A stretch of 64,000 nt of DNA. Origin: Phycisphaerae bacterium. GTDB taxonomy: Bacteria; Planctomycetota; Phycisphaerae; UBA1845. Under the pieces are notes generated by a model. The model saw nothing but the letters and a program-made list of their open reading frames with translations. It did no database searches and was not told the DNA's origin. The translations under genes were made by a program, and so were the position numbers. Shown here piece after piece: positions 1 through 64,000 of the stretch (the first letter of the stretch is position 1; each line of letters opens with the position of its first letter). Where the stretch lies: contig JAJDDQ010000032.1 of the NCBI GenBank assembly GCA_029260215.1, forward strand, positions 1 to 64,000, read 5' to 3'.

Positions 1-393
1 GACAAGGGGTATCGGGGTCATGGGTACACCGGCGAAGCCGAGGTTCATATCGCCGGGCAGCGCAAGAAGAATGCGACACGTGCTGAATGCAAGCGCAGGC
101 GTCGTCGCAGCGCGATTGAGCCGAAGATTGGCCACCTCAAGAGCGACCATCGGATGCGCCGATGTTTCCTGGCGGGGTTGCCCGGCGACGCGATCAATGC
201 TGTGTTGGCCGCCGCCGGGTCGAATTTGCGAAAACTGTTGGGACTTTACCGTCGGGCCGCCGAGCGGTTTGTCTTTGCGCTGCGCGCATCCGCGCTCCAG
301 ACGGTGCTCGCGCTGGTCGGCTGGCCCAAAGCCACAAATCGGGACTATCAATTCCAGCAATTCCAGCCGAAAAAATATCTCGCCGCCGCGTAG
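1..393 (+). CDS. IS5-type transposase, C-terminal part (5' end outside window)
   Basis: The frame is open from base 1 and begins DKGYRGHGYTGEAEVHIAGQ. It continues through an arginine-rich stretch to the motif IEPKIGHLKSDHRMRRCFL and ends at TAG (391-393). The DKGYRG opening, basic stretch and IEPxIGHLKxDHRM motif are typical of the C-terminal catalytic third of IS5-group DDE transposases; the IEP glutamate is the expected last acid of the triad. About 130 residues are visible, so the N-terminal two thirds lie upstream of the window. The stop is followed within 10 bases by a GGCTTTTTCAGGGACGAC stretch that could belong to the element's terminal repeat, but the other end is not visible. Family placement is confident; whether the copy is intact cannot be judged. 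Confidence 0.8.
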   Translation, partial: DKGYRGHGYTGEAEVHIAGQRKKNATRAECKRRRRRSAIEPKIGHLKSDHRMRRCFLAGLPGDAINAVLAAAGSNLRKLLGLYRRAAERFVFALRASALQTVLALVGWPKATNRDYQFQQFQPKKYLAAA

Positions 394-442
394 GAGGCTT
401 TTTCAGGGACGACTAATTGTTAAGATAGAGTGATCGTAACGA

Positions 443-1396
443 TCAATTCGGATTGAGCATGGCACCAAGTTTGCGCAGGGCTTCATCTTGGATTTGGCGG
501 ACGCGCTCGCGCGTCAGGCCTATCGCGGCACCAATGTCTTTGAGCGTCATGCCTTCGTCGGCATCGAGACCGAAACGCATACGCAGAACCTTGGCTTCAC
601 GCTCGTCGATCTGATCGAGCAACCCCTGAAGCGTTTCGGTGTCCGATTCGGAAAAAATTGCCTCATCGGGCTGGGGCACACGCGTGTCGGTCAGCATCTC
701 CAGAAGCGGCTGCTCCGTCCCGTCCGACGCGCCTTGTCGGGACGAGTTGGACGCCTTGACTGCCCGCCGAATCATGTGGACCTTGCGCTCCGGCAACGCC
801 ATGTGCTCGGAAAGCTCCTGAATCGTTGGCTGTCTGCCTTCTCGATCCTGAAAGTGGGCGACGGCTTCTTTCCACCGTGCGATAAGCTCGACCATGTATG
901 CAGGGATATGCACAGCCTGACGACTGTTGATCAGGCTTCGCTTGATGGATTGCTTGATCCACCAGGAGGCGTAGGTGCTGAATCGCGTGTTCTGCTCCGG
1001 GTCGAAGCTCTCAACCGCCCGGATCAACCCGAGATTCCCTTCCTCGATAATGTCCGCCAACGGCATGCCTCGCCGCCCGAAACGCTTGGCGATGGTTACC
1101 ACGAGGCGAAGATTGGACCGGACGAGTTTGTCGCGGGCGTTATTGGCCTCTCGCTCGACAAGCTCTTTTTCCTTCAATTCTTCAAGGTTTCGCGCCGTCT
1201 TGCTCGCGAATTCGTGTGCGCGCCGCACGGCTGACCCCAGTTCGCGCTCGTCCTCAGCTGTCAGCAGCGGCGCGACCGAAATCTGGCGAAGATAATGCTG
1301 TATGCCTGTATCTTCGGCGATGGCGAAACCCCTCGTAAACAGAACAGGCCGCCGCGCGAGCCTGAACAGCCCGCGCGGTCGACCGTCTTGGTCCAA
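443..1396 (-). CDS. RNA polymerase sigma-70 factor (RpoD/SigA-like)
   Basis: Primary-type sigma factor of about 317 residues that directs core RNA polymerase to promoters. Region 1.2 (IQHYLRQISVAPLL), region 2 (NLRLVVTIAKRF, then DIIEEGNLGLIRAVESFD and FSTYASWWIKQSIKRSL), region 3, and region 4 with a helix-turn-helix (TLKDIGAAIGLTRERVRQIQ) all read clearly in order. It lacks a long region 1.1, so it resembles short RpoD or group 2 factors. The frame stays open far into rpsA, but homology starts only after the rpsA stop. I chose a TTG at 1396, 10 bases beyond that stop; no good ribosome site precedes it, so the start is uncertain. It is probably co-transcribed with rpsA. Confidence 0.85.
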   Translation of the reverse strand: MDQDGRPRGLFRLARRPVLFTRGFAIAEDTGIQHYLRQISVAPLLTAEDERELGSAVRRAHEFASKTARNLEELKEKELVEREANNARDKLVRSNLRLVVTIAKRFGRRGMPLADIIEEGNLGLIRAVESFDPEQNTRFSTYASWWIKQSIKRSLINSRQAVHIPAYMVELIARWKEAVAHFQDREGRQPTIQELSEHMALPERKVHMIRRAVKASNSSRQGASDGTEQPLLEMLTDTRVPQPDEAIFSESDTETLQGLLDQIDEREAKVLRMRFGLDADEGMTLKDIGAAIGLTRERVRQIQDEALRKLGAMLNPN

Positions 1397-1406
1397 TCTG
1401 AGAATT

Positions 1407-3338
1407 CTAGTTCGCGTCGTCCTTGGCGGCCTCCGCTTCGCTTTCGACCGGAGTACTTTCCGCAGCCGATGCTTCCGCCGGTGCTTCCTCGGAAACCGGG
1501 GCCGCCGCTTCAGCTTCGACAGCAGGCGCCGCCTCCTCAACGTCGGCTACCGGAGCCGCCGCCTCAACTTCAGCGTCGACAACCGGTGCCGTTGGGGGCG
1601 GCATGGTCACACCCGAAAGTCCGGAAAAACCTTCGCCCGGCCCGTGAAGCCCGCCACGGCGCGGCTTGGACGGCGCGTCGTACGTTTCGGTGTCCTGATC
1701 CGCGGACCACTCCGCACGTTTCTTGGACAACCCGATCTTGCGCTCGACTGAATCGACACGCAGGATCTTCACCTGAAGTCGATCGCCGATTTTGACCACC
1801 TCATGGGGGTCTTCGATCTTATGATCGGCCAATTCGCTGATATGCAACAGCCCTTCCAGATCGTCCTCCAATTCCACGAATACACCGAAGTTGGTGATTT
1901 TCGTAATCGTGCCTTCCACGATCTGACCGGGGATGTAGTTCGCAGGAACCGCGTGCAACCACGGATCCTCATGCAACTGACGCAGGCCTAGTGCGATACG
2001 CTGCTTGTCCTCTTCGACCTTGAGCACCACGCACTGGATCTCGTCGCCCTTTTTGAGCATTTCCGACGGGTGGCTGATTTTTTTCGTCCAGCTCATGTCC
2101 GATATGTGGAGCAATCCGTCGATGCCCTCCTCGATTTCCACGAATACGCCGTAGTTGGTCATGTTGCGAACACGACCGGTAATGCGTGTGTTGGGCGGAT
2201 ATTTGACCGCCACGCGCTCCCACGGGTTTTCCTCGGTCTGCTTGATGCCCAGCGAGATTTCCTGCTTGGCTTTGTTGACTTCGAGCACGACCACTTCAAC
2301 CTCGTCGCCTACGTTGAGCACCTCGGACGGATGGTTGATACGCCGCGTCCAGCTCATTTCGCTGATATGCACCAGGCCTTCCACGCCCGGTTCGAGCTTC
2401 ACAAATGCACCGTAGTTCGTGATGTTGACCACTTCGCCCTTGATCTTTTCGTTCACGGGGTAACTGGTTTCGATGTTCTCCCACGGGCTGGGGGTCAGCT
2501 GCTTCAGGCCCAGTGCGATTTTCTCGCGATCGCGGTCGATGTTGAGAATTCGGATATTGATGACCTCGTCGATTTTGCAGACTTCCGACGGATGACCGAT
2601 TCGCTCCCAGCTCATGTCCGTAATGTGCAGCAGGCCGTCGATACCGCCCAGGTCCACGAATGCGCCGAAGTTCGCGATGTTCTTCACGCGACCTTCGCGC
2701 GTCTGGCCTACCTCGATCTCGGCCATCAGTTTTTCCTTGGCGGCTGCGCGGTCTTCCTCGATCAGCTCGCGGCGGGAAATGACGATGTTGCGGCGTTCTT
2801 CGTCGATCTTGAGAATCTTTGCGCGAATTTCCTTGCCGATGAACTCGCCGATGTCACCCGGACGACGGATGTCAACCTGAGAAGCCGGCAGAAAGACCGG
2901 TACGCCGATATCCACCAGTAGGCCGCCCTTGATCTTCCGCATGACCTTGCCGGTCACGTCGTCGCCTTCGTTGTGTGTCTTGACGATGCGCTGCCAGTTC
3001 AGCAGGCGGTCGGCTTTGCGCTTCGAGAGAACGATCGATCCGCTGTCCGACTCGATTGAATCCAGCCAAACGTCGATTTCGTCGCCCACATCGACGCTGC
3101 TCGGATCATCCCACTCGTTCTTGCTGATCGTCCCCTCGCTCTTAAGCCCGACGTCAACGACGATGTCGTCGCCGCTGCGCCCGACGATGCGCCCTTTGAG
3201 AATCGTTCCCGACTTGAATTCCCCTTCGTCGGCCACACCGAAGACGAGCTCCTCGATATTGTCGGTGACGCCCACCAGCGCCGTGTCGAAAACTTCGTCC
3301 GAAATGTCCAATTCGCTGATCAGATTATGATCTACCAT
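1407..3338 (-). CDS. rpsA: 30S ribosomal protein S1
   Basis: This 643-residue protein binds mRNA on the small ribosomal subunit. Six consecutive S1 (OB-fold) repeats are visible. Repeats 3-6 carry the canonical pattern in which NFGAFV or NYGAFV is followed by GLLHISDMSW or GLVHISEMSW. The last repeat ends near residue 560. After it comes a Lys/Arg patch and an Ala/Glu/Pro-rich acidic tail of about 70 residues, unusual compared with E. coli S1. The ATG at 3338 follows GAGGAG at good distance. The sigma factor gene lies immediately downstream on the same strand. Confidence 0.95.
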   Translation of the reverse strand: MVDHNLISELDISDEVFDTALVGVTDNIEELVFGVADEGEFKSGTILKGRIVGRSGDDIVVDVGLKSEGTISKNEWDDPSSVDVGDEIDVWLDSIESDSGSIVLSKRKADRLLNWQRIVKTHNEGDDVTGKVMRKIKGGLLVDIGVPVFLPASQVDIRRPGDIGEFIGKEIRAKILKIDEERRNIVISRRELIEEDRAAAKEKLMAEIEVGQTREGRVKNIANFGAFVDLGGIDGLLHITDMSWERIGHPSEVCKIDEVINIRILNIDRDREKIALGLKQLTPSPWENIETSYPVNEKIKGEVVNITNYGAFVKLEPGVEGLVHISEMSWTRRINHPSEVLNVGDEVEVVVLEVNKAKQEISLGIKQTEENPWERVAVKYPPNTRITGRVRNMTNYGVFVEIEEGIDGLLHISDMSWTKKISHPSEMLKKGDEIQCVVLKVEEDKQRIALGLRQLHEDPWLHAVPANYIPGQIVEGTITKITNFGVFVELEDDLEGLLHISELADHKIEDPHEVVKIGDRLQVKILRVDSVERKIGLSKKRAEWSADQDTETYDAPSKPRRGGLHGPGEGFSGLSGVTMPPPTAPVVDAEVEAAAPVADVEEAAPAVEAEAAAPVSEEAPAEASAAESTPVESEAEAAKDDAN

Positions 3339-3655
3339 GCCGCTCCTCAGTCCGCCGCGTCCAGCGCTGCCATCTCATTTGTGCTTTGAATGAAACCCGG
3401 ACGCGAAGCATGCGAAGCCGTCATCGGCCTGCCGTTGACCGGTCCGCATGCTCAAAATGACGTGAAAGTTAGAGTTCCAAAGCTCGCCGCTCGCTGCGCA
3501 CAACCGCGTGCGCAATCCCACAAGCAGGCGAATCCGCGGCATGGTAACCGAAACCTGTGAATTTCGCCAAGCCGCCGCCAAAAATCACGGAGAATCGCCC
3601 CGGTGCGTGCAAATACTTCGTGCAGGGCGTCGATACGGGTTCCGGCGATTGGTGG
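3339..3655. other. Intergenic region upstream of rpsA, no gene seen
   Basis: This 317-base gap lies between the stop of the beta-helix gene and the start of rpsA. It should contain the rpsA promoter. I found no convincing coding frame, terminator or repeat in it. Confidence 0.5.
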
Positions 3656-6613
3656 TTAGTTGCGAATGGCGGACTGTAGCGAGCGCCAGTCGATGATATC
3701 GACGTCGTTGTCCGCATCGAAATCGAAGATGGAGCAATCCGGGGCAGCCGGTATGTCCGGACCACCGAGGCAGCCCGCGAAAAGGGTGAAATCGTCGAGA
3801 TCGACGTCGCCGTCAGCATCGCCGTCGCCTGGGGCGGGCGTAAATCCCTGAAATTCAAAGGCGCCCATGTCGATGATCGGTGCTTGGCCTGCACCGACAT
3901 CGGGCATGCCGGGATCGTCGACGAATCGGGCGAGGCCCAGCAGATCATACATTCCGCTGTCGGCGGCGGTGTTGTCAGCGCTGTCGATACACGGCGATCG
4001 CGATGCCAATCGATAGTCGCCGGTCAGCGCATCCGCGAACATGGGGTCTTCCCCGATGTTTCCGATTCCGCCGAGCGAACCATCAAGACCCTGTACGCAA
4101 CTGTAGTCCAGTTGGACGGTATCCGTGTCGAGCGAAATCTGGGCGGACTGATCGGTCGCGCCGCCGTCGTCGTTCGCCCAAAGTACGCAATTCACAAATA
4201 CAGGGCTGCTGCCCATCTCTGATCTTACGCCACCGCCGTCAACGTCCGCCTGGTTTCCGGCGATGGTGCAGTTCACGAACATCGGTTCGTCGGCGTCTGC
4301 GTTCAGAACACCCGCTCCGAACGCGGCTGTGTTGCCTGTAAGAGCACAGTTGGCCAACCTCGTCGCGGCGAATGGGCCATTGAAGAGTGCCCCGCCCGAA
4401 GCGGCATCGTTCCCGCGGAACCAGCATCTGGAAAAAATTGGTGCGGAATCGTCAACGTACGCACCGCCACCTTCGAAGGAAGACCGATTGCCCTCGAATG
4501 AGCAATCCTCAAACAAAGCCATCGAACCATTTGCGCAAAACGCACCGCCGCCTCGTGAAAACGACGCATTTTCGATGAAACGGCAGTTGGCGAGGGTGGG
4601 GGCGCCGCTCTTGACGAACACGCCGCCGCCGGAATCTCGCACCAGGAAGAACGATCCATCGGCGTTTCCGGATCGAATAATGAATCCGTCGAGTACGGCT
4701 GACGGGTCGGTCCCTGCGGCTGTGACCACGTGATAGGCGTTCTCCGCGCGTGTGGCGTGTCCGGGGCCACTGGCATCGTCGCCGTTCATGTCGCCGGTCA
4801 GGACTGTGAAGTTGGCCTGTGCGTCGCGCTCGTCGCGCCCGGTCTCAACGCCGGTGAATCCGCCGTAGATTCCCAAACCGTTGATCATTCTGAACGTCAT
4901 GTCGCGGCTTGCGGCGGGGGGACCAGGGGCGTATTGCCCACCAGCCACCCACATTTCCGTCACGTCCACGCAGGCGGTCGCGTTCATCAACGCCGATTGC
5001 AATGAGCGGTGGGCTGTTGCCCAGGACGCGCCGTCACCGGCTGGGGGTGCGAGTCGATTCACATGCAGGCGGTCCGCCTGTATCGGTGTCGTGCCGAATT
5101 CGTAAGCACCGATGTCCACGACGGAGGCGCCCGGGGCGGCTACGCCAGTGTCGGAAACGCCGGTGTGATCGACGAATCGAAGCGCGCAATCGGCATCGAA
5201 GCTGAATCGGTCCTCAACAGCCAGACTGTTTCCCGCATCCACGCAAGGCGAGTCGCTGGTCAACCGATAGTCGTTTTCGGCGGGAACGAATTGAGGATCA
5301 GCATCGATATTGCCTGCGCCGGATCGGCCACCAAGAACATTGCTGTAGCGCACCAGAGCAGGCACGCCGGCGACCTCGAATATTTCCTGCGGCGTATTGT
5401 TCCAGAGTATGGTGTTGGTCACTGTGGCTGTGGCTGCGGACAGGTAAATTCCGCCGCCGTTCGTCCCCGAGGTGTTTCCGACGAAGGTACAATTGACCGC
5501 CGTCAAGCTGCTCTGCGTGTTCTGCAAGGCTCCGCCGTTGTTCGAGGCGTTGTTCCCGGTGAATACGCAATTGTAAAACGTCGGGTTGCTGTCGTTGAAG
5601 CTGTAGGCTGCGCCGCCCCATTGGCCTGCTTGGTTGCCCGTGAACAGACAGTTGAGCACGACAGGGTTGGCGCTCGCGAGATTGGTCATGGCTCCGCCGG
5701 ACGAACTGGCGATGTTCGATTCGAATGAACATCCCGAAAACATGGGATGGCTGGTGCCATTGTAAACGGCACCCCCGTTGCTCAAGGCTGTGTTTTCAAG
5801 AAACCGGCAATCGCGAAACAAGCCGTCGCTGCCGCTGCTGCTGTAGACCGCCCCACCGGAACCGGCTGAGTTCGACTGAAACACACACGATCGGTATGTG
5901 CCGACGCTTTGCAGCGCACTCATGATTGCGCCACCGTTCACGCGGGCGGAATTGCCGACGAACGTCACGTTGAGAAGGCTGGGGCTGCCCCCGATGTTGC
6001 CGACCGCGCCGCCGAAGTCGGCGATGTTGTCGCGAAACACACAGTTGCGAATCGCCGGTGATCCGCCGTCGATCAGCACGCCGCCACCCCATCCTTCCGG
6101 AAAAACGCCGACCGCATTCCCCCCAGCCACCGTGAGACCATCGAGCACTGCCGACGAGTCCGTACCGCTGCCGGTCACGACGTGACGAACATTGTCGATG
6201 TTATTGGCGAATTCGGGGCCGTCGTCACCCGCAAGGTCGCCGCTGAGAATTGTCTCGTACAGTGTGATATCGCGATCGTCCGGATTGTCCTCCCCGACGC
6301 CGGCATACCCGCCCTCAACCGTCACACCATCTACCAGAACGAATGTCGCATCGATTGACCCGCCGACGGCGTCCGGCTTGTACTCACCCTGGGCCACGTG
6401 AATCGACGAAACGTCGCCGCCACCCGGGCCGGCTTGAAACAGTGCGAAACCGAGATCGCGAAACGCACTCGACCAACCCGTTCCGTCGCCACCCGCGGGC
6501 GCATTGGCGTCGACGTAGAGAACCTGCCCACCCGCGCGCGCGCTAAACGTTTGCACCAAGAGCACGCACAGTGTCAGCGCCACTCGCGCTCGGAAACAAT
6601 GGATCAACTTCAT
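3656..6613 (-). CDS. Secreted right-handed beta-helix protein with polymorphic-type repeats and EF-hand tail
   Basis: A 985-residue exported protein. A signal peptide is visible (MKLIHCFRARVALTLCVLLV, with cleavage probably after SARA). Two large homologous halves follow, at about residues 30-505 and 510-930. Each opens with a segment like LYVDANAPAGGDGTGWSSA and carries many short repeats such as GGAVYN, GGAMTN and NCTFVGN, the pattern of polymorphic outer-membrane/right-handed beta-helix proteins. Each half closes with a choice-of-anchor-like segment (VDIGAYEFG, IDMGAFEFQ). The last 55 residues are a dockerin-like pair of EF-hand motifs (GDGDADGDVDLDDF and FDADNDVDIIDW) separated by a Cys pair. 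A surface or extracellular adhesive role is likely, but no catalytic site is seen. It appears monocistronic. Confidence 0.88.
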   Translation of the reverse strand: MKLIHCFRARVALTLCVLLVQTFSARAGGQVLYVDANAPAGGDGTGWSSAFRDLGFALFQAGPGGGDVSSIHVAQGEYKPDAVGGSIDATFVLVDGVTVEGGYAGVGEDNPDDRDITLYETILSGDLAGDDGPEFANNIDNVRHVVTGSGTDSSAVLDGLTVAGGNAVGVFPEGWGGGVLIDGGSPAIRNCVFRDNIADFGGAVGNIGGSPSLLNVTFVGNSARVNGGAIMSALQSVGTYRSCVFQSNSAGSGGAVYSSSGSDGLFRDCRFLENTALSNGGAVYNGTSHPMFSGCSFESNIASSSGGAMTNLASANPVVLNCLFTGNQAGQWGGAAYSFNDSNPTFYNCVFTGNNASNNGGALQNTQSSLTAVNCTFVGNTSGTNGGGIYLSAATATVTNTILWNNTPQEIFEVAGVPALVRYSNVLGGRSGAGNIDADPQFVPAENDYRLTSDSPCVDAGNSLAVEDRFSFDADCALRFVDHTGVSDTGVAAPGASVVDIGAYEFGTTPIQADRLHVNRLAPPAGDGASWATAHRSLQSALMNATACVDVTEMWVAGGQYAPGPPAASRDMTFRMINGLGIYGGFTGVETGRDERDAQANFTVLTGDMNGDDASGPGHATRAENAYHVVTAAGTDPSAVLDGFIIRSGNADGSFFLVRDSGGGVFVKSGAPTLANCRFIENASFSRGGGAFCANGSMALFEDCSFEGNRSSFEGGGAYVDDSAPIFSRCWFRGNDAASGGALFNGPFAATRLANCALTGNTAAFGAGVLNADADEPMFVNCTIAGNQADVDGGGVRSEMGSSPVFVNCVLWANDDGGATDQSAQISLDTDTVQLDYSCVQGLDGSLGGIGNIGEDPMFADALTGDYRLASRSPCIDSADNTAADSGMYDLLGLARFVDDPGMPDVGAGQAPIIDMGAFEFQGFTPAPGDGDADGDVDLDDFTLFAGCLGGPDIPAAPDCSIFDFDADNDVDIIDWRSLQSAIRN

Positions 6614-6792
6614 TCCCCCTGGGTACGGAGGCCCGAGGAGCGGTGATGCCCCACGTGCAGCCTCAACCCACCGATGATATGAAATCCGGCCTCAGCAAAC
6701 AACACGACATCCTGTTGGTTGGGTGAATTGTCGCCGCCGGCGAAATTTTCATGGCGAGATTCGCCATCGCAGTGGCGGGAGGCGGGGTAATG

Positions 6793-6963
6793 TCAGGCAG
6801 GCTTTAATTCGACAATTTCGATATTCGGATAGTTGGCATAGCGTTCCGCCTCACGCCGGGCCTCGTCGTAATCGTCCGCATAAATCCGAAATTGACGCAC
6901 GGGACCGGGCTTTTTGTCGCCCGCCTGCTGATATCGATAGAGAATGATGTACATTTGTTGCAT
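6793..6963 (-). CDS. Small conserved-looking protein, 56 residues
   Basis: This short frame begins MQQMYIILYRYQQAGDKKPG and ends IEIVELKPA at TGA (6793-6795). It has an alternating hydrophobic N-terminal strand, a charged middle (DYDEARREAERYANYP) and a final strand (NIEIVELKP), suggesting a compact beta-alpha-beta fold. Third codon positions are GC-rich like the surrounding genes, whereas the overlapping longer frames on this strand are Cys- and Trp-rich and look random. No clear Shine-Dalgarno sequence precedes the ATG at 6963; a second ATG three codons later is also possible. I do not recognise a family. Confidence 0.5.
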   Translation of the reverse strand: MQQMYIILYRYQQAGDKKPGPVRQFRIYADDYDEARREAERYANYPNIEIVELKPA

Positions 6964-7347
6964 CGCTTGCGTTGCCAGCCGTTATTATGGAACTGGTCCA
7001 AGGTTTGAAGGACTGATTCCGCACCAAAACAACCCAACGCCCCGGTTCGCATCCAGGCCGATGGCTTGGCAACCGACCACTCAGCGGCAAAGGGCACACG
7101 CGCGGGAGCATACCATCATCGGGTCGAACGCTTCAACCACTTCGATTGGGATACCGTCAAAATGAATCTGTGGCCCCGGAGGCGGACAGCCCCAAATATC
7201 GCATTTCGTTCGTCCGAGAACGTGGTTGCGAGGCTTGTTACCGGGTTGTAACGATCATTTGTCGCCGTTTGGGCACCAGATTGGTAAGATAAGGGCGGAA
7301 TCCATTCCGGAAAAAACGAACCTTGAATTCGAGCTGGATGGGAGCAT
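6964..7347. other. Divergent intergenic region, promoter region of the OmpR-type operon
   Basis: These 384 bases separate the small minus-strand frame from the response regulator. They must hold its promoter. I saw no hairpin, repeat or convincing coding frame. Confidence 0.4.
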
Positions 7348-8085
7348 ATGGCTGGTCGCAACATCGTGGTCATTGAAGATGAGGATGCCATTCGTCGGGG
7401 TGTGGTCGACGTGCTATCGGTTTCGGGCTACGACCCGATCGAAGCTGCCGACGGCCTGACGGGTCTGCAACTCGCCCGCAAAGGCCCTGACCTGGTTCTG
7501 CTGGACCTCGCGCTGCCCAAGCTCGACGGACTGGGCGTGCTCCGCGAGCTGCGCAAGACGCACCCGACGCTGCCGGTCATCATTCTCACGGCCCGCGGGT
7601 CTGAAGATGATCGCGTAGCGGGCTTGAAACTCGGTGCGGACGATTACGTCGTCAAACCGTTTTCCGCCCGGGAACTGCTCGCCCGCGTGCAGGCGGTCCT
7701 GCGTCGTTCGCCGGACAGGCCTCATCCGATTCAGTCGATCTCTGCTGATGGCCACACTGTGGACCTTGCGCGTTCCGAAGTGTGCTTCTCGGATGGCGGC
7801 ATTGTGGTTTTGTCGGAAATGGAAACGGACATCCTGCTCTATCTTGCAACGAACGCCGACCATGTGATTTCGCGCGACGAACTGCTTGCGCGTGTTTGGG
7901 GTATCGACGATCAACATCTGGAGACGCGGGCCGTGGACATGCACATCACGCGGCTGCGCAACAAGCTCAATCCCAGCGGTGCGAGCAACGTGGAATGGAT
8001 CAGAACGGTACGCGGAAAAGGTTACATGTTGGGTAGCGACGTCCGGGTCGTTCAGCGCGATGTAGCCGAGGGCTCTTCGTCATGA
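7348..8085 (+). CDS. OmpR/PhoB-family response regulator
   Basis: A 245-residue two-component transcription factor. The receiver domain (about 1-120) has the acidic pair E10/D11, the phospho-acceptor D53 in LVLLDLALPKLDG, the conserved ILTAR threonine region and the lysine of VVKPF. A C-terminal winged-helix domain (about 135-230) ends with WIRTVRGKGYML, the hallmark of the OmpR family. The stop overlaps the start of the next gene (ATGA, 8082-8085), so regulator and kinase are translationally coupled. Target genes are not evident; the kinase's sensory region suggests an envelope signal. Confidence 0.93.
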   Translation: MAGRNIVVIEDEDAIRRGVVDVLSVSGYDPIEAADGLTGLQLARKGPDLVLLDLALPKLDGLGVLRELRKTHPTLPVIILTARGSEDDRVAGLKLGADDYVVKPFSARELLARVQAVLRRSPDRPHPIQSISADGHTVDLARSEVCFSDGGIVVLSEMETDILLYLATNADHVISRDELLARVWGIDDQHLETRAVDMHITRLRNKLNPSGASNVEWIRTVRGKGYMLGSDVRVVQRDVAEGSSS

Positions 8086-9950
8086 CCTGGTCCAGTCGAA
8101 GCACACGCTGGGCACTGCTGGCTTACTGCCTGCTGGCTGTCCTGATCCTCGGCGGTGTAACGTGGGGGACCATTCTGACACGGCACATTGCCGAGACCGA
8201 GCGTCAGCAAACCAAGCTCATTCACGAGAACGACTTCCGCAATACGCTGACGCGCATCAGTCAGCGCATCGAGAGCTACTATTCGAGCTTTGTGTTCAGT
8301 GAGTCAGCCAGACCTTATTCCGATTATTTCCCCTACAGCCATCCGAATGTCTACCGTCTCGACGGCACGACGCCGTCGGCTGAGTTACTTCTGCAACCGT
8401 CTCCACTGATCGATCGCACGCACGAACCGTGGATGCTTCTGCATTTCCATGCGGATTCGTCCGGCGGCTGGCAAAGCCCGCAGGCGACGACCGGCGAGCG
8501 ATTTTCGGCTGACGCGCCCATCCCCACCGCCGACGCAATCGCCGGCATGCGCCACGCGGTTATCCTCGCGGACTTGCGCAAGGAATTCACGTTCGACACG
8601 CTTCGCGACAAGATTGTCGATGACGCTGCGCGCGATCGTTCCAGCGATACGCAATGCCGATGCGTCGCGAATATCTGCCTCCTGCCGAACGACAGCGCAC
8701 GTCGCGCCGCCCGGAACCAGAAAACGCAAACGACACGACTGCCGAACGACATTTGTGCGAAGCCAGCCGTCGTTCAAATCAACATGCTCGATTCGCCCGC
8801 GATCGGCGACGATGACGATCAAATGATCGAGCTCACCGTGTCGCCGATGGAAACCGTCTGGCTGGAAAACGGCGAGTCGCGACCCAGACGTCTTGCGTTA
8901 ATGCGATTCGTCGAAACGAGCATCCCGGGCTTGGAAGCCGTTCAGGGCATCCTGATCGACTGGGAGGGTCTCCGTGCTGAGATTCTCGAGGAAACCGCGA
9001 TTCCCGGAGAGGCTGGAGCCACAGAGGACAGCACCTCGCCGAACGTGGAACTCGTCCCCGTGCGCGCCGGAGAAACCGTGGACGACGGCTGGATGCTGGC
9101 CAATCTTCCGGTGGCTATTCGCATGGACGCGCCAAGCCTGCCGGGTCGGCCTGTCGAGGCTTCGTTCATGCTCATCGGCGGCGTGTGGTGTGCCGCACTG
9201 GTGATTCTGGGAGCCGTCGGACTGGGCATCCGCAACGTGCTCGGGCTCGCGGAGCGGCGCACACAGTTCGCCTACGCCGTCACCCACGAGCTGCGCACGC
9301 CGCTGACCACGTTACGCCTTTATTCTGACATGCTCGCGGGCGGCTTGGTACGAGCCGAAGACAAGGATCGATACATTCAGACGCTCAACGTCGAGTCCGA
9401 ACGGCTCAGTGACCTAGTCGATGAAGTGCTCGAATACGCCCGCGTGGAAAACCATCGCGTTCAACTCGACCATCGCCGCGTCAAGGTCGGCCAACTGCTG
9501 GACGACGTACGCAACCAGTGTCTCGATCGCTGCACCAAAGCCGGTATGAACCTTGTGATCGATGTGAACGGGCTTTCGACTTACGACATTGAAACCGATC
9601 CACAACTCGTCCGGCAGGTCGTCTCCAGCCTGATCGACAATGCCTGCAAGTATTCCAACGATGTGGCTGACCCGACCATCACACTGCGCGCTCAACGCAC
9701 GCTCGGCGACCGCATTTGCATTGATGTCAAGGACCAGGGGCCTGGCGTCGACCCTGCCAGCCGCAACCTTATCTTCAAGCCGTTCCATCGCGCGCCCGGT
9801 GCCGCCAATGGCAGAACCGGCGGCATAGGCCTGGGGCTTGCTTTGGCGCGAAGCTGGGCACAATTGCTCCGAGGCCGACTGGAACTGATCCCCCCCGCGA
9901 CCGGCGAACACGGTGCCTGCTTCCGTTTGACGCTGCCTGTGTTGAAGTAG
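8082..9950 (+). CDS. Membrane sensor histidine kinase, partner of the OmpR-type regulator
   Basis: This 622-residue kinase has a first membrane segment at about residues 8-30, a large extracytoplasmic sensor of about 330 residues with no recognised fold, and a second membrane segment at about 360-382. It then has a HisKA domain with the phospho-accepting His402 (VTHELRTPLTTL), and a HATPase domain with the N box (SLIDNACKYS), G1 (DQGPGVDP) and G2 (GGIGLGLALARSW) motifs. It lacks a clear HAMP domain. It overlaps the regulator gene by four bases and presumably phosphorylates it. A Cys-containing insertion in the sensor (QCRCVANICLLP) could bind a ligand or form disulfides, but this is only inference. 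Confidence 0.92.
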   Translation: MTWSSRSTRWALLAYCLLAVLILGGVTWGTILTRHIAETERQQTKLIHENDFRNTLTRISQRIESYYSSFVFSESARPYSDYFPYSHPNVYRLDGTTPSAELLLQPSPLIDRTHEPWMLLHFHADSSGGWQSPQATTGERFSADAPIPTADAIAGMRHAVILADLRKEFTFDTLRDKIVDDAARDRSSDTQCRCVANICLLPNDSARRAARNQKTQTTRLPNDICAKPAVVQINMLDSPAIGDDDDQMIELTVSPMETVWLENGESRPRRLALMRFVETSIPGLEAVQGILIDWEGLRAEILEETAIPGEAGATEDSTSPNVELVPVRAGETVDDGWMLANLPVAIRMDAPSLPGRPVEASFMLIGGVWCAALVILGAVGLGIRNVLGLAERRTQFAYAVTHELRTPLTTLRLYSDMLAGGLVRAEDKDRYIQTLNVESERLSDLVDEVLEYARVENHRVQLDHRRVKVGQLLDDVRNQCLDRCTKAGMNLVIDVNGLSTYDIETDPQLVRQVVSSLIDNACKYSNDVADPTITLRAQRTLGDRICIDVKDQGPGVDPASRNLIFKPFHRAPGAANGRTGGIGLGLALARSWAQLLRGRLELIPPATGEHGACFRLTLPVLK

Positions 9951-10175
9951 GCACAGTTGCGAATTGCGATGAGAAAGGTCGTTTCGCTTGAATCGAGAGG
10001 TTTCGTGCGATAGGCTAGTGGCCGACGGCTTGGCAATTCGGAAATACCGAATGAAACGTTTCTTGCAAATTAGCACCGCCTCCATGAGCAAGAAGCTGAA
10101 AAATATCTGAAAACACCCAATCATGTTGCCAACGTACGTTGCATCAGGCATGGGTTTGTTCCGCAAAGGATCGCC

Positions 10176-10559
10176 ATGATGGAAGTACTTCAGGAATGGA
10201 AGCAGCTTGTCGAAAACCTCATTCAGGAAATCGCGCGTTGGAGCAAAGCGGAAGGCTGGTCGGTAGATCGGCAGCCTGTCGAGTTGAATGAGTCCAAATT
10301 GGGAACGTACGAAGTTCCCTCACTCGTCATCGATACCCCGAACGGTCGACTCATGGTCAAACCGGCAGCCAGGTATGTTTTTGGAGCGGACGGACGCGTC
10401 GATCTCTATTCGTGGCCTTCACTGAACAAACTCTTGATCGTGAGAACGAACGAGGAGTGGAAACTCCGCACCGCATCTGGTGTTGATTGGCCCAATCCCT
10501 GGAAAAAGGAAACTTTTCTCGACGTGGCAAGCGAACTCGTGCATTGTCCATCGCCATGA
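10176..10559 (+). CDS. Uncharacterised protein, first gene of a coupled pair with a HEPN protein
   Basis: A 127-residue soluble protein of unknown family. It has a helical N-terminus (EVLQEWKQLVENLIQEIARWSK), then a beta-rich middle and a tryptophan-rich C-terminus (VDWPNPWKKETFLDVASELV). AAAGGA lies nine bases before the ATG. Its stop overlaps the start of the HEPN-motif gene (ATGA, 10556-10559), so the two are made together. The small size, order and coupling would suit an antitoxin or accessory subunit, but no antitoxin DNA-binding motif is visible, and an unrelated role is possible. Confidence 0.75.
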   Translation: MMEVLQEWKQLVENLIQEIARWSKAEGWSVDRQPVELNESKLGTYEVPSLVIDTPNGRLMVKPAARYVFGADGRVDLYSWPSLNKLLIVRTNEEWKLRTASGVDWPNPWKKETFLDVASELVHCPSP

Positions 10560-11020
10560 ACATCTTCGGTGTAGTCGAACATGTTGAGGACGAGTACAAT
10601 GCGGCAAAAGTGGCCGTCGCCAGATTGATCGAGGAAGCAGGAAAAGATCCAACCGTTCTACAAGACGCAGGCCTTCGGCCCCGCGATTTGCAGGATTGCC
10701 TCGACAGACTCGAAAACACCTATGTCCTTCGTCTTTTCGCTGAATTCGAAGGATCACTTCGTCGCTATTGGAAATGGGTTCGCAATAGAGACCGCTTGCC
10801 CAAGGTGCGTATGTACCACCTGCTTCGACATGTGGCCAGCAAGCACACTGTGCCTGCTGATGTCGTGGAAAATGCCGACCGTGTGCGTGAGCTTCGCAAC
10901 AGTATCGTTCATTTGGGTGATGCTCCTGATGCTATGACGTTTGAGGATTGTCGTGCGGTGCTATGTAGGTTTTTGGGGAATCTCGATTACCGTTGGCTGC
11001 ACAAAATCCCCTATTCGTAG
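10556..11020 (+). CDS. HEPN-domain-like protein with Rx4H motif
   Basis: A 154-residue, largely helical protein. Near the C-terminus it has ENADRVRELRNSIVHLGD, containing R114-N-S-I-V-H119. This is the R-N-x3-H signature of HEPN superfamily nucleases, the catalytic motif of many toxin, abortive-infection and CRISPR-associated RNases. The middle segment (NTYVLRLFAEFEGSLRRYWKW) resembles the first helix of RiboL-PSP-type HEPN domains. The start at 10556 overlaps the upstream gene's stop by four bases; a longer in-frame extension upstream has no suitable start. HEPN proteins of this type usually act in stress or phage-response modules. RNase activity here is inferred from the motif alone. Confidence 0.75.
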   Translation: MNIFGVVEHVEDEYNAAKVAVARLIEEAGKDPTVLQDAGLRPRDLQDCLDRLENTYVLRLFAEFEGSLRRYWKWVRNRDRLPKVRMYHLLRHVASKHTVPADVVENADRVRELRNSIVHLGDAPDAMTFEDCRAVLCRFLGNLDYRWLHKIPYS

Positions 11021-11393
11021 CGAGGGTCGCATAGTTCGTTGACGCGTCGATGTGGGTAATCCAAGTCTTGTGCTGTCTACCCGCCCGCCCGCGCCGACCG
11101 TGCGACATATAATCATCGTTTCTCCCAAGCGTGATTCGTGACCGTGTCGATATGTCAGCCGTTCAGATCGCGAAGCGATCTGTCCCCATTTGCGAAGGTG
11201 TGTTTGGACTCAGGCAACGCTTTGCCGCGCAAGAAGAACCTCCCCCGGCCCCTCCTTCTGAAGGAGGGGAGGAAAACACGCACCCTTCGCACCCGCATGA
11301 ACGCAGGAATTCGTTGACGATCCGTACGAATCGACTAGGCTTGTAGTGTGTGTTCGTGCGGATTGCCCGTCCAAACCCGAGTAGAGGCCATCA
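11021..11393. other. Intergenic region before the radical SAM gene
   Basis: This 373-base gap has no supported gene. It contains two small inverted repeats: GATCGC-GAA-GCGATC near 11167 and the longer perfect one at 11249-11269. Confidence 0.45.
11249..11269. repeat. Perfect 10-bp inverted repeat
   Basis: CCCCTCCTTC and GAAGGAGGGG are separated by one base. There is no T-tract on either side, so it is unlikely to be an intrinsic terminator. It may be an interspersed palindrome or a protein-binding site. Confidence 0.5.
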
Positions 11394-13238
11394 ATGGAAT
11401 TACCCCGACGCAAGCAGGACGACACCTACCTGGCTGACGGTGCCTTCACGGCGGCGATGGAGAGGCTGCGGAGCAAGACGTCGGCCCACGACATCCGCAT
11501 CGGCATCGTCTACGCCTTCGACGACCGCACGCATATCATGCCCTTCTGGTACGCCGACAGCCGCATGGCACCCTGCTCGGTGCGCACGCTGGCTGATGTT
11601 TTGAACGCGAGCGGCTTCGAACACATTCGCATTATCCTGCAACAATGGAATCGCAACTTTCAGCCGAGTCAGGCTGTCCTGGACGGCCAACCGCTGGATG
11701 TCCTGCTCGTTTCGTCCATGCAGGTACACGCCGAACGCTCGTACGAACTCATTCGCGAGGCCTGCACACTGGGCGATCAACGCCCGCTCATCATCGCCGG
11801 CGGCCCTAAAGCCATCTACGAGCCTACGGACTTTTTCGACATCGGTTCCGAGCGCGGCGTCGGAGCCGATTGCGTGGTCACCGGCGAAGCCTTCGTCCTG
11901 CTCGATCTTCTGGAGACGATTCTGGCTGAGCGACAGGGGGCGGAGTCGATGCGCTCCGCCTACGAGCGTGCCCGCTTCAACGGGGCACTCGAATCGACGC
12001 CGGGCCTCGTCTACCTGTCAGCCGATAGCCCGCCAGATCAACCCATCGCGATCAACACCGGCATGCAGCGATTGCTGCGCGACCTCGACGAAACCCCCAT
12101 GCCCGATGCCGGTTATCGCCTGCTCGAGCCGCCGCATAAGGGCGTTGGTCTGAAGCCTCATCCGCTGCCGGCGGACAAGGTGGCTTGGCGGTCGCCGATC
12201 GCGTCGGTTGTCACCACGCACGGGTGTAAATTCAACTGTTCGTTCTGCCCGATACCCGCCGCCAACCAGAGGACCTGGCGACACAAAAGTCCGAAGCGGA
12301 TATCGGCTGAGATTAAGCACATCGTCGAGAACTTCGGCATCCACCATATTTTCAGTACGGACGACAACTTCTTCAACGATCGCGGCACCGTGGTCGATCT
12401 GATGAGCGAGATGGCGCGAACCAAGGCCAACGGCAAGCCGCTGGGCAAGCAAATCCGCTTTTACACCGAGGCCACCGAATTCGACGTGAATGCCAATCTG
12501 GACATTCTGCCGCTGTGTCGCGAAGCCGGCATGCAGGCGATCTGGTTCGGCATTGAGGACATCACGGCCGACCTGATCAACAAGGGACAAACGCCCGACA
12601 AGACCATCGCGGTATTCAAGGCCATGCACAAAGCCGGTGTGCATCCGATGGTTATGATGATCCACAGCGACAACCAGCCGCTCCGGACGCCGGCCGGCGA
12701 TCTCACAGGCTTGCTCAATCAGGCTGAGTACCTTTTCGACCACGGCGCGGTCAGCTACCAATGCACCTACCTCGGACCAGCCGTCGGCACGCGCGACATC
12801 GAACCCGCCGCGAAGGACAACATTTTGTTTCGTACCGTGGCGGGCGACAACGTCCCCGAAGCCTACTTCGACGGCAACCATGTGGTCGCGTCGAAAAACG
12901 AGAGGCCTTGGGAACGGCAAGTCAACATCTTGCGAGCCTACGCGAATTTCTACAACCCGCTGAAGACGCTGCGCATCCTCTTCGATCGCAAACCGTTCAA
13001 AGCCGCCCGGTTGGCCTGCCAATTCGTCGGGCAGATGGGTTTGGTAATCACGATTCCGCATCTGCTGGGCTGGTCGCGCAAACTCAAGCACGGGCCGATC
13101 GAAACCTACAAGGGGTTGGAGCGGGCTAAAATACCGATGATCTGCGTCGAAAGCGGTGAAGAGATCAGTTGGGCCGTCGAAAAAGTGCCCACGCCCGATC
13201 TGCCCAACCTTCGCAAACCGGTGCTGCTGAGCGCCTGA
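11394..13238 (+). CDS. B12-binding-domain radical SAM protein
   Basis: A 614-residue enzyme. The N-terminal part (about 40-210) resembles a cobalamin-binding Rossmann domain (LDVLLVSSMQVHAE, then LIIAGGPKAIYEP). The radical SAM core follows, with the Fe-S cluster motif C278-x3-C282-x2-C285 in HGCKFNCSFC, and later AIWFGIEDITADLINKGQ. Such proteins use a 4Fe-4S cluster and S-adenosylmethionine, often with cobalamin, to methylate or rearrange lipids and secondary metabolites. The substrate cannot be told; the C-terminal 150 residues (RAYANFYNPLKTLRILFDRK) are reminiscent of hopanoid or lipid-modifying members. GAGG precedes the ATG. It seems to be transcribed alone. Confidence 0.88.
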   Translation: MELPRRKQDDTYLADGAFTAAMERLRSKTSAHDIRIGIVYAFDDRTHIMPFWYADSRMAPCSVRTLADVLNASGFEHIRIILQQWNRNFQPSQAVLDGQPLDVLLVSSMQVHAERSYELIREACTLGDQRPLIIAGGPKAIYEPTDFFDIGSERGVGADCVVTGEAFVLLDLLETILAERQGAESMRSAYERARFNGALESTPGLVYLSADSPPDQPIAINTGMQRLLRDLDETPMPDAGYRLLEPPHKGVGLKPHPLPADKVAWRSPIASVVTTHGCKFNCSFCPIPAANQRTWRHKSPKRISAEIKHIVENFGIHHIFSTDDNFFNDRGTVVDLMSEMARTKANGKPLGKQIRFYTEATEFDVNANLDILPLCREAGMQAIWFGIEDITADLINKGQTPDKTIAVFKAMHKAGVHPMVMMIHSDNQPLRTPAGDLTGLLNQAEYLFDHGAVSYQCTYLGPAVGTRDIEPAAKDNILFRTVAGDNVPEAYFDGNHVVASKNERPWERQVNILRAYANFYNPLKTLRILFDRKPFKAARLACQFVGQMGLVITIPHLLGWSRKLKHGPIETYKGLERAKIPMICVESGEEISWAVEKVPTPDLPNLRKPVLLSA

Positions 13239-13257
13239 CCGGGGCCGCCGGGCGGTC
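13237..13257 (+). terminator. Possible weak intrinsic terminator
   Basis: GACCG and CGGTC flank a GC-rich loop and are followed by GCTTTT. The stem starts inside the radical SAM stop codon. Weak support. Confidence 0.3.
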
Positions 13258-13336
13258 GCTTTTGACCCACAACGGCGATAGGGATATTCTCTCTGTGCAG
13301 ATCGTGCGGCGATTCGCGCGCACCGAAAAACCTTCG

Positions 13337-13423
13337 GGAGGAGTGGCCGAGCGGCTTAAGGCGACGGTCTTGAAAACCGTTGTGCGGGCAACCGTACCGG
13401 GGGTTCGAATCCCTCCTCCTCCG
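13337..13423 (+). tRNA. tRNA-Ser(UGA)
   Basis: An 87-base cloverleaf with a seven-base acceptor stem (GGAGGAG pairing with CTCCTCC) and discriminator G. It has a class II long variable arm, an anticodon loop CTTGAAA giving UGA, and a T loop TTCGAAT. The CCA end is not encoded. Confidence 0.96.
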
Positions 13424-13788
13424 ATTTCTTCGCTTGGAAAACCGCGTTCCCGCTCTGTCGGGTCATGTTTTCCGCTAGTGTCAATGGATTGACGCTTGGA
13501 CGCCTTCCGTTTCCGTCTACCGGTGCCTACTGGGTTTACCGTAAGTTGCCGGGGTTGCGCCAAGCAGAGCGCCGATTTTTCCATGTCAGCACTTGCATCA
13601 TTGGTGCCCGTTGCCCGAGCGATTTCGCACCCTGACCTGCCCCTGTTTCATGAACCAGAGTCAACCAGAAAACGTCAGGGAAATAGGCGATGGGGCGAGC
13701 GGGGTTGGCCAAGTGTGGGTGATCGCTGACGGGCGAAGCTGTACGACGCGGCCAAAGGGCTGTTCGAGCCTTGCCACCTCCGTATCAA
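13424..13788. other. Spacer between tRNA-Ser and tRNA-Arg, no gene seen
   Basis: These 365 bases contain only short frames without coding character. I see no repeat or terminator. Confidence 0.4.
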
Positions 13789-13862
<74 letters not shown>

Positions 13863-13912
13863 TCAACACGGGATTCTGGCAAGAATCACCTCGGACGTCA
13901 ACTCAGCTCAGC

Positions 13913-14347
13913 TTACGAGGGCGTGGTTGCGGGAGCGTTTTCCGAGGTTTCCGAATAATTCAGCTTCAACGCGGTATCGATGTCGCTGACCCGGAAAATC
14001 CCGAGTGTCATGGAAATGCCCGGCATGGCTGTCGCGTACACGTATTCTATGTTCACGCCGGCGTTGGACATGGTCCGGGCGATGCGGGCGAACGCCCCGG
14101 GATTGTTATCGATCTCGATGGCCAGGACCGGAACTTCGACGTACGCAGCCCCGGAGCCTTTGAGGGCGTTTTTGGCCAACTCCACATCATCCACGACCAT
14201 GCGCATCGTTCCCACATCGACCGTATCGAGCACGGTCATAGCCTCAATGCTGATTTTGGCGTTTGTAAGGGCCGTGCAGAGGTCCGCCACAACGCCGGGG
14301 TGATTGCCCAGAAATACCGATAGTTGCGTGGTTTCGCGTGCAATCAT
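13913..14347 (-). CDS. Tandem ACT-domain amino-acid-binding protein
   Basis: A 144-residue protein made almost entirely of two ACT domains. The first (about 5-70) begins TQLSVFLGNHPGVVADLCTA and the second (about 75-135) VPVLAIEIDNNPGAFARIAR. Both show the beta-alpha-beta-beta-alpha-beta pattern and the Pro-Gly turn that holds the ligand. ACT domains bind amino acids and regulate metabolic enzymes; stand-alone pairs like this usually act as regulatory subunits or sensors. The frame is open further upstream, but similarity and composition support ATG 14347. No partner enzyme is adjacent. Confidence 0.85.
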   Translation of the reverse strand: MIARETTQLSVFLGNHPGVVADLCTALTNAKISIEAMTVLDTVDVGTMRMVVDDVELAKNALKGSGAAYVEVPVLAIEIDNNPGAFARIARTMSNAGVNIEYVYATAMPGISMTLGIFRVSDIDTALKLNYSETSENAPATTPS

Positions 14348-14659
14348 GATGCAGGCCCCGCCTGATGGGTGGCTGAGATTGGAAAGGCACGGTGCCCCGA
14401 GCATCGCCCGAATCTCAAAATCGATGGTGTGAAAGTTACCTTTTTCGCTGCTTGCATGCAAGGCGAACACGCGTGCGAGCATCTCCCATATCGCACCGGG
14501 ATCAGCTCTTGGGGAACAAGCCATCGCACTTATGCGGTTTTCGAATGCACCCCACGAGCCGCGGACCTCAGTCCGCGCGGACGCTCTCACGCCCATCCAA
14601 TATTGTTCTCAACCAGAACGCTCCCTTACCGAAACATTCCCATTGCAGACTGCTGACAT
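14348..14659. other. Intergenic region with a small palindrome
   Basis: About 310 bases lie between the ACT gene and the transposase remnant. A hairpin GCGGAC-CTCA-GTCCGC sits at 14561-14576. No gene is supported. Confidence 0.35.
14561..14576. repeat. Small hairpin palindrome
   Basis: GCGGAC, loop CTCA, GTCCGC. It could be debris linked to the neighbouring IS remnant. No T-tract follows. Confidence 0.35.
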
Positions 14660-15107
14660 GTTACGATTACCGACTTCTGGTCGCCGTACCAATCGGTGTG
14701 CGCCGATGATCGGCAATGCTGCCTCGTTCACCTGTTGCGTGAACTGGAGAAGGTGGACAACGACGCCCCGGCGATTGGCGAAACGTCTGCGGAAGTACGC
14801 GGCGCATGTCTTCGCGTTCCTGGATCATGCCGATGTGCCGCTCGAGAATAACTTCGCGGAGCGGCAGATCCGCGCTGCAGTGATCTTGCGGAATAACAGT
14901 CAATCGAATCGCAGCGATCGCGGTGCCACCCCCCAAGCCGTTCCGATAAGCGTATATCACACCCTGCCTCTCGTTGGCCTCGCCCCCACCCTTCAGGCCC
15001 CCTCTTCGGTCGCCTTCAGCATAACCGATGCCCTGAAATCCTACCTGAACACCAGCCAACTGCCCCCCGATACCAGCCTGAACCATTGCGCACAGCTGAG
15101 GAGTTAG
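14660..15107 (+). pseudogene. IS66-family transposase remnant
   Basis: Two frames contain pieces of an IS66 (TnpC) transposase. One, from about 14665, reads ITDFWSPYQSVCADDRQCCL and then VHLLRELEKVDNDAP. After about 14775 the reading moves to another frame: RLRKYAAHVFAFLDHADVPL, NNFAERQIRAAVILRNNSQS, NRSDRGATPQAVPISVYHTL, and near the end SYLNTSQLPP. These are the catalytic ENNFAERxIR and C-terminal SNRSDRG motifs of the family. The frame jump, with the segment between the two motifs missing, shows the copy is decayed. No terminal inverted repeats or other IS66 genes were found. Confidence 0.8.
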
Positions 15108-15312
15108 CCTATCTCAACTTGCAGCCGAAGAATTCCACGTGGGTTGCCGATCTTGGCACGCCCTCTTGTCGCAGGCCATCGAGCGATTTCGGGTATTCGA
15201 GAATTCGCCCTGCAATTCTTGTAAGGGTTCGCCCGCTCGTACTACTAACCCTGAGACACGCGGCATCGGTGTCGTGATGTGATATTATCCTTTGATTCTT
15301 GGAGTGGTTTGC

Positions 15313-16002
15313 ATGAAACGCAATCTGATCGCAGCAATGTCAGTAGTAGCGGTGTTGGGGCTTGTCGCAAGTGTGCAAGCTGAAGAGGTTACGTACGAAA
15401 TCTCCTTCACCAACGTTACACACGGCATCATCCTTACACCCCCGATTTTTTCACTCAGCCGGCACAAGCTTATCGTCTCCGAAGTAGGGGAGCCCGCCAG
15501 TCTTGGGCTGCAGATGGTTGCTGAAGGCGGTGCGACCGGTGAGCTTCGCGCGGAGCTCGAGAGCCAGGGAATTCAGGATGTCATTCAGATGCAAATGCCC
15601 GTGATGCCGGGGGCCACGGTAACCACGGAATTATCGGGAAACAAGCGGTCCCGGTTGAACATGGCGTCGATGCTGCTGCCAACCAATGACGGATTCGTCG
15701 TCATGAATGGTGCCCGCGTATTCAGTCGTCGCGGCCAAAAAGTATTTTATCTCAAAGCGTTCGATGCGGGTAGCGAATTGAACGACGAGATTTGCGCGAA
15801 CATACCAGGACCTCAGTGCGGCGGTGAAGGGTTCAACCCCGAAGACGGTGAAGGATATGTCGTCCCGCATGCAGGGCTGCACGGCGAAAGCGAACTATCG
15901 CGACAGACTTACAATTGGGGTGAGCCGGTTGCCATCCTCAAGGTGCGCGTCGTCGAACATGACGACGACGACAGCGACAGTGATAGTGACAGCGACGGCT
16001 AA
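15313..16002 (+). CDS. Exported spondin-domain protein with acidic Ser/Asp tail
   Basis: A 229-residue secreted protein. Its signal peptide (MKRNLIAAMSVVAVLGLVAS, then VQA) is followed by a spondin_N-like domain: YEISFTNVTHGIILTPPIFS, GEPASLGLQMVAEGG, later MLLPTNDGFV and FYLKAFDAGSELNDE. This fold binds calcium and mediates adhesion in F-spondin; bacterial homologues are exported and of unknown role. The protein ends in a run of Asp and Ser residues from repeated GAC/AGC codons. I chose the ATG at 15313 because GGAG lies nine bases before it and a signal peptide starts there. Confidence 0.88.
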   Translation: MKRNLIAAMSVVAVLGLVASVQAEEVTYEISFTNVTHGIILTPPIFSLSRHKLIVSEVGEPASLGLQMVAEGGATGELRAELESQGIQDVIQMQMPVMPGATVTTELSGNKRSRLNMASMLLPTNDGFVVMNGARVFSRRGQKVFYLKAFDAGSELNDEICANIPGPQCGGEGFNPEDGEGYVVPHAGLHGESELSRQTYNWGEPVAILKVRVVEHDDDDSDSDSDSDG

Positions 16003-16387
16003 GATCGTCTCGCCCCTCGTACATGACGTTCTGCCGGCGTGACAAGTGCCCGGATTGAGCGATTGGTAAACCTGCTGAAAGGGGGCGGGCTACAAGAAAC
16101 AGTCCAGGTTATCGCGACTGGGAGCGGGGTGAGCACATTGCCACCTCGCTCCGCGCGTTTTGCATCACTACGGACGTGACATGCAACAACGCACGACCAG
16201 GTCCCTTGCGAAGTGCGGCACCAAAGTCCTCGCGCCCGAGCGGAAGTGAAAACGGTATGTTGGAGGAAACGCGATAGATTTTCATAGTCTGTCGAATGCC
16301 CCTATCCGCACCAGCAATCCAAAGTCGCTACCCAACACCCCAACCAGCGTACAAAAAACCACCCACCGCCGCCACGATTCCACCACA
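16003..16387. other. Convergent intergenic region
   Basis: This 385-base gap lies between the spondin gene and the permease stop. Apart from the imperfect hairpin at 16122-16151, nothing is supported. Confidence 0.4.
16122..16151 (+). terminator. Putative terminator downstream of the spondin gene
   Basis: GAGCG-G-GGTG pairs with CACC-T-CGCTC around a ten-base loop and is followed by CGCGCGTTTT. It is imperfect and about 120 bases from the stop. Confidence 0.3.
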
Positions 16388-17533
16388 CTACAACCTGATC
16401 AAATCACCATTGGCCATCGGCCCAACCGTACGATGCTCACCTACAAGCCGCCAGCGACCAAGCGTCGGACCGCCCAAAAGCACAACCGTAAGAACAACGA
16501 ACACAACGGACGGCCCGCCTGCCTCCAGAGGCAGGCCCATGCGTTGCGCACACCACCCCACAATCAAACCGAGCATCATTGCGGCCCCCGGAGACATCAA
16601 AACATGATCGTAGCCCGAAACAATCCACCGCCGCGTGACAACGCGACCCAGCAAACTGACCGGAGGCCAATAACGACCGCAGTAGATAGCCATGCGCACC
16701 ACGGCTGCGACGATCGGAAACGCGATGTAGATCATCGGCGTCATGCTCAGCCTGTCGGCTTGGCCAATGTCGTAAAGAACAACATGCACCAACCACCCAG
16801 CCAATAGACTCAACATGAATCCGTGCCCCGCCGGGATCAACGCCTCTGCCGATCGGCTTCGGAACACATCATACGGATAGACCAGGCGAACAAGACCACC
16901 TTGCGTTCTGTTCCTAATCGCGACGAACGCCTCACGCAGCTCCTTCATGAACGGCGTGTCCCAGGGGAACCGAGCCATTGATCGCCGAAGCCCGACGAGC
17001 GCCAAAACATACAGGCATGCAACCACAACCATCCACGCGAAATCGTATTCGCGCAAACGAGCAACAAGACCAAGCCCGAAAGCTACGACATAAGCCTCAC
17101 TCAACCCACCAGTGCAAGCGTTGACAATGCTCAGAACCAGAACGTACGCACACACAAACGCAGCCAGACACGCCGCCGGCGTAGCGTGGGGAGTCCCCGC
17201 ACCGAGCGCGGCCAGCCCAGCCACCAGGTACGCATCCTGAAAAACCAATTGCACCGGGCCTGCTGGAAGCGGCAATCGCGAGGACCACGGAACCCCGCGG
17301 AGCCACTGACGGTATTGAGGCCGACACGCCGGATGAAAGTTGAGCACGCGAAAGACGGCGTACGACACACACGCCGGAAAGATCAACGCTTCCCGTGGGT
17401 AAAGGAGGCGGTCCGGCAATGGAATGTCTGACAGTCGCAGGGCATACTCTATAAGCCAGAGCAACCCATACGATACACCGAACAGCCACAAAACCCACGG
17501 TGGCGGAAGAGTTTTTGTGATCCAGCGTGTCAC
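16388..17533 (-). CDS. Membrane subunit of an ABC-2-like exporter (putative)
   Basis: A 381-residue integral membrane protein with roughly ten hydrophobic segments, including VLWLFGVSYGLLWLIEYAL, LAAFVCAYVLVLSIV and VVFVVLTVVLLGG. No permease family is clear from sequence alone. The function is inferred from context: it follows an ABC ATPase and overlaps it by four bases (GTGA, 17530-17533). The start is therefore GTG at 17533. The pair resembles ABC-2 export systems, substrate unknown. Confidence 0.75.
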   Translation of the reverse strand: MTRWITKTLPPPWVLWLFGVSYGLLWLIEYALRLSDIPLPDRLLYPREALIFPACVSYAVFRVLNFHPACRPQYRQWLRGVPWSSRLPLPAGPVQLVFQDAYLVAGLAALGAGTPHATPAACLAAFVCAYVLVLSIVNACTGGLSEAYVVAFGLGLVARLREYDFAWMVVVACLYVLALVGLRRSMARFPWDTPFMKELREAFVAIRNRTQGGLVRLVYPYDVFRSRSAEALIPAGHGFMLSLLAGWLVHVVLYDIGQADRLSMTPMIYIAFPIVAAVVRMAIYCGRYWPPVSLLGRVVTRRWIVSGYDHVLMSPGAAMMLGLIVGWCAQRMGLPLEAGGPSVVFVVLTVVLLGGPTLGRWRLVGEHRTVGPMANGDLIRL

Positions 17534-18309
17534 CGCACACCATCCTCGAAATACCGATCGATGTGATTCAAAGTCTCCGGATGAATCATGCGCTCGAATA
17601 CTTCATCCAATGTTCCATCACATTGGGTCAGCTCGCGCAGGCCCGCAGGCGTGTCGCAGGCGATCAATTCACCAGCGCGCAGCACCGCGACACGGTGAGC
17701 CAGTTTCTCAGCCAGCTCGGGTATTTGCGTCGCCATCAAGACCGTAACATCGCTTCGGTCCGCCAGCGCTTTGAGCACGTGTCGCAATGCCAATATCCCG
17801 GACGGATCCAAGCCGCCCGTAAACGGCTCATCCAAAAGCAGAACCGGCGCTTCCGTAACCAATACGGAGCAGATCGCGATCTTCTTTTGTTGCCCGTTTG
17901 AATAAACGCGAATGGGAGAATCGCTCTTCGCGGTGAGATCAAACAAATCGAGAAGCCGATCGACGTGATCCATCAAACGCTCGACACCAACATCGTAAAG
18001 TCGGCCAACGCTCGTAAGAAATTCCCGCCCCGTCATGTTCTTCGGCAGCCACGGATGATCGGGAAGGTAAGCAATCTGCCTGCGGATCGCCTGCTCATTC
18101 TCGACAGAGGATCGCCGGCGAACGCCATTGATCTCGACATGTCCGCTGATCGGATTCAGCAGCCCGGCGGCCACACGCAAGAGTGTGCTCTTGCCCATCC
18201 CGTTAGGCCCCATCAAAGCCACCAACTGCCCGCCGCGTACACGCAAGCAGACATCACAAAGAACCGCGTGTACACCGTAGTGCTGCGTAACAGAGACGAA
18301 GTTGATCAT
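17530..18309 (-). CDS. ABC transporter ATP-binding protein
   Basis: A 259-residue ATPase. Walker A is GPNGMGKST, the Q-loop segment is RRQIAYLPDHPWLPKNM, and Walker B is VLLLDEPF. The signature is degenerate: YSNGQQKKIAI in place of LSGGQ. The C-terminal part (ELTQCDGTLDEVFERMI) resembles the tail of ABC-2 type exporters such as CcmA/NatA relatives. I chose the ATG at 18309, where homology begins; the frame extends upstream without support. It is coupled to the membrane subunit downstream. Confidence 0.9.
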   Translation of the reverse strand: MINFVSVTQHYGVHAVLCDVCLRVRGGQLVALMGPNGMGKSTLLRVAAGLLNPISGHVEINGVRRRSSVENEQAIRRQIAYLPDHPWLPKNMTGREFLTSVGRLYDVGVERLMDHVDRLLDLFDLTAKSDSPIRVYSNGQQKKIAICSVLVTEAPVLLLDEPFTGGLDPSGILALRHVLKALADRSDVTVLMATQIPELAEKLAHRVAVLRAGELIACDTPAGLRELTQCDGTLDEVFERMIHPETLNHIDRYFEDGVR

Positions 18310-18450
18310 GCCCAAAACCTCCCGATCAGGAAACAAAGAACCCGATCGGAAGACTGTAGGACACAATTACGTACAGGGGAATTACAATCGAATCGCTTTT
18401 TTCAAACGCCCACACGGGCACCCTATCCGGTGTTCCGGCCCGGCTTCTTG

Positions 18451-18510
18451 GCGTCGAATCGCAAGGCGTGTCGTCGCGTGCAGAAAATGAAGCCGACGGG
18501 ACTCGATCCC
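18451..18510. other. Decayed copy of a tRNA 3' end with its flank
   Basis: These 60 bases match 35290-35349 at about 49 of 60 positions by hand count. The matching stretch covers 40 bases of flank and the T-arm/acceptor end of a tRNA-Ala. Here the T stem is damaged (GACGGGACTCGATCCCCC) and the rest of the tRNA is absent. Confidence 0.5.
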
Positions 18511-18549
18511 CCTTAATCAAAATAGTTGGGGTTCGTTCAGCTCGCCCCG

Positions 18550-19332
18550 CTACGCCGCCGTCGCCGTGATGCGATCTTGTGATTCGCTGACGACACCTTG
18601 AGGAACCGCTCGGTCACGGCTCGCGAGAACATCGCGGCGGAGGCTGAACAGTTCGCGAAACGCCCGCAGGATCACCCGAAAATTGGCACCCGTCTGCTCG
18701 CCGGCTGTCCGCGGATAGTGGTGTACGCCGATCTCGCCGATCGAGTATTTCATGTAAGTGGCTCGCGCCAGCATTTCCGTGTCGATCAACGCGCCCGTCG
18801 AAAGCATCTCGATCCGGTCGATAAACGACTTCGGATAGAGTTTGTACGCACAGTCGATGTCACGAACCTTCAAACCACGGAATGCGGTCCTGACCAGTCG
18901 TCCCCAGGCCCACGCATTGAGCTTGCGCATCATCGGGTCTTTGCGATCCATGCGATAGCCGGTCACGATGTCATAGTCCGCAGCCATCGGGAGCACCTTC
19001 TCAAGCTCGCCGAAATCGAATTGGCCGTCGCCATCGGTGTAGAAGATCCAATCCTTGCTCGCCTCGCGAAAACCACGGGCCAACGCACCGCCGTAGCCGC
19101 GATTGGGGCGATTGTGAACCGCGCGAACGCGAGGATGCTCAGCCGCAAGGCGGTCGGCGATCTCACCGGTCCGATCCTTGCTTCCATCGTTCACGATGAT
19201 GATTTCGTAGTCGTCGACAAACCGCTCGCACGCTTGCAGTGCAGCCAAAGTCGTACGCTCCACGCTCGCCTCTTCATTGTAACACGGGAAGAAAACGCTC
19301 AGGCTTGATTGAAACTTCGTAAACCGTGTCAT
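18550..19332 (-). CDS. Family 2 glycosyltransferase, DPM1-like
   Basis: A 260-residue cytoplasmic or membrane-associated transferase with a GT-A fold. The N-terminal LSVFFPCYNEEASVERT and EIIIVNDGSKDRT are the nucleotide-binding region, and YTDGDGQFDFGELEKV carries the metal-binding DxD-like acids. NRGYGGALARGF and DIDCAYKLYPKSF are typical of polyprenyl-phosphate mannose/glucose synthases. There are no C-terminal membrane helices. It most likely makes a polyprenyl-phosphate sugar donor, which would fit the GT-C-like membrane protein at 21.3-24.1 kb. Its start (ATG 19332) lies 120 bases after the neighbouring lipoprotein's stop, with a strong terminator between, so it probably has its own promoter. 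Confidence 0.9.
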   Translation of the reverse strand: MTRFTKFQSSLSVFFPCYNEEASVERTTLAALQACERFVDDYEIIIVNDGSKDRTGEIADRLAAEHPRVRAVHNRPNRGYGGALARGFREASKDWIFYTDGDGQFDFGELEKVLPMAADYDIVTGYRMDRKDPMMRKLNAWAWGRLVRTAFRGLKVRDIDCAYKLYPKSFIDRIEMLSTGALIDTEMLARATYMKYSIGEIGVHHYPRTAGEQTGANFRVILRAFRELFSLRRDVLASRDRAVPQGVVSESQDRITATAA

Positions 19333-19403
19333 CGCTCTGGTCCTTCCTGCGGCCTCTTGGCCCGCGAGGGTTTCGTTCGAAAAAAATTGATGAGTCCAAA
19401 AAG

Positions 19404-19431
19404 GGCGGCCCGCCCACCGGGGCGGGCCGCC
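19404..19431 (-). terminator. Intrinsic terminator of the Asn-Gly lipoprotein gene
   Basis: A perfect 12-bp stem (GGCGGCCCGCCC with GGGCGGGCCGCC, loop of four). On the minus strand it is followed by CTTTTTGG, just downstream of the lipoprotein stop. Confidence 0.8.
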
Positions 19432-19451
19432 AACGTGAAGCGCGTGCTCAA

Positions 19452-20870
19452 CTAAGAGCAGCTCAGGAAGTAGACACCGGAGATTGTGCCCCCAACACCC
19501 ACGACATCGCCAACGCCGATGTTCGGGAAGTTCGGCGGAAGATTGCCGTCGTTGGAGTCATATTCCAGACTACCGAATCCGCCACCGAAGACACTAATCG
19601 TGCCAACCGTCTGGCCATTGATCGTGATGGGATAGTTGCCCGGTGCGAAACCGGAGACATCCACGCGGAAGCGCTCGCGGCCTGGCTCCAAACGGTAGTC
19701 CGAGAAGCCGCTCTGTGAGCCGGGGCCTGAGAGGAACGCATCGACGCGAATCGAACCGTCCGGACAGGTCTGGTTCCCGTTGCCGTTGCCGTTACCGTTG
19801 GTATTGCCGTTGCCGTTACCATTCGTATTTCCGTTCCCGTTACCGTTGGTATTGCCGTTGCCGTTACCATTGGTATTGCCGTTCCCGTTACCGTTGGTAT
19901 TGCCGTTGCCGTTACCGTTGCCGGATCCGGTAAAGAACACCTGCATTTCGGCGAAGTCGGAAAAATCTACATCACCATCCAGATCGAGGTCGGCGAACAA
20001 GCATCGAGGCCGCGTTGAACTGCCGGGCACATCAATGCAATCCGCAAACGAAACAACGTCGGAGAGATCGACGTCACCGTCGTCGTCGGAGTCTCCCGGC
20101 ACCCCGTTACCATTGCCATTCGTGTTGCCGTTACCGTTGCCGTTGCCGTTCGTGTTGCCGTTGGCGTTACCATTGGCGTTACCGTTGCCGTTTCCGTTGC
20201 CGTTACCGTTGCCGTTACCGTTTCCGTTCGAATTGCCGTTGGCGTTGCCATTCCCATTCGAATTGCCATTGCCATTCGAATTACCGTTGAGCGGACCTTC
20301 CGGTCGCTGCTCCGGCGACGTCACGGTAAGCGAGCCGATCCACGCCTCGCCCCAGAACGTGCCTTCCGTCGTGGTCCAAAGCTCGACCGCGCCGGCGGGC
20401 AAAATCGCGTCAAGATCCACCTCGACGAACGCCGGCGACACGCGAGTCGCCAAGCCATTCTGAATGTCAACGGTGAAGCGTCCGATGGGTGACGTGTCCG
20501 CGAGCGTCTCAGCCGCCCCCGCCTCTGCCACCGCAAACTCGATGATCAGCTGATCATCGGTGCGGTCCGAAGCGGAAAACGCGCTTTCAAACGCCTCAAG
20601 TCGAATGTCAGCCACATCGAGCGAAAGATGCACGACGCCGCCCTGCGGGATCGTCAAAAAGCCCTCAGCCGACACATCGTCGATGATCGTGATCCGCTCA
20701 CCGACCGCCACTTCAAAGGGCGCCGGTTCCGCCAGTTTGAGCGTCAGCGCCTCCTTACCTCCGCTCGCGGAACCGGTGCCCGGCAATCCGACTCCACACC
20801 CAACGCCCACGGCGGCGAGTGCGAAAGCCCCCAAGAGAGTTCTCAATTTCCAATTCAACAAACGCATCAT
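19452..20870 (-). CDS. Lipoprotein with two Asn-Gly linkers around an EF-hand pair
   Basis: A 472-residue exported lipoprotein. The N-terminus (MMRLLNWKLRTLLGAFALAA) leads to a lipobox-like VGVGC. An N-terminal beta-rich domain of about 170 residues follows, then a first (NG)n linker. Next come two EF-hand motifs with a Cys pair (GDSDDDGDVDLSDVV, FADC to RC, LDLDGDVDFSDF), a second (NG)n linker, and a C-terminal beta domain. That last domain (YRLEPGRERFRVDV to LEYDSNDGNLPPNFP) also occurs in the beta-helix protein at 28.5-30.3 kb. The start at 20870 is the first ATG giving a lipoprotein signal. It is likely surface-exposed; the function is unknown. Confidence 0.85.
   Translation of the reverse strand: MMRLLNWKLRTLLGAFALAAVGVGCGVGLPGTGSASGGKEALTLKLAEPAPFEVAVGERITIIDDVSAEGFLTIPQGGVVHLSLDVADIRLEAFESAFSASDRTDDQLIIEFAVAEAGAAETLADTSPIGRFTVDIQNGLATRVSPAFVEVDLDAILPAGAVELWTTTEGTFWGEAWIGSLTVTSPEQRPEGPLNGNSNGNGNSNGNGNANGNSNGNGNGNGNGNGNGNGNANGNANGNTNGNGNGNGNTNGNGNGVPGDSDDDGDVDLSDVVSFADCIDVPGSSTRPRCLFADLDLDGDVDFSDFAEMQVFFTGSGNGNGNGNTNGNGNGNTNGNGNGNTNGNGNGNTNGNGNGNTNGNGNGNGNQTCPDGSIRVDAFLSGPGSQSGFSDYRLEPGRERFRVDVSGFAPGNYPITINGQTVGTISVFGGGFGSLEYDSNDGNLPPNFPNIGVGDVVGVGGTISGVYFLSCS
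19774..19923. repeat. Coding repeat for Asn-Gly linker, C-terminal copy
   Basis: Tandem variants of a six-base Asn-Gly unit (CCGTTG/CCGTTA on the plus strand), in places regular at 30 bases with the insertion GGTATT (Asn-Thr). They encode alternating Asn-Gly with occasional Thr. Confidence 0.85.
20107..20292. repeat. Coding repeat for Asn-Gly linker, N-terminal copy
   Basis: The same six-base unit as the copy near 19.8 kb, with Ala and Ser substitutions (Asn-Ala-Asn-Gly and Asn-Ser-Asn-Gly). Confidence 0.85.
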
Positions 20871-21346
20871 CAAGTCTCCGTACTGTCCGTCCTTGCGACG
20901 CCGCAGATCGCCGAGGCCCAGGAATGCTCTCGCGGAATCACACTGATACCGCGTCGCCGAACAGGTAGAGAGCAAGCGGTGTGCCAAACGGACCATACAA
21001 AATCAAATACACATAAACCATTTCAAATAAACTACTTACGAATATTTGCCCGGCTCAAACGCACCACCCGCGACCTACATCGAAATCCGGACTTGCGAAT
21101 AATCTCGCGATCCGTCGAAAAGCACGCACCATCGCGGGCGACGCTGAAATTCCGTGTCCTGGCTGTACCGAACCACGCCGCCAGCCCCATTAAACCTGGC
21201 ACAATCCCTACCCCCCACGAAATCAGCAAAATCCGAAATTATTGGCGATGTTGGCGCGCGAAAGCGCGGCGAAACGGCTTGCTCTGCGGAACAAACCTTC
21301 TCGCCGCGCTGGGGAAGAAGTACCGGTTGGACCGGCCTCGATCTGT
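20871..21346. other. Intergenic region, AT-richer, no gene seen
   Basis: This 476-base gap lies upstream of the lipoprotein gene. The stretch 20995-21050 is distinctly AT-rich and may contain its promoter. No supported coding frame. Confidence 0.4.
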
Positions 21347-24079
21347 CTACTCGCCGGCTGACTCCTTCGAGCGGGACCGCCGGTCCAGAATGCGTGTCGA
21401 CTTGATCTCGCCGCCTTCGCACAGGAAGTGCGCATCGGCCCAGTCGACATGATCCCACCGTTCGCCATCTTCGGTGGGGTCGGCCCGCAGCATCAATCGC
21501 GACGCGCCGTCCAGTTCGACGCGGACGTGCGAGGCAATCCCGCTCCGAGTGAGCAGGGGACTTGTGAACGCCTCCACGTCATCCAACCACACCGATGCCA
21601 AAACCGTCCCCGGTCCGTCCGAAGCGGAACTCACGCCCACCTCAGCCTCAAACACATCGCAACCGCGCGGAACAGTGAACACGATCTCGCTCGGTGCGTG
21701 CGTGCCCAGACCTCGACGGTGGAAACCGTCGTGCAGTTGCAGAGGCTGATCCGTGACCGAGCGATCGAGGTGGAGCGTCCCCCATCCCTGCGTCACAGAC
21801 TCCGGTTCCAAATCGCTAAGGTACACAATCGACCTGTTATCGTCGCCGTTGTCGTGTCCCGCCTGCTGAGGTTCGACGACTTCGAATATCAAATAGAGCG
21901 CGTCGCGACACTCGGCGTAATCGGTTTTCGGATAGATCAGCCGGGCGAATTCCGGCGAGTCCGCCAGCTTGCGCGCCATGGCTTTGTGATCGCTGTCCAG
22001 CATCACATAGCGGGCGTTGAAGTAGTCGCGGATGTCCGTGAGTTCAACGTGCAGCCGCCTGCTGACCTCCTGCCCGTCAACGCCGGTCCAGTGCGCGTCG
22101 AAGTCGCGCGGCACCTGGCCTCGCGACAGCTTGACGTATCGTTCCCAAAGCTCCGGCTCACGCCAATGTGTGAACTTCGGGTCCAGGCCAACGATGTAGT
22201 TGTTGTACGAGTTGTAGTAGAAATAGGCGGGAAACACGTCCCAATCGTCGGTGAAAACAACGTCGCCGGGTTCGGACACCGACTTGAGGTACGACATGGC
22301 GTCGCGTAACGCGCCCAGATTGTATCCGCAATAAATTTCGCGCTGCCTCGCCGTGACACGATCCGCGCCCAGAACAACAGCCAGGACCACGATCGCCAGG
22401 CCAAAGGTCAGAGTACTCGACGCATTGATCCACCGAATAACGGTGTTCGCCAAAGGCAATTCGCCGCACGATTTCGCCGCAGTCCACACGCACGCACCGA
22501 CCATGACGCAGGCCACGAGTACCCATCCAACGATGCCGACATCCAGTTGCGGATCGGCTTGAGATTGCCCGCCCGAGACGCGCACCAGCAAGATTACGGC
22601 AGCCACAAACAACCCCGCCAGTCCAAGCAACTGCACACCGCGCCGAAGCCCGCTCTTGATTCCGCCCGAGATTCCAAACGTTTGCAGCAACGGCCCAGCC
22701 AACAACAACGCGCCCGCAGCCGCCCACAACTGCCATTCACGCATGAACGGTTCAAGACCCGAAAAATCAACCCGCCCCGCCGCAAGAATCACGACAGACA
22801 GAGACACCACCGCAATGCCGAATCGCAGGATAGCCGGGCGAACACCGCCGACACGCACAGCCACCGGATCCAACCAGTCTGCCACAGGACGCATAATCGG
22901 CGCTATCATGTACGCAGCGCTCAGCATGCAGAACGGCGGCCAATATTCGATGAACCGCTTGGCTTTGAGCGTGAGCACGAGAAAGGCAAATTGGACGATA
23001 ACGAGCGTCAACTCGCGTTCGTTCAAGCGCTTGCCGATGCGCAGGCGCAGAACCACGCAAACCGTCCACACCGCCAGCAAAGGCCCGCAGGACCGCGCCG
23101 CGAACTGCCACACGTTGCCGTAGGAATTCCACTCCATGCCCACGGGGATATCCGGATCAAGCCCGGTCCCGAAAATCTGCATGTGCAGGAATTCGAGCGC
23201 GCCGTCGAAATACGGATACGTTCTCAACCCGACCAGCCAGCCCAGCATCGTCCACAGCACAACGTGATGCGGGAATCGTCGTTCACCAGCGGGCGCCAGC
23301 AAACACGAAAACGCATAGACCGCCACGATCATCGGGATGTACACCACCGAGCCGAGGTAAAGATGGACGTACAACGCGGTCGCAACGCCCGCGAGAATCG
23401 CACGCTCCCGAAACACGAAAAGCACGATCGCAAGCATCATCATCAACGATGGACTGATCGCCCGAACATACGCATGCCGGCCAAAGAACTCCGGCGGCAG
23501 CAGCAAAAACACGATGATCCACAACCATCGCCAAGGCACGCGACCAGCGATCAACAATGCCTGCATGAAAACCAGCGACGCCCCGAAAAACACGCTGATG
23601 GCCAGCCGCGCACCGATGAGGTAATCCCCCGTCAGCCAGTGCGATATTTTCACAAAAGGCACCAGCAAAGCGTGAAAACCGTAGTGATGGCTGATGAACC
23701 CGTCGTTATGCTGAGAAAAATAAACGTAGCGAAGCCACGGAAATTCGTGAACAAGCCCCACGCTCGGCATCATGGCCGCCATCTTGGTGTGGTAGAACGA
23801 GTCAAACCCCGGCGCCCCCAATTCCGAAGCGGGCAGGCCGCGAGGGTCAAGATAGATGAACTGCATCAACGCGACGCCAAGCACAAAAACCCCGAGCAGT
23901 TCAAGTGCATACGAAGCCGACAGTATCGATCGAGATTTCGCCAGTGCGGGAGTCTCGCACTCTTTGAGCGCTTCCGACTTCGTCGGATTCCCGCTGACGC
24001 GAGCACCGAAACCACGGGCATTCACCACGTTGGCCAATCCGTTGAAACCAGTCCGATGTTCGAGCAATCGCGCCTGCAT
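21347..24079 (-). CDS. Large GT-C-like membrane protein with C-terminal NPCBM domain
   Basis: A 910-residue protein. A short cytoplasmic N-terminus is followed by a dozen or so membrane segments (for example LLGVFVLGVALMQFIYLD, VVLWTMLGWLVGL, LTFGLAIVVLAVVLGAD). After the first comes a loop with FDSFYHTKM, a plausible GT-C acidic-loop position. A soluble region (about 590-740) resembles the periplasmic part of GT-C enzymes. Residues about 750-895 form an NPCBM/NEW2 carbohydrate-binding module: IVYLSDLEPESVTQGWG, GLGTHAPSEIVF, EAEVGVSSAS and WDHVDWADAHF. It probably transfers or senses sugars at the outer face of the membrane. The start lies six bases after the flippase stop. Confidence 0.78.
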   Translation of the reverse strand: MQARLLEHRTGFNGLANVVNARGFGARVSGNPTKSEALKECETPALAKSRSILSASYALELLGVFVLGVALMQFIYLDPRGLPASELGAPGFDSFYHTKMAAMMPSVGLVHEFPWLRYVYFSQHNDGFISHHYGFHALLVPFVKISHWLTGDYLIGARLAISVFFGASLVFMQALLIAGRVPWRWLWIIVFLLLPPEFFGRHAYVRAISPSLMMMLAIVLFVFRERAILAGVATALYVHLYLGSVVYIPMIVAVYAFSCLLAPAGERRFPHHVVLWTMLGWLVGLRTYPYFDGALEFLHMQIFGTGLDPDIPVGMEWNSYGNVWQFAARSCGPLLAVWTVCVVLRLRIGKRLNERELTLVIVQFAFLVLTLKAKRFIEYWPPFCMLSAAYMIAPIMRPVADWLDPVAVRVGGVRPAILRFGIAVVSLSVVILAAGRVDFSGLEPFMREWQLWAAAGALLLAGPLLQTFGISGGIKSGLRRGVQLLGLAGLFVAAVILLVRVSGGQSQADPQLDVGIVGWVLVACVMVGACVWTAAKSCGELPLANTVIRWINASSTLTFGLAIVVLAVVLGADRVTARQREIYCGYNLGALRDAMSYLKSVSEPGDVVFTDDWDVFPAYFYYNSYNNYIVGLDPKFTHWREPELWERYVKLSRGQVPRDFDAHWTGVDGQEVSRRLHVELTDIRDYFNARYVMLDSDHKAMARKLADSPEFARLIYPKTDYAECRDALYLIFEVVEPQQAGHDNGDDNRSIVYLSDLEPESVTQGWGTLHLDRSVTDQPLQLHDGFHRRGLGTHAPSEIVFTVPRGCDVFEAEVGVSSASDGPGTVLASVWLDDVEAFTSPLLTRSGIASHVRVELDGASRLMLRADPTEDGERWDHVDWADAHFLCEGGEIKSTRILDRRSRSKESAGE

Positions 24080-24085
24080 GATGAC

Positions 24086-25291
24086 CTATTCAGCTTGAAG
24101 GAGTTGGCTGGGGAACCCGATTTCGGATGACGATTCGACCGTTCGCGGGCGACAGGCATTGCTCGCGGCAAACGCCAGACCCGGCAAGGCACACACGAGC
24201 ATGACCAGCCGCATCGCGAACCCCGCGCTCAGAATCTGCGATACACTGCCGAACGCGCTGAAAAAATACGTGTAAGCCAGCTCGGCTGTGCCGAAACCCT
24301 GTGGCGGGCCGGGCAACGCTTTGACCAGTTCGCCCGCCGAAAAGAACGTGAAATAGTTTACCGAATCGCTCACCAGGGTGCGCATACCTAGCGCGCTGCA
24401 CAGCGCGACGAACGACACGGCGCACAACACCTGCAACACGAGCGTCGCCCCGACGGCCCGCCAGAGAACACCCTGCCGCTGCCACAGGCGCACGACAACC
24501 TGATCGACCCGTGCGAGCAAATCTCCCTTCGGCAGCTTCGCCGCGAAAGTTCGCACAAGCGCCAGGCGACGCACGCGGGGTGAAAGGTAAGCCGCCGCCG
24601 CCGTCACGCCGAGCGCCGTAAATCCAAGAATATAACCGCGCAGCGGTGCAAGTGGACTGTGGTGTGCGCTAAATAGCGTGACGACGGCAACCGCCCCCAG
24701 TAATGTTCCCAATCCGATCGCGCGGTCCACAAAAACCAGGGTCATCGCCTCAGTCTTGCGCGACGTGTAACGTGCCAGATAGTACGCCTTGAAGACATCC
24801 CCAGCCGTGGACCCGAACGGTGCGGCGAAATTGAGGAAATTGCCCGTAAAGGAAAGTCGAATGCCATCCGCGAAACTGATGTAAATACCCTCAGCCGCGA
24901 CCAGCAGCTTAATCCGGTAGGCCTGTAGAAACGGCACGAGACCGAAAATCAGCAATCCGATCAGGAGACCGGTTTTGTCGCTCGTTCGCCAAGTCGAGAG
25001 CAAGCCATAGGTTACCGAGGAAGCACCGTCGCCCGGGTCACCCAGTTCCGATCGCGCGAACTCTGCCGCGAAACCGTCCGGCGGTCGAACGATGATTGAG
25101 TCGGGCGATTCGGTCACCGTCCCGCTCAGAATCGTCCCGTCGTTCAGTGTGACTTTATCATGAAGGCTGACCGAACTGAGAACGAACCAGAATGCCCCGA
25201 CACAAATGCCGACGCGGACGACTTCGAATCCGATTTTCTTGAATCCCGCCTGCACTGATCCGCCTCCACCAGAGTCTTTCGAGCGCGACAT
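24086..25291 (-). CDS. Flippase-like membrane protein (UPF0104/LPG-synthase transmembrane family)
   Basis: A 401-residue protein with about eight membrane segments of the lysylphosphatidylglycerol synthase transmembrane type (UPF0104). Motifs include LSFTGNFLNFAAPFGSTAGD, FVDRAIGLGTLL and FTFFSAGELVKALPGPPQGF. This family is often found beside glycosyltransferases and is thought to move or modify lipid-linked molecules. Between the first and second membrane segments sits a soluble insertion of about 55 residues starting LNDGTILSGTV, which is unusual for the family. I prefer ATG 25291 over the in-frame GTG at 25303. It is very likely co-transcribed with the GT-C-like gene six bases downstream. 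Confidence 0.8.
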   Translation of the reverse strand: MSRSKDSGGGGSVQAGFKKIGFEVVRVGICVGAFWFVLSSVSLHDKVTLNDGTILSGTVTESPDSIIVRPPDGFAAEFARSELGDPGDGASSVTYGLLSTWRTSDKTGLLIGLLIFGLVPFLQAYRIKLLVAAEGIYISFADGIRLSFTGNFLNFAAPFGSTAGDVFKAYYLARYTSRKTEAMTLVFVDRAIGLGTLLGAVAVVTLFSAHHSPLAPLRGYILGFTALGVTAAAAYLSPRVRRLALVRTFAAKLPKGDLLARVDQVVVRLWQRQGVLWRAVGATLVLQVLCAVSFVALCSALGMRTLVSDSVNYFTFFSAGELVKALPGPPQGFGTAELAYTYFFSAFGSVSQILSAGFAMRLVMLVCALPGLAFAASNACRPRTVESSSEIGFPSQLLQAE

Positions 25292-25466
25292 CACGCTCAG
25301 CACGAATTGTGGGTAAGCAAGTACCGTGCCGCGATCTTGAGAAAACGCAAACTACTTAACAACAAAAGGTTACATGAGGCAGGCAGGCAGGTGTGTATGG
25401 GGGGTCCGTACGCGGCAATTCGCAATCCGCGAGCTAACACGCAGCCGGTTCGATCCTCACTGCGAT

Positions 25467-26891
25467 TCAGGAGACGAGCGGCAATTCGATGTGAATGTGT
25501 GCGCCGCTTTTAGCCATGTCGCCGACTTCGACGCGTCCGCCGTGCATGTCCACGACGCGCCGCACCGATGCCAACCCAATCCCGTTGCCATCGGCTTTGG
25601 AAGTGAAAAACAAGTCAAAAACGTGGGCGCGGGCAAGTTGGGGAATCCCAGGCCCATTGTCGTAGACATCGATGCAAGCCGCCGGCGGCGATGTGCGGGT
25701 TGTGCCGCATTCGATCCTGACTTCACCGCCGTTGGGAAGGTGGTCCATGCTGTTGGAGACGATTTCGATAATCGATTGAGCCAGCCATTCGCGATCACCC
25801 TGCACGGTGACCGGCTCCGGTCCGACGCAGGTTTCGACATGCACCCTGTTTGACTCCAGCTTGGGCCTGATTTCCTCAAGGGCCTCTTTAACAATCTGGC
25901 CAATGTCGCATGGTTCAAAAATCGCTTCCTTGGCGTTGGAAAAATCAAGCAGGCGCGAAACGCGTTGATTCAATCGCACGCCTTCGCTCAGAATATCCTG
26001 AACGCGCAAACGCGTATCGTCGTCGAGCGTCCCGTATTCCAGCGCAAGCTGCGCCGAACTTGTAATCGCCGCCAGGGGATTACGAATACCGTGCGAAACG
26101 GCGGAACAAACCTCACCCACCGCCGCCAAACGCGATTGTTTTTCCTCCACCGCCCGCTGCTGCTGTGCGACCATCTGATCGTGCATGCGTTGCAGCTTCC
26201 GACCGTACCAGAACACGCCGACGAGAATGAACGCGACAATACCAAGAATGTACTTCTCAAAATCCGCGCTGCGCGCCAGTGCCGCCCCGTACCGGGTCAG
26301 CAATCGCTGCTCCTTTTCCGACAGAACCAAAGCGACCGCGTCCAGCGATTCAAGCGCCTCCGCCTGATAACGATCCATCGAAGCCATGAACGTCGTGGCG
26401 GTGTTGATCTGGGTGCGTTCGGTTTCGTCTCCAGGGTTTTCGTCGGCGATTCGATCGAAAATACCGAAAATACGGTCTTCTTCGACAAACATGCGCTCCA
26501 TTTTCAATCGAAACGTGTCCAGCGGAATGCCGAACTCGTCACTGCGCATGACCAGCGCGTTGAAGCGTTTTTGGGTTCGTTCAAACCGATCGCGCTCTTC
26601 ATCCGCCCGCCGAGATGCGAAAACGTCGTTACCCGGCGCGTTGAGCCGCACCACGGCGATGCGAAGGTTGGTGATCCAGTTTTGAGCTTCGTCGATGCGT
26701 CGGAATTCGCTGAGCGCGACCGTGTAGGATGACAGTGTCTGATGATAGAGCGACAAGCTGGCACCAATCACAACCAGATCGAACAAGGCAAACACGAAAT
26801 AGAAGTGGTACCACCGCCAGCCCATCACCACACCGTTGCGTGCCAAGCGACTCGTCTGTTTTTCGCGATCTTCGGAATTGGATATCGTCAC
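25467..26891 (-). CDS. Membrane sensor histidine kinase (NtrB-type)
   Basis: A 474-residue kinase. There are two membrane segments (about 27-48 and 213-232) enclosing a helical extracytoplasmic sensor of about 165 residues, resembling four-helix-bundle chemoreceptor sensors. The HisKA motif is SAVSHGIRNPLAAI with His267. The HATPase domain shows EIVSNSMDHLP, DVYDNGPGIP and ADGNGIGLASVRRV. The GTG start at 26891 follows GGAG. It is transcribed divergently from the NtrC-type regulator at 27.0 kb, its probable partner, across a 127-base shared promoter region. Confidence 0.9.
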   Translation of the reverse strand: MTISNSEDREKQTSRLARNGVVMGWRWYHFYFVFALFDLVVIGASLSLYHQTLSSYTVALSEFRRIDEAQNWITNLRIAVVRLNAPGNDVFASRRADEERDRFERTQKRFNALVMRSDEFGIPLDTFRLKMERMFVEEDRIFGIFDRIADENPGDETERTQINTATTFMASMDRYQAEALESLDAVALVLSEKEQRLLTRYGAALARSADFEKYILGIVAFILVGVFWYGRKLQRMHDQMVAQQQRAVEEKQSRLAAVGEVCSAVSHGIRNPLAAITSSAQLALEYGTLDDDTRLRVQDILSEGVRLNQRVSRLLDFSNAKEAIFEPCDIGQIVKEALEEIRPKLESNRVHVETCVGPEPVTVQGDREWLAQSIIEIVSNSMDHLPNGGEVRIECGTTRTSPPAACIDVYDNGPGIPQLARAHVFDLFFTSKADGNGIGLASVRRVVDMHGGRVEVGDMAKSGAHIHIELPLVS

Positions 26892-27018
26892 GCGACTATT
26901 CTCCGGCTAACACAATACTATGGTATGGATTCGTCCGATCGACTACAAATAGATCAAGATTCCGCCGCGTGGTCCAATCGCGTTTTTGGACACGGCGAAC
27001 ACTCGCCCGGAAGTGCCC

Positions 27019-28440
27019 ATGGCCAACATACTTGTCATCGAAGACGAAGGCATTCTCGCCAAGAACATCTGCGACGCCCTGCGATTCATGGGGCACGAAG
27101 CCTCTTCTGCGCGCACGGGCGAGGAAGGGCTTGAGGCTGCGGAAGCGGACTCGCCCGATTTGATTCTGCTTGATTATCGGCTGCCGAGCATGGACGGTCT
27201 TGAAGTGCTTCACGAACTGCGCGAACGCGGCGTGCCGGCTGCGACGGTGATGATGACCGCCCACGGGAACATCGAGACGGCTGTGGCGGCCATGAAATCC
27301 GGTGCGGAGGATTTCGTAACCAAGCCGCTGGATTTGAAAGAGCTTGAACTCCTCGTCGGTCGCGTGCTTGAACGACAAAGGCATCGGGGGGAGCTTCGCT
27401 ATTTCCGTGATCGCGAGCGGACAGCCGGCGGATGCGATCAGATCATCGGAGAATCGGAGGCGATCGAGAAACTGAAACGCCTCATCGGTCGCCTGGTCTC
27501 GACGCCGGCGCTGGGCACCAAAGACCCGCCCAGCATTCTCGTTACCGGTGAGACCGGCACGGGCAAAGACCTTGTCGCTCGGGCCATCCATTACGCCGGG
27601 CCTCGGAAAGACGAGCCGTTCGTTCACGTGAATTGTACCGCACTGCCGGACCATCTCGTCGAAGCCGAGCTTTTTGGTCATGTCAAAGGTGCATTCACGG
27701 ACGCTCGCAACGACAAGCGTGGCCTGCTGGAGTGTGCGGAGGGCGGCACGGTATTTCTCGACGAGGTTGGGCATATGCCTCCGGCACTTCAGGCCAAGCT
27801 GCTTCAATCTCTCGAACACCGCACGATTCGCCCCGTTGGCGGCACCAAAGATCGCAAGATCAACGTACTGTTCATCGCCGCGACCAACCGCGATCTGGAT
27901 CAGGCCATCGAAACCGACGACTTTCGCAGTGACCTCTACCACCGACTGCGCACGCTGAGCATTCATCTTGCACCGCTCCGGGAACGTGAAGGAGACGCAC
28001 TGCTCCTGGCCCATCACTTCGTCGAACGATTCGCCGCGCGCTTCGGTGTACCCGAATTACACATCAGCCTGAACGCGCGCAAGGCGATTGAAAACTACGA
28101 TTGGCCGGGCAACGTTCGCGAACTCGCCCATGTCCTGGAAAGCGCGGTACTGATGACCGACGGCACGAGCATCACAACCGAACATCTCAATCTTCAGGCA
28201 GAGCCACCTTCCGGTGGAGAGTCCACCGTCCACATCTCCAACGCCCCCTCGATCAAGATTGACTTTGGAGGCGACTGCCCGACATTGGAGGAAATTGAGT
28301 TCCAGATCATTGAGGCTGCGCTCGAACACTGCAAACACAACCTGACCCGCGCCGCCAGGATTCTTGGCGTCAGTCGCGACGCGATCCGCTACCGCATAGA
28401 GCGGTTCCGCAAACGCAAGACCGGTGACGATCCCGGATAA
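27019..28440 (+). CDS. Sigma-54-dependent response regulator (NtrC family)
   Basis: A 473-residue activator. The receiver domain has E8/D9 and phospho-acceptor D52 (LILLDYRLPSMDG), with T in MMTAH and K in VTKPLD. The central AAA+ domain has Walker A GETGTGKD, a GAFTDA loop in place of the usual GAFTGA, Walker B GTVFLDEVGH and ATNRDLDQAIE. A Fis-type helix-turn-helix ends the protein (LTRAARILGVSRDAIRYRI). It would drive sigma-54 promoters after phosphorylation by the divergent kinase. The ATG at 27019 matches the start of the receiver domain; an upstream TTG adds eleven unlikely residues. Confidence 0.92.
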   Translation: MANILVIEDEGILAKNICDALRFMGHEASSARTGEEGLEAAEADSPDLILLDYRLPSMDGLEVLHELRERGVPAATVMMTAHGNIETAVAAMKSGAEDFVTKPLDLKELELLVGRVLERQRHRGELRYFRDRERTAGGCDQIIGESEAIEKLKRLIGRLVSTPALGTKDPPSILVTGETGTGKDLVARAIHYAGPRKDEPFVHVNCTALPDHLVEAELFGHVKGAFTDARNDKRGLLECAEGGTVFLDEVGHMPPALQAKLLQSLEHRTIRPVGGTKDRKINVLFIAATNRDLDQAIETDDFRSDLYHRLRTLSIHLAPLREREGDALLLAHHFVERFAARFGVPELHISLNARKAIENYDWPGNVRELAHVLESAVLMTDGTSITTEHLNLQAEPPSGGESTVHISNAPSIKIDFGGDCPTLEEIEFQIIEAALEHCKHNLTRAARILGVSRDAIRYRIERFRKRKTGDDPG

Positions 28441-28493
28441 ATGTGATAGCGGGCACCCTTGCTCGTTCAAGAATTACCGTGCATTTGATCCGG

Positions 28494-30341
28494 TCATTGC
28501 GGTCCGGTGAACGCGCTCTGCCACATCGCCCAATCCTGACTGTCAACGTCGGCGTCGCCGTCGAGATCGACAGTCGCACACTGCGGATCGACGAGACCCA
28601 CTTCGCTCGCGGCGGAGCATCGTTGCAGCAGCCACGCATCCGCAAAGTCAACGTCGCCGTCGCCATCGGCATCGCCGTTGCCCGGCGGCAAAAACTCGTC
28701 GGCACCGATGTCAGTCGCGTCGCCGAACATGCGCGGCTGTCCATCCAGATCAGCGGCTTCGTTGGGCGGGAGGGTCGGCGGGCCGATGTCGATCAAGCTG
28801 GAATCATTGCGAAGATGTTCATCACCCGGTCGCCAAACTTCACCGGTGCCCATAATCGCGTGGCCGAAAGGCTCAGACGCGATCTGTCCGAAGGACGCAG
28901 CATCGCCACCGAACACATCCGGAAAACCCGGTGGAAAATTCCCATCGTTCGTATCGAATTCGAGATTGCCGTTCCCACCTCCGCCTACGAAAATTTGCCC
29001 GACTATCACACCGTTGATCGAGATGGCGTGTTGACCCGCTGGAAAACCGGTCAAACCGACGTCGAACCGTTCGCGACCCGGACGAATACGATAATGGGCG
29101 AAAGCGAGCGTAGCCCCAGGCCCGAAGTAAGTCGCGACGTATTCCCGACGAGCCTCTTCGTTGCAGGGCGGCTCTTCGTCAACATCTTCGAAAATACCAC
29201 TGAATCGCCAGCTTCCCGTTGTCACAAGTTCGGGATCGATGAATACGTTGCCCACATTCAGCGTGACCGCGCCGCCGAAATCTCCATCGACATTGGCGAA
29301 CCAGTCGTTGTAGTCAGCCTGCACATCCGAAGCTGCCAGCGATTGAATAGCCGTCCCGGCGCGTGTGGACGCGATCACGTTGCCGACCAACTCTATCTGC
29401 GAACCCCCAATGAACAGCAGGGCTGCGTCATCCGTGGCCCAGTTTCCGACAAACGTGTTGCGACGGATAGCCACATCGCTCACCGTAACATCGAGGGCGG
29501 CGGCGATTTCGGCACGGTTTCCGGCAATGACGTTACTGCACAAGACCACATCGCTGCTGCTTAGCGAAATGCCTCCGCCGCGAGGAATGCTGTAGTTGCC
29601 GATAATGCGGTTGCGATCGATCTTCATGTCCGACCCGCTCACCGCGATACCCCCGCCCAGGCGAGCGAAATTCCGTGATACCGTGTTGTTGCTGAACACC
29701 GTTGCGTGGCTGCCGGGTGCGACATACACACCGCCGCCCGCACTGCACCCCGCTTCGTTGTTTTCAATTACGTTGTGGCGAATAACCGGAGATGCTGCCG
29801 TGACGTAGATACCCGCACCCCGGGCGTCGCAGCGATTACCGAAAACAATATTGCGCTCGATGCGCGGCGCGCAACCCGCACCGACATAAATTCCGGCTCC
29901 GCTCCCGAACGTGAAACAGGCCACGATCCGATTGAGTCGGATCGTTGGATTGGCTCCGTTCAAGCACAGAACCCCGCCGCCGTTCGTCTCCGATCGCCCG
30001 CGCCGAATGGTGAACCCCTCAAGAATCGCACCCGCGGATTCGCCCGAATCAAACGTAACAACCGTATCCATCTGGTTGGCATTAATAATTGTCGCATCGC
30101 GAACGCCCGCGTCCGTCGGCGAGATCGAGCGTATGTGGACGTTTTTGCCCAAAAAATCGAGCGTCTCCTGATAAACATCCGGGTGTACCACAATCAGATC
30201 GCCGGACGCGGAAGCGTCGATCGCGGATTGGATTGTCGTATGCGTTCCGCCTCCGTCGGTGCGAACGATAAACTCTGCTGCTCGCGCATGGGTCGCAGCA
30301 GCGACTGTCACCCAAAATGCGAATACAAGTCGTGTTATCAT
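28494..30341 (-). CDS. Secreted parallel beta-helix protein with C-terminal EF-hand tail
   Basis: A 615-residue exported protein. Its signal peptide (MITRLVFAFWVTVAAATHAR, then AA) is followed by a parallel beta-helix (about 25-330) with PbH1-type repeats: TTIQSAIDASASGDLIVVHP, NGGGVLCLNGANPTIRLNRI, GAGIYV and GGGIAV. Next is a module of about 90 residues (YRIRPGRERFDVGL to FDTNDGNFPPGFP) shared with the lipoprotein at 19.5-20.9 kb. After a choice-of-anchor-like segment (IDIGPPTL) come two EF-hand motifs around a Cys pair (GDADGDGDVDFADAW and VDLDGDADVDSQDW). The start overlaps the stop of the NtrC-type gene (ATGA, 30338-30341). Likely extracellular and possibly polysaccharide-binding. Confidence 0.88.
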   Translation of the reverse strand: MITRLVFAFWVTVAAATHARAAEFIVRTDGGGTHTTIQSAIDASASGDLIVVHPDVYQETLDFLGKNVHIRSISPTDAGVRDATIINANQMDTVVTFDSGESAGAILEGFTIRRGRSETNGGGVLCLNGANPTIRLNRIVACFTFGSGAGIYVGAGCAPRIERNIVFGNRCDARGAGIYVTAASPVIRHNVIENNEAGCSAGGGVYVAPGSHATVFSNNTVSRNFARLGGGIAVSGSDMKIDRNRIIGNYSIPRGGGISLSSSDVVLCSNVIAGNRAEIAAALDVTVSDVAIRRNTFVGNWATDDAALLFIGGSQIELVGNVIASTRAGTAIQSLAASDVQADYNDWFANVDGDFGGAVTLNVGNVFIDPELVTTGSWRFSGIFEDVDEEPPCNEEARREYVATYFGPGATLAFAHYRIRPGRERFDVGLTGFPAGQHAISINGVIVGQIFVGGGGNGNLEFDTNDGNFPPGFPDVFGGDAASFGQIASEPFGHAIMGTGEVWRPGDEHLRNDSSLIDIGPPTLPPNEAADLDGQPRMFGDATDIGADEFLPPGNGDADGDGDVDFADAWLLQRCSAASEVGLVDPQCATVDLDGDADVDSQDWAMWQSAFTGPQ

Positions 30342-31762
30342 GCTGTTCCCGCCTTTCGCCCGTTCCCAGCCACGCCGTTCATCCCAAACTTCTCCAGACG
30401 ATAACGGAGCGCGTCCCGGGAAATGGACAACAGTTTCGCCGCACGTGATATGTTTTGCCGCGTTTCCTGCATGGCCATCTTGATCAGCTCGCATTCAACG
30501 TTCTCCAGCGGAACAGGGCCTCTGGAAAAGTTCACGGGAATCGTCGGAACCGAACCGTCCATGTCTGTATTCAATCCGTGCTTCCGACGCGTCGGGAGAA
30601 ACTCCGCGTCAATCACTTCGCCCGCGAGCAGCACGGCGCTCTCAATGCAGTGTGAAAGCTCTCGCACATTCCCAGGCCAATCGTGTCGACGCATTGCTTT
30701 GAGGGCCGGTTTGGAGAATTTCTTTTTGTCCATCTGAAATTTGCGGCATGCACTCTCCAGAAAATGGTCCGCCAGCATCGCCACGTCGTCACCCCGCTCC
30801 CGCAAGGGCGGAAGTGAAAAATGCACCACGCGAAGGCGGTGGTAGAGATCCTCGCGGAACTTGCCCTGGCGAACCCATTCCGCTGGATCCTGATTCATCG
30901 CAGCTACAAGCTGCACGTTGACCGATGTCTCCTCATCCGCGCCGATCGGGCGAATGCAACCGGTCTCGATCGCGGTCAGAACCTTGGCCTGCAATTCGAG
31001 CTTGAGCGCGCCGATCTCATCCAGAAACAGAGTCCCACCGTCCGCCACCTCGAACAATCCGCGTTTGCTCACACTCGCGCCGGTGAATGCGCCCTTCACG
31101 TGGCCGAATAGTTCCGACTCGATGAGTTTTTCCGGCAAGGCAGCCGCGTTCACATGAACAAGCGATGCGGCGCGACGAGGCCCTTCATAATGAATGGCCT
31201 GCGCGAATACATCTTTGCCCGTGCCGGTTTCACCGGTGATCAGCACATTCGGTGGCCGCGCTCCCGCCGGAACGTTCAACGCGGACAGCCGGCGGACCAG
31301 CGCCTTGGCCTTCTCGATGCCGGGGCATTGGCCAATGACTTTGTGCAACCCGAAACGCTGGCTCTGCGCTTTCTGTTCGTGCTTCAAACGCTGTGCGATC
31401 CGCCGCTGGCTCAAGTTTTTCTTGGCAACCATCGAAACCGCGTCGAGATCAACGGGCTTGATCAGAAAATCGCACGCGCCCGCCTTCATCGCACGCACCG
31501 CCGTCGGCACGTCCGCGTGCGCAGTCATCATGACGATGGCGGTGTCGGGATGCGACTTGGCCAGCTCGTCCAGCAGGTCAAGCCCACCCATGCCGGGAAG
31601 ACGACAGTCGACAAGGGCGAGATCCGCCTGCCGCGTGGACAACCATGCGAGCGCCTCCTCAGCCGAGGGAAACCAGTGCGATCGGTGACCGTCGTCGCGG
31701 AGGCTTTCCGCAAGCGTCTTGCCGAGCAGTTTTTCGTCTTCAACCACGAGAATCGTTGCCAA
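30338..31762 (-). CDS. Sigma-54-dependent response regulator (NtrC family)
   Basis: A 474-residue activator. The receiver domain has E8/D9 and phospho-acceptor D52 (LALVDCRLPGMGG), then MMTAH and IKPVDL. The AAA+ domain has GETGTGKD, canonical GAFTGA, GTLFLDEIGAL and VRELSHCIES. The Fis-type helix-turn-helix reads ISRAAKLLSISRDALRYRL. I chose a TTG start at 31762 because it begins MATILVVEDE and AGGAG lies seven bases before it. The longer frame runs into the neighbouring secreted protein's coding region. It is translationally coupled to the beta-helix gene; the kinase at 33.8 kb is a candidate partner. Confidence 0.9.
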   Translation of the reverse strand: MATILVVEDEKLLGKTLAESLRDDGHRSHWFPSAEEALAWLSTRQADLALVDCRLPGMGGLDLLDELAKSHPDTAIVMMTAHADVPTAVRAMKAGACDFLIKPVDLDAVSMVAKKNLSQRRIAQRLKHEQKAQSQRFGLHKVIGQCPGIEKAKALVRRLSALNVPAGARPPNVLITGETGTGKDVFAQAIHYEGPRRAASLVHVNAAALPEKLIESELFGHVKGAFTGASVSKRGLFEVADGGTLFLDEIGALKLELQAKVLTAIETGCIRPIGADEETSVNVQLVAAMNQDPAEWVRQGKFREDLYHRLRVVHFSLPPLRERGDDVAMLADHFLESACRKFQMDKKKFSKPALKAMRRHDWPGNVRELSHCIESAVLLAGEVIDAEFLPTRRKHGLNTDMDGSVPTIPVNFSRGPVPLENVECELIKMAMQETRQNISRAAKLLSISRDALRYRLEKFGMNGVAGNGRKAGTA

Positions 31763-31787
31763 AGCATCGTCTCCTGAATCCAGGCGA

Positions 31788-32726
31788 TCAAGACCCGGTA
31801 AAAATCGTTTGCAGGGGTGCGAAATCAGCGAGATCGATGTCGCCGTCCGCGTCAAAATCGAACGTCTCGCACTCCGGGCGTGTGTTCGTGCTGGACACGC
31901 CGCCGAAACAATCCGCGAAGGCAGCCACATCAACCACGTCCACATCTCCATCGCTGTCGAAGTCACCGGGAATGATTTCCGGCTGAATCTCGACGATGCG
32001 CAGGTTGTCGATGTACCAGGCCCCGAATCCCGTCGGCGGGTCGTCGTCGTCCTGAATGAGCATTTCAAACGCCGCGATTTCCGTCAGCAGCCGGTCTCCG
32101 TCAGGCACGTCGATGAGTGATTGTGGGTCGATCTCGATGATGAAATCGCCGACCGGCACATCCAGCGTGTAGTCATTGAAAAACAGGGCGGTCTCGAAAA
32201 AGTTCATGAAATTGAACCGCTCGCCCTCCAGATCGATGAGGTTGATCCACAAGTGCGTACCGAACAAGCCCTCACCGAATGATTCGTGCCCGTACATGTC
32301 GGCCAGGATGGTCAGGTCCGATAAAGGCCGGTCAGCTGGGGTCGGTCCGGGAACGTTTGGGTCACCGTAGGCGTATTGCAGGGGGACGAAACCCAGGGGG
32401 AACAGGTCGGTGCTGATTTCGCGGCGGCATCCGATAAACGATCCGGGGACGAAAAAACCGCTCGCACCGAATTCCGCGTCCGTGCCAAGGGCGAACAAAC
32501 CTTCGGACGCGCCAAGCTCATTCCCACCACCGTCGCCGTTGTCGCCGTTTATGTAAAAAGTGGGGGTATTCTCAAAATCGGTAATATCCGTGATGCCCGC
32601 CGCAGCGGCCACGTCGCTCGTCGCGTACTCGAAATTCTCGATTTGCGTGACGATCTGGCCCAAGACGCCCCCGCCACAGGATAATGCTGCAATAGCACAA
32701 ATGAAGCCGCCCAATCGATTCTTCAC
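31788..32726 (-). CDS. Secreted protein with C-terminal EF-hand tail
   Basis: A 312-residue exported protein. Its N-terminus (KNRLGGFICAIAALSCGGGV, then LGQ) looks like a signal peptide, with a GTG start at 32726 preceded by GGAG. A single beta-rich domain follows (FENTPTFYINGDNGDGG, FGAWYIDNLRIVEI), of the kind found in secreted beta-sandwich proteins. The last 55 residues are an EF-hand pair with a Cys pair (GDFDSDGDVDVVDVAAFADC and FDFDADGDIDLADF). It lies 25 bases upstream of the NtrC-type gene on the same strand and may share its transcript. Confidence 0.82.
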   Translation of the reverse strand: MKNRLGGFICAIAALSCGGGVLGQIVTQIENFEYATSDVAAAAGITDITDFENTPTFYINGDNGDGGGNELGASEGLFALGTDAEFGASGFFVPGSFIGCRREISTDLFPLGFVPLQYAYGDPNVPGPTPADRPLSDLTILADMYGHESFGEGLFGTHLWINLIDLEGERFNFMNFFETALFFNDYTLDVPVGDFIIEIDPQSLIDVPDGDRLLTEIAAFEMLIQDDDDPPTGFGAWYIDNLRIVEIQPEIIPGDFDSDGDVDVVDVAAFADCFGGVSSTNTRPECETFDFDADGDIDLADFAPLQTIFTGS

Positions 32727-32942
32727 GATTTCGTTCTCCAGCCTCGATTTTGTTTCCAGACCCCGCACCGCGAAAAATCTCGCGGTCCGCGAACGTGCTC
32801 GCAGAGTCATATCCGATCAGCCGAATATCGTTCGATTATAACCATTTATGAATCAATAAGTTACATCGATACGCATTCTTCGGCACCCCGCGTGCAATGG
32901 GGATAGCTGCAAGGCGTGTGCCTCGCCTCGGACGAAAGCGAA

Positions 32943-33776
32943 ATGGACTCCGGCAACGTAATGATTCACAAGAGATTACAACGTAGAGCTTTAACGCTGA
33001 TCGAATTGCTCGTGGTCACGTCGATCATCAGCCTGCTGGGGACATTGATGGTCCCCTCGCTGAGGAAGGTCCGCGAACAGGCCAAGCGGACCATGTGCCT
33101 GTCAAACCTCAAGCACCACGCGGTCGGGTTGTTCACCTACGCGGAATTCAATCGTGAGTATGCCCCGCCCATTATGGCACCCATCAGCGGCGAATCGAAT
33201 CGCTCGATCATTCAGCGCAAACGCCCCGACGGCACGTTGTTGCAGCACCTCGGATACCTCTGGCCTGACTTCGTGGGCGACAAAGGGGTGTATCGTTGCC
33301 CGTCGGCGAAGTCGCTCGACGCGAATGGATCACTCGATAATCTGAACGGCTACCCTGTGCCCATTGCCAGCAATTACACCTACTCCGTGCATATTCCAGC
33401 CAGGAAAAGTCCAAGATTGGGGGCGGCCCGTCATTTGGCCATCGTCTCGGACAACTTCACGCAATACCGTTTCAGCCAACCGGGCCACGGAGCGTACGCA
33501 CACAAGATCGGTTACAACGTCCTGTACACGGACGGCAGCGGAAGCTGGTATTCCGATCCAAGCGGGAAAATCGCGGCTCAGCGGGTGCGCTGGGACGACG
33601 AGGACGACGATTTCACCTACGAGAGCATCTACGACCCTGAGGCTGAGATTCCCGTTGGTAGCTACGGCAGCGCCATGGACGTTTTCCGTGTTTGGTACGC
33701 GTTTTGCTACAACAGGCCTGTTTCGTTTGAATCGTTCAACACAGATTCAAACGATGGCGATACGGGCGTCGATTAG
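32943..33776 (+). CDS. Type IV prepilin-like protein of the planctomycete H-x9-DG class
   Basis: A 277-residue pseudopilin-type protein. A short basic leader (HKRLQRRA) precedes LTLIELLVVTSIISLLGTLM, the prepilin peptidase site and hydrophobic spine. The residue before the site is Ala rather than Gly. The C-terminal part has HKIGYNVLYTDGSG, matching the H-x9-DG motif that marks the large planctomycete prepilin paralogue group. Such proteins are exported and may form pseudopili. ATG 32943 is used; ATG 32961 is an equal alternative. There are no pilus assembly genes nearby. Confidence 0.85.
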   Translation: MDSGNVMIHKRLQRRALTLIELLVVTSIISLLGTLMVPSLRKVREQAKRTMCLSNLKHHAVGLFTYAEFNREYAPPIMAPISGESNRSIIQRKRPDGTLLQHLGYLWPDFVGDKGVYRCPSAKSLDANGSLDNLNGYPVPIASNYTYSVHIPARKSPRLGAARHLAIVSDNFTQYRFSQPGHGAYAHKIGYNVLYTDGSGSWYSDPSGKIAAQRVRWDDEDDDFTYESIYDPEAEIPVGSYGSAMDVFRVWYAFCYNRPVSFESFNTDSNDGDTGVD

Positions 33777-33847
33777 TTCGAAACAAGGAAACGCCCGTTG
33801 TCGGCCCAGCGTATGATTCGAACTTTCAGCAATCAGAGTAGTGGGCC

Positions 33848-35272
33848 ATGACGATTCGCCGCAAGCTCGGCATCGCGATGCTGGCGATGTTCTGCATGCT
33901 CCTTGTTACCACTGGTGTCGTTCAGTTCATCGTGGGCGCGGTGTCATCGCACGGGTTGTCCCAAGCCCAGATGCGCGAATTGAGCGTTTTCACCGATGAT
34001 GTGCGCGCTGAAATCTTTTACCAGTTAGCCGCCGCGCGGGGATTCGGCCCGATGCGGGACGTAGAGGACTGGTGGCCTGATGACGTGCTTCAGGATATCG
34101 ACGTTCGCGTACACCACTCCCGGACGGACATTGAGCGTGAATCGTGGCAGGCGGTTCGCGAATCCGTGGAGAAACTGGCTTCGTCTGAACCGGATGACCC
34201 CGCGACCGTGCCATTCGCGCGGACCGCGGACCAGAGGCTTCGCGGACTGCGTCGCCAATACGATCGTCATATCGCCGACGCGATGGCCCGCACCGCGAGG
34301 GTGGTTTCGATCGGGCAGGCGATGGTTTATGCGACGACGTTGTTTTCCGCCCTTCTTTTTGCCATTGTCACATTGCTGATCCGCGACTGGTTCGTGAAGC
34401 CCATCAACGCGCTGAACCAGGCTACGCAGGAGATCGGCGATGGGCGTTTGGATCACCGACTCGAAGTCTCCGGTCGTGATGAGCTGGCCCAACTTGCATC
34501 GCACATCAACACGATGACGGAACGACTTCAGGAACACCAGCGACAGCTCGTCGATAACCGACTTATGGTGGGTATTGGTGAAATGTGTACGAACGTGGCT
34601 CATGGTTTGCGTAACCCGCTGGCGGGAATGCGGGCCAGCGCTCAATTGGCACAACGGCGAACGCGGGACAATGAACAGATTCAGGAGTTCCTTCGGGATA
34701 TTATCAGCGAAATCGATTGTATGGACCGGCGCATTGCGCAATTGTTCGAATTCAGCCGGACTCCGCAATTCAACCGCACAGACACGTCGGCTGCCCAACT
34801 CATCGACGATGCTCAGGCGGAAGCCCGAGGCCTGCTGAAATCCAAGTCGATCCAGATCGCGCTTGATGACACGACGAACGGGCAGGAGTGGCCTGTGGAT
34901 CGAGAGAAAATGGCCGGTGTGCTGGGCGAGTTGCTGATCAACGCGGCGCATCATTCAGCCGACAACTCCACCATTGATGTAAGGGCGGCTTTGTCGGCAA
35001 ACGGCGCGTCAGCCACCGGCCCGTTGAATCTCACAATTCGTGACCACGGGAGCGGGATCGCGCAGAACTCTCTGGACAAGGTGTTTGACCTGTTCTACAC
35101 GACGCGCCCCAATGGAACGGGTATGGGCCTATCGCTGGTGCGGCGTATCGTCGAGCGCCACGGCGGTCGAATCGCAATCGATTCCACGCCGGGCGACGGC
35201 ACAGAGGTTCTCGTTGAGATAGATCGTTCCTCGGAGCGCGAGGCGGGTAAGCAGATTGGCACGATCCCTTGA
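33848..35272 (+). CDS. Membrane sensor histidine kinase with HAMP domain
   Basis: A 474-residue kinase. The first membrane segment (about 8-32) and the second (about 156-178) enclose a sensor of some 120 residues. A HAMP domain (WFVKPINALNQATQEIGDGR) follows. Then comes HisKA with His252 (NVAHGLRNPLAGM), then the HATPase motifs ELLINAAHHS, RDHGSGIA and GTGMGLSLVRRIV. The HGLRNP form is typical of NtrB-like kinases that pair with sigma-54 activators, so the orphan regulator at 30.3-31.8 kb is the most plausible partner. It is the last host gene before the integrated element. Confidence 0.9.
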   Translation: MTIRRKLGIAMLAMFCMLLVTTGVVQFIVGAVSSHGLSQAQMRELSVFTDDVRAEIFYQLAAARGFGPMRDVEDWWPDDVLQDIDVRVHHSRTDIERESWQAVRESVEKLASSEPDDPATVPFARTADQRLRGLRRQYDRHIADAMARTARVVSIGQAMVYATTLFSALLFAIVTLLIRDWFVKPINALNQATQEIGDGRLDHRLEVSGRDELAQLASHINTMTERLQEHQRQLVDNRLMVGIGEMCTNVAHGLRNPLAGMRASAQLAQRRTRDNEQIQEFLRDIISEIDCMDRRIAQLFEFSRTPQFNRTDTSAAQLIDDAQAEARGLLKSKSIQIALDDTTNGQEWPVDREKMAGVLGELLINAAHHSADNSTIDVRAALSANGASATGPLNLTIRDHGSGIAQNSLDKVFDLFYTTRPNGTGMGLSLVRRIVERHGGRIAIDSTPGDGTEVLVEIDRSSEREAGKQIGTIP

Positions 35273-35326
35273 GCAATCGTCAGGAGTTGGTGTTGCTTCG
35301 CAAGACGTGTCATTGCGTGCGGAAAA

Positions 35327-35370
35327 TGGAGCCGAGGGGACTCGAACCCCTGACCTCCTGCATGCCATGC
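35327..35370. other. Left attachment site (orphan tRNA-Ala 3' half)
   Basis: The reverse complement is the 3' half of tRNA-Ala: anticodon loop remainder, anticodon stem, variable loop, an AGGGG/CCCCT T stem, T loop TTCGAGT and acceptor CGGCTCC plus A. Sequence similarity to tRNA stops after GCATGCCATGC at 35370, so the crossover lies within the anticodon arm. Confidence 0.85.
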
Positions 35371-35431
35371 GAAGTGTCTGGTTTGACGCCACCGCAAACG
35401 CTACAAAAACAGGGGTTTCCGGGCTTCAGAC

Positions 35432-35464
35432 GCGGGTGCCGAGTCAATGTGGACTCGCACCCGC
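35432..35464. repeat. Long imperfect hairpin near the left attachment site
   Basis: GCGGGTGC-C-GAGTC pairs with GACTC-GCACCCGC around a six-base loop, with one bulged base. There is no T-tract. It may be a recombination accessory site. Confidence 0.55.
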
Positions 35465-35490
35465 TTCACCGCGCGGTCAACTCTGAGTCT

Positions 35491-35511
35491 AAGTGACGTT
35501 CTAAGTGACGT
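35491..35511 (+). promoter_or_regulatory. Candidate integrase arm-type sites, left
   Basis: Two copies of CTAAGTGACGT with a 12-bp period, followed by ATGG. The same arrangement is present at the right end. Confidence 0.55.
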
Positions 35512-35813
35512 ATGGTGGTACCGAACGGAGCCCCGAACCGGCGCCAAACGACGGGAGCGACTGATGCTTGCGCTGGGCGGTCTGCGTGCCCTTGACATCA
35601 AACGTCAGCTCAGTGGCGCCAAGCATGCAACGCAGGTCAAAGCTCACCTTCGCCAAGACTTCTTCTACGTCGCATCCCTGTTTGCGATAGTGTTATTCGG
35701 CCATCGCCATGCTGTGGTCCTCGATGGCCTTATGCTCTACTGTGAAAACACGCGCTGGATGACGTTTTCGGGATCAGAACACTATTCTATATTCGCCGAA
35801 CCCCGAGTCGAAG

Positions 35814-36698
<885 letters not shown>

Positions 36699-37392
36699 GA
36701 GTAACAACTCCGCTACCGAGATGGCTCGACACGTTACCAAATATGCTGTAGCCAGTATACGCTTTCGGACAGGCGGCGTAAACGTGACGTGCCCCGTCCA
36801 TGATACCAGTCGTTATGTTATTCCTTCCGCGTCCGTGACACTGGCCGGCAGGCGTAGAGTGGTGAGGGCACCGAGCGGAGCGGAGCCTGCTGGCTGCGCG
36901 ATCACCTCGGGAGCTGGCGATCTGTATCCTCGGGAACGATGCGTCAATTCCCCCGGCCAATTGACCACCATTCCAAAATCAGCCGAGCTCGCATTTCAAG
37001 GTACGCAAACCGAACCATTTCCTTGTCGGACACGGAAATCTTGACGGCGAAATCGAGCGTCGCACACGACAGAACCGCCATTTCCCGTTCTTGATATCAC
37101 GCATCGCCCCTGTTGAACGATCGATTTGCTTGCACCCCTTCCACTACCGAACCAGAGATAGCTTAACAGTGGTCGATTCTGTGCGTTCTTGATATCATTG
37201 GCGCGGGGCTTCGCGTGGCACGATGCGTTTCCGGCGTGAGGCTTGGTCCCTGGAGATTCCGAGGGGACAGGTTGGGCACAAAATGAGAATCAGTTCTCGC
37301 GAATGGCTAACTGCGATGCATGGCCCGGATCGTTGGGTTTCTGTCTTTTCATGTTGTACGAATTGATCCAGAGGAAGGAGGGAAGGCGAGTT
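36699..37392. other. Divergent intergenic region, no gene seen
   Basis: About 690 bases between divergent genes inside the element. Overlapping frames on both strands look random. Promoters for both neighbours are expected here. A GC-rich stretch at 36840-36905 has local dyads but no clear structure. Confidence 0.4.
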
Positions 37393-37731
37393 ATGGAGAA
37401 TTCCAAGATGGCCGGGCGACCCCGAAAAATGGCGAAGCGTGTGACCGAGTTTGAGGGTCGGCTCGATGATCTGTGGGACGAATTCTATTGCATCATGCCG
37501 TCCAGTTTTCAAGAGGCGGAGGCGGACCAGTGGGCCAAGCGGTATCCCGTTGTGGCTGAATGGAGGCGCGCAAAATGTGCGATAGACACTCTGATTAATA
37601 CGATGGAATATCTCGGCGACCATGCCCGTACGAAGGCCGGATTGAGCATTGCCGATCTTCGCGGTCCCAGCCGTACGGTTTCCAAGGGCGATGCGGCAGC
37701 GGACTCGGGGGAAAAGCGCAGGCAAGGCTGA
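37393..37731 (+). CDS. Small uncharacterised element protein
   Basis: A 112-residue protein, highly charged and predicted helical. It has a basic N-terminus (AGRPRKMAKRVTEFEGRLDD) and a Trp/Tyr-rich middle (QWAKRYPVVAEWRRAKCAID). The ATG at 37393 follows a purine-rich GGAAGGCGAG. The GRPRK start recalls AT-hook or HTH leaders, but no fold can be assigned. It stands alone between the PEGA gene and the recombinase operon. Confidence 0.6.
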   Translation: MENSKMAGRPRKMAKRVTEFEGRLDDLWDEFYCIMPSSFQEAEADQWAKRYPVVAEWRRAKCAIDTLINTMEYLGDHARTKAGLSIADLRGPSRTVSKGDAAADSGEKRRQG

Positions 37732-37988
37732 TTGCTGGTGAGAGTCGCGTTGGGGGGGACATCAAACCAATGCTTGTGCTCGGAATAAAAGCTTCTACGC
37801 GTGCGTGCGAAGAATTGATGCTTGTGGCCGCATAGAGGGGCATGCGCTACTGGGACGCAGGCAATTGATTCATGGAGGATCAGCCTTTCGAGCGTGACCG
37901 GTTGAGAATCTCGTGATTAATCTGTTAGGAATATAGTGGAGGTCGTTCGGGGGCAATCCAATCAAGAGCCTTGTTCGGTTATCCCTGT

Positions 37989-38705
37989 CTATGCCGCGTG
38001 CTGGTTCTTGCCGGGAACCTTTCGATGGTCCTCGCGTTTGAGGATGTTGCGGACGGTCTGGTGGGACCACTTGGCGCAGCCGGTCTTGGTACGCACGTTC
38101 AATTCGGTCAACTCCTCCGCCACGGCTGCGTAGGTCCATCCTTTGGCCCGCCATTGGCGCATGCGCTCGATGACTGCCTGCTCGGTCGGGTTTGGAGTGA
38201 GCGTCTTGCCGTTGGCATCAAGATCGAATCCGAAGGGCACGATCCGCGACACACGTTGACCATTGGCTCGTTTGACGGTCATGGCCGCTTTAGTCCTGGC
38301 CCCAATGACAAGCCGTTCGTACTCCGCAAACGCATCCACGATTCGACGCATGAGCACCGCAGTGGGATCGCTCCCGTCCGTTCCCTCGCCCGATGTCGAG
38401 ACGATGCGTCCGCCACGCCTGCCGACTTCCTTTTCGATCCAGCAGGCCAACATGACGTCACGGGCAAGCCGGTCGCGCTTGGCCACAATCAAAAGGTCAC
38501 CCTTGCCGACGCTCTCAATGGCCGTCAGCAAACCGACACGCTTGTCCAGCGATCCACCGGACAGGCCCTCATCGGTGAACCAGTTATCGACCCCGCAACC
38601 GATTCCATCCGCATACCGTTCAATCGCATCGCGCTGGGCAGACAGGCCGAGACCGCTTTCAACCTGCTCCGTCGTCGATACGCGCAAATAGCCGATCAGT
38701 TTCAT
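37989..38705 (-). CDS. Serine recombinase (resolvase/invertase family)
   Basis: A 238-residue recombinase. The N-terminal catalytic domain (LIGYLRVSTTEQVESGLGLS) carries the active serine in RVS, with R residues in VAKRDRLARDV. A C-terminal Recombinase-type segment with a helix-turn-helix follows (MRQWRAKGWTYAAVAEELTE, then WSHQTVRNILKRE). It is longer than a Tn3 resolvase but much shorter than large phage integrases. ATG 38705 is preceded by GGGAG. It is the last gene of the ArdC-AAA operon and may resolve or invert DNA within the element. Confidence 0.9.
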   Translation of the reverse strand: MKLIGYLRVSTTEQVESGLGLSAQRDAIERYADGIGCGVDNWFTDEGLSGGSLDKRVGLLTAIESVGKGDLLIVAKRDRLARDVMLACWIEKEVGRRGGRIVSTSGEGTDGSDPTAVLMRRIVDAFAEYERLVIGARTKAAMTVKRANGQRVSRIVPFGFDLDANGKTLTPNPTEQAVIERMRQWRAKGWTYAAVAEELTELNVRTKTGCAKWSHQTVRNILKREDHRKVPGKNQHAA

Positions 38706-38770
38706 GGAAACAAACTCCCATCCAAAAGGGCGACGCGACCGATGTGGCCGCGCCGCCCGGTTGTCGTTGT

Positions 38771-39430
38771 TCAATCGCCAGCGCCATCGGTGACCATTTC
38801 GCCCGATTCGACGGCTTGGAACATCGAGCGCATGTTGTTGCGGTGTTTCTTGGCCAATCGCAGATAGGCATCGATCGGCTTGCCGTCCAACCCCTCAGTC
38901 TGTGCGATTGTTCGGACGCGCTCGGCGAAATGCTTGGCAAGGTCACGACGGGCAAGGTCGATACGCACGCAACGGCTTAGTAACGGGCTGGCGTCGTCGC
39001 TATCGTCGAATAGAGCGTCCTGGCCGTCGATGGTCGTGGTGAAAATCAGCGCGACGTGATTCGGTAGCCGTTCAATCAGGACAAGCAATTGGCGAATGGT
39101 GTCGCGTCTCAGGCCATGCGCTTCGTTGACGATGAAAGCACGACCGCCCCTACCGAAGCCGTAGAGCGCCATCGTCGATTCAATGTCGCGCAGGCGGGCT
39201 GGCGTCAGATCGGTCGCGTCAATTTCGCAAACGCAGGCATCATCGGCAATGTCAGCCGCAATCAAGCGCGCGATGGTCGTCTTGCCCGTTCCAGATTGTC
39301 CGGCGATCCAGAACGCGCGACCGGCAAGGCCACGCTTGGCAACGGCTTGGATTCGGGCGAGCGCCTTGTCCTGGCCAACAACGTCGGCCCAGCGGTTCGG
39401 GCGATATTGTTCGTGAAGCGGTGTCATCAT
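38771..39430 (-). CDS. Clamp-loader-like AAA+ ATPase
   Basis: A 219-residue AAA+ protein resembling the small subunit of replication factor C or the ATPase part of Dna[21 protein letters not shown] is the classic RFC box II, and Walker A is [12 protein letters not shown]. The Walker B/DEAD-box position reads [10 protein letters not shown], with Asn replacing the usual Asp. SRC (sensor/arginine finger region) lies in [11 protein letters not shown]. It lacks the clamp-loader collar domain. It overlaps the ArdC stop by four bases (ATGA, 39427-39430). A role in element replication or repair is likely but unproven. Confidence 0.8.
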
Positions 39431-40293
39431 GCCACCGCCTTTTGATTGGCCACGGCTTCCGCGTCGTCGATGATCTCACGCGCCGTCTTGGCGATACGAT
39501 CCAAACTGCCACGCAAACCCTTGGAATCGCCGTCCCAGAGCGCGATATACCGCGACGAACGCAATTGAACGTCCAAGCCAAAATGAGCGCACACGACGTA
39601 GGCGACGGCTTCCGCTTCCAATTCGGCCACGCTTCGCGTGAATGTTCCCTTGATATCCCAGTGCAGCGCCTCATGCGCCAATTCGTGCGCCAGTGTCTTG
39701 GCCTGCTGCCCGGTTGAATGGCGGTTGTCGATCTCGATTGCGCCCTTCATGGACGCGCCAAACGCGCCACCGTCGATGGCCTTGAACGTCAAGGCGATAG
39801 TGCGTCGCTCGGTCACCCGGGCGAGTTTGCCAAGCAGATCGTCCGCGACGGCTTCCACGGTGGGAACGTCAACGCTGGGCAACGGCTCGCCATCGGTCTG
39901 GGATGCGTCGAAGACATGCACGGGCCGGAACGTCATTCCCCTCACCGCTTTGCCATTCTCGTCCAATTCGATCTCGCCTTTGGCGTCTTTGGATTGAAAC
40001 GTCATCGGTGCGAAGATCATGATTCCGCGCTCGCCTTTGCGGACGAATCGCCCGATCTTCTTCCACGTGTTGAAGCCCGCGACCTGGGACGCATCCGGCT
40101 TCTGCATGAAGATCATCATTGTGTTGTGCCAAGAATAGCGGTGAAACTTGGCTTGAACGTCTAGGAAACGCTTGAACGATTCGGACGCCCTAACGTCGTC
40201 CACGGCTTTCGCCAGCGCGTCAACGTGATCGTCGATTCGCTTCCGCCATTCCTTCGCCTTGTCCCGTGAAGATGTGCGCGTTACGGTTTGCAT
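39427..40293 (-). CDS. ArdC-like antirestriction protein / zincin metallopeptidase
   Basis: A 288-residue protein. The N-terminal ssDNA-binding ArdC_N-like domain (about 15-150) includes [38 protein letters not shown] and IMIFAP. The C-terminal metallopeptidase-like domain has the zinc motif [10 protein letters not shown] near residue 201 and a downstream [11 protein letters not shown] glutamate. ArdC proteins are carried by plasmids to protect incoming DNA from restriction. AAGAGGT precedes ATG 40293, and the longer upstream frame lacks family similarity. It heads an operon with the AAA+ and recombinase genes. Confidence 0.88.
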
Positions 40294-40375
40294 TGTCGTT
40301 ACCTCTTGTACAGGTTTCGGCCACGCTCCCGGATGTTCACAGCATCGCGGGAGCACTTTCATATCACACACAATG

Positions 40376-40404
40376 TATATGACACACGAATGGCACTCAG
40401 TCAA
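40376..40404 (-). promoter_or_regulatory. Putative sigma-70 promoter of the ArdC operon
   Basis: On the minus strand, TTGACT (40404-40399) and CATATA (40381-40376) are separated by 17 bases, about 85 bases upstream of the ArdC ATG, in an AT-rich stretch. Confidence 0.45.
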
Positions 40405-41012
40405 ATAGAATCTTGTTTTTTCATTCACTTTTTGCAATAAGGGAACGGTTGTTGCGAAGAATGGCGCGTAGAGCGGTGCCAGTGTGCGGCACTTATTGTT
40501 GTCGAGTCGTTTCGGCTTTGTTTGACCGTTGTTTCGTGCGCGTCGTTTTGCAGTGTCAGCCATTGGCACTTGAATAAATAGGCATCGATGGGACCCAAGC
40601 GTTCGGCGGAAAGCGCGGAATGGGGTGGGGCGTAATGGCGTGCCTGGGGCGTGTTATCCGTCGAGACACGCCTGACGGATCAATTGCAGAAACAGGGCCG
40701 CCGATAAGTTTTCTGTGTCCGGGTCAAATGCGAAGCGTCCCGCCAGCTCCGCCGTCCAAACTTCCATCGTTCCGGAATTAGTCGCGACCAGGATTCAAGG
40801 AGCGCAATCCTAACCCTTTCACCGGCTGACCTGGACCGATAGATCCGCTCCATTGGAAAAGCGATGCCATCGACTAGCAGCTTCAAGCCGTCGGGGAAGG
40901 TCATCGACGTTCAAGCGGATATCGCCTCACCCTTGGGGTCGCCTTGGTATACCGCTGAAGAGCGATTGTCGCGTGGCCCTGTGTCGTGCAAAATCTGTAC
41001 AAGCCAATGTCG
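40405..41012. other. Intergenic region upstream of the ArdC operon, no gene seen
   Basis: About 600 bases with only weak short frames. AT-rich near 40.4 kb, then GC-richer. No structure recognised. Confidence 0.35.
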
Positions 41013-42116
41013 CTACTCGCTAAACTCAATACTCTTCCATCGCGTCTCATATACTCCAGCCCACTGTCCGGGATCCGCATAAAGAAGCTTCGCTTCGGCT
41101 CCTTGGCAGGCCTTGATCTTTTGCATTTGACTATCGCTCGGCCGTGCGATGGTATCAATGTACCGGTACTGAAGAGGAGCTAGCTCGATTATGGAATGAG
41201 GCAGAATTGGTCCCTTTGCTCGCGCTTCTATTTCTATTCTTTCGGCAAACGACTCGTGTCTGAAACTAAGTGTCATTTCATCCGCCGTGTCTATTCTGAC
41301 AGCGTTGCGACCCGTATTTTCTAGTCGAATCGTGACCTCGATGTTTCGCTCATCAAAAAAGGCTCGAACAAATTGAACGTCGACGTCATGAGATTGTGAA
41401 GAAAAGTCGCTTTTTGCAAGGATAACTGAATAGAAAAGAATTAGCGAAACGCCAACGGATGCGGCGCAAGTACCACAGCATGCGTGGCGGCGAACCGAGC
41501 AAGGGCATGTCTCGCGAAAGAGTCGATAGAGAGGTATCGCACCGGAAAGTAATGAACAGAAAGGCACAAGCATCATGAGCGTAGTACAAATGACTGAGAG
41601 AACGTCATGGGTTCCAATGAAGAACCCTATCCCGAAGAACGACGCAATAATCAATTGGCCCATGAGAAAGAACGAAATCTGAAAACCTGCGATCGTGCAT
41701 ACCCCGCGAACTATTACTGATACATGCATTCGTCGTCGCCCGCGGAAGCTCCGAGTGATGCCGCAGGCCAGTACTTGTGCAATAGCGGTAATCATCAGGA
41801 ACGCGAATAGCGACCGACCGATCAGTTCGGTCAAGGAGAGAACCACGTGAGTCTCGATCGATTGCAGCGACCAACCTGAAGATGATTGGGCAACGTCTAA
41901 GAATATTCCCAGAAGACAACAATTGAGCATCAGGTACGCATGATTCGACATGCACTTGTACGAATCAGGAGTGCGTTTCGCGATTTCCATCACGATACTT
42001 GGCCGCGAAAGAAGAAGCCAAAATGTTCTAAGAAACCCAAAAGTAGCAATCGCCAACGCAGAAACAAAAGCGTCAATCTTGCCAGACATTGTGTCGGGGC
42101 TACTTGATGAATTCAT
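41013..42116 (-). CDS. Uncharacterised multi-pass membrane protein
   Basis: A 367-residue protein. The N-terminal 230 residues contain about six membrane segments (IATFGFLRTFWLLLS, YLMLNCCLLGIFLDVA, LFAFLMITAIAQVLACGI, IAGFQISFFLMGQLII, VICTTLMMLVPFCSLLSGAI, GVSLILFYSVILA). The spacing somewhat resembles Yip1-type proteins. A soluble C-terminal domain of about 130 residues (EVTIRLENTGRNAVRI) looks beta-sandwich-like. A Cys-rich loop (CSVRRHACCGTC) is unusual. Codon use is more AT-rich than host genes. Function unknown. Confidence 0.65.
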   Translation of the reverse strand: MNSSSSPDTMSGKIDAFVSALAIATFGFLRTFWLLLSRPSIVMEIAKRTPDSYKCMSNHAYLMLNCCLLGIFLDVAQSSSGWSLQSIETHVVLSLTELIGRSLFAFLMITAIAQVLACGITRSFRGRRRMHVSVIVRGVCTIAGFQISFFLMGQLIIASFFGIGFFIGTHDVLSVICTTLMMLVPFCSLLSGAIPLYRLFRETCPCSVRRHACCGTCAASVGVSLILFYSVILAKSDFSSQSHDVDVQFVRAFFDERNIEVTIRLENTGRNAVRIDTADEMTLSFRHESFAERIEIEARAKGPILPHSIIELAPLQYRYIDTIARPSDSQMQKIKACQGAEAKLLYADPGQWAGVYETRWKSIEFSE

Positions 42117-42569
42117 CAGATGCCTTTTCTGCTGTCTTCGAGGCTTGCGCTTCTCGCTTCCATGCTATCCACTTGCTTCGCATAGATCCTCGGGAGGATG
42201 GTAACGCATGTGTGCGCGAACGCTACCATGATCAGCAAGAAGCGATGTTCGGCTCGAATCGTACTTCGTGATCTACTTGACCTACATGCCCCCCTTTTGG
42301 CGACTGTCTCCCGACTACTTTTGGCTACAAGGTATTCGCGAAACCCCAAGTCACCGCGAGCCACGGGGTCTTGATGCATTTGGATTGGACGATCGATTCC
42401 GCTTGAACCCCGCGACGGCTGACAATGAGCGTGTCTACGGCTGCGGGCCGCAACGTAGTGCGCAACTTGTATGATCTAGGGGAATCACTAACATCAGCCG
42501 ATTCGTGGACTTCGGCTTACCTATTCTATTGAGAGAAGCGTCCGGGATGCCCAATGAGATCGTGGTGCT
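42117..42569. other. Divergent intergenic region upstream of hsdR
   Basis: About 450 bases with no supported gene, expected to hold the promoter of the restriction-modification operon. No operator-like dyad was recognised. Confidence 0.4.
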
Positions 42570-45326
42570 GTGGTAAAAACGCCTGAAGAACAAGCCAGGG
42601 AGAAGATCGATCAGCAGCTTGAGGCCTGTGGGTGGACGGTCCAGGATAGAAGCGACACAGACCTCTCAGCGGCCCTCGGCGTGGCGATTCGGGAGTTTCC
42701 GCTCGAAGGCGGTGACGAAGCCGATTACATGCTCTACGCCGATGGGAAGGCAATCGGAGTTGTGGAGGCCAAGAAGGAAGGACACACGCTCAAGGGTGTT
42801 GAAATTCAGTCGGACAAATACGTTAATGGGCTTCCGGACTCACTTCCGTCCTACCACCGCCCGTTGCCATTTGCTTACGAGTCCACCGGTATTGAAACCC
42901 AATTCACAAACGCCCTCGATCCACATCCACGAAGCCGAGAGGTCTTCACATTCCACCGCCCTGAAACGCTAATCGAATGGGCAACGACGGTGGCTCAGCT
43001 TCGTGAACGTCTGACGACGCTGCCACCGCTCATCACCGATGCACTTTGGAAGGTCCAGACGACAGCCATCACCAACCTGGAACATTCGCTGAGCCTCAGT
43101 CGCCCACGATCACTCATCCAGATGGCGACGGGATCAGGAAAAACTTTTGCCTCCGTCAACGCCATCTACCGTCTCATCAAACATGCCAACGCTCGACGAG
43201 TCCTCTTTCTCGTTGACCGTGGCAACCTCGGTCGTCAAACGCTCAAGGAGTTTCAGAAATTCGTCACTCCCGACGACGGTCGAAAATTCACGGAGCTGTA
43301 CAACGTCCAGCACCTCAAGAGCAACAAGATCGACGAGGTTTGTCGGGTTTGCATCACGACGATTCAGCGACTATTCGCCATGCTCAAGGGCGAAGAAATC
43401 GACCCCGAGTTGGAAGAAGGATCGATCTTCGAGACGGGGCAGCCACTATTCAAGGAGCCGGTCCCGGTCGAATACAACCCCGCCATCCCCATCGAGACGT
43501 TTGACTTCGTCGTCACCGACGAATGCCACCGCTCGATATACAACCTCTGGCGTCAGGTCCTTGAATACTACGACGCCTTCCTCATCGGGCTCACAGCCAC
43601 GCCGTCTAAGCAGACCATCGGTTTCTTCAATCGCAACCTGGTCATGGAGTACAGCCACGAGCAAGCGGTGGCTGATCGAGTCAATGTGGATTTCGATGTT
43701 TACCGCATCCGCACCCGCATCACCGAAGGCGGCTCGACCGTGGAATCCGAACACTGGGTGGGCAAGCGGGATCGACTCACAAGAGCCAAACGGTGGGATC
43801 AACTCGATGAGGACTTTGATTATGGAGGCAATCAGCTTGATCGGGATGTTGTGGCTGAGGATCAGATTCGCACGGTCGTCAGGACGTTTCGAGACAAACT
43901 GTTTACCGAGATCTTCCCCGGTCGCAGCGACGTACCCAAGACGCTCATCTTCGCCAAGGACGACTCCCACGCCGACGACATCGTGAAAATCGTCAGGGAA
44001 GAATTTGATCGGGGAAATGAATTCTGCCAGAAGATCACCTACCGAACGACCGGCAAGAAACCCGAGGATCTGATTCAGGAATTCCGCAACAGCTACAACC
44101 CCCGGATCGTCGTCACCGTGGACATGATCGCCACCGGCACCGACATCAAGCCGCTCGAAGTCGTCTTTTTCATGCGGATGGTCAAGAGCCGGCTCTTCTT
44201 CGAGCAGATGAAAGGGCGTGGCGTCCGGGTCATGCCCGATACCGACTTCCAAGCCGTGACGACCGATGCCAAGAGCAAGACTCACTTCGTCATCGTCGAT
44301 GCCGTGGGAGTCTGTGAAGCCAGCAAGTCCGACTCGAAGCCATTGGACCGCAAGAAAACCGTTTCGCTGGAGAAGCTCCTCGAAGCCGTCGCCTTCGGCA
44401 ATACCGACGACGAGGTCATCTCGTCCGTTGCTGCTCGTCTCGCTCGCCTGAATCAATGCTTGAACAAGGAGCAGCAGAAAGAGATCACGGAGACCGCCGA
44501 AGGGAAGCCGCTCACCGAAATCGTCGGCACCCTCGTCGAAGCCCTCGATCCCGACAAACAGGTCGAGCGAGCCAAGACCGACAACAAAGGTGACGAGCCT
44601 TCCGAAGAGCAAGTCAAGATCGCAGCCGAAACGCTCATCAAGGAATCGGTCAAGCCGATTCAAAAGGCGGCTGTCCGAAACAAGATCATCGAGCTAAAGA
44701 AATCCTTCGAGCAGACCATCGACACCGTTAGTCCCGACGAGGTCCTGGAGGCAGGTTTCGACGCCAACGCCCTGGATCGAGCCAAGCAGACGGTCGAGTC
44801 CTTCCAAGCATTCATCGAGCAGAACAAGGACGAGATCACCGCCCTGGAAATCCTGTACAATCAGCCGTACAAGCGGAGACTTGCGTTTGAGGAGGTCAAG
44901 GCACTCGCCGAAGCCATCAAGAAACCACCCCTCCAGCTAACAACCGGCAAACTCTGGCACGCCTATCAAGCTCTGGACAAATCCAAAGTTAGAGGCAGCG
45001 GCGGCAAGCTGTGGACCGACATCGTCTCCGTGGTCCGCTATGCGTTGCATCAGGTTGACGAGTTGACGCCACGGACAGACGTTGTGAATCACCTGTTTGA
45101 TGATTGGATGAGCCGGCAGGAAACGGAAGGTCGAAGCTTCACGCCGGAACAACGGCACTGGCTGGAGTTGATCCGAGACCATGTTGCTGCCAGCATGTCG
45201 ATCACGATGGACGACTTTGAGTACACGCCCTTCAACGAGGAGGGCGGCATCGGCAAGGTCTACCAAGTCTTCGGCGACGAGCTTGGCACGCTGCTCGATG
45301 AGTTGAACGAGGTACTGGCGGCGTGA
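42570..45326 (+). CDS. hsdR: Type I restriction enzyme, R (motor/nuclease) subunit
   Basis: A 918-residue subunit that translocates and cleaves unmethylated DNA. The N-terminal nuclease domain has DEADYMLYADGKAIGVVEAK, with the D and ExK catalytic residues. The SF2 helicase core has MATGSGKT (motif I), VVTDECHRS (motif II), GLTATPS (motif III) and MIATGTDIKPLEVV further on. The C-terminal region resembles EcoEI_R_C. It starts with GTG at 42570 and its stop overlaps hsdS by four bases. It heads an operon hsdR-hsdS-unknown-PIN-hsdM. Confidence 0.95.
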   Translation: MVKTPEEQAREKIDQQLEACGWTVQDRSDTDLSAALGVAIREFPLEGGDEADYMLYADGKAIGVVEAKKEGHTLKGVEIQSDKYVNGLPDSLPSYHRPLPFAYESTGIETQFTNALDPHPRSREVFTFHRPETLIEWATTVAQLRERLTTLPPLITDALWKVQTTAITNLEHSLSLSRPRSLIQMATGSGKTFASVNAIYRLIKHANARRVLFLVDRGNLGRQTLKEFQKFVTPDDGRKFTELYNVQHLKSNKIDEVCRVCITTIQRLFAMLKGEEIDPELEEGSIFETGQPLFKEPVPVEYNPAIPIETFDFVVTDECHRSIYNLWRQVLEYYDAFLIGLTATPSKQTIGFFNRNLVMEYSHEQAVADRVNVDFDVYRIRTRITEGGSTVESEHWVGKRDRLTRAKRWDQLDEDFDYGGNQLDRDVVAEDQIRTVVRTFRDKLFTEIFPGRSDVPKTLIFAKDDSHADDIVKIVREEFDRGNEFCQKITYRTTGKKPEDLIQEFRNSYNPRIVVTVDMIATGTDIKPLEVVFFMRMVKSRLFFEQMKGRGVRVMPDTDFQAVTTDAKSKTHFVIVDAVGVCEASKSDSKPLDRKKTVSLEKLLEAVAFGNTDDEVISSVAARLARLNQCLNKEQQKEITETAEGKPLTEIVGTLVEALDPDKQVERAKTDNKGDEPSEEQVKIAAETLIKESVKPIQKAAVRNKIIELKKSFEQTIDTVSPDEVLEAGFDANALDRAKQTVESFQAFIEQNKDEITALEILYNQPYKRRLAFEEVKALAEAIKKPPLQLTTGKLWHAYQALDKSKVRGSGGKLWTDIVSVVRYALHQVDELTPRTDVVNHLFDDWMSRQETEGRSFTPEQRHWLELIRDHVAASMSITMDDFEYTPFNEEGGIGKVYQVFGDELGTLLDELNEVLAA

Positions 45327-46942
45327 GTGATACCCCGAGCACGGTCACCCGCTTGAAGACTCCCATCTCCTGGGCATGGACGACCGTGGGAGAACTCGGC
45401 GACGTTGTCACGGGATCGACACCATCAACAAATAGGTCTGAGTACTACGGAGGTCCCGTCCCATTCCTAAAACCCACCGATCTTAATGCAGGCTACCATG
45501 TCCGGGACTCGGGCAACTCACTTACGAAGGCGGGAGCTGAACAAGCTCGCATGCTCCCGGCACTGTCTATCCTTGTGACTTGCATTGGAGCGACCATCGG
45601 AAAAACTGGGTTAGCGAGAATGCGATGCACGACGAACCAGCAAATCAACGCCCATGTCGTGAACAGCAACCACGTCAGACCCGAGTGGATCTACTGGCTG
45701 TTTTGCAGCTCCTGGGGACAAGGGCAAATCAAGGATAACGCTTCCGCCACGACCCTTCCGATACTCAACAAGAGTCGATTCAGCTCGTTACCGCTTCCGA
45801 TTGCCCCGTTCAACGAGCAAACTCGAATCGTCGATGCCATCGAGGAGCAATTCACTCGGCTGGACGCCGGCGTGGCAGCGTTGAAGCGGGTGGAAGCCAA
45901 CCTCAAGCGGTACAAGGCAACCGTCCTCAAAGCCGCCTGCGAGGGCAAGCTGACGGAGCAGTGGCGAAAGAAAAACCCCGATGTCGAGCCAGCCACCGAA
46001 CTCCTCAAATGCATCCTGGAAGAACGCCGCCGCAAATGGGAAGAAGCCGAACTCGCCAAGATGCTCGCCAAGGGCAAACCGCCCAAAGACGATAAGTGGA
46101 AGGAGAAGTATCAGGAGCCAACTGAACCGAACCTGAGCGAGCTTCCACGCTTGCCAAAGACATGGAGATGGGTCACCGCCGAGCAGGTTTGTGAATACAT
46201 TACAAAAGGAACGACCCCTCGCCAATCTGAGATGTCATCACGGAATGCCGACGTCCCGTTTGTCAAAGTCTATAACCTCACTCACGAGGGGACATTGAAT
46301 TTTTCTATCAATCCGACTTTCATCAGTACGAAGACCCATCGAACTGGTCCGCTCCGAAGATCAACAACGTATCCAGGAGACGTCTTGATGAACTTGGTTG
46401 GACCACCGCTTGGAAAAGTCTCTATTGTCCCGGACTCCCATCAAGAATGGAATGTAAACCAAGCTATAGCAATTCTCCGACCTATTTGTGGACTCGGGAA
46501 CCGTTATCTTTCGATCTGTCTCCTCACAGAGCAAGTCCTTGCTTGGGCGATCCAACGATCACGAGCGACGGCGGGGCAACGCAATCTTACGCTGGAACTC
46601 ACGAGGCATCTTCCGCTTCCGCTTCCACCGGCAAGTGAACAAGAGGAGATCATTCAGGACGTGGATGCTCGCATGAGCATTATTCAAGAAACTCATCAGA
46701 CTGCATCCACAAGCCGTCAGAAGGCGTCCCGTCTCCGCCAATCCATCCTCAAACGAGCCTTTGAGGGCAAGCTCGTCGAGCAGGACCCCGACGACGAACC
46801 TGCGGATATCCTCTTGGATCGAATCCGGGCGGAGCGAGAGAAGCAACTCGCCAAAACCAACTCGAAGCCGAAACATGGAAAACGGGCATCGACCAATCGA
46901 AAAACTGCGGGAAAAAAGAAATTGACGGCAAGACAAGAATGA
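45323..46942 (+). CDS. hsdS: Type I restriction enzyme, specificity subunit
   Basis: A 539-residue subunit that recognises the bipartite target. It has two target recognition domains: about 10-175, starting ISWAWTTVGELGDVVTGSTP, and about 270-440, starting TWRWVTAEQVCEYITKGTTP. Each is followed by a conserved helical spacer (FNEQTRIVDAIEEQFTRLDA, then ASEQEEIIQDVDARM). Both spacers run into DPDDEPA- or NPDVEPA-type ends. It begins with GTG overlapping hsdR (GTGA). Full length and intact, so a functional specificity is likely. Confidence 0.94.
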   Translation: MSDTPSTVTRLKTPISWAWTTVGELGDVVTGSTPSTNRSEYYGGPVPFLKPTDLNAGYHVRDSGNSLTKAGAEQARMLPALSILVTCIGATIGKTGLARMRCTTNQQINAHVVNSNHVRPEWIYWLFCSSWGQGQIKDNASATTLPILNKSRFSSLPLPIAPFNEQTRIVDAIEEQFTRLDAGVAALKRVEANLKRYKATVLKAACEGKLTEQWRKKNPDVEPATELLKCILEERRRKWEEAELAKMLAKGKPPKDDKWKEKYQEPTEPNLSELPRLPKTWRWVTAEQVCEYITKGTTPRQSEMSSRNADVPFVKVYNLTHEGTLNFSINPTFISTKTHRTGPLRRSTTYPGDVLMNLVGPPLGKVSIVPDSHQEWNVNQAIAILRPICGLGNRYLSICLLTEQVLAWAIQRSRATAGQRNLTLELTRHLPLPLPPASEQEEIIQDVDARMSIIQETHQTASTSRQKASRLRQSILKRAFEGKLVEQDPDDEPADILLDRIRAEREKQLAKTNSKPKHGKRASTNRKTAGKKKLTARQE

Positions 46943-46973
46943 ACCAACGGAGCAAGCTTCCGAGGAGATCAAC

Positions 46974-47927
46974 ATGATGGTGGAGCACATACTAACAATC
47001 AAAGGACCCGACGCCGCAAACGGCAAGCCAAAGCCGTTAGCCGCAGGCAACGTATTGCGGGCAATCGAGCCGGCTGTGAAGGCAACGGTTGCGATGGGTT
47101 TCAGAGGATCGAGCACTATCCGGGGGCGAATGCCTCGCTGGCTAACAGCAGCCTCCGACATTCGCTTTGTGGATATGTCGAGTGGCGACAGCGAATCGAC
47201 GTTGTTGCACTTCGAGGCTCCAAGGTTTGGCGACGTAGCCGACGAGGTTTACAAGCAGAAGACTCTTTTTGATATTCGCCCCAATGAAAATGACACAGCA
47301 TTCAATTTATTCGCCGACGTTTTGGTAGATGTCGGAAAGCAAGATCGAGAGAGTGAACGGTTTGATTCAGGTATCCTTCGTCGCCTTGAACGATTCAGGG
47401 CTCCCGTTTTCGGGCAAGGCGTCGAAACTCTCTCGCTCTATGGAGATCGAGTCCAAAAGCAGAATCCGGCATCATTCGATTCAAAACTCGTACAACTCGC
47501 AGCGTCGCTATATCAAGAAACCCCGGCTCCGAAGCGAGTCCGAATCGCTGGCAAGTTGGACATGATTCGGGCAAGCGACCGAGTATTCGTCTTGATCCTC
47601 AAGAAGGGTGAACCTGTACGTGGCGTATGGGACCGAGCAGAGGTTGACGACTTGAAGAAGTTGTTTGGGCAAGATGTTGTTGTTGACGGATCTGCGGTCT
47701 TTAGACCATCCGGTGGTTTGCTGCGGGTGGAAGTAGAGACTATGTCAATGGCGGGCGAGCAAGACACGGTTTTCTCGACACTTCCGAGACCCACTTCTCG
47801 AAAACTGGATCTCGGCAAACTCAGAAAACGGCAAACCAAGAGATCCGGCATGGCAGCCATTTATGACAAGTGGCCGAGTGAGGAATCGGAGCATGAAATC
47901 CTCGCCGCCCTTGATGAGATTGAATAA
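46974..47927 (+). CDS. Uncharacterised protein inserted in the restriction-modification operon
   Basis: A 317-residue soluble protein that I do not recognise. It has a basic middle (RIAGKLDMIRASDRVFVLIL), an acidic phase (FDIRPNENDTAFNLFADVLV) and a charged C-terminus (SEESEHEILAALDEIE). GAGGAG precedes the ATG. It lies 31 bases after hsdS, and its stop overlaps the start of the PIN gene by one base. That position suggests a partner of the PIN protein, perhaps an unusually large antitoxin, but no antitoxin DNA-binding motif is evident. Confidence 0.75.
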   Translation: MMVEHILTIKGPDAANGKPKPLAAGNVLRAIEPAVKATVAMGFRGSSTIRGRMPRWLTAASDIRFVDMSSGDSESTLLHFEAPRFGDVADEVYKQKTLFDIRPNENDTAFNLFADVLVDVGKQDRESERFDSGILRRLERFRAPVFGQGVETLSLYGDRVQKQNPASFDSKLVQLAASLYQETPAPKRVRIAGKLDMIRASDRVFVLILKKGEPVRGVWDRAEVDDLKKLFGQDVVVDGSAVFRPSGGLLRVEVETMSMAGEQDTVFSTLPRPTSRKLDLGKLRKRQTKRSGMAAIYDKWPSEESEHEILAALDEIE

Positions 47928-48367
47928 TGGCAAGACCAGAGAGGCAGCTTTTCCTTCTTGATACGAGCGTCCTTCTCGCCTTCATCCGAGCCGGCGAGTT
48001 GGGGCAACGTATCGAGGAGCAGTTTCAGCTTCGCAATTCTCCGTTTCGACCATTGCTGTCCGTTATTTCGGCGGGCGAGATTCACGCCTTGGCAAAACGC
48101 TTCGGATGGGGACGAGCGAAGATCAATTCAATGACCACCCTCTTGGACGAGTTGGTTTGGGTGAGCATCGACGCAGAAGAGATCATCGACGCTTATTCTG
48201 ATGTCTATCTTGCCTGCGAACCCAAGGGCAAGACGATAGGTCAGAATGATATGTGGATCGCTGCCACCGCACGAGCAACTGGGGCAGTCTTGCTCACGAC
48301 CGACAAGGACTTTGACCATTTGGAAGGAAGACTCATCAACCGAATCTGGATCGACCAAGCGGCATGA
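47927..48367 (+). CDS. PIN-domain nuclease, VapC-like
   Basis: A 146-residue PIN protein. The four conserved acidic positions are visible: D in FLLDTSVLLAF, E in ISAGEIHALA, D in IGQNDMWIAATA and D in LLTTDKDFDHL. This family mostly cleaves tRNA or other RNA as toxins. It is translationally linked on both sides: one-base overlap with the unknown upstream gene and four-base ATGA overlap with hsdM. A toxin or guard role within the restriction operon is inferred from position. Confidence 0.88.
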   Translation: MARPERQLFLLDTSVLLAFIRAGELGQRIEEQFQLRNSPFRPLLSVISAGEIHALAKRFGWGRAKINSMTTLLDELVWVSIDAEEIIDAYSDVYLACEPKGKTIGQNDMWIAATARATGAVLLTTDKDFDHLEGRLINRIWIDQAA

Positions 48368-49845
48368 ACAACCACTCGCAGCAGATCGTCCAAAAGCTCT
48401 GGAATTATTGCAACGTCCTCCGTGACGACGGCATGAGCTACGGCGATTACGTCGAGCAGTTGACGTACCTCCTCTTCCTGAAGATGGCGGACGAGCGATC
48501 CCAACCGCCTTTCGACAAGCCGAGCAGCATTCCCAAGAAGTACGATTGGAACTCGCTGCTAAGCAAGGACGGAGACGAGCTGGAGGTCCACTATCGTCAC
48601 TGCCTTGAGCAACTCGGCAAACTCAAGGGCATGCTGGGGATCATCTTTCGCAAGGCTCAAAACAAGATCCAGGACCCAGCCAAACTTCGCCGGCTGATCG
48701 TGGACCTGATCGACAAGGAGACGTGGCTTACCCTCGATGCCGACGTGAAAGGTGATGCCTATGAGGGATTGCTTCAGAAAAATGCGGAGGATGTAAAGGG
48801 CGGAGCAGGTCAGTATTTTACGCCAAGATCACTGATCGAAGGTATCATCGACTGCATGCGACCGGGACCCGCTGTGACGATTTGCGATCCTGCCTGCGGC
48901 ACCGGGGGATTTCTGCTTGCGGCTCACTCGTATGTCTCCAATCACAACAAGCTCGACCCCGACCAGAAGAAACATCTCAAATTCGACGCCCTTCGTGGAT
49001 GCGAAATCGTGGACAACACAGCTCGCCTCTGCGTGATGAACCTCTACCTCCACGGTATTGATCCTGATGACAGCCCGGTCGAAGTTGACGACAGCTTGAA
49101 GGCGGACCCCGGCGATCGATTCAGCATGGTCCTGACCAATCCACCCTTCGGCAAAAAGAGCAGCGTATCGGTGGTCAATGACGAAGGCGACATGCAGAAG
49201 CAGGATGACACCATTGTCCGTGATGACTTCTGGGCATCGACAAAGAACAAACAGCTTAACTTCGTCCAGCACGTCAAGACGCTTCTGGAAATCAACGGAC
49301 GAGCCGCCGTTGTTGTCCCCGACAATGTCCTGTTTGAAGGAGGAGCCGGAGAGCGGGTTCGTCGCAAACTTCTACACGAATGCGAGGTCCATACGCTTCT
49401 TCGGCTTCCGACCGGCGTCTTCTATGCTCAAGGCGTCAAAGCCAACGTCCTCTTCTTTGATCGTAAGCCGGCGAGCGAGAAGCCGTGGACCAAGAGAGTA
49501 TGGATCTACGACCTGCGGACAAACATGCACTTCACGCTGAAGACGAATCCGCTATCCCGAAGCGACCTGGATGAATTCGTCAAATGCTTCAACCCCGAGA
49601 ATCGCAACAAGAGACGAGCGACGTGGAGTGAAGACAAGAAGCCCGATGGTCGCTGGCGGGGATTCGATTACGACGAGATCATCAAACGGGACAAGGTCAG
49701 CATGGATATCTTCTGGCTCAAGGACGAGAGCCTCGAAGACTCAGCCAACCTTCCCGATCCCGACGTCATCGCTGAGGAGATCGTCGAGGACCTTCAGGCT
49801 GCGTTGGACCAGTTTGCGGAGATCAGCAACGATCTCAGGAAATGA
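48364..49845 (+). CDS. hsdM: Type I restriction-modification DNA methyltransferase, M subunit
   Basis: A 493-residue N6-adenine methyltransferase. It has an N-terminal HsdM_N helical domain (about 5-130) and the catalytic domain GQYFTPRSLIEGIIDCM, DPACGTGGFLLAAHSY (motif I) and LTNPPFGKKSS (motif IV, NPPF). Together with HsdS it methylates the recognition site to protect self DNA. It is last in the operon, after the PIN gene, whereas hsdM usually neighbours hsdS. Confidence 0.95.
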   Translation: MNNHSQQIVQKLWNYCNVLRDDGMSYGDYVEQLTYLLFLKMADERSQPPFDKPSSIPKKYDWNSLLSKDGDELEVHYRHCLEQLGKLKGMLGIIFRKAQNKIQDPAKLRRLIVDLIDKETWLTLDADVKGDAYEGLLQKNAEDVKGGAGQYFTPRSLIEGIIDCMRPGPAVTICDPACGTGGFLLAAHSYVSNHNKLDPDQKKHLKFDALRGCEIVDNTARLCVMNLYLHGIDPDDSPVEVDDSLKADPGDRFSMVLTNPPFGKKSSVSVVNDEGDMQKQDDTIVRDDFWASTKNKQLNFVQHVKTLLEINGRAAVVVPDNVLFEGGAGERVRRKLLHECEVHTLLRLPTGVFYAQGVKANVLFFDRKPASEKPWTKRVWIYDLRTNMHFTLKTNPLSRSDLDEFVKCFNPENRNKRRATWSEDKKPDGRWRGFDYDEIIKRDKVSMDIFWLKDESLEDSANLPDPDVIAEEIVEDLQAALDQFAEISNDLRK

Positions 49846-49906
49846 CACTTGCGAATCGAAGTACACCCACACGATGCAGTTCGACGCATCAATTTGGCCG
49901 CAGAGG

Positions 49907-52033
49907 TCATGGCTGAGGGCTATTCGACTGCTCACCGGACCATGATTCGGTCGCAGGAATAGCACCGGCTATCAGCTGGCGAAACATCAACAGGTCGAAG
50001 GGCGTCACGTCGCCTGTTCGGTTTATGTCAACGTAGTCTTCGGCGATCCCAAGCGTTGGCGCGAATACCTGATCGATGATTTGGCGGAATCGGAGCAGAT
50101 CGAAAGGGTCTACGCGACCGCTTTGATCCACGTCGCCCGGAAGAAAGCCGAAATCGATGCGATCTGGTTCGGTGATACCTGGCCCGAGGTTGCCCTTCGT
50201 CATGATCTGATTTCCACAGAGGTCCTCAACGTGGGCGATGATCGTGGTCCACTCCCTCAGGGGTGGTGCCGTTGCCAATGTCACGTGAACGAGGGGGTTT
50301 TGGCTATCGTCAACGCTGGCAATGATCGGGGCCTCGCCTCCGGTTGTGATCACTTCGAACGACTCAGCACCAAGCGATTCTGCGTTTGGACCTTGAACAA
50401 TCTCACTGAACAGCAATGAAATCGTCTCAATCCCTTGATCGACCGTCTTGCCGTTTGTGCTTTCAACTCGCGGATCAACGTACCCGCTGAATGGTCTTGT
50501 GTCGCCGGGTGCTCCTATGCCATGAACGAGAACCGGACGAAGCCTGTCTGGTGGCTCAAGCGTCCAAAGAAAGACGTTTTCTTCGCTATCAAAGAATTCG
50601 CCGTGGGAATCGACACCGTCACCGGGATCGAAGTCTACCTCGCCCAAGAAGTCCCCTGTTACATGAGCGTTGTCGGATGAATCGTATGCTACACCACGGC
50701 CTCTTTCTCGGGACGAACTACTTCCCGCAACCGCCGTCCAGCCATATACGCCGCTGTTTCCATCAAATACGGTCACGAAAATGTCTCCGCTCCCTTGATG
50801 CGGATGATTGTCCACATCTGGTGAGGAATCAAAATCAGCGAAAGGCACTTCCGCGACGGTTGCGTTGACGCCAAAAGCCCCAGTGATCGCGACGTTGCCA
50901 AGCGAATCAAGTGCTATGTCGTGGGCTTCTTCGGTCCAATCACTACCGACGGCGTGCGCCCATTGAAACGACCCGGATTGACCAAGTTTCAGAACGAAGG
51001 CATCAGGGCTGCCAGAAAGGGAGGATTGGAAAAACTCATCAATGCCTGGGTCAAAGTCGACCGTTCCCCGAAAGACGCCCGTCGCGTAGCAATTGCCGAA
51101 GTCATCAACAGCGAGCCCTGTTACTTGCTCTTGTTCGGAGTTGCCGAGCGTTACGGTACTATTGTATGCGCCGTCCGCCTCGAACTTTGTAATGAACAGA
51201 TCGCCTTGTCCGCTTGCGACCTGGACGTCAACCGATTCGCTGGGATCGAAGTCGGCGGCGACATAGTAGATTCCACCAACAAGCACCGCGCCGGTTGAGC
51301 GGTCAACTGCGATAGCGAGCCCACTATCATTGCTGACGCCACCGAACGAGTGACTCCAGGCAAAGGAGCCATCGCTGGTAAACTTGATGACGAAGGCGTC
51401 ACTACCGCCGTGCGAGTGGTGGATATCCAAACCGCCGGGATTCAGGTCAACGCTGCCACGAAAGCTGCCCGTGACAAATGCGCTACCGTCATCGTCAATC
51501 GCAATTGCCTCGACTTGATCATAGTCCTTGCCTCCGAAGGTCACCGTCCATTGATACGTGCCGTCCGCGTTCCATTTTGATAAAAATGCATCCGCGTTGT
51601 CGATCGGGCTTCGCATGTCAACGCCTGATGTGGGATCGAAGTCCGTCGTCGTCGTGAAATAACCGCCAACAAATATGTTTCCCTCGTCGTCGAATTTCGC
51701 GGTTCCAGCAACCTTGTGAATGACGTGCGTCCAACCGTAGGCACCGTCTGCGAAGAGCTTAGTCGCAAAAAGCCCGCCTCCCGGGTTGGACGAAATATCG
51801 AATATGTCAGAACCATTTGTCGGATCAAAATCGATGTCACCGCAGCATGAAACTGAACCTGCTATCAAGATGTTGTCATCTTGGTCAACGGCGACTGACT
51901 CAGCCACGACGGTTGGGTCTTGGTCTACGCCAATTGTACCGATGGAGAGTGCGGCGGGGTCTTCGCACTGCGCGAGAACCCTCGAACTTCCTAACGCTAC
52001 CAATACGATCGTGAATGATTTGAAGTGTTGCAT
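49907..52033 (-). CDS. Secreted beta-propeller-like protein with EF-hand tail
   Basis: A 708-residue exported protein. Its signal peptide (MQHFKSFTIVLVALGSSRVL, then AQ) is followed by repeats of about 50 residues such as DDEGNIFVGGYFTTTTDFDP and DDFGNCYATGVFRGTVDFDP. These SBBP-type repeats are expected to form a beta-propeller. The C-terminal 90 residues carry an EF-hand pair (GDVDQSGRVDPFDLLRFRQI, DINRTGDVTPFDLLMFRQLI) and end WSGEQSNSPQP. That tail is closely related to the protein at the right edge of the window, outside the element. AAAGGAA precedes the ATG. Convergent with hsdM. Confidence 0.85.
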   Translation of the reverse strand: MQHFKSFTIVLVALGSSRVLAQCEDPAALSIGTIGVDQDPTVVAESVAVDQDDNILIAGSVSCCGDIDFDPTNGSDIFDISSNPGGGLFATKLFADGAYGWTHVIHKVAGTAKFDDEGNIFVGGYFTTTTDFDPTSGVDMRSPIDNADAFLSKWNADGTYQWTVTFGGKDYDQVEAIAIDDDGSAFVTGSFRGSVDLNPGGLDIHHSHGGSDAFVIKFTSDGSFAWSHSFGGVSNDSGLAIAVDRSTGAVLVGGIYYVAADFDPSESVDVQVASGQGDLFITKFEADGAYNSTVTLGNSEQEQVTGLAVDDFGNCYATGVFRGTVDFDPGIDEFFQSSLSGSPDAFVLKLGQSGSFQWAHAVGSDWTEEAHDIALDSLGNVAITGAFGVNATVAEVPFADFDSSPDVDNHPHQGSGDIFVTVFDGNSGVYGWTAVAGSSSSRERGRGVAYDSSDNAHVTGDFLGEVDFDPGDGVDSHGEFFDSEENVFLWTLEPPDRLRPVLVHGIGAPGDTRPFSGYVDPRVESTNGKTVDQGIETISLLFSEIVQGPNAESLGAESFEVITTGGEAPIIASVDDSQNPLVHVTLATAPPLREWTTIIAHVEDLCGNQIMTKGNLGPGITEPDRIDFGFLPGDVDQSGRVDPFDLLRFRQIIDQVFAPTLGIAEDYVDINRTGDVTPFDLLMFRQLIAGAIPATESWSGEQSNSPQP

Positions 52034-52626
52034 GACGTGTTCCTTTCTTGATTCCGCGTCGAGTTTACGTCCGCGTGAGCTAACTTGCAAATCACGACAC
52101 CTCAAATCACGAGTCTTGGCACACGTGCAATTCATGCGTGCGAATTGGTTGAGGTACGCGTGTGATCGAATATTCACAGCGCTAGTGATTATTCTTGCCC
52201 AAGCACCATGGCGTTACTGCTGAATTGGCAACGAGTTACCCAAGAACTGGTCCACAGACTCAATTGGTCCGTCTCGTTATGCAAAGTGGGTTGAGAGGAG
52301 AATTCAGGCGAAAAACCCACGGACCTAGTAGATTAAAATCATACTAAAAAGCGAGACCGAGAAACAAGCGAAACACCACTACCGGAATGCCGCAAATCAC
52401 CTCCCCGGGCGCTGACGAATTCGCGATCAACGCGGGGCCCGGTTGATGAGCGCTTCTGGACATTGCCAGGCACGAGGGACGCACCTTGGTCGGTGTAGAC
52501 ATTTTAGGTACCAGTCTTTGACAATGCGCAAAGCCGCTGGGAAGCTCTAGTCAGCTGCGTGCGCTTGAGTGCGCGGCATTCTGTCGGTGATAATCCGCTC
52601 GCCCGCCCCACCAGGAGTAATGAGAC
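52034..52626. other. Divergent intergenic region, no gene seen
   Basis: About 590 bases between divergent genes. No supported frame, hairpin or repeat; promoters for both neighbours are expected. Confidence 0.4.
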
Positions 52627-53568
52627 ATGTCGAACGACTTAGCGAACTTGCATATCCGAGAGCTTTGCCAAAAAGTCTACGCCTATGTTGTCGAAGAGAG
52701 AGTGCAAGGGGACGCCAAATCGACAGCAAGGGATGAGAGTGCACATAAATTCTCGATCAGGTGTGGGGAGAAGCAGCGGCTTGTGGACGCTTATGAGGAC
52801 GCGAAACGGAGTCTCAAAAATGCAAAGACCGATACGGCCAACCTAAGTAAGCTCGAGAAAGATTGTGAAATCGCGAAGCGCAACCGGGATGAATTCCAGC
52901 ACGATCCTACGGAATGGGAACGGCTCAACGAGGATTCGGATCAGGCCAGCGAGGAGCGCGACAATAAGCCCACTTTTTTCGATCACTTTATCGACCGGGT
53001 TTCCGTCCACTCAGGATTCGGGTTGACCGACGTGTGGAATTACATCAATCGGACTGGCCGGGGGTGCATCTGGGAGGCGCGTCAACGGCTGAACGGTGAG
53101 CAATGGGACGACATCACCGAGTTGGCCAGCAAAATGGACGACAAATCCGACCGGCTTGTGCGCTGCCTTGTTCCTGAAATCTGGGAACACTACCCGCATG
53201 TAGCGACCAGGATAGGACTTCCAGTGTGCAGGAAAGGGGAAGAACGGTGGGACCAATCACAAGACCTTGGCGAGCGTTCTCCATCGGCCACAAAGTCTCC
53301 AACGCGACATTCTCCAGACTTTCGATCGGTTCACTGGTACGGTGTCGATTATACATTTACGTCAAGTCAAGCAGCAGTTGTAAAGGTCCTGTGGGATGCA
53401 TGGGAAAACGGAACGCCGGACGTTTCGACTAGCTACCTGATGGAAAGTGCCGACCTTCTGTCGAACCGGTTAGTGGACACATTCCGCAACAACAGTGCAT
53501 GGGGGACGCTGGTCGTCGATGGCGCTACCAAAGGATCAAAACGGCTGGCCGACCCACAAGAATCCTGA
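52627..53568 (+). CDS. Uncharacterised element protein with coiled coil and C-terminal helical domain
   Basis: A 313-residue protein. Residues about 50-95 (LVDAYEDAKRSLKNAKTDTA and following) look like a coiled coil. The last 80 residues (WYGVDYTFTSSQAAVVKVLW, then LLSNRLVDTFRNNSAWGTLV) resemble a small domain I associate with planctomycete mobile elements, where it may be DNA-binding. There is no catalytic motif. The ATG at 52627 has a GGAG upstream. It lies 64 bases before the helix-turn-helix gene and probably begins the replication cassette. Confidence 0.65.
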   Translation: MSNDLANLHIRELCQKVYAYVVEERVQGDAKSTARDESAHKFSIRCGEKQRLVDAYEDAKRSLKNAKTDTANLSKLEKDCEIAKRNRDEFQHDPTEWERLNEDSDQASEERDNKPTFFDHFIDRVSVHSGFGLTDVWNYINRTGRGCIWEARQRLNGEQWDDITELASKMDDKSDRLVRCLVPEIWEHYPHVATRIGLPVCRKGEERWDQSQDLGERSPSATKSPTRHSPDFRSVHWYGVDYTFTSSQAAVVKVLWDAWENGTPDVSTSYLMESADLLSNRLVDTFRNNSAWGTLVVDGATKGSKRLADPQES

Positions 53569-53632
53569 AATACACCGCAAATACACCTCTACATTACACA
53601 CTAGCACACTTCGCGCCCGGTAGTATCCGGGC

Positions 53633-53839
53633 ATGAATAACCAATTAGTAAACCTTCACGGACTTCGGCGCGTACTTCGCCTCCCGATCGGCTGGTTACG
53701 ACGCGAGGCAGAGGGCGGTCGAATTCCATGCCTACGAGCCGAGGGGCGCATGCGCTTCAGCGTCAAGGCGGTCCGCAAGGCCCTCATGGAGAGAGCTGCG
53801 AACGAGCGGAATCCTATCAGGGAAGAAACCGATGCCTGA
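53633..53839 (+). CDS. Excisionase-like helix-turn-helix protein
   Basis: A 68-residue protein of the MerR/excisionase DNA-binding type: LVNLHGLRRVLRLPIGWLRR, then EAEGGRIPCLRAEGRMRFSV and KAVRKAL. The pattern of helix, glycine-rich turn and FSVKAVRKAL is that of Xis and phage regulatory proteins. It could direct excision or control the primase gene 39 bases downstream. Confidence 0.75.
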   Translation: MNNQLVNLHGLRRVLRLPIGWLRREAEGGRIPCLRAEGRMRFSVKAVRKALMERAANERNPIREETDA

Positions 53840-53878
53840 ATCAAAATGTTCTTGTTCTGGCTGAGGGAGTGTTGACCG

Positions 53879-55939
53879 ATGGCCCTTAACGACAAACACC
53901 GCGACGAGCTCCACGGAAGCGGGCTAACCGACGCGACCGTCGAGGCCGCTGGAATCCGAAGCATCACGTCCGGCGAGGTAAGAACTACGCTAGGCTGGGC
54001 GGTCCGCGACGTTGACTGGGGAACAGGAATCCTGTTTCCGTATCACTCCAACGGCCACGACAAGCACCCCTACAGTCGCATAAAGTTGGACTTCCCGCGA
54101 ACAAATAAAGATGGTCGCGTGGTGAAGTACGAAGCCCCAAGGAAGTCAAAGAATCGCGCGTACATCCCGCCAGGCGTTCGTGATCAAATCGAGTCAGCCA
54201 CGACAGTGCTCATCACGGAGGGCGAAAAAAAAGCGCTCTGCGTCTCTCAGTTTGGCACTCCCTGTATCGGCATCCCCGGCGTGTGGGCTTTTCAACAGAA
54301 GCGCCAGAGGTCAGACACCGGCCGGGCATTTGGCAAGCGTATACTGATCGATGAACTTTCTGCGATCAAATGGAAGGGCAAGCACGTCGTTGTCGCGTTC
54401 GACTCGGATGTGGTGACGAATGATGCCGTTCAACTTGCCGAATCGCGGTTAGCCGAAACTTTGGCCGCCGAGGGTGCCATGGTATTGGTGATGCGTATCC
54501 CAGCGTGCAACGACGGCAAGACAGGCATCGATGACTACCTCGTTGCACAAGTCGATCCGGAAGAATCGCTCTGCAAGCTGATCGCCGACGCGAAGCCCGC
54601 GGAAGTGCCAGGCAAGCTCGTGCCGATGGAATGGGCCCGGATGTTCATCGATGAGTATCACGCGGCGCCGGATGGGCCAACGCTACGTTGGTATCGAGAC
54701 GAATTCCAAAAGTGGGACGGTAAGAAATATCGCATTGTGCCCGCCTCCGAAATGGTCGCTACCGTCCTTCTGTTCCTCGACGCACGTGGCGGCTGCGCGA
54801 GGCCCTCAATCGCCCGAGATGTCCTCGCATGCATGGGTGCAGAGTTGCGCGTTCCGTTCGACATCCAGCAACCGGCTTACCTGGGGCGTTCTCCGGCGCC
54901 AAACCTGATCGCAATGTCAAACGGGCTTCTTAATTTGGACCAAGCGCTAGCAGGTCCCGCAAAGTTGAAGCCGCACACGCCGCGATGGTTTTCGCCGTTC
55001 GCCCTGCCATACGCCTATGATCCGATCGCTGAGTGCCCTACATGGTTTCAGACGCTCGATCAGCTCTTTGATGGCGACGAGCAGTGTATCGAATTGTTGT
55101 CGCAGTGGTTCGGCTATTGCCTCACCAACGACACCCGTCACCACGCCATCATGTTGCTGGAGGGGCCCCCGCGGTCGGGAAAGGGGACCGTACTCCGCGC
55201 CCTGGAGCGCGTTGCCGGTGCGGACAATTGTGTTTCGCCGCGTCTGTCAGCCCTGGGTGAACGTTTCGGTCTATGGTCGCTGATCGGCAAGCGGGTGGCG
55301 ATCTGCCCCGACGCGCACCTCGGTCATGGCGATAAGGCGCTCGGTGTATTGGAAGTTCTGAAGAGCGTGTCCGGGGAAGACTCCATCGACATCGATCGCA
55401 AGAATCTCCCGCCCGTCACCACGCGGCTGCAGACACGGATTGTGCTCGCGGTCAACGAGTTGCCCCGATTCGGCGACAACGCCAACGCCCTCGAGTCACG
55501 CATGCTCATATTGCCTTTCCGGCAGTCGTTTGTCGGTCGCGAAGATCGGCAGCTCGACGAAAAGCTGGAGCGGGAATCACCGGGGATCTTCCGTTGGGCA
55601 CTCGAGGGGCTGGCCCAACTCCGAGCGCACGGAAAGTTCACACAGCCGGCGGCGTCAGCAGAGATTCTCGCAGAGTTCTCCACCCTCACCTCCCCCACTC
55701 GAGCCTTTGTCGAGGACTGCTGCACGGTCGACCCGGCACTGGCTGTGGGACGCAACGCACTGTGGCTGGTGTGGTGCCAATGGTGCCATGAATCTGGACA
55801 CCGGGAGGGTTCGCGCAATTTGTTCGGAACGAGGTTGCGGTCGTTGATCCCGTCGGTGAGACGGCGACAGAAGCGCGGCACTGGTGGCGAACGACTTAAT
55901 GAGTATCTGGGAATCGGTCTCGCGGAGGGACGATCATGA
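53879..55939 (+). CDS. P4-type primase-helicase with N-terminal DUF3854/TOPRIM domain
   Basis: A 686-residue replication protein. The N-terminal DUF3854-like TOPRIM domain (about 1-230) has TVLITEGEKKALCVSQFG with the catalytic Glu and HVVVAFDSDVV with the DxD acids. A D5_N-like region follows, then an SF3 helicase with Walker A GPPRSGKGTVLRALE, Walker B-like RVAICPDAHLG and motif C IVLAVNELPRF. Such proteins start replication of satellite phages and integrated elements. The stop overlaps the next gene by four bases. It indicates the element can replicate after excision. Confidence 0.88.
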   Translation: MALNDKHRDELHGSGLTDATVEAAGIRSITSGEVRTTLGWAVRDVDWGTGILFPYHSNGHDKHPYSRIKLDFPRTNKDGRVVKYEAPRKSKNRAYIPPGVRDQIESATTVLITEGEKKALCVSQFGTPCIGIPGVWAFQQKRQRSDTGRAFGKRILIDELSAIKWKGKHVVVAFDSDVVTNDAVQLAESRLAETLAAEGAMVLVMRIPACNDGKTGIDDYLVAQVDPEESLCKLIADAKPAEVPGKLVPMEWARMFIDEYHAAPDGPTLRWYRDEFQKWDGKKYRIVPASEMVATVLLFLDARGGCARPSIARDVLACMGAELRVPFDIQQPAYLGRSPAPNLIAMSNGLLNLDQALAGPAKLKPHTPRWFSPFALPYAYDPIAECPTWFQTLDQLFDGDEQCIELLSQWFGYCLTNDTRHHAIMLLEGPPRSGKGTVLRALERVAGADNCVSPRLSALGERFGLWSLIGKRVAICPDAHLGHGDKALGVLEVLKSVSGEDSIDIDRKNLPPVTTRLQTRIVLAVNELPRFGDNANALESRMLILPFRQSFVGREDRQLDEKLERESPGIFRWALEGLAQLRAHGKFTQPAASAEILAEFSTLTSPTRAFVEDCCTVDPALAVGRNALWLVWCQWCHESGHREGSRNLFGTRLRSLIPSVRRRQKRGTGGERLNEYLGIGLAEGRS

Positions 55940-56394
55940 AGGATTTGGCACAGATGGCACAAGTGCCCCCCCAGAGCACGCGTAAGGGAATGTTTGCTGA
56001 ATGGAAGAGTAAAATAATAGGGCGCTTAAGAGAATCACCTGTGCCGCCTGTGCCACCGCAGTTTTTGGCCAAGAATGAGGGTTTGGCACAAACGCCCGAT
56101 GGAGACGCCGTCGGTGAGGCGGCTGGTCACGCCATTGGTGAGCAAACAAGGCCTGCACCCGTGCCCGTGGGTGAACGCTGGTCCCTGGCTGACGAGCGAG
56201 AGTGTTATTCGAAATGCAAGTGGTGTGGCGGCGCGATCGAATGGGTGAGAGTCGACAGGGTCTTCGACAGCCTCCACCCCGATGGGCGAGCTCCGAATCG
56301 CCAGGAACGGCGTTGGTTTGCCCTCGACCCGGATTTTTCCCCCCACGGGTGTGGAACAACGAGATTGATCATGTCGTCGGAGAGCGCGAAATGA
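55936..56394 (+). CDS. Small element protein with zinc-ribbon-like cysteines
   Basis: A 152-residue protein coupled to the primase (ATGA overlap) and to the next frame (ATGA overlap). The N-terminal part is low-complexity and Pro-rich. The C-terminal part has CKWCGGAIEWV, then H in DSLHPDGRAP and CG in FSPHGCGTTRL, a possible zinc-binding C-x2-C...H-x-C arrangement. Family unknown; an accessory replication or regulatory factor is likely from context. Confidence 0.7.
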   Translation: MKDLAQMAQVPPQSTRKGMFAEWKSKIIGRLRESPVPPVPPQFLAKNEGLAQTPDGDAVGEAAGHAIGEQTRPAPVPVGERWSLADERECYSKCKWCGGAIEWVRVDRVFDSLHPDGRAPNRQERRWFALDPDFSPHGCGTTRLIMSSESAK

Positions 56395-56579
56395 CTCGAA
56401 CTTCCTGTGGTCCATTCACAAGTCTCATCGACCTCCGAACCAGTGACGAAGCCCGTTCGGTGCTGAGTGCGCGAGTGATCGCTGGTGTCGGACATTGGCT
56501 TGTCTTAGACCGGCTACCCAGCGTGGGCGTCCTGTGCGGAAGCGATTGGAAGAGTCCAGATAGCGTGTGTGCGCGATGA
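56391..56579 (+). CDS. Small coupled element protein, 62 residues
   Basis: The frame starts at an ATG overlapping the previous stop (ATGA, 56391-56394) and reads MTRTSCGPFTSLIDLRTSDE, ending at TGA 56579. Composition is balanced and the next gene starts 16 bases later, so it fills an operon slot. No family recognised. Confidence 0.55.
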   Translation: MTRTSCGPFTSLIDLRTSDEARSVLSARVIAGVGHWLVLDRLPSVGVLCGSDWKSPDSVCAR

Positions 56580-56595
56580 TGGTTGATGAGATTGG

Positions 56596-56871
56596 ATGAC
56601 CGAGATGGAGACTACATCACCACCAACAACGTATCTCCCCGATGGATCCGGTGGTTGTCGACCCGCGCCGTTGGTTTTGACGGAGTCGGAACTGATCACG
56701 ATGCTCCGTCTGGACGAACCTGGAGGGCCGGTGAAACCCGCCGAAACCATCCGCCGTTATCGCGACAAGGGCCTCCTACGGGGCTGCAAGGTAGGTCGGG
56801 TTATCGTTTACCCGCTCGACGAGATACGGCGGTTCCTCCAGGTGAAGGTTGCATCTGACAACCGTAATTGA
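56596..56871 (+). CDS. Helix-turn-helix protein, excisionase-like
   Basis: A 91-residue protein. A Pro-rich N-terminal tail is followed by a MerR/Xis-type DNA-binding domain: LTESELITMLRLDEPGGPVK, then PAETIRRYRDKGLLRGCKVG and YPLDEIRRFLQ. The RDKGLLRGCKVGRVIVYP segment is the wing. It lies 180 bases before the integrase, which is the usual place for a recombination directionality factor. Confidence 0.78.
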   Translation: MTEMETTSPPTTYLPDGSGGCRPAPLVLTESELITMLRLDEPGGPVKPAETIRRYRDKGLLRGCKVGRVIVYPLDEIRRFLQVKVASDNRN

Positions 56872-56959
56872 GAAAGAGCTTGCCATGCACAGGCCACGCT
56901 CGTTATCGTCGCGGTGCTTAGAAACAGGAGCGCATCGAATGATCGTACTCCGAGAAACA

Positions 56960-57029
56960 CCACAACCGAGACGCCGTTACCCGTGAGGGCCGGAGTGCCA
57001 TCCTGTGCGCTAAGCCGTCTCGGTTGTGG
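56960..57029. promoter_or_regulatory. 14-bp perfect inverted repeat before the integrase gene
   Basis: CCACAACCGAGACG (56960-56973) and CGTCTCGGTTGTGG (57016-57029) flank a 42-base loop. The right arm ends 21 bases before the integrase ATG and just before its GGAGG. It could be an operator, a folded leader or an accessory recombination site. Confidence 0.6.
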
Positions 57030-57050
57030 CTTTCATTGGAGGTTTTTTCA

Positions 57051-58343
57051 ATGAGACCTAGGAACGCAAGTGTGGTGAAAGACCCGCGCAACCCGACTCG
57101 ACCGTGGGTGGTGCGCTGGTCTGAGTCAACAGAGGACGGCATGCGGAGGCGTAAGAGAAAGGCGTTTCCCAAACAGCGTGAGGCGGACCGTTACGCCAGC
57201 CGCAAGACACGGGAGCTGCGCGGGGAAGTTGTGCCCATCGATGAACCAACGCCCGAGCCGGTGGGTGGGCTAGGTGACACGCCGCTGGGGGTGTTCGTCG
57301 ATCTCTATCAGGATCGCCGCAAGATGGACGGCATTCGTGCGGCGACTATCAATATCTATCGCGACAACCTGGGTCGGCTGGTCAAGTGGTTTGGTGAGGG
57401 TCGCAGTATCGGGACGATCACAACTGATGAGGTCTCGTCGTTTCTGTCTGAGCAACGTATCTCGTTGAATACCAGGAAAGACCAGCCGCTGTCCAAGTCG
57501 TCGCGTAACGGAATCGTGCGTGATCTCGGAACAATGTTTTCGCACGCAAAAGACTGGGGCTACATAGCATCGTCGCCGATGTCGGGTATCCGCATGCTCA
57601 GGGTCAACGAGGACGACCGGCGCGGATGGCACTACTTTAGCCCGACCGGGTTGAATGCGATCATCGATGAAGCGCTGACGAGCCGTGAGAAGGCTGTGTA
57701 CGCTATTTTGTATGGCACTGGGCTCCGTTTCGGTGAGGCATTCTCGCGCCACCCGGATGATGTTGATCTTGAAACTCAGTATGTGCATGTGAGGCCACGT
57801 GAGGCGACCGACGATACGCCACCGTTTCGGGTTAAGGACCATGAACGGCGATCGATTCCTATACCGGCATTCGCGGTGGAGATGGTGGCAAAGCTGAAGG
57901 CGACGCTGCCGAAGGGTCACCCGTACCTGTTCATCACGCCTGAGCGATGCGAACACATCCGGGAATTGTGGCACAAGGTGTCAAAACAGGGTGGCGAGTG
58001 GCAAAACCGGATGATGGTGAACAACACCGTCCGCGATCTGAAACGATACGTGGCAAGAGCCGGAATCACCCTCAACGGTCCTGTGACCGTGCACGCACTG
58101 CGCAAGAGCTACGGCAGAAACGGTGCGCGATGCCTGTCTCCGGATGTGCTGAAGGCCTACATGGGACACTCGGACGTAGCCACGACGTTGACGTATTACT
58201 CTAAGCGTGACGCTGACGATGATGTCCGTGCACGGTGGGCTTTGGACGCCATGATGATCGGCGAATCGATGCCAGGTTTGAAGCTAAGTGACGTGCAAAG
58301 TGACGTACGGACCGAAAACGACCAAAGCCGGAAGGCCAGTTAG
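57051..58343 (+). CDS. Tyrosine recombinase, element integrase
   Basis: A 430-residue phage-type integrase. The N-terminal AP2-like arm-binding domain is at about 1-75 and the SAM-like core-binding domain at about 85-180 (IRAATINIYRDNLGRLVKWF). The catalytic domain has Arg in LYGTGLRFGEA, HALRKSYG (H-x2-R), GHSDVATTLTYYSKRD (H and nucleophile Tyr). GGAGG lies eight bases before ATG 57051. The gene ends 48 bases from the tRNA-Ala it uses. Its last codons overlap the right tandem AAGTGACGT motifs. Confidence 0.93.
   Translation: MRPRNASVVKDPRNPTRPWVVRWSESTEDGMRRRKRKAFPKQREADRYASRKTRELRGEVVPIDEPTPEPVGGLGDTPLGVFVDLYQDRRKMDGIRAATINIYRDNLGRLVKWFGEGRSIGTITTDEVSSFLSEQRISLNTRKDQPLSKSSRNGIVRDLGTMFSHAKDWGYIASSPMSGIRMLRVNEDDRRGWHYFSPTGLNAIIDEALTSREKAVYAILYGTGLRFGEAFSRHPDDVDLETQYVHVRPREATDDTPPFRVKDHERRSIPIPAFAVEMVAKLKATLPKGHPYLFITPERCEHIRELWHKVSKQGGEWQNRMMVNNTVRDLKRYVARAGITLNGPVTVHALRKSYGRNGARCLSPDVLKAYMGHSDVATTLTYYSKRDADDDVRARWALDAMMIGESMPGLKLSDVQSDVRTENDQSRKAS
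58286..58306 (+). promoter_or_regulatory. Candidate integrase arm-type sites, right
   Basis: CTAAGTGACGT and CAAAGTGACGT with the same 12-bp period and same orientation as the pair at 35491-35511, lying inside the 3' end of the integrase gene and 85 bases from the attachment site. Confidence 0.5.
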
Positions 58344-58390
58344 GCTGACCATGCCGACGCAAACCATGCCACCTCAAAGGGTTATGTGAC

Positions 58391-58434
58391 TGGAGCCGTG
58401 GGGACTCGAACCCCAGACCTCCTGCATGCCATGC
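58391..58434. other. Right attachment site
   Basis: The 44-base direct repeat of 35327-35370 with two differences, at the two paired T-stem positions. It forms the 3' half of the functional tRNA-Ala. Confidence 0.85.
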
Positions 58435-58463
58435 AGGCGTTCTCCCAACTGAACTACGGCCCC
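58391..58463 (-). tRNA. tRNA-Ala(GGC), integration target
   Basis: A 73-base cloverleaf. The acceptor stem is GGGGCCG with CGGCTCC plus discriminator A, the anticodon stem CCTGC/GCAGG encloses ATGGCAT (anticodon GGC), and the T stem is TGGGG/CCCCA. Its 3' half (58391-58434) is the right attachment site of the element. Confidence 0.96.
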
Positions 58464-58772
58464 GGGAGATTGGCTGGCTTATCCATGGCCGCTTGCAGCG
58501 GGCCTGAACCAACCGGGGCGGCATTGTAGGTTGGACCGGCAAGACAGGCAACGCCTCCAGTGCAATCAGCGACAGATTCCTCCGAACGGTCGGGGCTCAG
58601 CCCCGCATTGATCGACACGGGGCGACCCGGCGCCCTGCGTTCCGAACGACCCGCGAGCGAACCCGGAATCAAACTCGCTCTGCACAAAACCCTTCCGTGT
58701 GATTCACTGCCCTTGGGAGACATCCTATTTCGACGCCTTGGTTCCCCCGGCTTCCTGGCCAATAATGTCTGC
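58464..58772. other. Upstream region of the SGNH gene and tRNA-Ala
   Basis: About 310 bases. The SGNH frame is open here from 58560, but the sequence has no domain character. Promoters for the tRNA and the hydrolase are expected. Confidence 0.35.
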
Positions 58773-59753
58773 GTGAGCCTTGAGCATGGAAAAAAGTCCT
58801 GGCGGTTCCGGTTGGTCGCGGCTGGAGCGGGCCTGTTGTCCGGCGTGTTGCTTCTGGAAGCAGCGTTCCGATGCGTTTCGCCGCCCGACCCGCCGATTCC
58901 GACCGATTCGCGTGAGAACTCAGCCCTCGTGAACAACACACGCAACCGGCTTAACCTGCGCGAGTCTTGGGATAGCCCGCCCGGCGACGAATACACGATT
59001 CGCATTCTCTTTTTGGGCGACTCTTTTACCTATGGCGCAAGCGTCGAACCGGACGAATGCTTCGTACACCTCGTCGAGCAGCGGCTCAACAAAGATCAGG
59101 AGGATCGCTGCGTCACCATCAACGCCGGCGCGCCCGGAACAGCCACCGAAGCACAGGCCCAAATTTACCATCGTCTTCGCGAGGAAATTCGCCCGGACAT
59201 CGTCGTACACGTGCTCTATTGCAACGACTGGGGCCACGATCTCTACGACGACTTGAAAATCATTCATCGCCTGCAAAACCGGCGAACGATGGCCGCCGAT
59301 TACTCGCACGCATGGCGATTCGTCGAATCACGCATTCGCTACCTTCTCGTGAAACAGCGAACGATCGACTATTTTCAGGGTGGCAACTCACCATTCAAAC
59401 GCCTACAGGCGTGGCAAAGCGTGTTAGGGCACTTGGAACGCCTCAAGGCCGATGTGGAAGGGGATGGCGCGGTCTATGCGGTCGTCATGTTCCCGTGGTT
59501 ATGGGGGCTGGACGCTTACCCGCTGAAGGCGATGCACGACAAGATGGCCCGGCACGCCGCTGCGATGAATGTACCCTTTCTCGACTTGTTGGACGCCTTT
59601 CGTGACCGCGACGCAACCGCATTGCGCATCAGCGCTACGGACGAACACCCCAACCCCGCTGGCCACCGCATCGCAGCCGACGCAATCGCACGATTCGTGG
59701 AGCGCGAAGTCCTGCCGCACGTTCAAAAAACGCGAGAACCGTCAGACGATTGA
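58773..59753 (+). CDS. SGNH-family hydrolase with N-terminal membrane anchor
   Basis: A 326-residue hydrolase. After a basic start comes a membrane segment (LVAAGAGLLSGVLLLEAAFR). The SGNH domain has block I FLGDSFTYGASV (Ser nucleophile), the oxyanion Gly in INAGAPGTATEAQ, Asn in YCNDWGHDL (block III) and DEHPNPAGH (block V Asp and His). Such enzymes are esterases or O-acetyltransferase-related hydrolases acting on envelope sugars. The GTG at 58773 is chosen because the membrane anchor begins soon after it; the frame extends to 58560. Confidence 0.82.
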   Translation: MSLEHGKKSWRFRLVAAGAGLLSGVLLLEAAFRCVSPPDPPIPTDSRENSALVNNTRNRLNLRESWDSPPGDEYTIRILFLGDSFTYGASVEPDECFVHLVEQRLNKDQEDRCVTINAGAPGTATEAQAQIYHRLREEIRPDIVVHVLYCNDWGHDLYDDLKIIHRLQNRRTMAADYSHAWRFVESRIRYLLVKQRTIDYFQGGNSPFKRLQAWQSVLGHLERLKADVEGDGAVYAVVMFPWLWGLDAYPLKAMHDKMARHAAAMNVPFLDLLDAFRDRDATALRISATDEHPNPAGHRIAADAIARFVEREVLPHVQKTREPSDD

Positions 59754-59766
59754 TCCTGATGTTCGA

Positions 59767-60225
59767 TCAAAACTGGCTGATTACTCGAATACGCGCGTCG
59801 AAATTCGTGATGCTGCCCGAATATGTAATGCGGAGCGTGTCCCCGCACCTGAAATCCTCCTCATCGACAAACAGCGCCGAATCGTCATCGGGTGAGATGC
59901 CGATCCCCGTTATCAGTTCCGCGTCGCTGGCTTGGACGGCTTTGAAATCGTCGCAATCGTAGACCCGCGTGACCGTTTCGCCCGGTACGAGATCGCCGAA
60001 ATTCTGCTCGTTACCGTCGAGCGTTAGAACAAAATCGGTCAGACCCTCAATTATCACGTCGCTCAGGTCGCTGACAAAAACGGCTGGATCGACCGGCAAG
60101 TCGGTTTCGTTGACGAGTTCGAGCGTGATCGTCGAAGGACCAATCGACAACTGCCCTAAAATGCCCCTCAAATTGTCACACCCCGCACTCCCGATCGCCA
60201 AAAACACCACGATAATGTGCTTCAC
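59767..60225 (-). CDS. Small lipoprotein of unknown function
   Basis: A 152-residue exported lipoprotein. KHIIVVFLAIGSAGC ends in a good lipobox (IGSAGC). The mature part is beta-rich and acidic (ITLELVNETDLPVDPAVFVS, VYDCDDF) with two further Cys that could pair. AAGGAGGT precedes the GTG start at 60225. It is divergent from the GYF-AIM24 gene. Family not recognised. Confidence 0.78.
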   Translation of the reverse strand: MKHIIVVFLAIGSAGCDNLRGILGQLSIGPSTITLELVNETDLPVDPAVFVSDLSDVIIEGLTDFVLTLDGNEQNFGDLVPGETVTRVYDCDDFKAVQASDAELITGIGISPDDDSALFVDEEDFRCGDTLRITYSGSITNFDARIRVISQF

Positions 60226-60346
60226 CGTAAACCTCCTTGTTTGACCAGCCATTCGATCCCCGAATCCCAAGCTGCTACACTATGCTCGGTGACGACAAGA
60301 GTCTTGGCAACCACAGGCCGCCGATCGGCGATGGAGGACACGAAAA

Positions 60347-61336
60347 ATGGCACAGGACGCAGGATGGTATTTCGTTCGAAACGGTCAGACGGTCGGCCCG
60401 ATCGGCTGGGAAGAATTCATCAAATCGCTACCGGATGCCGGCGGGCCGAACACCCTGGTCTACGGCCCCGGCATAAGCGATTGGACCGAGGCTCGACACG
60501 TGGCCTCGATTGCGCAGGCGCTTTCCGGTCGCTCAGCCCCACCTCAACCGCCGAAGCAGCGCGTCGCCGACGAAATTGACTACGAGATTTTCGGCGACGA
60601 CATGCAGTACGTTGAAGTCACACTGGACCCCGACGAGGTCGTCATCGCCGAGGCCGGTGCGATGATGTACATGACCGACGGCATCCGCATGCAAACAATT
60701 TTCGGCGACGCCTCGCGCGAAACCGGATTTATGGACAAACTTTTTTCGGCTGGCAAGCGTATGATTACGGGGGAATCGCTTTTCCTCACCACCTTCGGCG
60801 CGGTCAGCACCCAGCGCGAGCGCGTCGCCTTCGCCGCGCCGTACCCCGGTAGCATCGTGCCCATGCACATCGACGAACTCGGTGGCGAGATTCATTGTCA
60901 AAAATCCGCGTTCCTGTGTGCGGCCCGAGGCACCGAGGTCGGAATCGCTTTTCAGAAACGCATCGGGACAGCTCTTTTCGGCGGCGAGGGGTTCATCATG
61001 CAGCGTATCCGCGGCGACGGGATCGCCTTTGTGCATGCCGGTGGAACCGTCTGCCGCAAGGAACTCGCTGCCGGTGAAACCTTGCGCATTGACACTGGCT
61101 GCCTCGTCGCCCTTCAGCCCACAGTGGATTACAACATCGAACGGGCCGGCGGCATCAAAACGATGATGTTCGGCGGCGAAGGCCTGTTCCTCGCGACACT
61201 GCGAGGCCCGGGTTGCGTTTGGCTTCAGTCGCTCCCGTTTTCGCGACTGGCTGGTCGACTTGCGGGCACGTTCGCGCGGGGCAAGGGCGAAGGGTCCGTC
61301 CTCGGAAGCGTGGCCAACATGTTCGAATCCAAATAG
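60347..61336 (+). CDS. GYF_2-AIM24 (TIGR00266) fusion protein
   Basis: A 329-residue protein. Residues about 5-60 are a GYF_2 domain ([18 protein letters not shown]), a proline-rich-peptide or adaptor module common in planctomycetes. After a Pro-rich linker, residues about 75-310 are an AIM24/TIGR00266 domain ([52 protein letters not shown]). The AIM24 family forms beta-sandwich assemblies of unclear biochemical function. It probably acts in the cytoplasm at a membrane interface. Confidence 0.9.
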
Positions 61337-61413
61337 GGCGACACGCTGGGCACAATGTTGTCCGGCAAGCACGTGGAATCACGTCCCGGATTCCGACGGA
61401 CGCGAGGTTTTCA

Positions 61414-62568
61414 ATGAACCGCATACCGACCATCATAGGCCTATGCTTCTGCCTCCCGCTCGTCGTGTCGGCCGGCGAACGGTCAAACGAGGCTCAAGCC
61501 GCCCACCGCATTGTCGCGTTCGAATCGACCGACGCGCTCCCCGCCGACATCGCATCCATGTTCCGGTTGCGATCCGAAGAATTCGCCCACTTCGCGACCG
61601 AACCAGGCCACGATTGGACCAGGGACGCGAAGATGCGCAAACGCGTCCGATGGCATGACATCCAGATCGATATCGAATCCGAAAACCAGTCGACGGCTGC
61701 ACGAATCGAAGCAGCGCTGCGTTTTCCAAGAGACAAGCGACTCGCCGGAATCCTGTACCGAAAGCACGCCCTTCACACCGGCGGGACGCTGCCGTGGGCC
61801 GTCGAGGCATGCTTCGATCAACTCGTCAAAGCCTTCCGTTCAGGCTCCGAGACGGACATCATCAAATCGGCAGGCCACCTCGCTCATTTCGCCACCGATG
61901 CTGCCTTACCCCTTCGTACAACAACAGGCGCGACCGGAAAATCAAACGGCAACGCAGTGTTCTCGATCTCTCGCGGCCCTCACGGTCCCAGCTCGCTGGC
62001 CACCGTACGCGCACGGTTCGAAGTCGGCTTGATCGCGACCCGTTCGACCGAGTACGCCCAGGCTGTTCATGTGGAGGTATCCGACTACGAACCCGTAACC
62101 GACGCTGCCGCGGTCGCATTCGCCGTCGTACTCGATTCACTCAAATCAGCGGAGCCCATTCTTGAAGCTGACCGTGAAACCTTGCTCGAATTGGAAATCA
62201 CCAATCGCCGCGAGATGAAACAACGACAGGCTGAATATGTTGATGCGGTGCACGCCCGCTGCGGACCGCTCGTGGTTGAGCGGTTGACGATGGCGTCGAG
62301 GCTGACTGCCGACCTGATCGGGGGTGCGTGGGAGGCAGCGGGCTTGCCCACGGTCGCAGGCATCCGCGCCCGAACGACGGAGCCTTCCGCCGCCAAACGT
62401 ACCGCGGGCGGCAGATTCGTCGGAAGCAGGAGATCGGTGGTTTTCCACGTGCCCAGTTGTCGATTCGCAAAACAGATCAGCGACGACAATCTCATGTACT
62501 TCGAATCCGCCGTCACCGCCCGCCGTGAGGGGCGCCGGGCTTGCCGCTTATGCGACCCCCAGCCCTGA
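61414..62568 (+). CDS. Exported protein with phospholipase C/P1-nuclease-like region and Ada-like metal site
   Basis: A 384-residue protein. Its signal peptide (MNRIPTIIGLCFCLPLVVSA) is followed by a helical domain with HLAHFATDAALPLRTT. That resembles the central motif of zinc-dependent phospholipase C/S1-P1 nucleases, though not all zinc ligands are visible. The last 50 residues (VGSRRSVVFHVPSCRFAKQI, then ACRLCDP) resemble an Ada-type metal-binding domain with H-x4-C and C-x2-C. GAGG precedes ATG 61414. The long upstream frame overlaps the AIM24 gene and is not used. Confidence 0.75.
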   Translation: MNRIPTIIGLCFCLPLVVSAGERSNEAQAAHRIVAFESTDALPADIASMFRLRSEEFAHFATEPGHDWTRDAKMRKRVRWHDIQIDIESENQSTAARIEAALRFPRDKRLAGILYRKHALHTGGTLPWAVEACFDQLVKAFRSGSETDIIKSAGHLAHFATDAALPLRTTTGATGKSNGNAVFSISRGPHGPSSLATVRARFEVGLIATRSTEYAQAVHVEVSDYEPVTDAAAVAFAVVLDSLKSAEPILEADRETLLELEITNRREMKQRQAEYVDAVHARCGPLVVERLTMASRLTADLIGGAWEAAGLPTVAGIRARTTEPSAAKRTAGGRFVGSRRSVVFHVPSCRFAKQISDDNLMYFESAVTARREGRRACRLCDPQP

Positions 62569-62586
62569 TGCACCCGTAACGAAAAA

Positions 62587-62624
62587 GGTGGAAGATGCCC
62601 CCGTGGCGACGGGCATCTTCCACC
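62587..62624. terminator. Bidirectional intrinsic terminator
   Basis: A perfect 14-bp stem (GGTGGAAGATGCCC with GGGCATCTTCCACC) around a ten-base loop. On the minus strand it is followed by TTTTTC, serving the histone-like gene; on the plus strand by TGATTTTC, serving the exported-protein gene. Confidence 0.85.
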
Positions 62625-62729
62625 TGATTTTCATTCGCCTTACAACAAGGCGATTGGCTGCGTGCGCCATGCTCGGCCGCCGTGGCGTGGGTCGAGCGAA
62701 TCGGCACGCGACCACCTGAAACGCGTGAA

Positions 62730-62861
62730 CTACTTCTTGCGCTTCTTGGCAGTCTTCTTCTTGGCAGTTTTCTTCTTTGCCGTTTTCTTCACAGCCTTCT
62801 TGGCTGTCTTCTTAGCTGCCTTCTTGGCAGTCTTCTTGGCGGCCTTACGCTTTTTAGCCAT
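62730..62861 (-). CDS. Histone H1-like lysine-rich nucleoid protein, 43 residues
   Basis: The minus-strand frame starts ATG at 62861 (MAKKRKAAKKTAKKAAKKTA) and ends TAKKRKK, stop at 62730. It is built almost only of Ala-Lys-Lys-Thr/Ala repeats, with over half of residues lysine. This composition matches C-terminal histone H1-like and AlgP/Hc1-type DNA-binding proteins that condense bacterial DNA. An excellent AAGGAGGTGA lies just before the ATG, and a strong terminator follows the stop, so a real, well-expressed gene is likely. It is made only of the basic tail, without a globular domain. Confidence 0.85.
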   Translation of the reverse strand: MAKKRKAAKKTAKKAAKKTAKKAVKKTAKKKTAKKKTAKKRKK

Positions 62862-63651
62862 AGGTCACCTCCTTTCATTAAAAAAATGGTACACGTCGTT
62901 TTAGGGCTGTCAAAAACTTTTTGTGCAGCACGACCATCTTTGGCGCACACATTATGGTGTTCCGCCGACGTGAGACACAACGCGCGAAGCCACCCACGCG
63001 ACCCCAAAACGATCGCCGTGCTAACCAGTGCCATTCTATGGCACTCACGAACAATCATGAACAACAACATACCTTTACGTGCCCGGCGACAAACAACCCG
63101 CGGCGTAATGGTTCACCAGCAATGTTCTCAAGCTGTCGCACGAATCGCTCTCGTAACGCGACCAGATTTGCACAACGCGCAGTTTATTCGGAAAAAACGG
63201 GAGGTTTTGTTGTACACGAGAAGATGTGACACAACGTGATGCGCGTTACGGTCGCCGGCTTGATCGCCAACCAGTATTGCGCGCTTGCTGCTCCGCCAGC
63301 AAGAACTCAACCACCGAAGCACACTAAAACGTGTTGACCATCTCTCCCAATAGGAACATGTCGTCTCACGAAGGAAACACACCTGCGCCGCAACCCAAGC
63401 GCAGCGATTGGTGCGGGACGATCGAATTCGCCCCCTCAAAAAAATTTTTGGATTTCGGCAAAAAGAGATTGACGCAACGTCGCGCGCAACACGTTTTGCA
63501 CGATTTCGCGCGCATGCCGTCGTTCGGTTCACGCGAATCCGAACGATCAAACGAAGTCATTTTGGGGTTGTGTCATGCACATACACGCGCGCAAACAGGT
63601 TTTCGATGGTTGCGCTCGTTGCGCCAACGAACATGCTCGGACACACGCAAA
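62862..63651. other. Long noncoding region upstream of the histone-like gene
   Basis: About 790 bases with no convincing gene on either strand. It has AT-rich parts near 62.88 kb and an A/T run at 63437-63450, and repeated CACACG/GCGCGC-rich words. It should hold the histone-like gene promoter. Confidence 0.45.
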
Positions 63652-63681
63652 GAGGCCCGCGACATCATCGTCGCGGGCCTC
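63652..63681 (-). terminator. Intrinsic terminator of the right-edge gene
   Basis: A perfect 12-bp stem (GAGGCCCGCGAC with GTCGCGGGCCTC) around six bases, 30 bases downstream of the minus-strand stop, followed by TTTGCG. Confidence 0.75.
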
Positions 63682-63711
63682 TCGAATGGTTCGTTGAAAG
63701 CAGTCGATCGC

Positions 63712-64000
63712 TTACGGCTGATCGTTATTCATCGTCTCTCCGTCCCACGCGCGTGTCGACGGCGACACACCGTTGATGAGCTGGCGAAAGCGAAGAAGAT
63801 CGAACGGCGAAATCGATCCGTTGCGGTCCATATCGGCGAAATCGACGATCGCACCCTGATCCGGTGTGACCAGTCCGTTCACGTACTGACGGAACACAAG
63901 CAGGTCGAAGGGGGCAACCGTGCCGGTTTGATCCACATCCGCCGGCAGGAAGCCGATGTCGATGCGATCATCCTCGTCCACGCCCGGGCCCTGATTACCC
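63712..64000 (-). CDS. EF-hand-tailed secreted protein, C-terminus only
   Basis: The frame is open to the window edge; about 96 C-terminal residues are visible. It reads GPGVDEDDRIDIGFLPADVD, then an EF-hand-like pair: QTGTVAPFDLLVFRQYVNG and RNGSISPFDLLRFRQLING. It ends AWDGETMNNDQP. It is clearly homologous to the tail of the beta-propeller protein at 49.9-52.0 kb inside the element. The N-terminal part lies to the right of the window. Confidence 0.85.
   Translation of the reverse strand, partial: GNQGPGVDEDDRIDIGFLPADVDQTGTVAPFDLLVFRQYVNGLVTPDQGAIVDFADMDRNGSISPFDLLRFRQLINGVSPSTRAWDGETMNNDQP

Follow-up and report, generated by a model that had tools for sequence, protein, structure and literature searches.

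The minus strand of the window, as we call the whole stretch of 64,000 nucleotides analysed here, carries a real gene for a 43-residue lysine-repeat peptide that consists of a tail without any recognisable domain. Judged from its sequence, this peptide has about an even chance of being a DNA-binding factor that compacts the nucleoid, while its safest description is a polycation that binds polyanions. The interpretation given in the initial annotation, a short histone H1-like gene for an abundant DNA-compacting factor, is as a whole partly supported.

The gene, its relatives and its neighbours

62730–62861, minus strand: tail-only Lys-rich microprotein, an ORF of 43 codons with homologues

The frame runs from ATG at 62861 down to a TAG codon ending at 62730, which is exactly the position proposed in the initial annotation, where the strand had been left unstated. 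The encoded peptide, MAKKRKAAKKTAKKAAKKTAKKAVKKTAKKKTAKKKTAKKRKK, has the composition K23 A11 T5 R2 V1 M1 with no acidic residues and is most probably disordered, as expected for a lysine repeat of this kind. Its 23 lysines may be compared with only 6 to 9 in the best 43-codon stretches of 30 Markov-simulated windows. Neither Pfam nor NCBIfam gave any match for the window protein, and a PDB sequence search with it gave none either.

A DNA pattern composed of the ribosome site followed by Met-Ala-Lys-Lys was found in 94 of 397 genomes of the class, exactly once in each, while the reversed-pattern control gave zero; for the window's own family the pattern was present in 32 of 46 genomes. Ninety of the 94 places were read (the four unread ones all belong to family f25), and 89 of them encode the same kind of tail-only lysine repeat behind the same ribosome site, so that the gene proposed as tail-only and H1-tail-like proved genuine; the single exception, L132, is a longer protein, HNH-like by eye. 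Together with L190 (genome G023), a family member found by DNA similarity, these places make up a set of 90 members from 13 families, 12 to 129 residues long with a median of 36, one of which (L137) runs off its contig end. Pooled, they consist of 58% Lys, 22% Ala, 7% Thr, 5% Val and 4% Arg, with 0.5% of proline and one acidic residue in all 90. The remark that such a gene is easily missed for its shortness applies to the whole set, as 34 of the 90 members (one of them cut by a contig end) have fewer than 30 residues and the minimum is 12, and profile libraries are silent on the window protein. Repeat number, for which variation among strains had been suggested as a check, does vary, and strongly: members of 86, 94 and 98 residues occur within a single genus (g10).

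The pattern does not exhaust the genes of this type. Four members (L085, L093, L097 and L099) were met outside it, and some genomes devoid of the pattern have tail genes of the MAKK type behind a different leader (L107 and L108 in f4, L253 and L257 in f22). Judged by the pattern, 303 of the 397 class genomes have no such cassette, which excludes a universal role in chromatin. A phylum-wide pattern with matches in 114 of 294 genomes allowed too short a gap and so missed the window gene itself; it also caught unrelated proteins, its reversed control matched in some genomes too, and all that can be taken from it is that the phylum commonly has MAKK-type starts with more KK. A protein search of 60 relatives returned nothing beyond the query gene and a single weak stretch interrupted by a stop, probably because the correction for low complexity removes such peptides; homologues were recovered by DNA search and DNA patterns instead.

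Codon usage argues that the peptide is what is maintained. Lysine is encoded in the 90 members by AAG 1508 times and by AAA 751 times, and all four codons of Ala as well as all four of Thr are common. Codon 5, which was free in the search pattern, specifies Arg in 32 of 33 family members by means of CGT, CGC, CGA or AGA. Each pair among three congeneric copies of 24 residues differs by 2 synonymous codons and no other; in six further equal-length pairs printed, which are more distant, non-synonymous differences equal or exceed synonymous ones in all but one. Because synonymous codons vary and residues stay, the protein is under selection. Conservation of the frame in close relatives, on which the initial annotation had made its proposal depend, is thus borne out by 89 of 90 places with varied synonymous codons. 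A hydrophobic ORF of 80 residues on the plus strand (62662–62904), considered as the antisense reading, is disfavoured: it is for the minus strand that ribosome site, promoter and terminator tract show conservation, and the variation spans all synonymous codons of that strand.

Two neighbours contribute to the comparison of loci within the family:

61417–62568, plus strand: convergent neighbour with a C-terminal Ada_Zn_binding match; homologues in 19 of the 33 family loci, the window among them
63715–64000, minus strand: upstream neighbour (3' part), by eye like a PQQ-type sugar dehydrogenase; C-terminal dockerin match; the gene runs to contig base 65598

Homologues of the convergent gene are 25 to 42% identical to the window copy, and as this neighbour is shared, these family loci are orthologous. 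A PQQ-dehydrogenase-like homologue was registered upstream in 10 family loci by clustering, and nine match the own copy by blastp (39 to 59%). Orthology by synteny is shown for many family loci, in part of the family. At other loci the neighbours are different, with a divergent nadD-like gene in 34 loci and a Der-like gene in 4, both named by eye.

With its many Lys codons and a terminator hairpin behind it, the short ORF might also be taken for the lysine-codon leader peptide of an attenuator, and in one clade (9 loci) a lysA-like gene, assigned by eye, does lie downstream. Such a role is highly improbable: the next gene past the hairpin is the convergent one, here as well as in the other loci that share it, the downstream genes differ between families, and a leader peptide does not fit with lengths of 12 to 129 residues or with Ala, Thr and Lys being encoded by every one of their synonymous codons.

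Several other genes were followed in the surroundings. The neighbouring aim24 gene has its best matches in Phycisphaerae and Planctomycetota MAGs, in line with a genome of Phycisphaerae type. The idea of aim24 as a stable neighbour was rejected after a scan of 80 aim24 loci (up to 6 kb per side, many shorter), which contained no tail-only gene of this kind. Linkage with parB as a general feature was rejected as well: with a ParB match in 53 of 64 genomes tested, the two genes lie within 100 kb of each other only here (5 kb upstream) and in G077 (77 kb); in the single-contig genomes G023, G358, G378 and G384 the best ParB match is at least 0.5 Mb from the tail gene, and in the remaining genomes it is on a different contig. 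For dnaA, found in 62 of the 64 genomes, no consistent distance was observed on shared contigs (44 kb in G120, 52 kb in G384, more than 1 Mb in G378). A ParA-type ATPase gene was noticed downstream on the same strand in eight loci of five families (L122, L124, L183, L184, L199, L206, L208 and L209), one of which was domain-scanned; in these genomes ParB is matched on a different contig, except for G077, where it lies 77 kb off. Elsewhere in the window, an integrase-like ORF (by eye) at 57024–58463 lies beside tRNA-Ala (58391–58463), possibly marking the edge of a mobile element, and arrays of GTTGCC-type hexamer repeats with up to 25 units occupy positions 19773–20282.

Start signals and 3' hairpins

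62908–62913, minus strand: −35 hexamer TTGACA with a 16-nt spacer; layout conserved in the family
62886–62891, minus strand: −10 hexamer TACCAT; layout found in 31 of 33 family loci
62865–62875, minus strand: Shine-Dalgarno sequence AAAGGAGGTGA, 11 nt, fully complementary to the 16S 3' end
62666–62700, minus strand: hairpin 1 in the 3' UTR, carrying GCCACGG; moderate covariation, 35.8 bits with the next match at 24.2
62577–62630, minus strand: hairpin 2, a terminator stem with the loop GCCACGG, then a T-tract; 12 of 12 pairs covary, 59.2 bits

The promoter scan found one promoter-like site, TTGACA-16-TACCAT, to which the initial annotation makes no reference, with 0.5 expected by chance, and the weight of this promoter rests therefore on its conservation. 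The arrangement TTGACA-N16-TAnnnT, ending 9–11 nt before the ribosome site, is present in the 31 loci counted above, and the two remaining ones are one base off (TTTACA in L176 and TAACAA in L177). Outside the family TTGAC was recognised by eye in loci of f5, f8 and f13 and is absent in most loci of f21 and f23.

The ribosome site had been called near-perfect in the initial annotation. Eleven bases of the 16S 3' end of the own genome (locus L293), TCACCTCCTTT, match AAAGGAGGTGA, and since this end reads GGATCACCTCCTTTC, the ribosome site pairs with it over all 11 bases. The distance of 3 nt to the ATG is the shortest among the 90 members, the rest having 4 to 8. Located 2–9 nt before ATG, GTG or TTG, the 11-mer occurs at only 2 places in the 4.97-Mb draft genome, the second of which (G000:C86:36202, L213) precedes an ORF that is integrase-like by eye. 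The longest match to the ribosome site among 470 ORFs of at least 200 residues was 9 nt (2 ORFs), against 11 in the tail gene; these ORFs were called mechanically in six frames from 401,543 nt of the genome, and the best of up to five starts was taken for each. Such an anatomy of promoter and ribosome site is that expected of a strongly expressed gene and suggests a high abundance of its product. In the clade f23 (L125–L134) a conserved GGATTT...AGCC, perhaps a leader element, was seen just upstream of AAAGGAGGTGA, and the same loci have a lysA-like gene downstream, by eye.

A terminator with a 14-bp stem had been ascribed to the gene. The terminator is indeed present, but its stem (hairpin 2) has 15 pairs, followed by TTTTTCG, and it starts 104 nt after the stop codon, at 62577–62630 and so outside the coordinates then assigned to the gene. 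Apart from this terminator stem, the gene-specific hairpins lie outside the initial picture. Terminator-like hairpins within 200 nt were found in 58 of 88 loci, as compared with a mean of 5.8 and a maximum of 10 in shuffled sequences. In 65 of 90 loci the motif GCCACGG lies no more than 300 nt behind the gene (20 loci, all from family f1, have two copies), and in 58 of 90 it is located in a stem of at least 6 pairs within 350 nt of the gene; a strict hairpin regular expression retains 34 of 90 loci. Elsewhere, 2.59 million strand-bases contain 28 cases of GCCACGG in a stem, none with five consecutive T in the ten bases printed after it. At some motif loci (e.g. L181, L201 and L203) the listed GCCACGG does not look like the loop of a terminator.

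By filter, a GCCACGG hairpin precedes a T-tract in 49 loci, and 36 of these hairpins were aligned (alignment A1), 13, several of them near-duplicates, being dropped by eye. Changes on both sides are seen at each of the 12 pairs, the share of cells that pair is 94.9% as compared with 78.6% after shuffling, and no slid register exceeds 55.1%. As A1 was selected by the motif, its invariant loop proves nothing; the covariation in the stem and the matches in held-out loci are independent of this selection, the held-out loci being partly close relatives of the model rows. In 46 sources comprising 661,604 nt (the window, stretches of the own genome and aim24 loci of planctomycete MAGs) the covariance model of hairpin 2 matched only its own hairpin (59.2 bits) and the mirror strand of it (35.6 bits), with the next match at 13.2 bits; both matches recur in the overlapping locus L211. 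The 27 strongest held-out matches were listed, one per locus. In 26 cases the match has a tail gene of the same orientation 14 to 160 nt before it, and L128, the remaining case, mirrors a match on the minus strand of that locus. Weak matches in L094, L270 and L124 have 15 to 18 bits and E above 0.1.

The evidence for hairpin 1 is of another degree. In its alignment (29 of 34 sequences, after one duplicate, one cut off and three from outside the family had been dropped) 81.6% of the cells are paired versus 73.9% in shuffles, changes on both sides are not above those in shuffles (311 of 500), and one pair is unpaired in 14 of 29 sequences. Its model also matches the window at 35143–35177 (24.2 bits, E 0.012). 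In family f1 this weaker hairpin with the same motif precedes hairpin 2.

Hairpin 2 is likely to terminate the message and to protect it. Since a stem followed by a T-tract is enough for a terminator, whatever the loop, these roles do not account for the conserved loop; it could mean a dual-function transcript, in which the mRNA would act via its GCCACGG hairpins and the peptide would be either an additional product or, under autoregulation, the ligand of the hairpin. We consider this rather unlikely; such a second function does not exclude any of the other readings. The covarying stem, the recurrence of the motif behind the gene, in 49 loci before a T-tract, and the specificity of the covariance model in both the 46 sources and the held-out loci all speak for it. 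Against it, the T-tract that follows lets the role of a terminator explain much of the stem, 25 loci lack the motif in its exact form, and neither the rRNA-bearing start of L293 nor the 16S loci of three relatives contain the complement CCGTGGC. At the gathering score Rfam 15 recognised only tRNAs in the window and nothing in 20 loci, the best match below threshold being RF00236 with 23.8 against a required 45. As a separate observation, many loci (e.g. L161, L162, L173, L193–L195) have TGCGC or a sequence close to it directly behind the T-tract of hairpin 2, beyond the expected end of transcription.

Possible partners of the peptide

The mechanism favoured here starts from a gene that looks highly expressed, has one match per genome and would supply a domain-free polycation. 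The peptide would bind the phosphate backbone of chromosomal DNA, neutralise its charge and help to compact the nucleoid, much as is thought for the Lys-rich tail of histone H1 and for chlamydial Hc1 and Hc2. At least 16 residues of Lys and Arg together are present in 63 of the 90 members, the window peptide having 25, and 27 of the 90 fall below this number; oligolysines of at least 16 residues are reported to package plasmid DNA stably and 8-mers less so (PMC4991294). Profiles of the H1-like and HC2 type are the only Pfam or NCBIfam matches at E up to 1, all weak, in two of three long members tested. Against compaction of DNA one can say that members go down to 12 residues, which is short for an architectural protein. 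The own genome has two HU/IHF-type matches elsewhere. The initial annotation had also appealed to highly condensed chromatin in planctomycetes: an unusually condensed nucleoid is indeed described for Gemmata, but not for the present lineage, in a paper in which the proteins condensing it were not identified (PMC3440768).

Similar tails are met on other proteins. Codon runs for KK(T/P/S/A)AKK in the own genome were found, apart from the tail gene, in Lon and trigger factor, as a C-terminal tail in both, and at L272, where the run is in no recognisable gene. The tails of Lon (L273, G000:C13:27015) and trigger factor (L280, G000:C35:6313) are KKTAKK-like, and adding them may be a habit of the class. 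In relatives, N-terminal KK tails were seen on proteins that a domain scan showed to be HU-type (L258), Toprim (topoisomerase I type, L263) and HhH-GPD (L268), and L261 was counted with them; the ribosomal protein Thx (L098, 1333–1521) has a C-terminal Lys/Thr repeat tail. DNA is the most frequent type of partner in the handful of tailed proteins viewed, and not the only one. Since tails occur on DNA-binding proteins but also on trigger factor, Lon and Thx, DNA as the sole target is not established.

The tails on trigger factor (L280) and Thx (L098) suggest in turn that the peptide could associate with rRNA or ribosomes rather than with DNA. Members of 12–25 residues are about as large as small basic ribosomal peptides, and EF-P-like (5 loci) or Der-like (4 loci) genes are neighbours in some clades, by eye. 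A tenfold variation in length is, however, unlike a structural ribosomal protein, the tails are carried by DNA proteins as well and a ribosomal neighbourhood is not consistent, so that we see this assignment as rather unlikely. More remote is an organiser of polyphosphate granules or other polyanions like AlgP of Pseudomonas, the H1-tail-like KPAA domain protein found on the granules and needed for their spacing (PMC9239181). The KK tail on Lon of the own genome would be in line with it, but the peptide has no AlgP-like N-terminal domain and the set is nearly free of proline, which makes this role quite improbable.

Returning to the chromatin peptide as the preferred reading, one can imagine, with less confidence, a novel cassette spread through the class, in which a full-strength start signal and a domain-free polylysine peptide of sometimes only 12 residues are combined with the covarying gene-specific hairpin. 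The GCCACGG loop would then serve as a binding site through which the dose of the peptide or the activity of the RNA is set, and its ligand might be the peptide itself, an RNA-binding protein or another RNA.

Comparison with known polycations and significance

The C-terminal tail of histone H1 is rich in lysine and alanine. The peptide described here is likewise a Lys/Ala-rich polycation and resembles this tail by composition, having no recognisable domain, almost no acidic residues and a variable number of repeats. It differs from the linker histone as a 43-residue protein lacking the globular winged-helix domain, with little proline and no Pfam match. The composition of the H1 tail is also given in PMC9239181.

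Hc2 (HctB, Chlamydia, PF07382) and BpH1 of Bordetella likewise consist of short Lys-rich repeats with Ala, Thr and Val, and proteins of the Hc2 type are reported to vary in length by in-frame repeat number (PMC2848022). Hc2, however, has 165–237 residues and a C-terminal domain, as compared with 43 (12–129 in the set) for the tail gene. The window protein gave no match to PF07382, NF038053 or NF038052; among three long members one reached 22.2 bits with PF07382 (cut-off 40), two 10.1 and 21.9 bits with NF038053 (cut-off 80) and one 19.2 bits with NF038052 (cut-off 135). No profile cut-off tested places the tail gene in the Hc2 or H1-like families. The tails of AlgP and PhaF in Pseudomonas are also H1-like with spaced lysines, that of AlgP being predicted as disordered. 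AlgP is described as a helical N-terminal domain of 124 residues followed by KPAA repeats (PMC9239181), and neither a folded N-terminal domain nor KPAA repeats are found in the window sequence.

In prokaryotic proteins with a histone fold, tails accompany the fold, whereas in the window protein the tail stands alone; most tails of bacterial face-to-face histones are stated to be positively charged (PMC11390915). By eye, L219, L228 and L243 from other Planctomycetota have a MAKK-type N-terminal tail before histone-fold-like sequence, with no Pfam match. A Lys-rich extension of HU is represented by the KK tail of the HU-type L258 (class family f10), whereas the window protein has no HU domain and no match to PF00216 (HU/IHF); the one HU copy of the own genome that was read, L248 of two, has no such tail.

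In the open-licence literature, no description of the gene was recognised by title or start of the abstract among the matches listed, and the main text of a review on nucleoid-associated proteins (PMC11894785) contains none of the terms lysine-rich, histone H1, Hc1, linker histone and planctomycet. By composition, the action of the peptide should resemble that of the H1 tail, Hc2 or the AlgP tail. What is new with respect to these known polycations is that it is domain-free, goes down to 12 residues and is tied to a conserved RNA hairpin.

Genes of this sort are easily overlooked: many are shorter than 30 residues, Pfam and NCBIfam are silent on the window protein, and trypsin cuts Lys-rich stretches and leads to undercounting, as said of AlgP (PMC9239181). 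A polycation that is encoded once per genome, apparently highly expressed and distributed over 13 families of a planctomycete class offers a testable candidate for a nucleoid-condensing factor, and if the loop of its hairpin binds something, the cassette would contain a new RNA element too.
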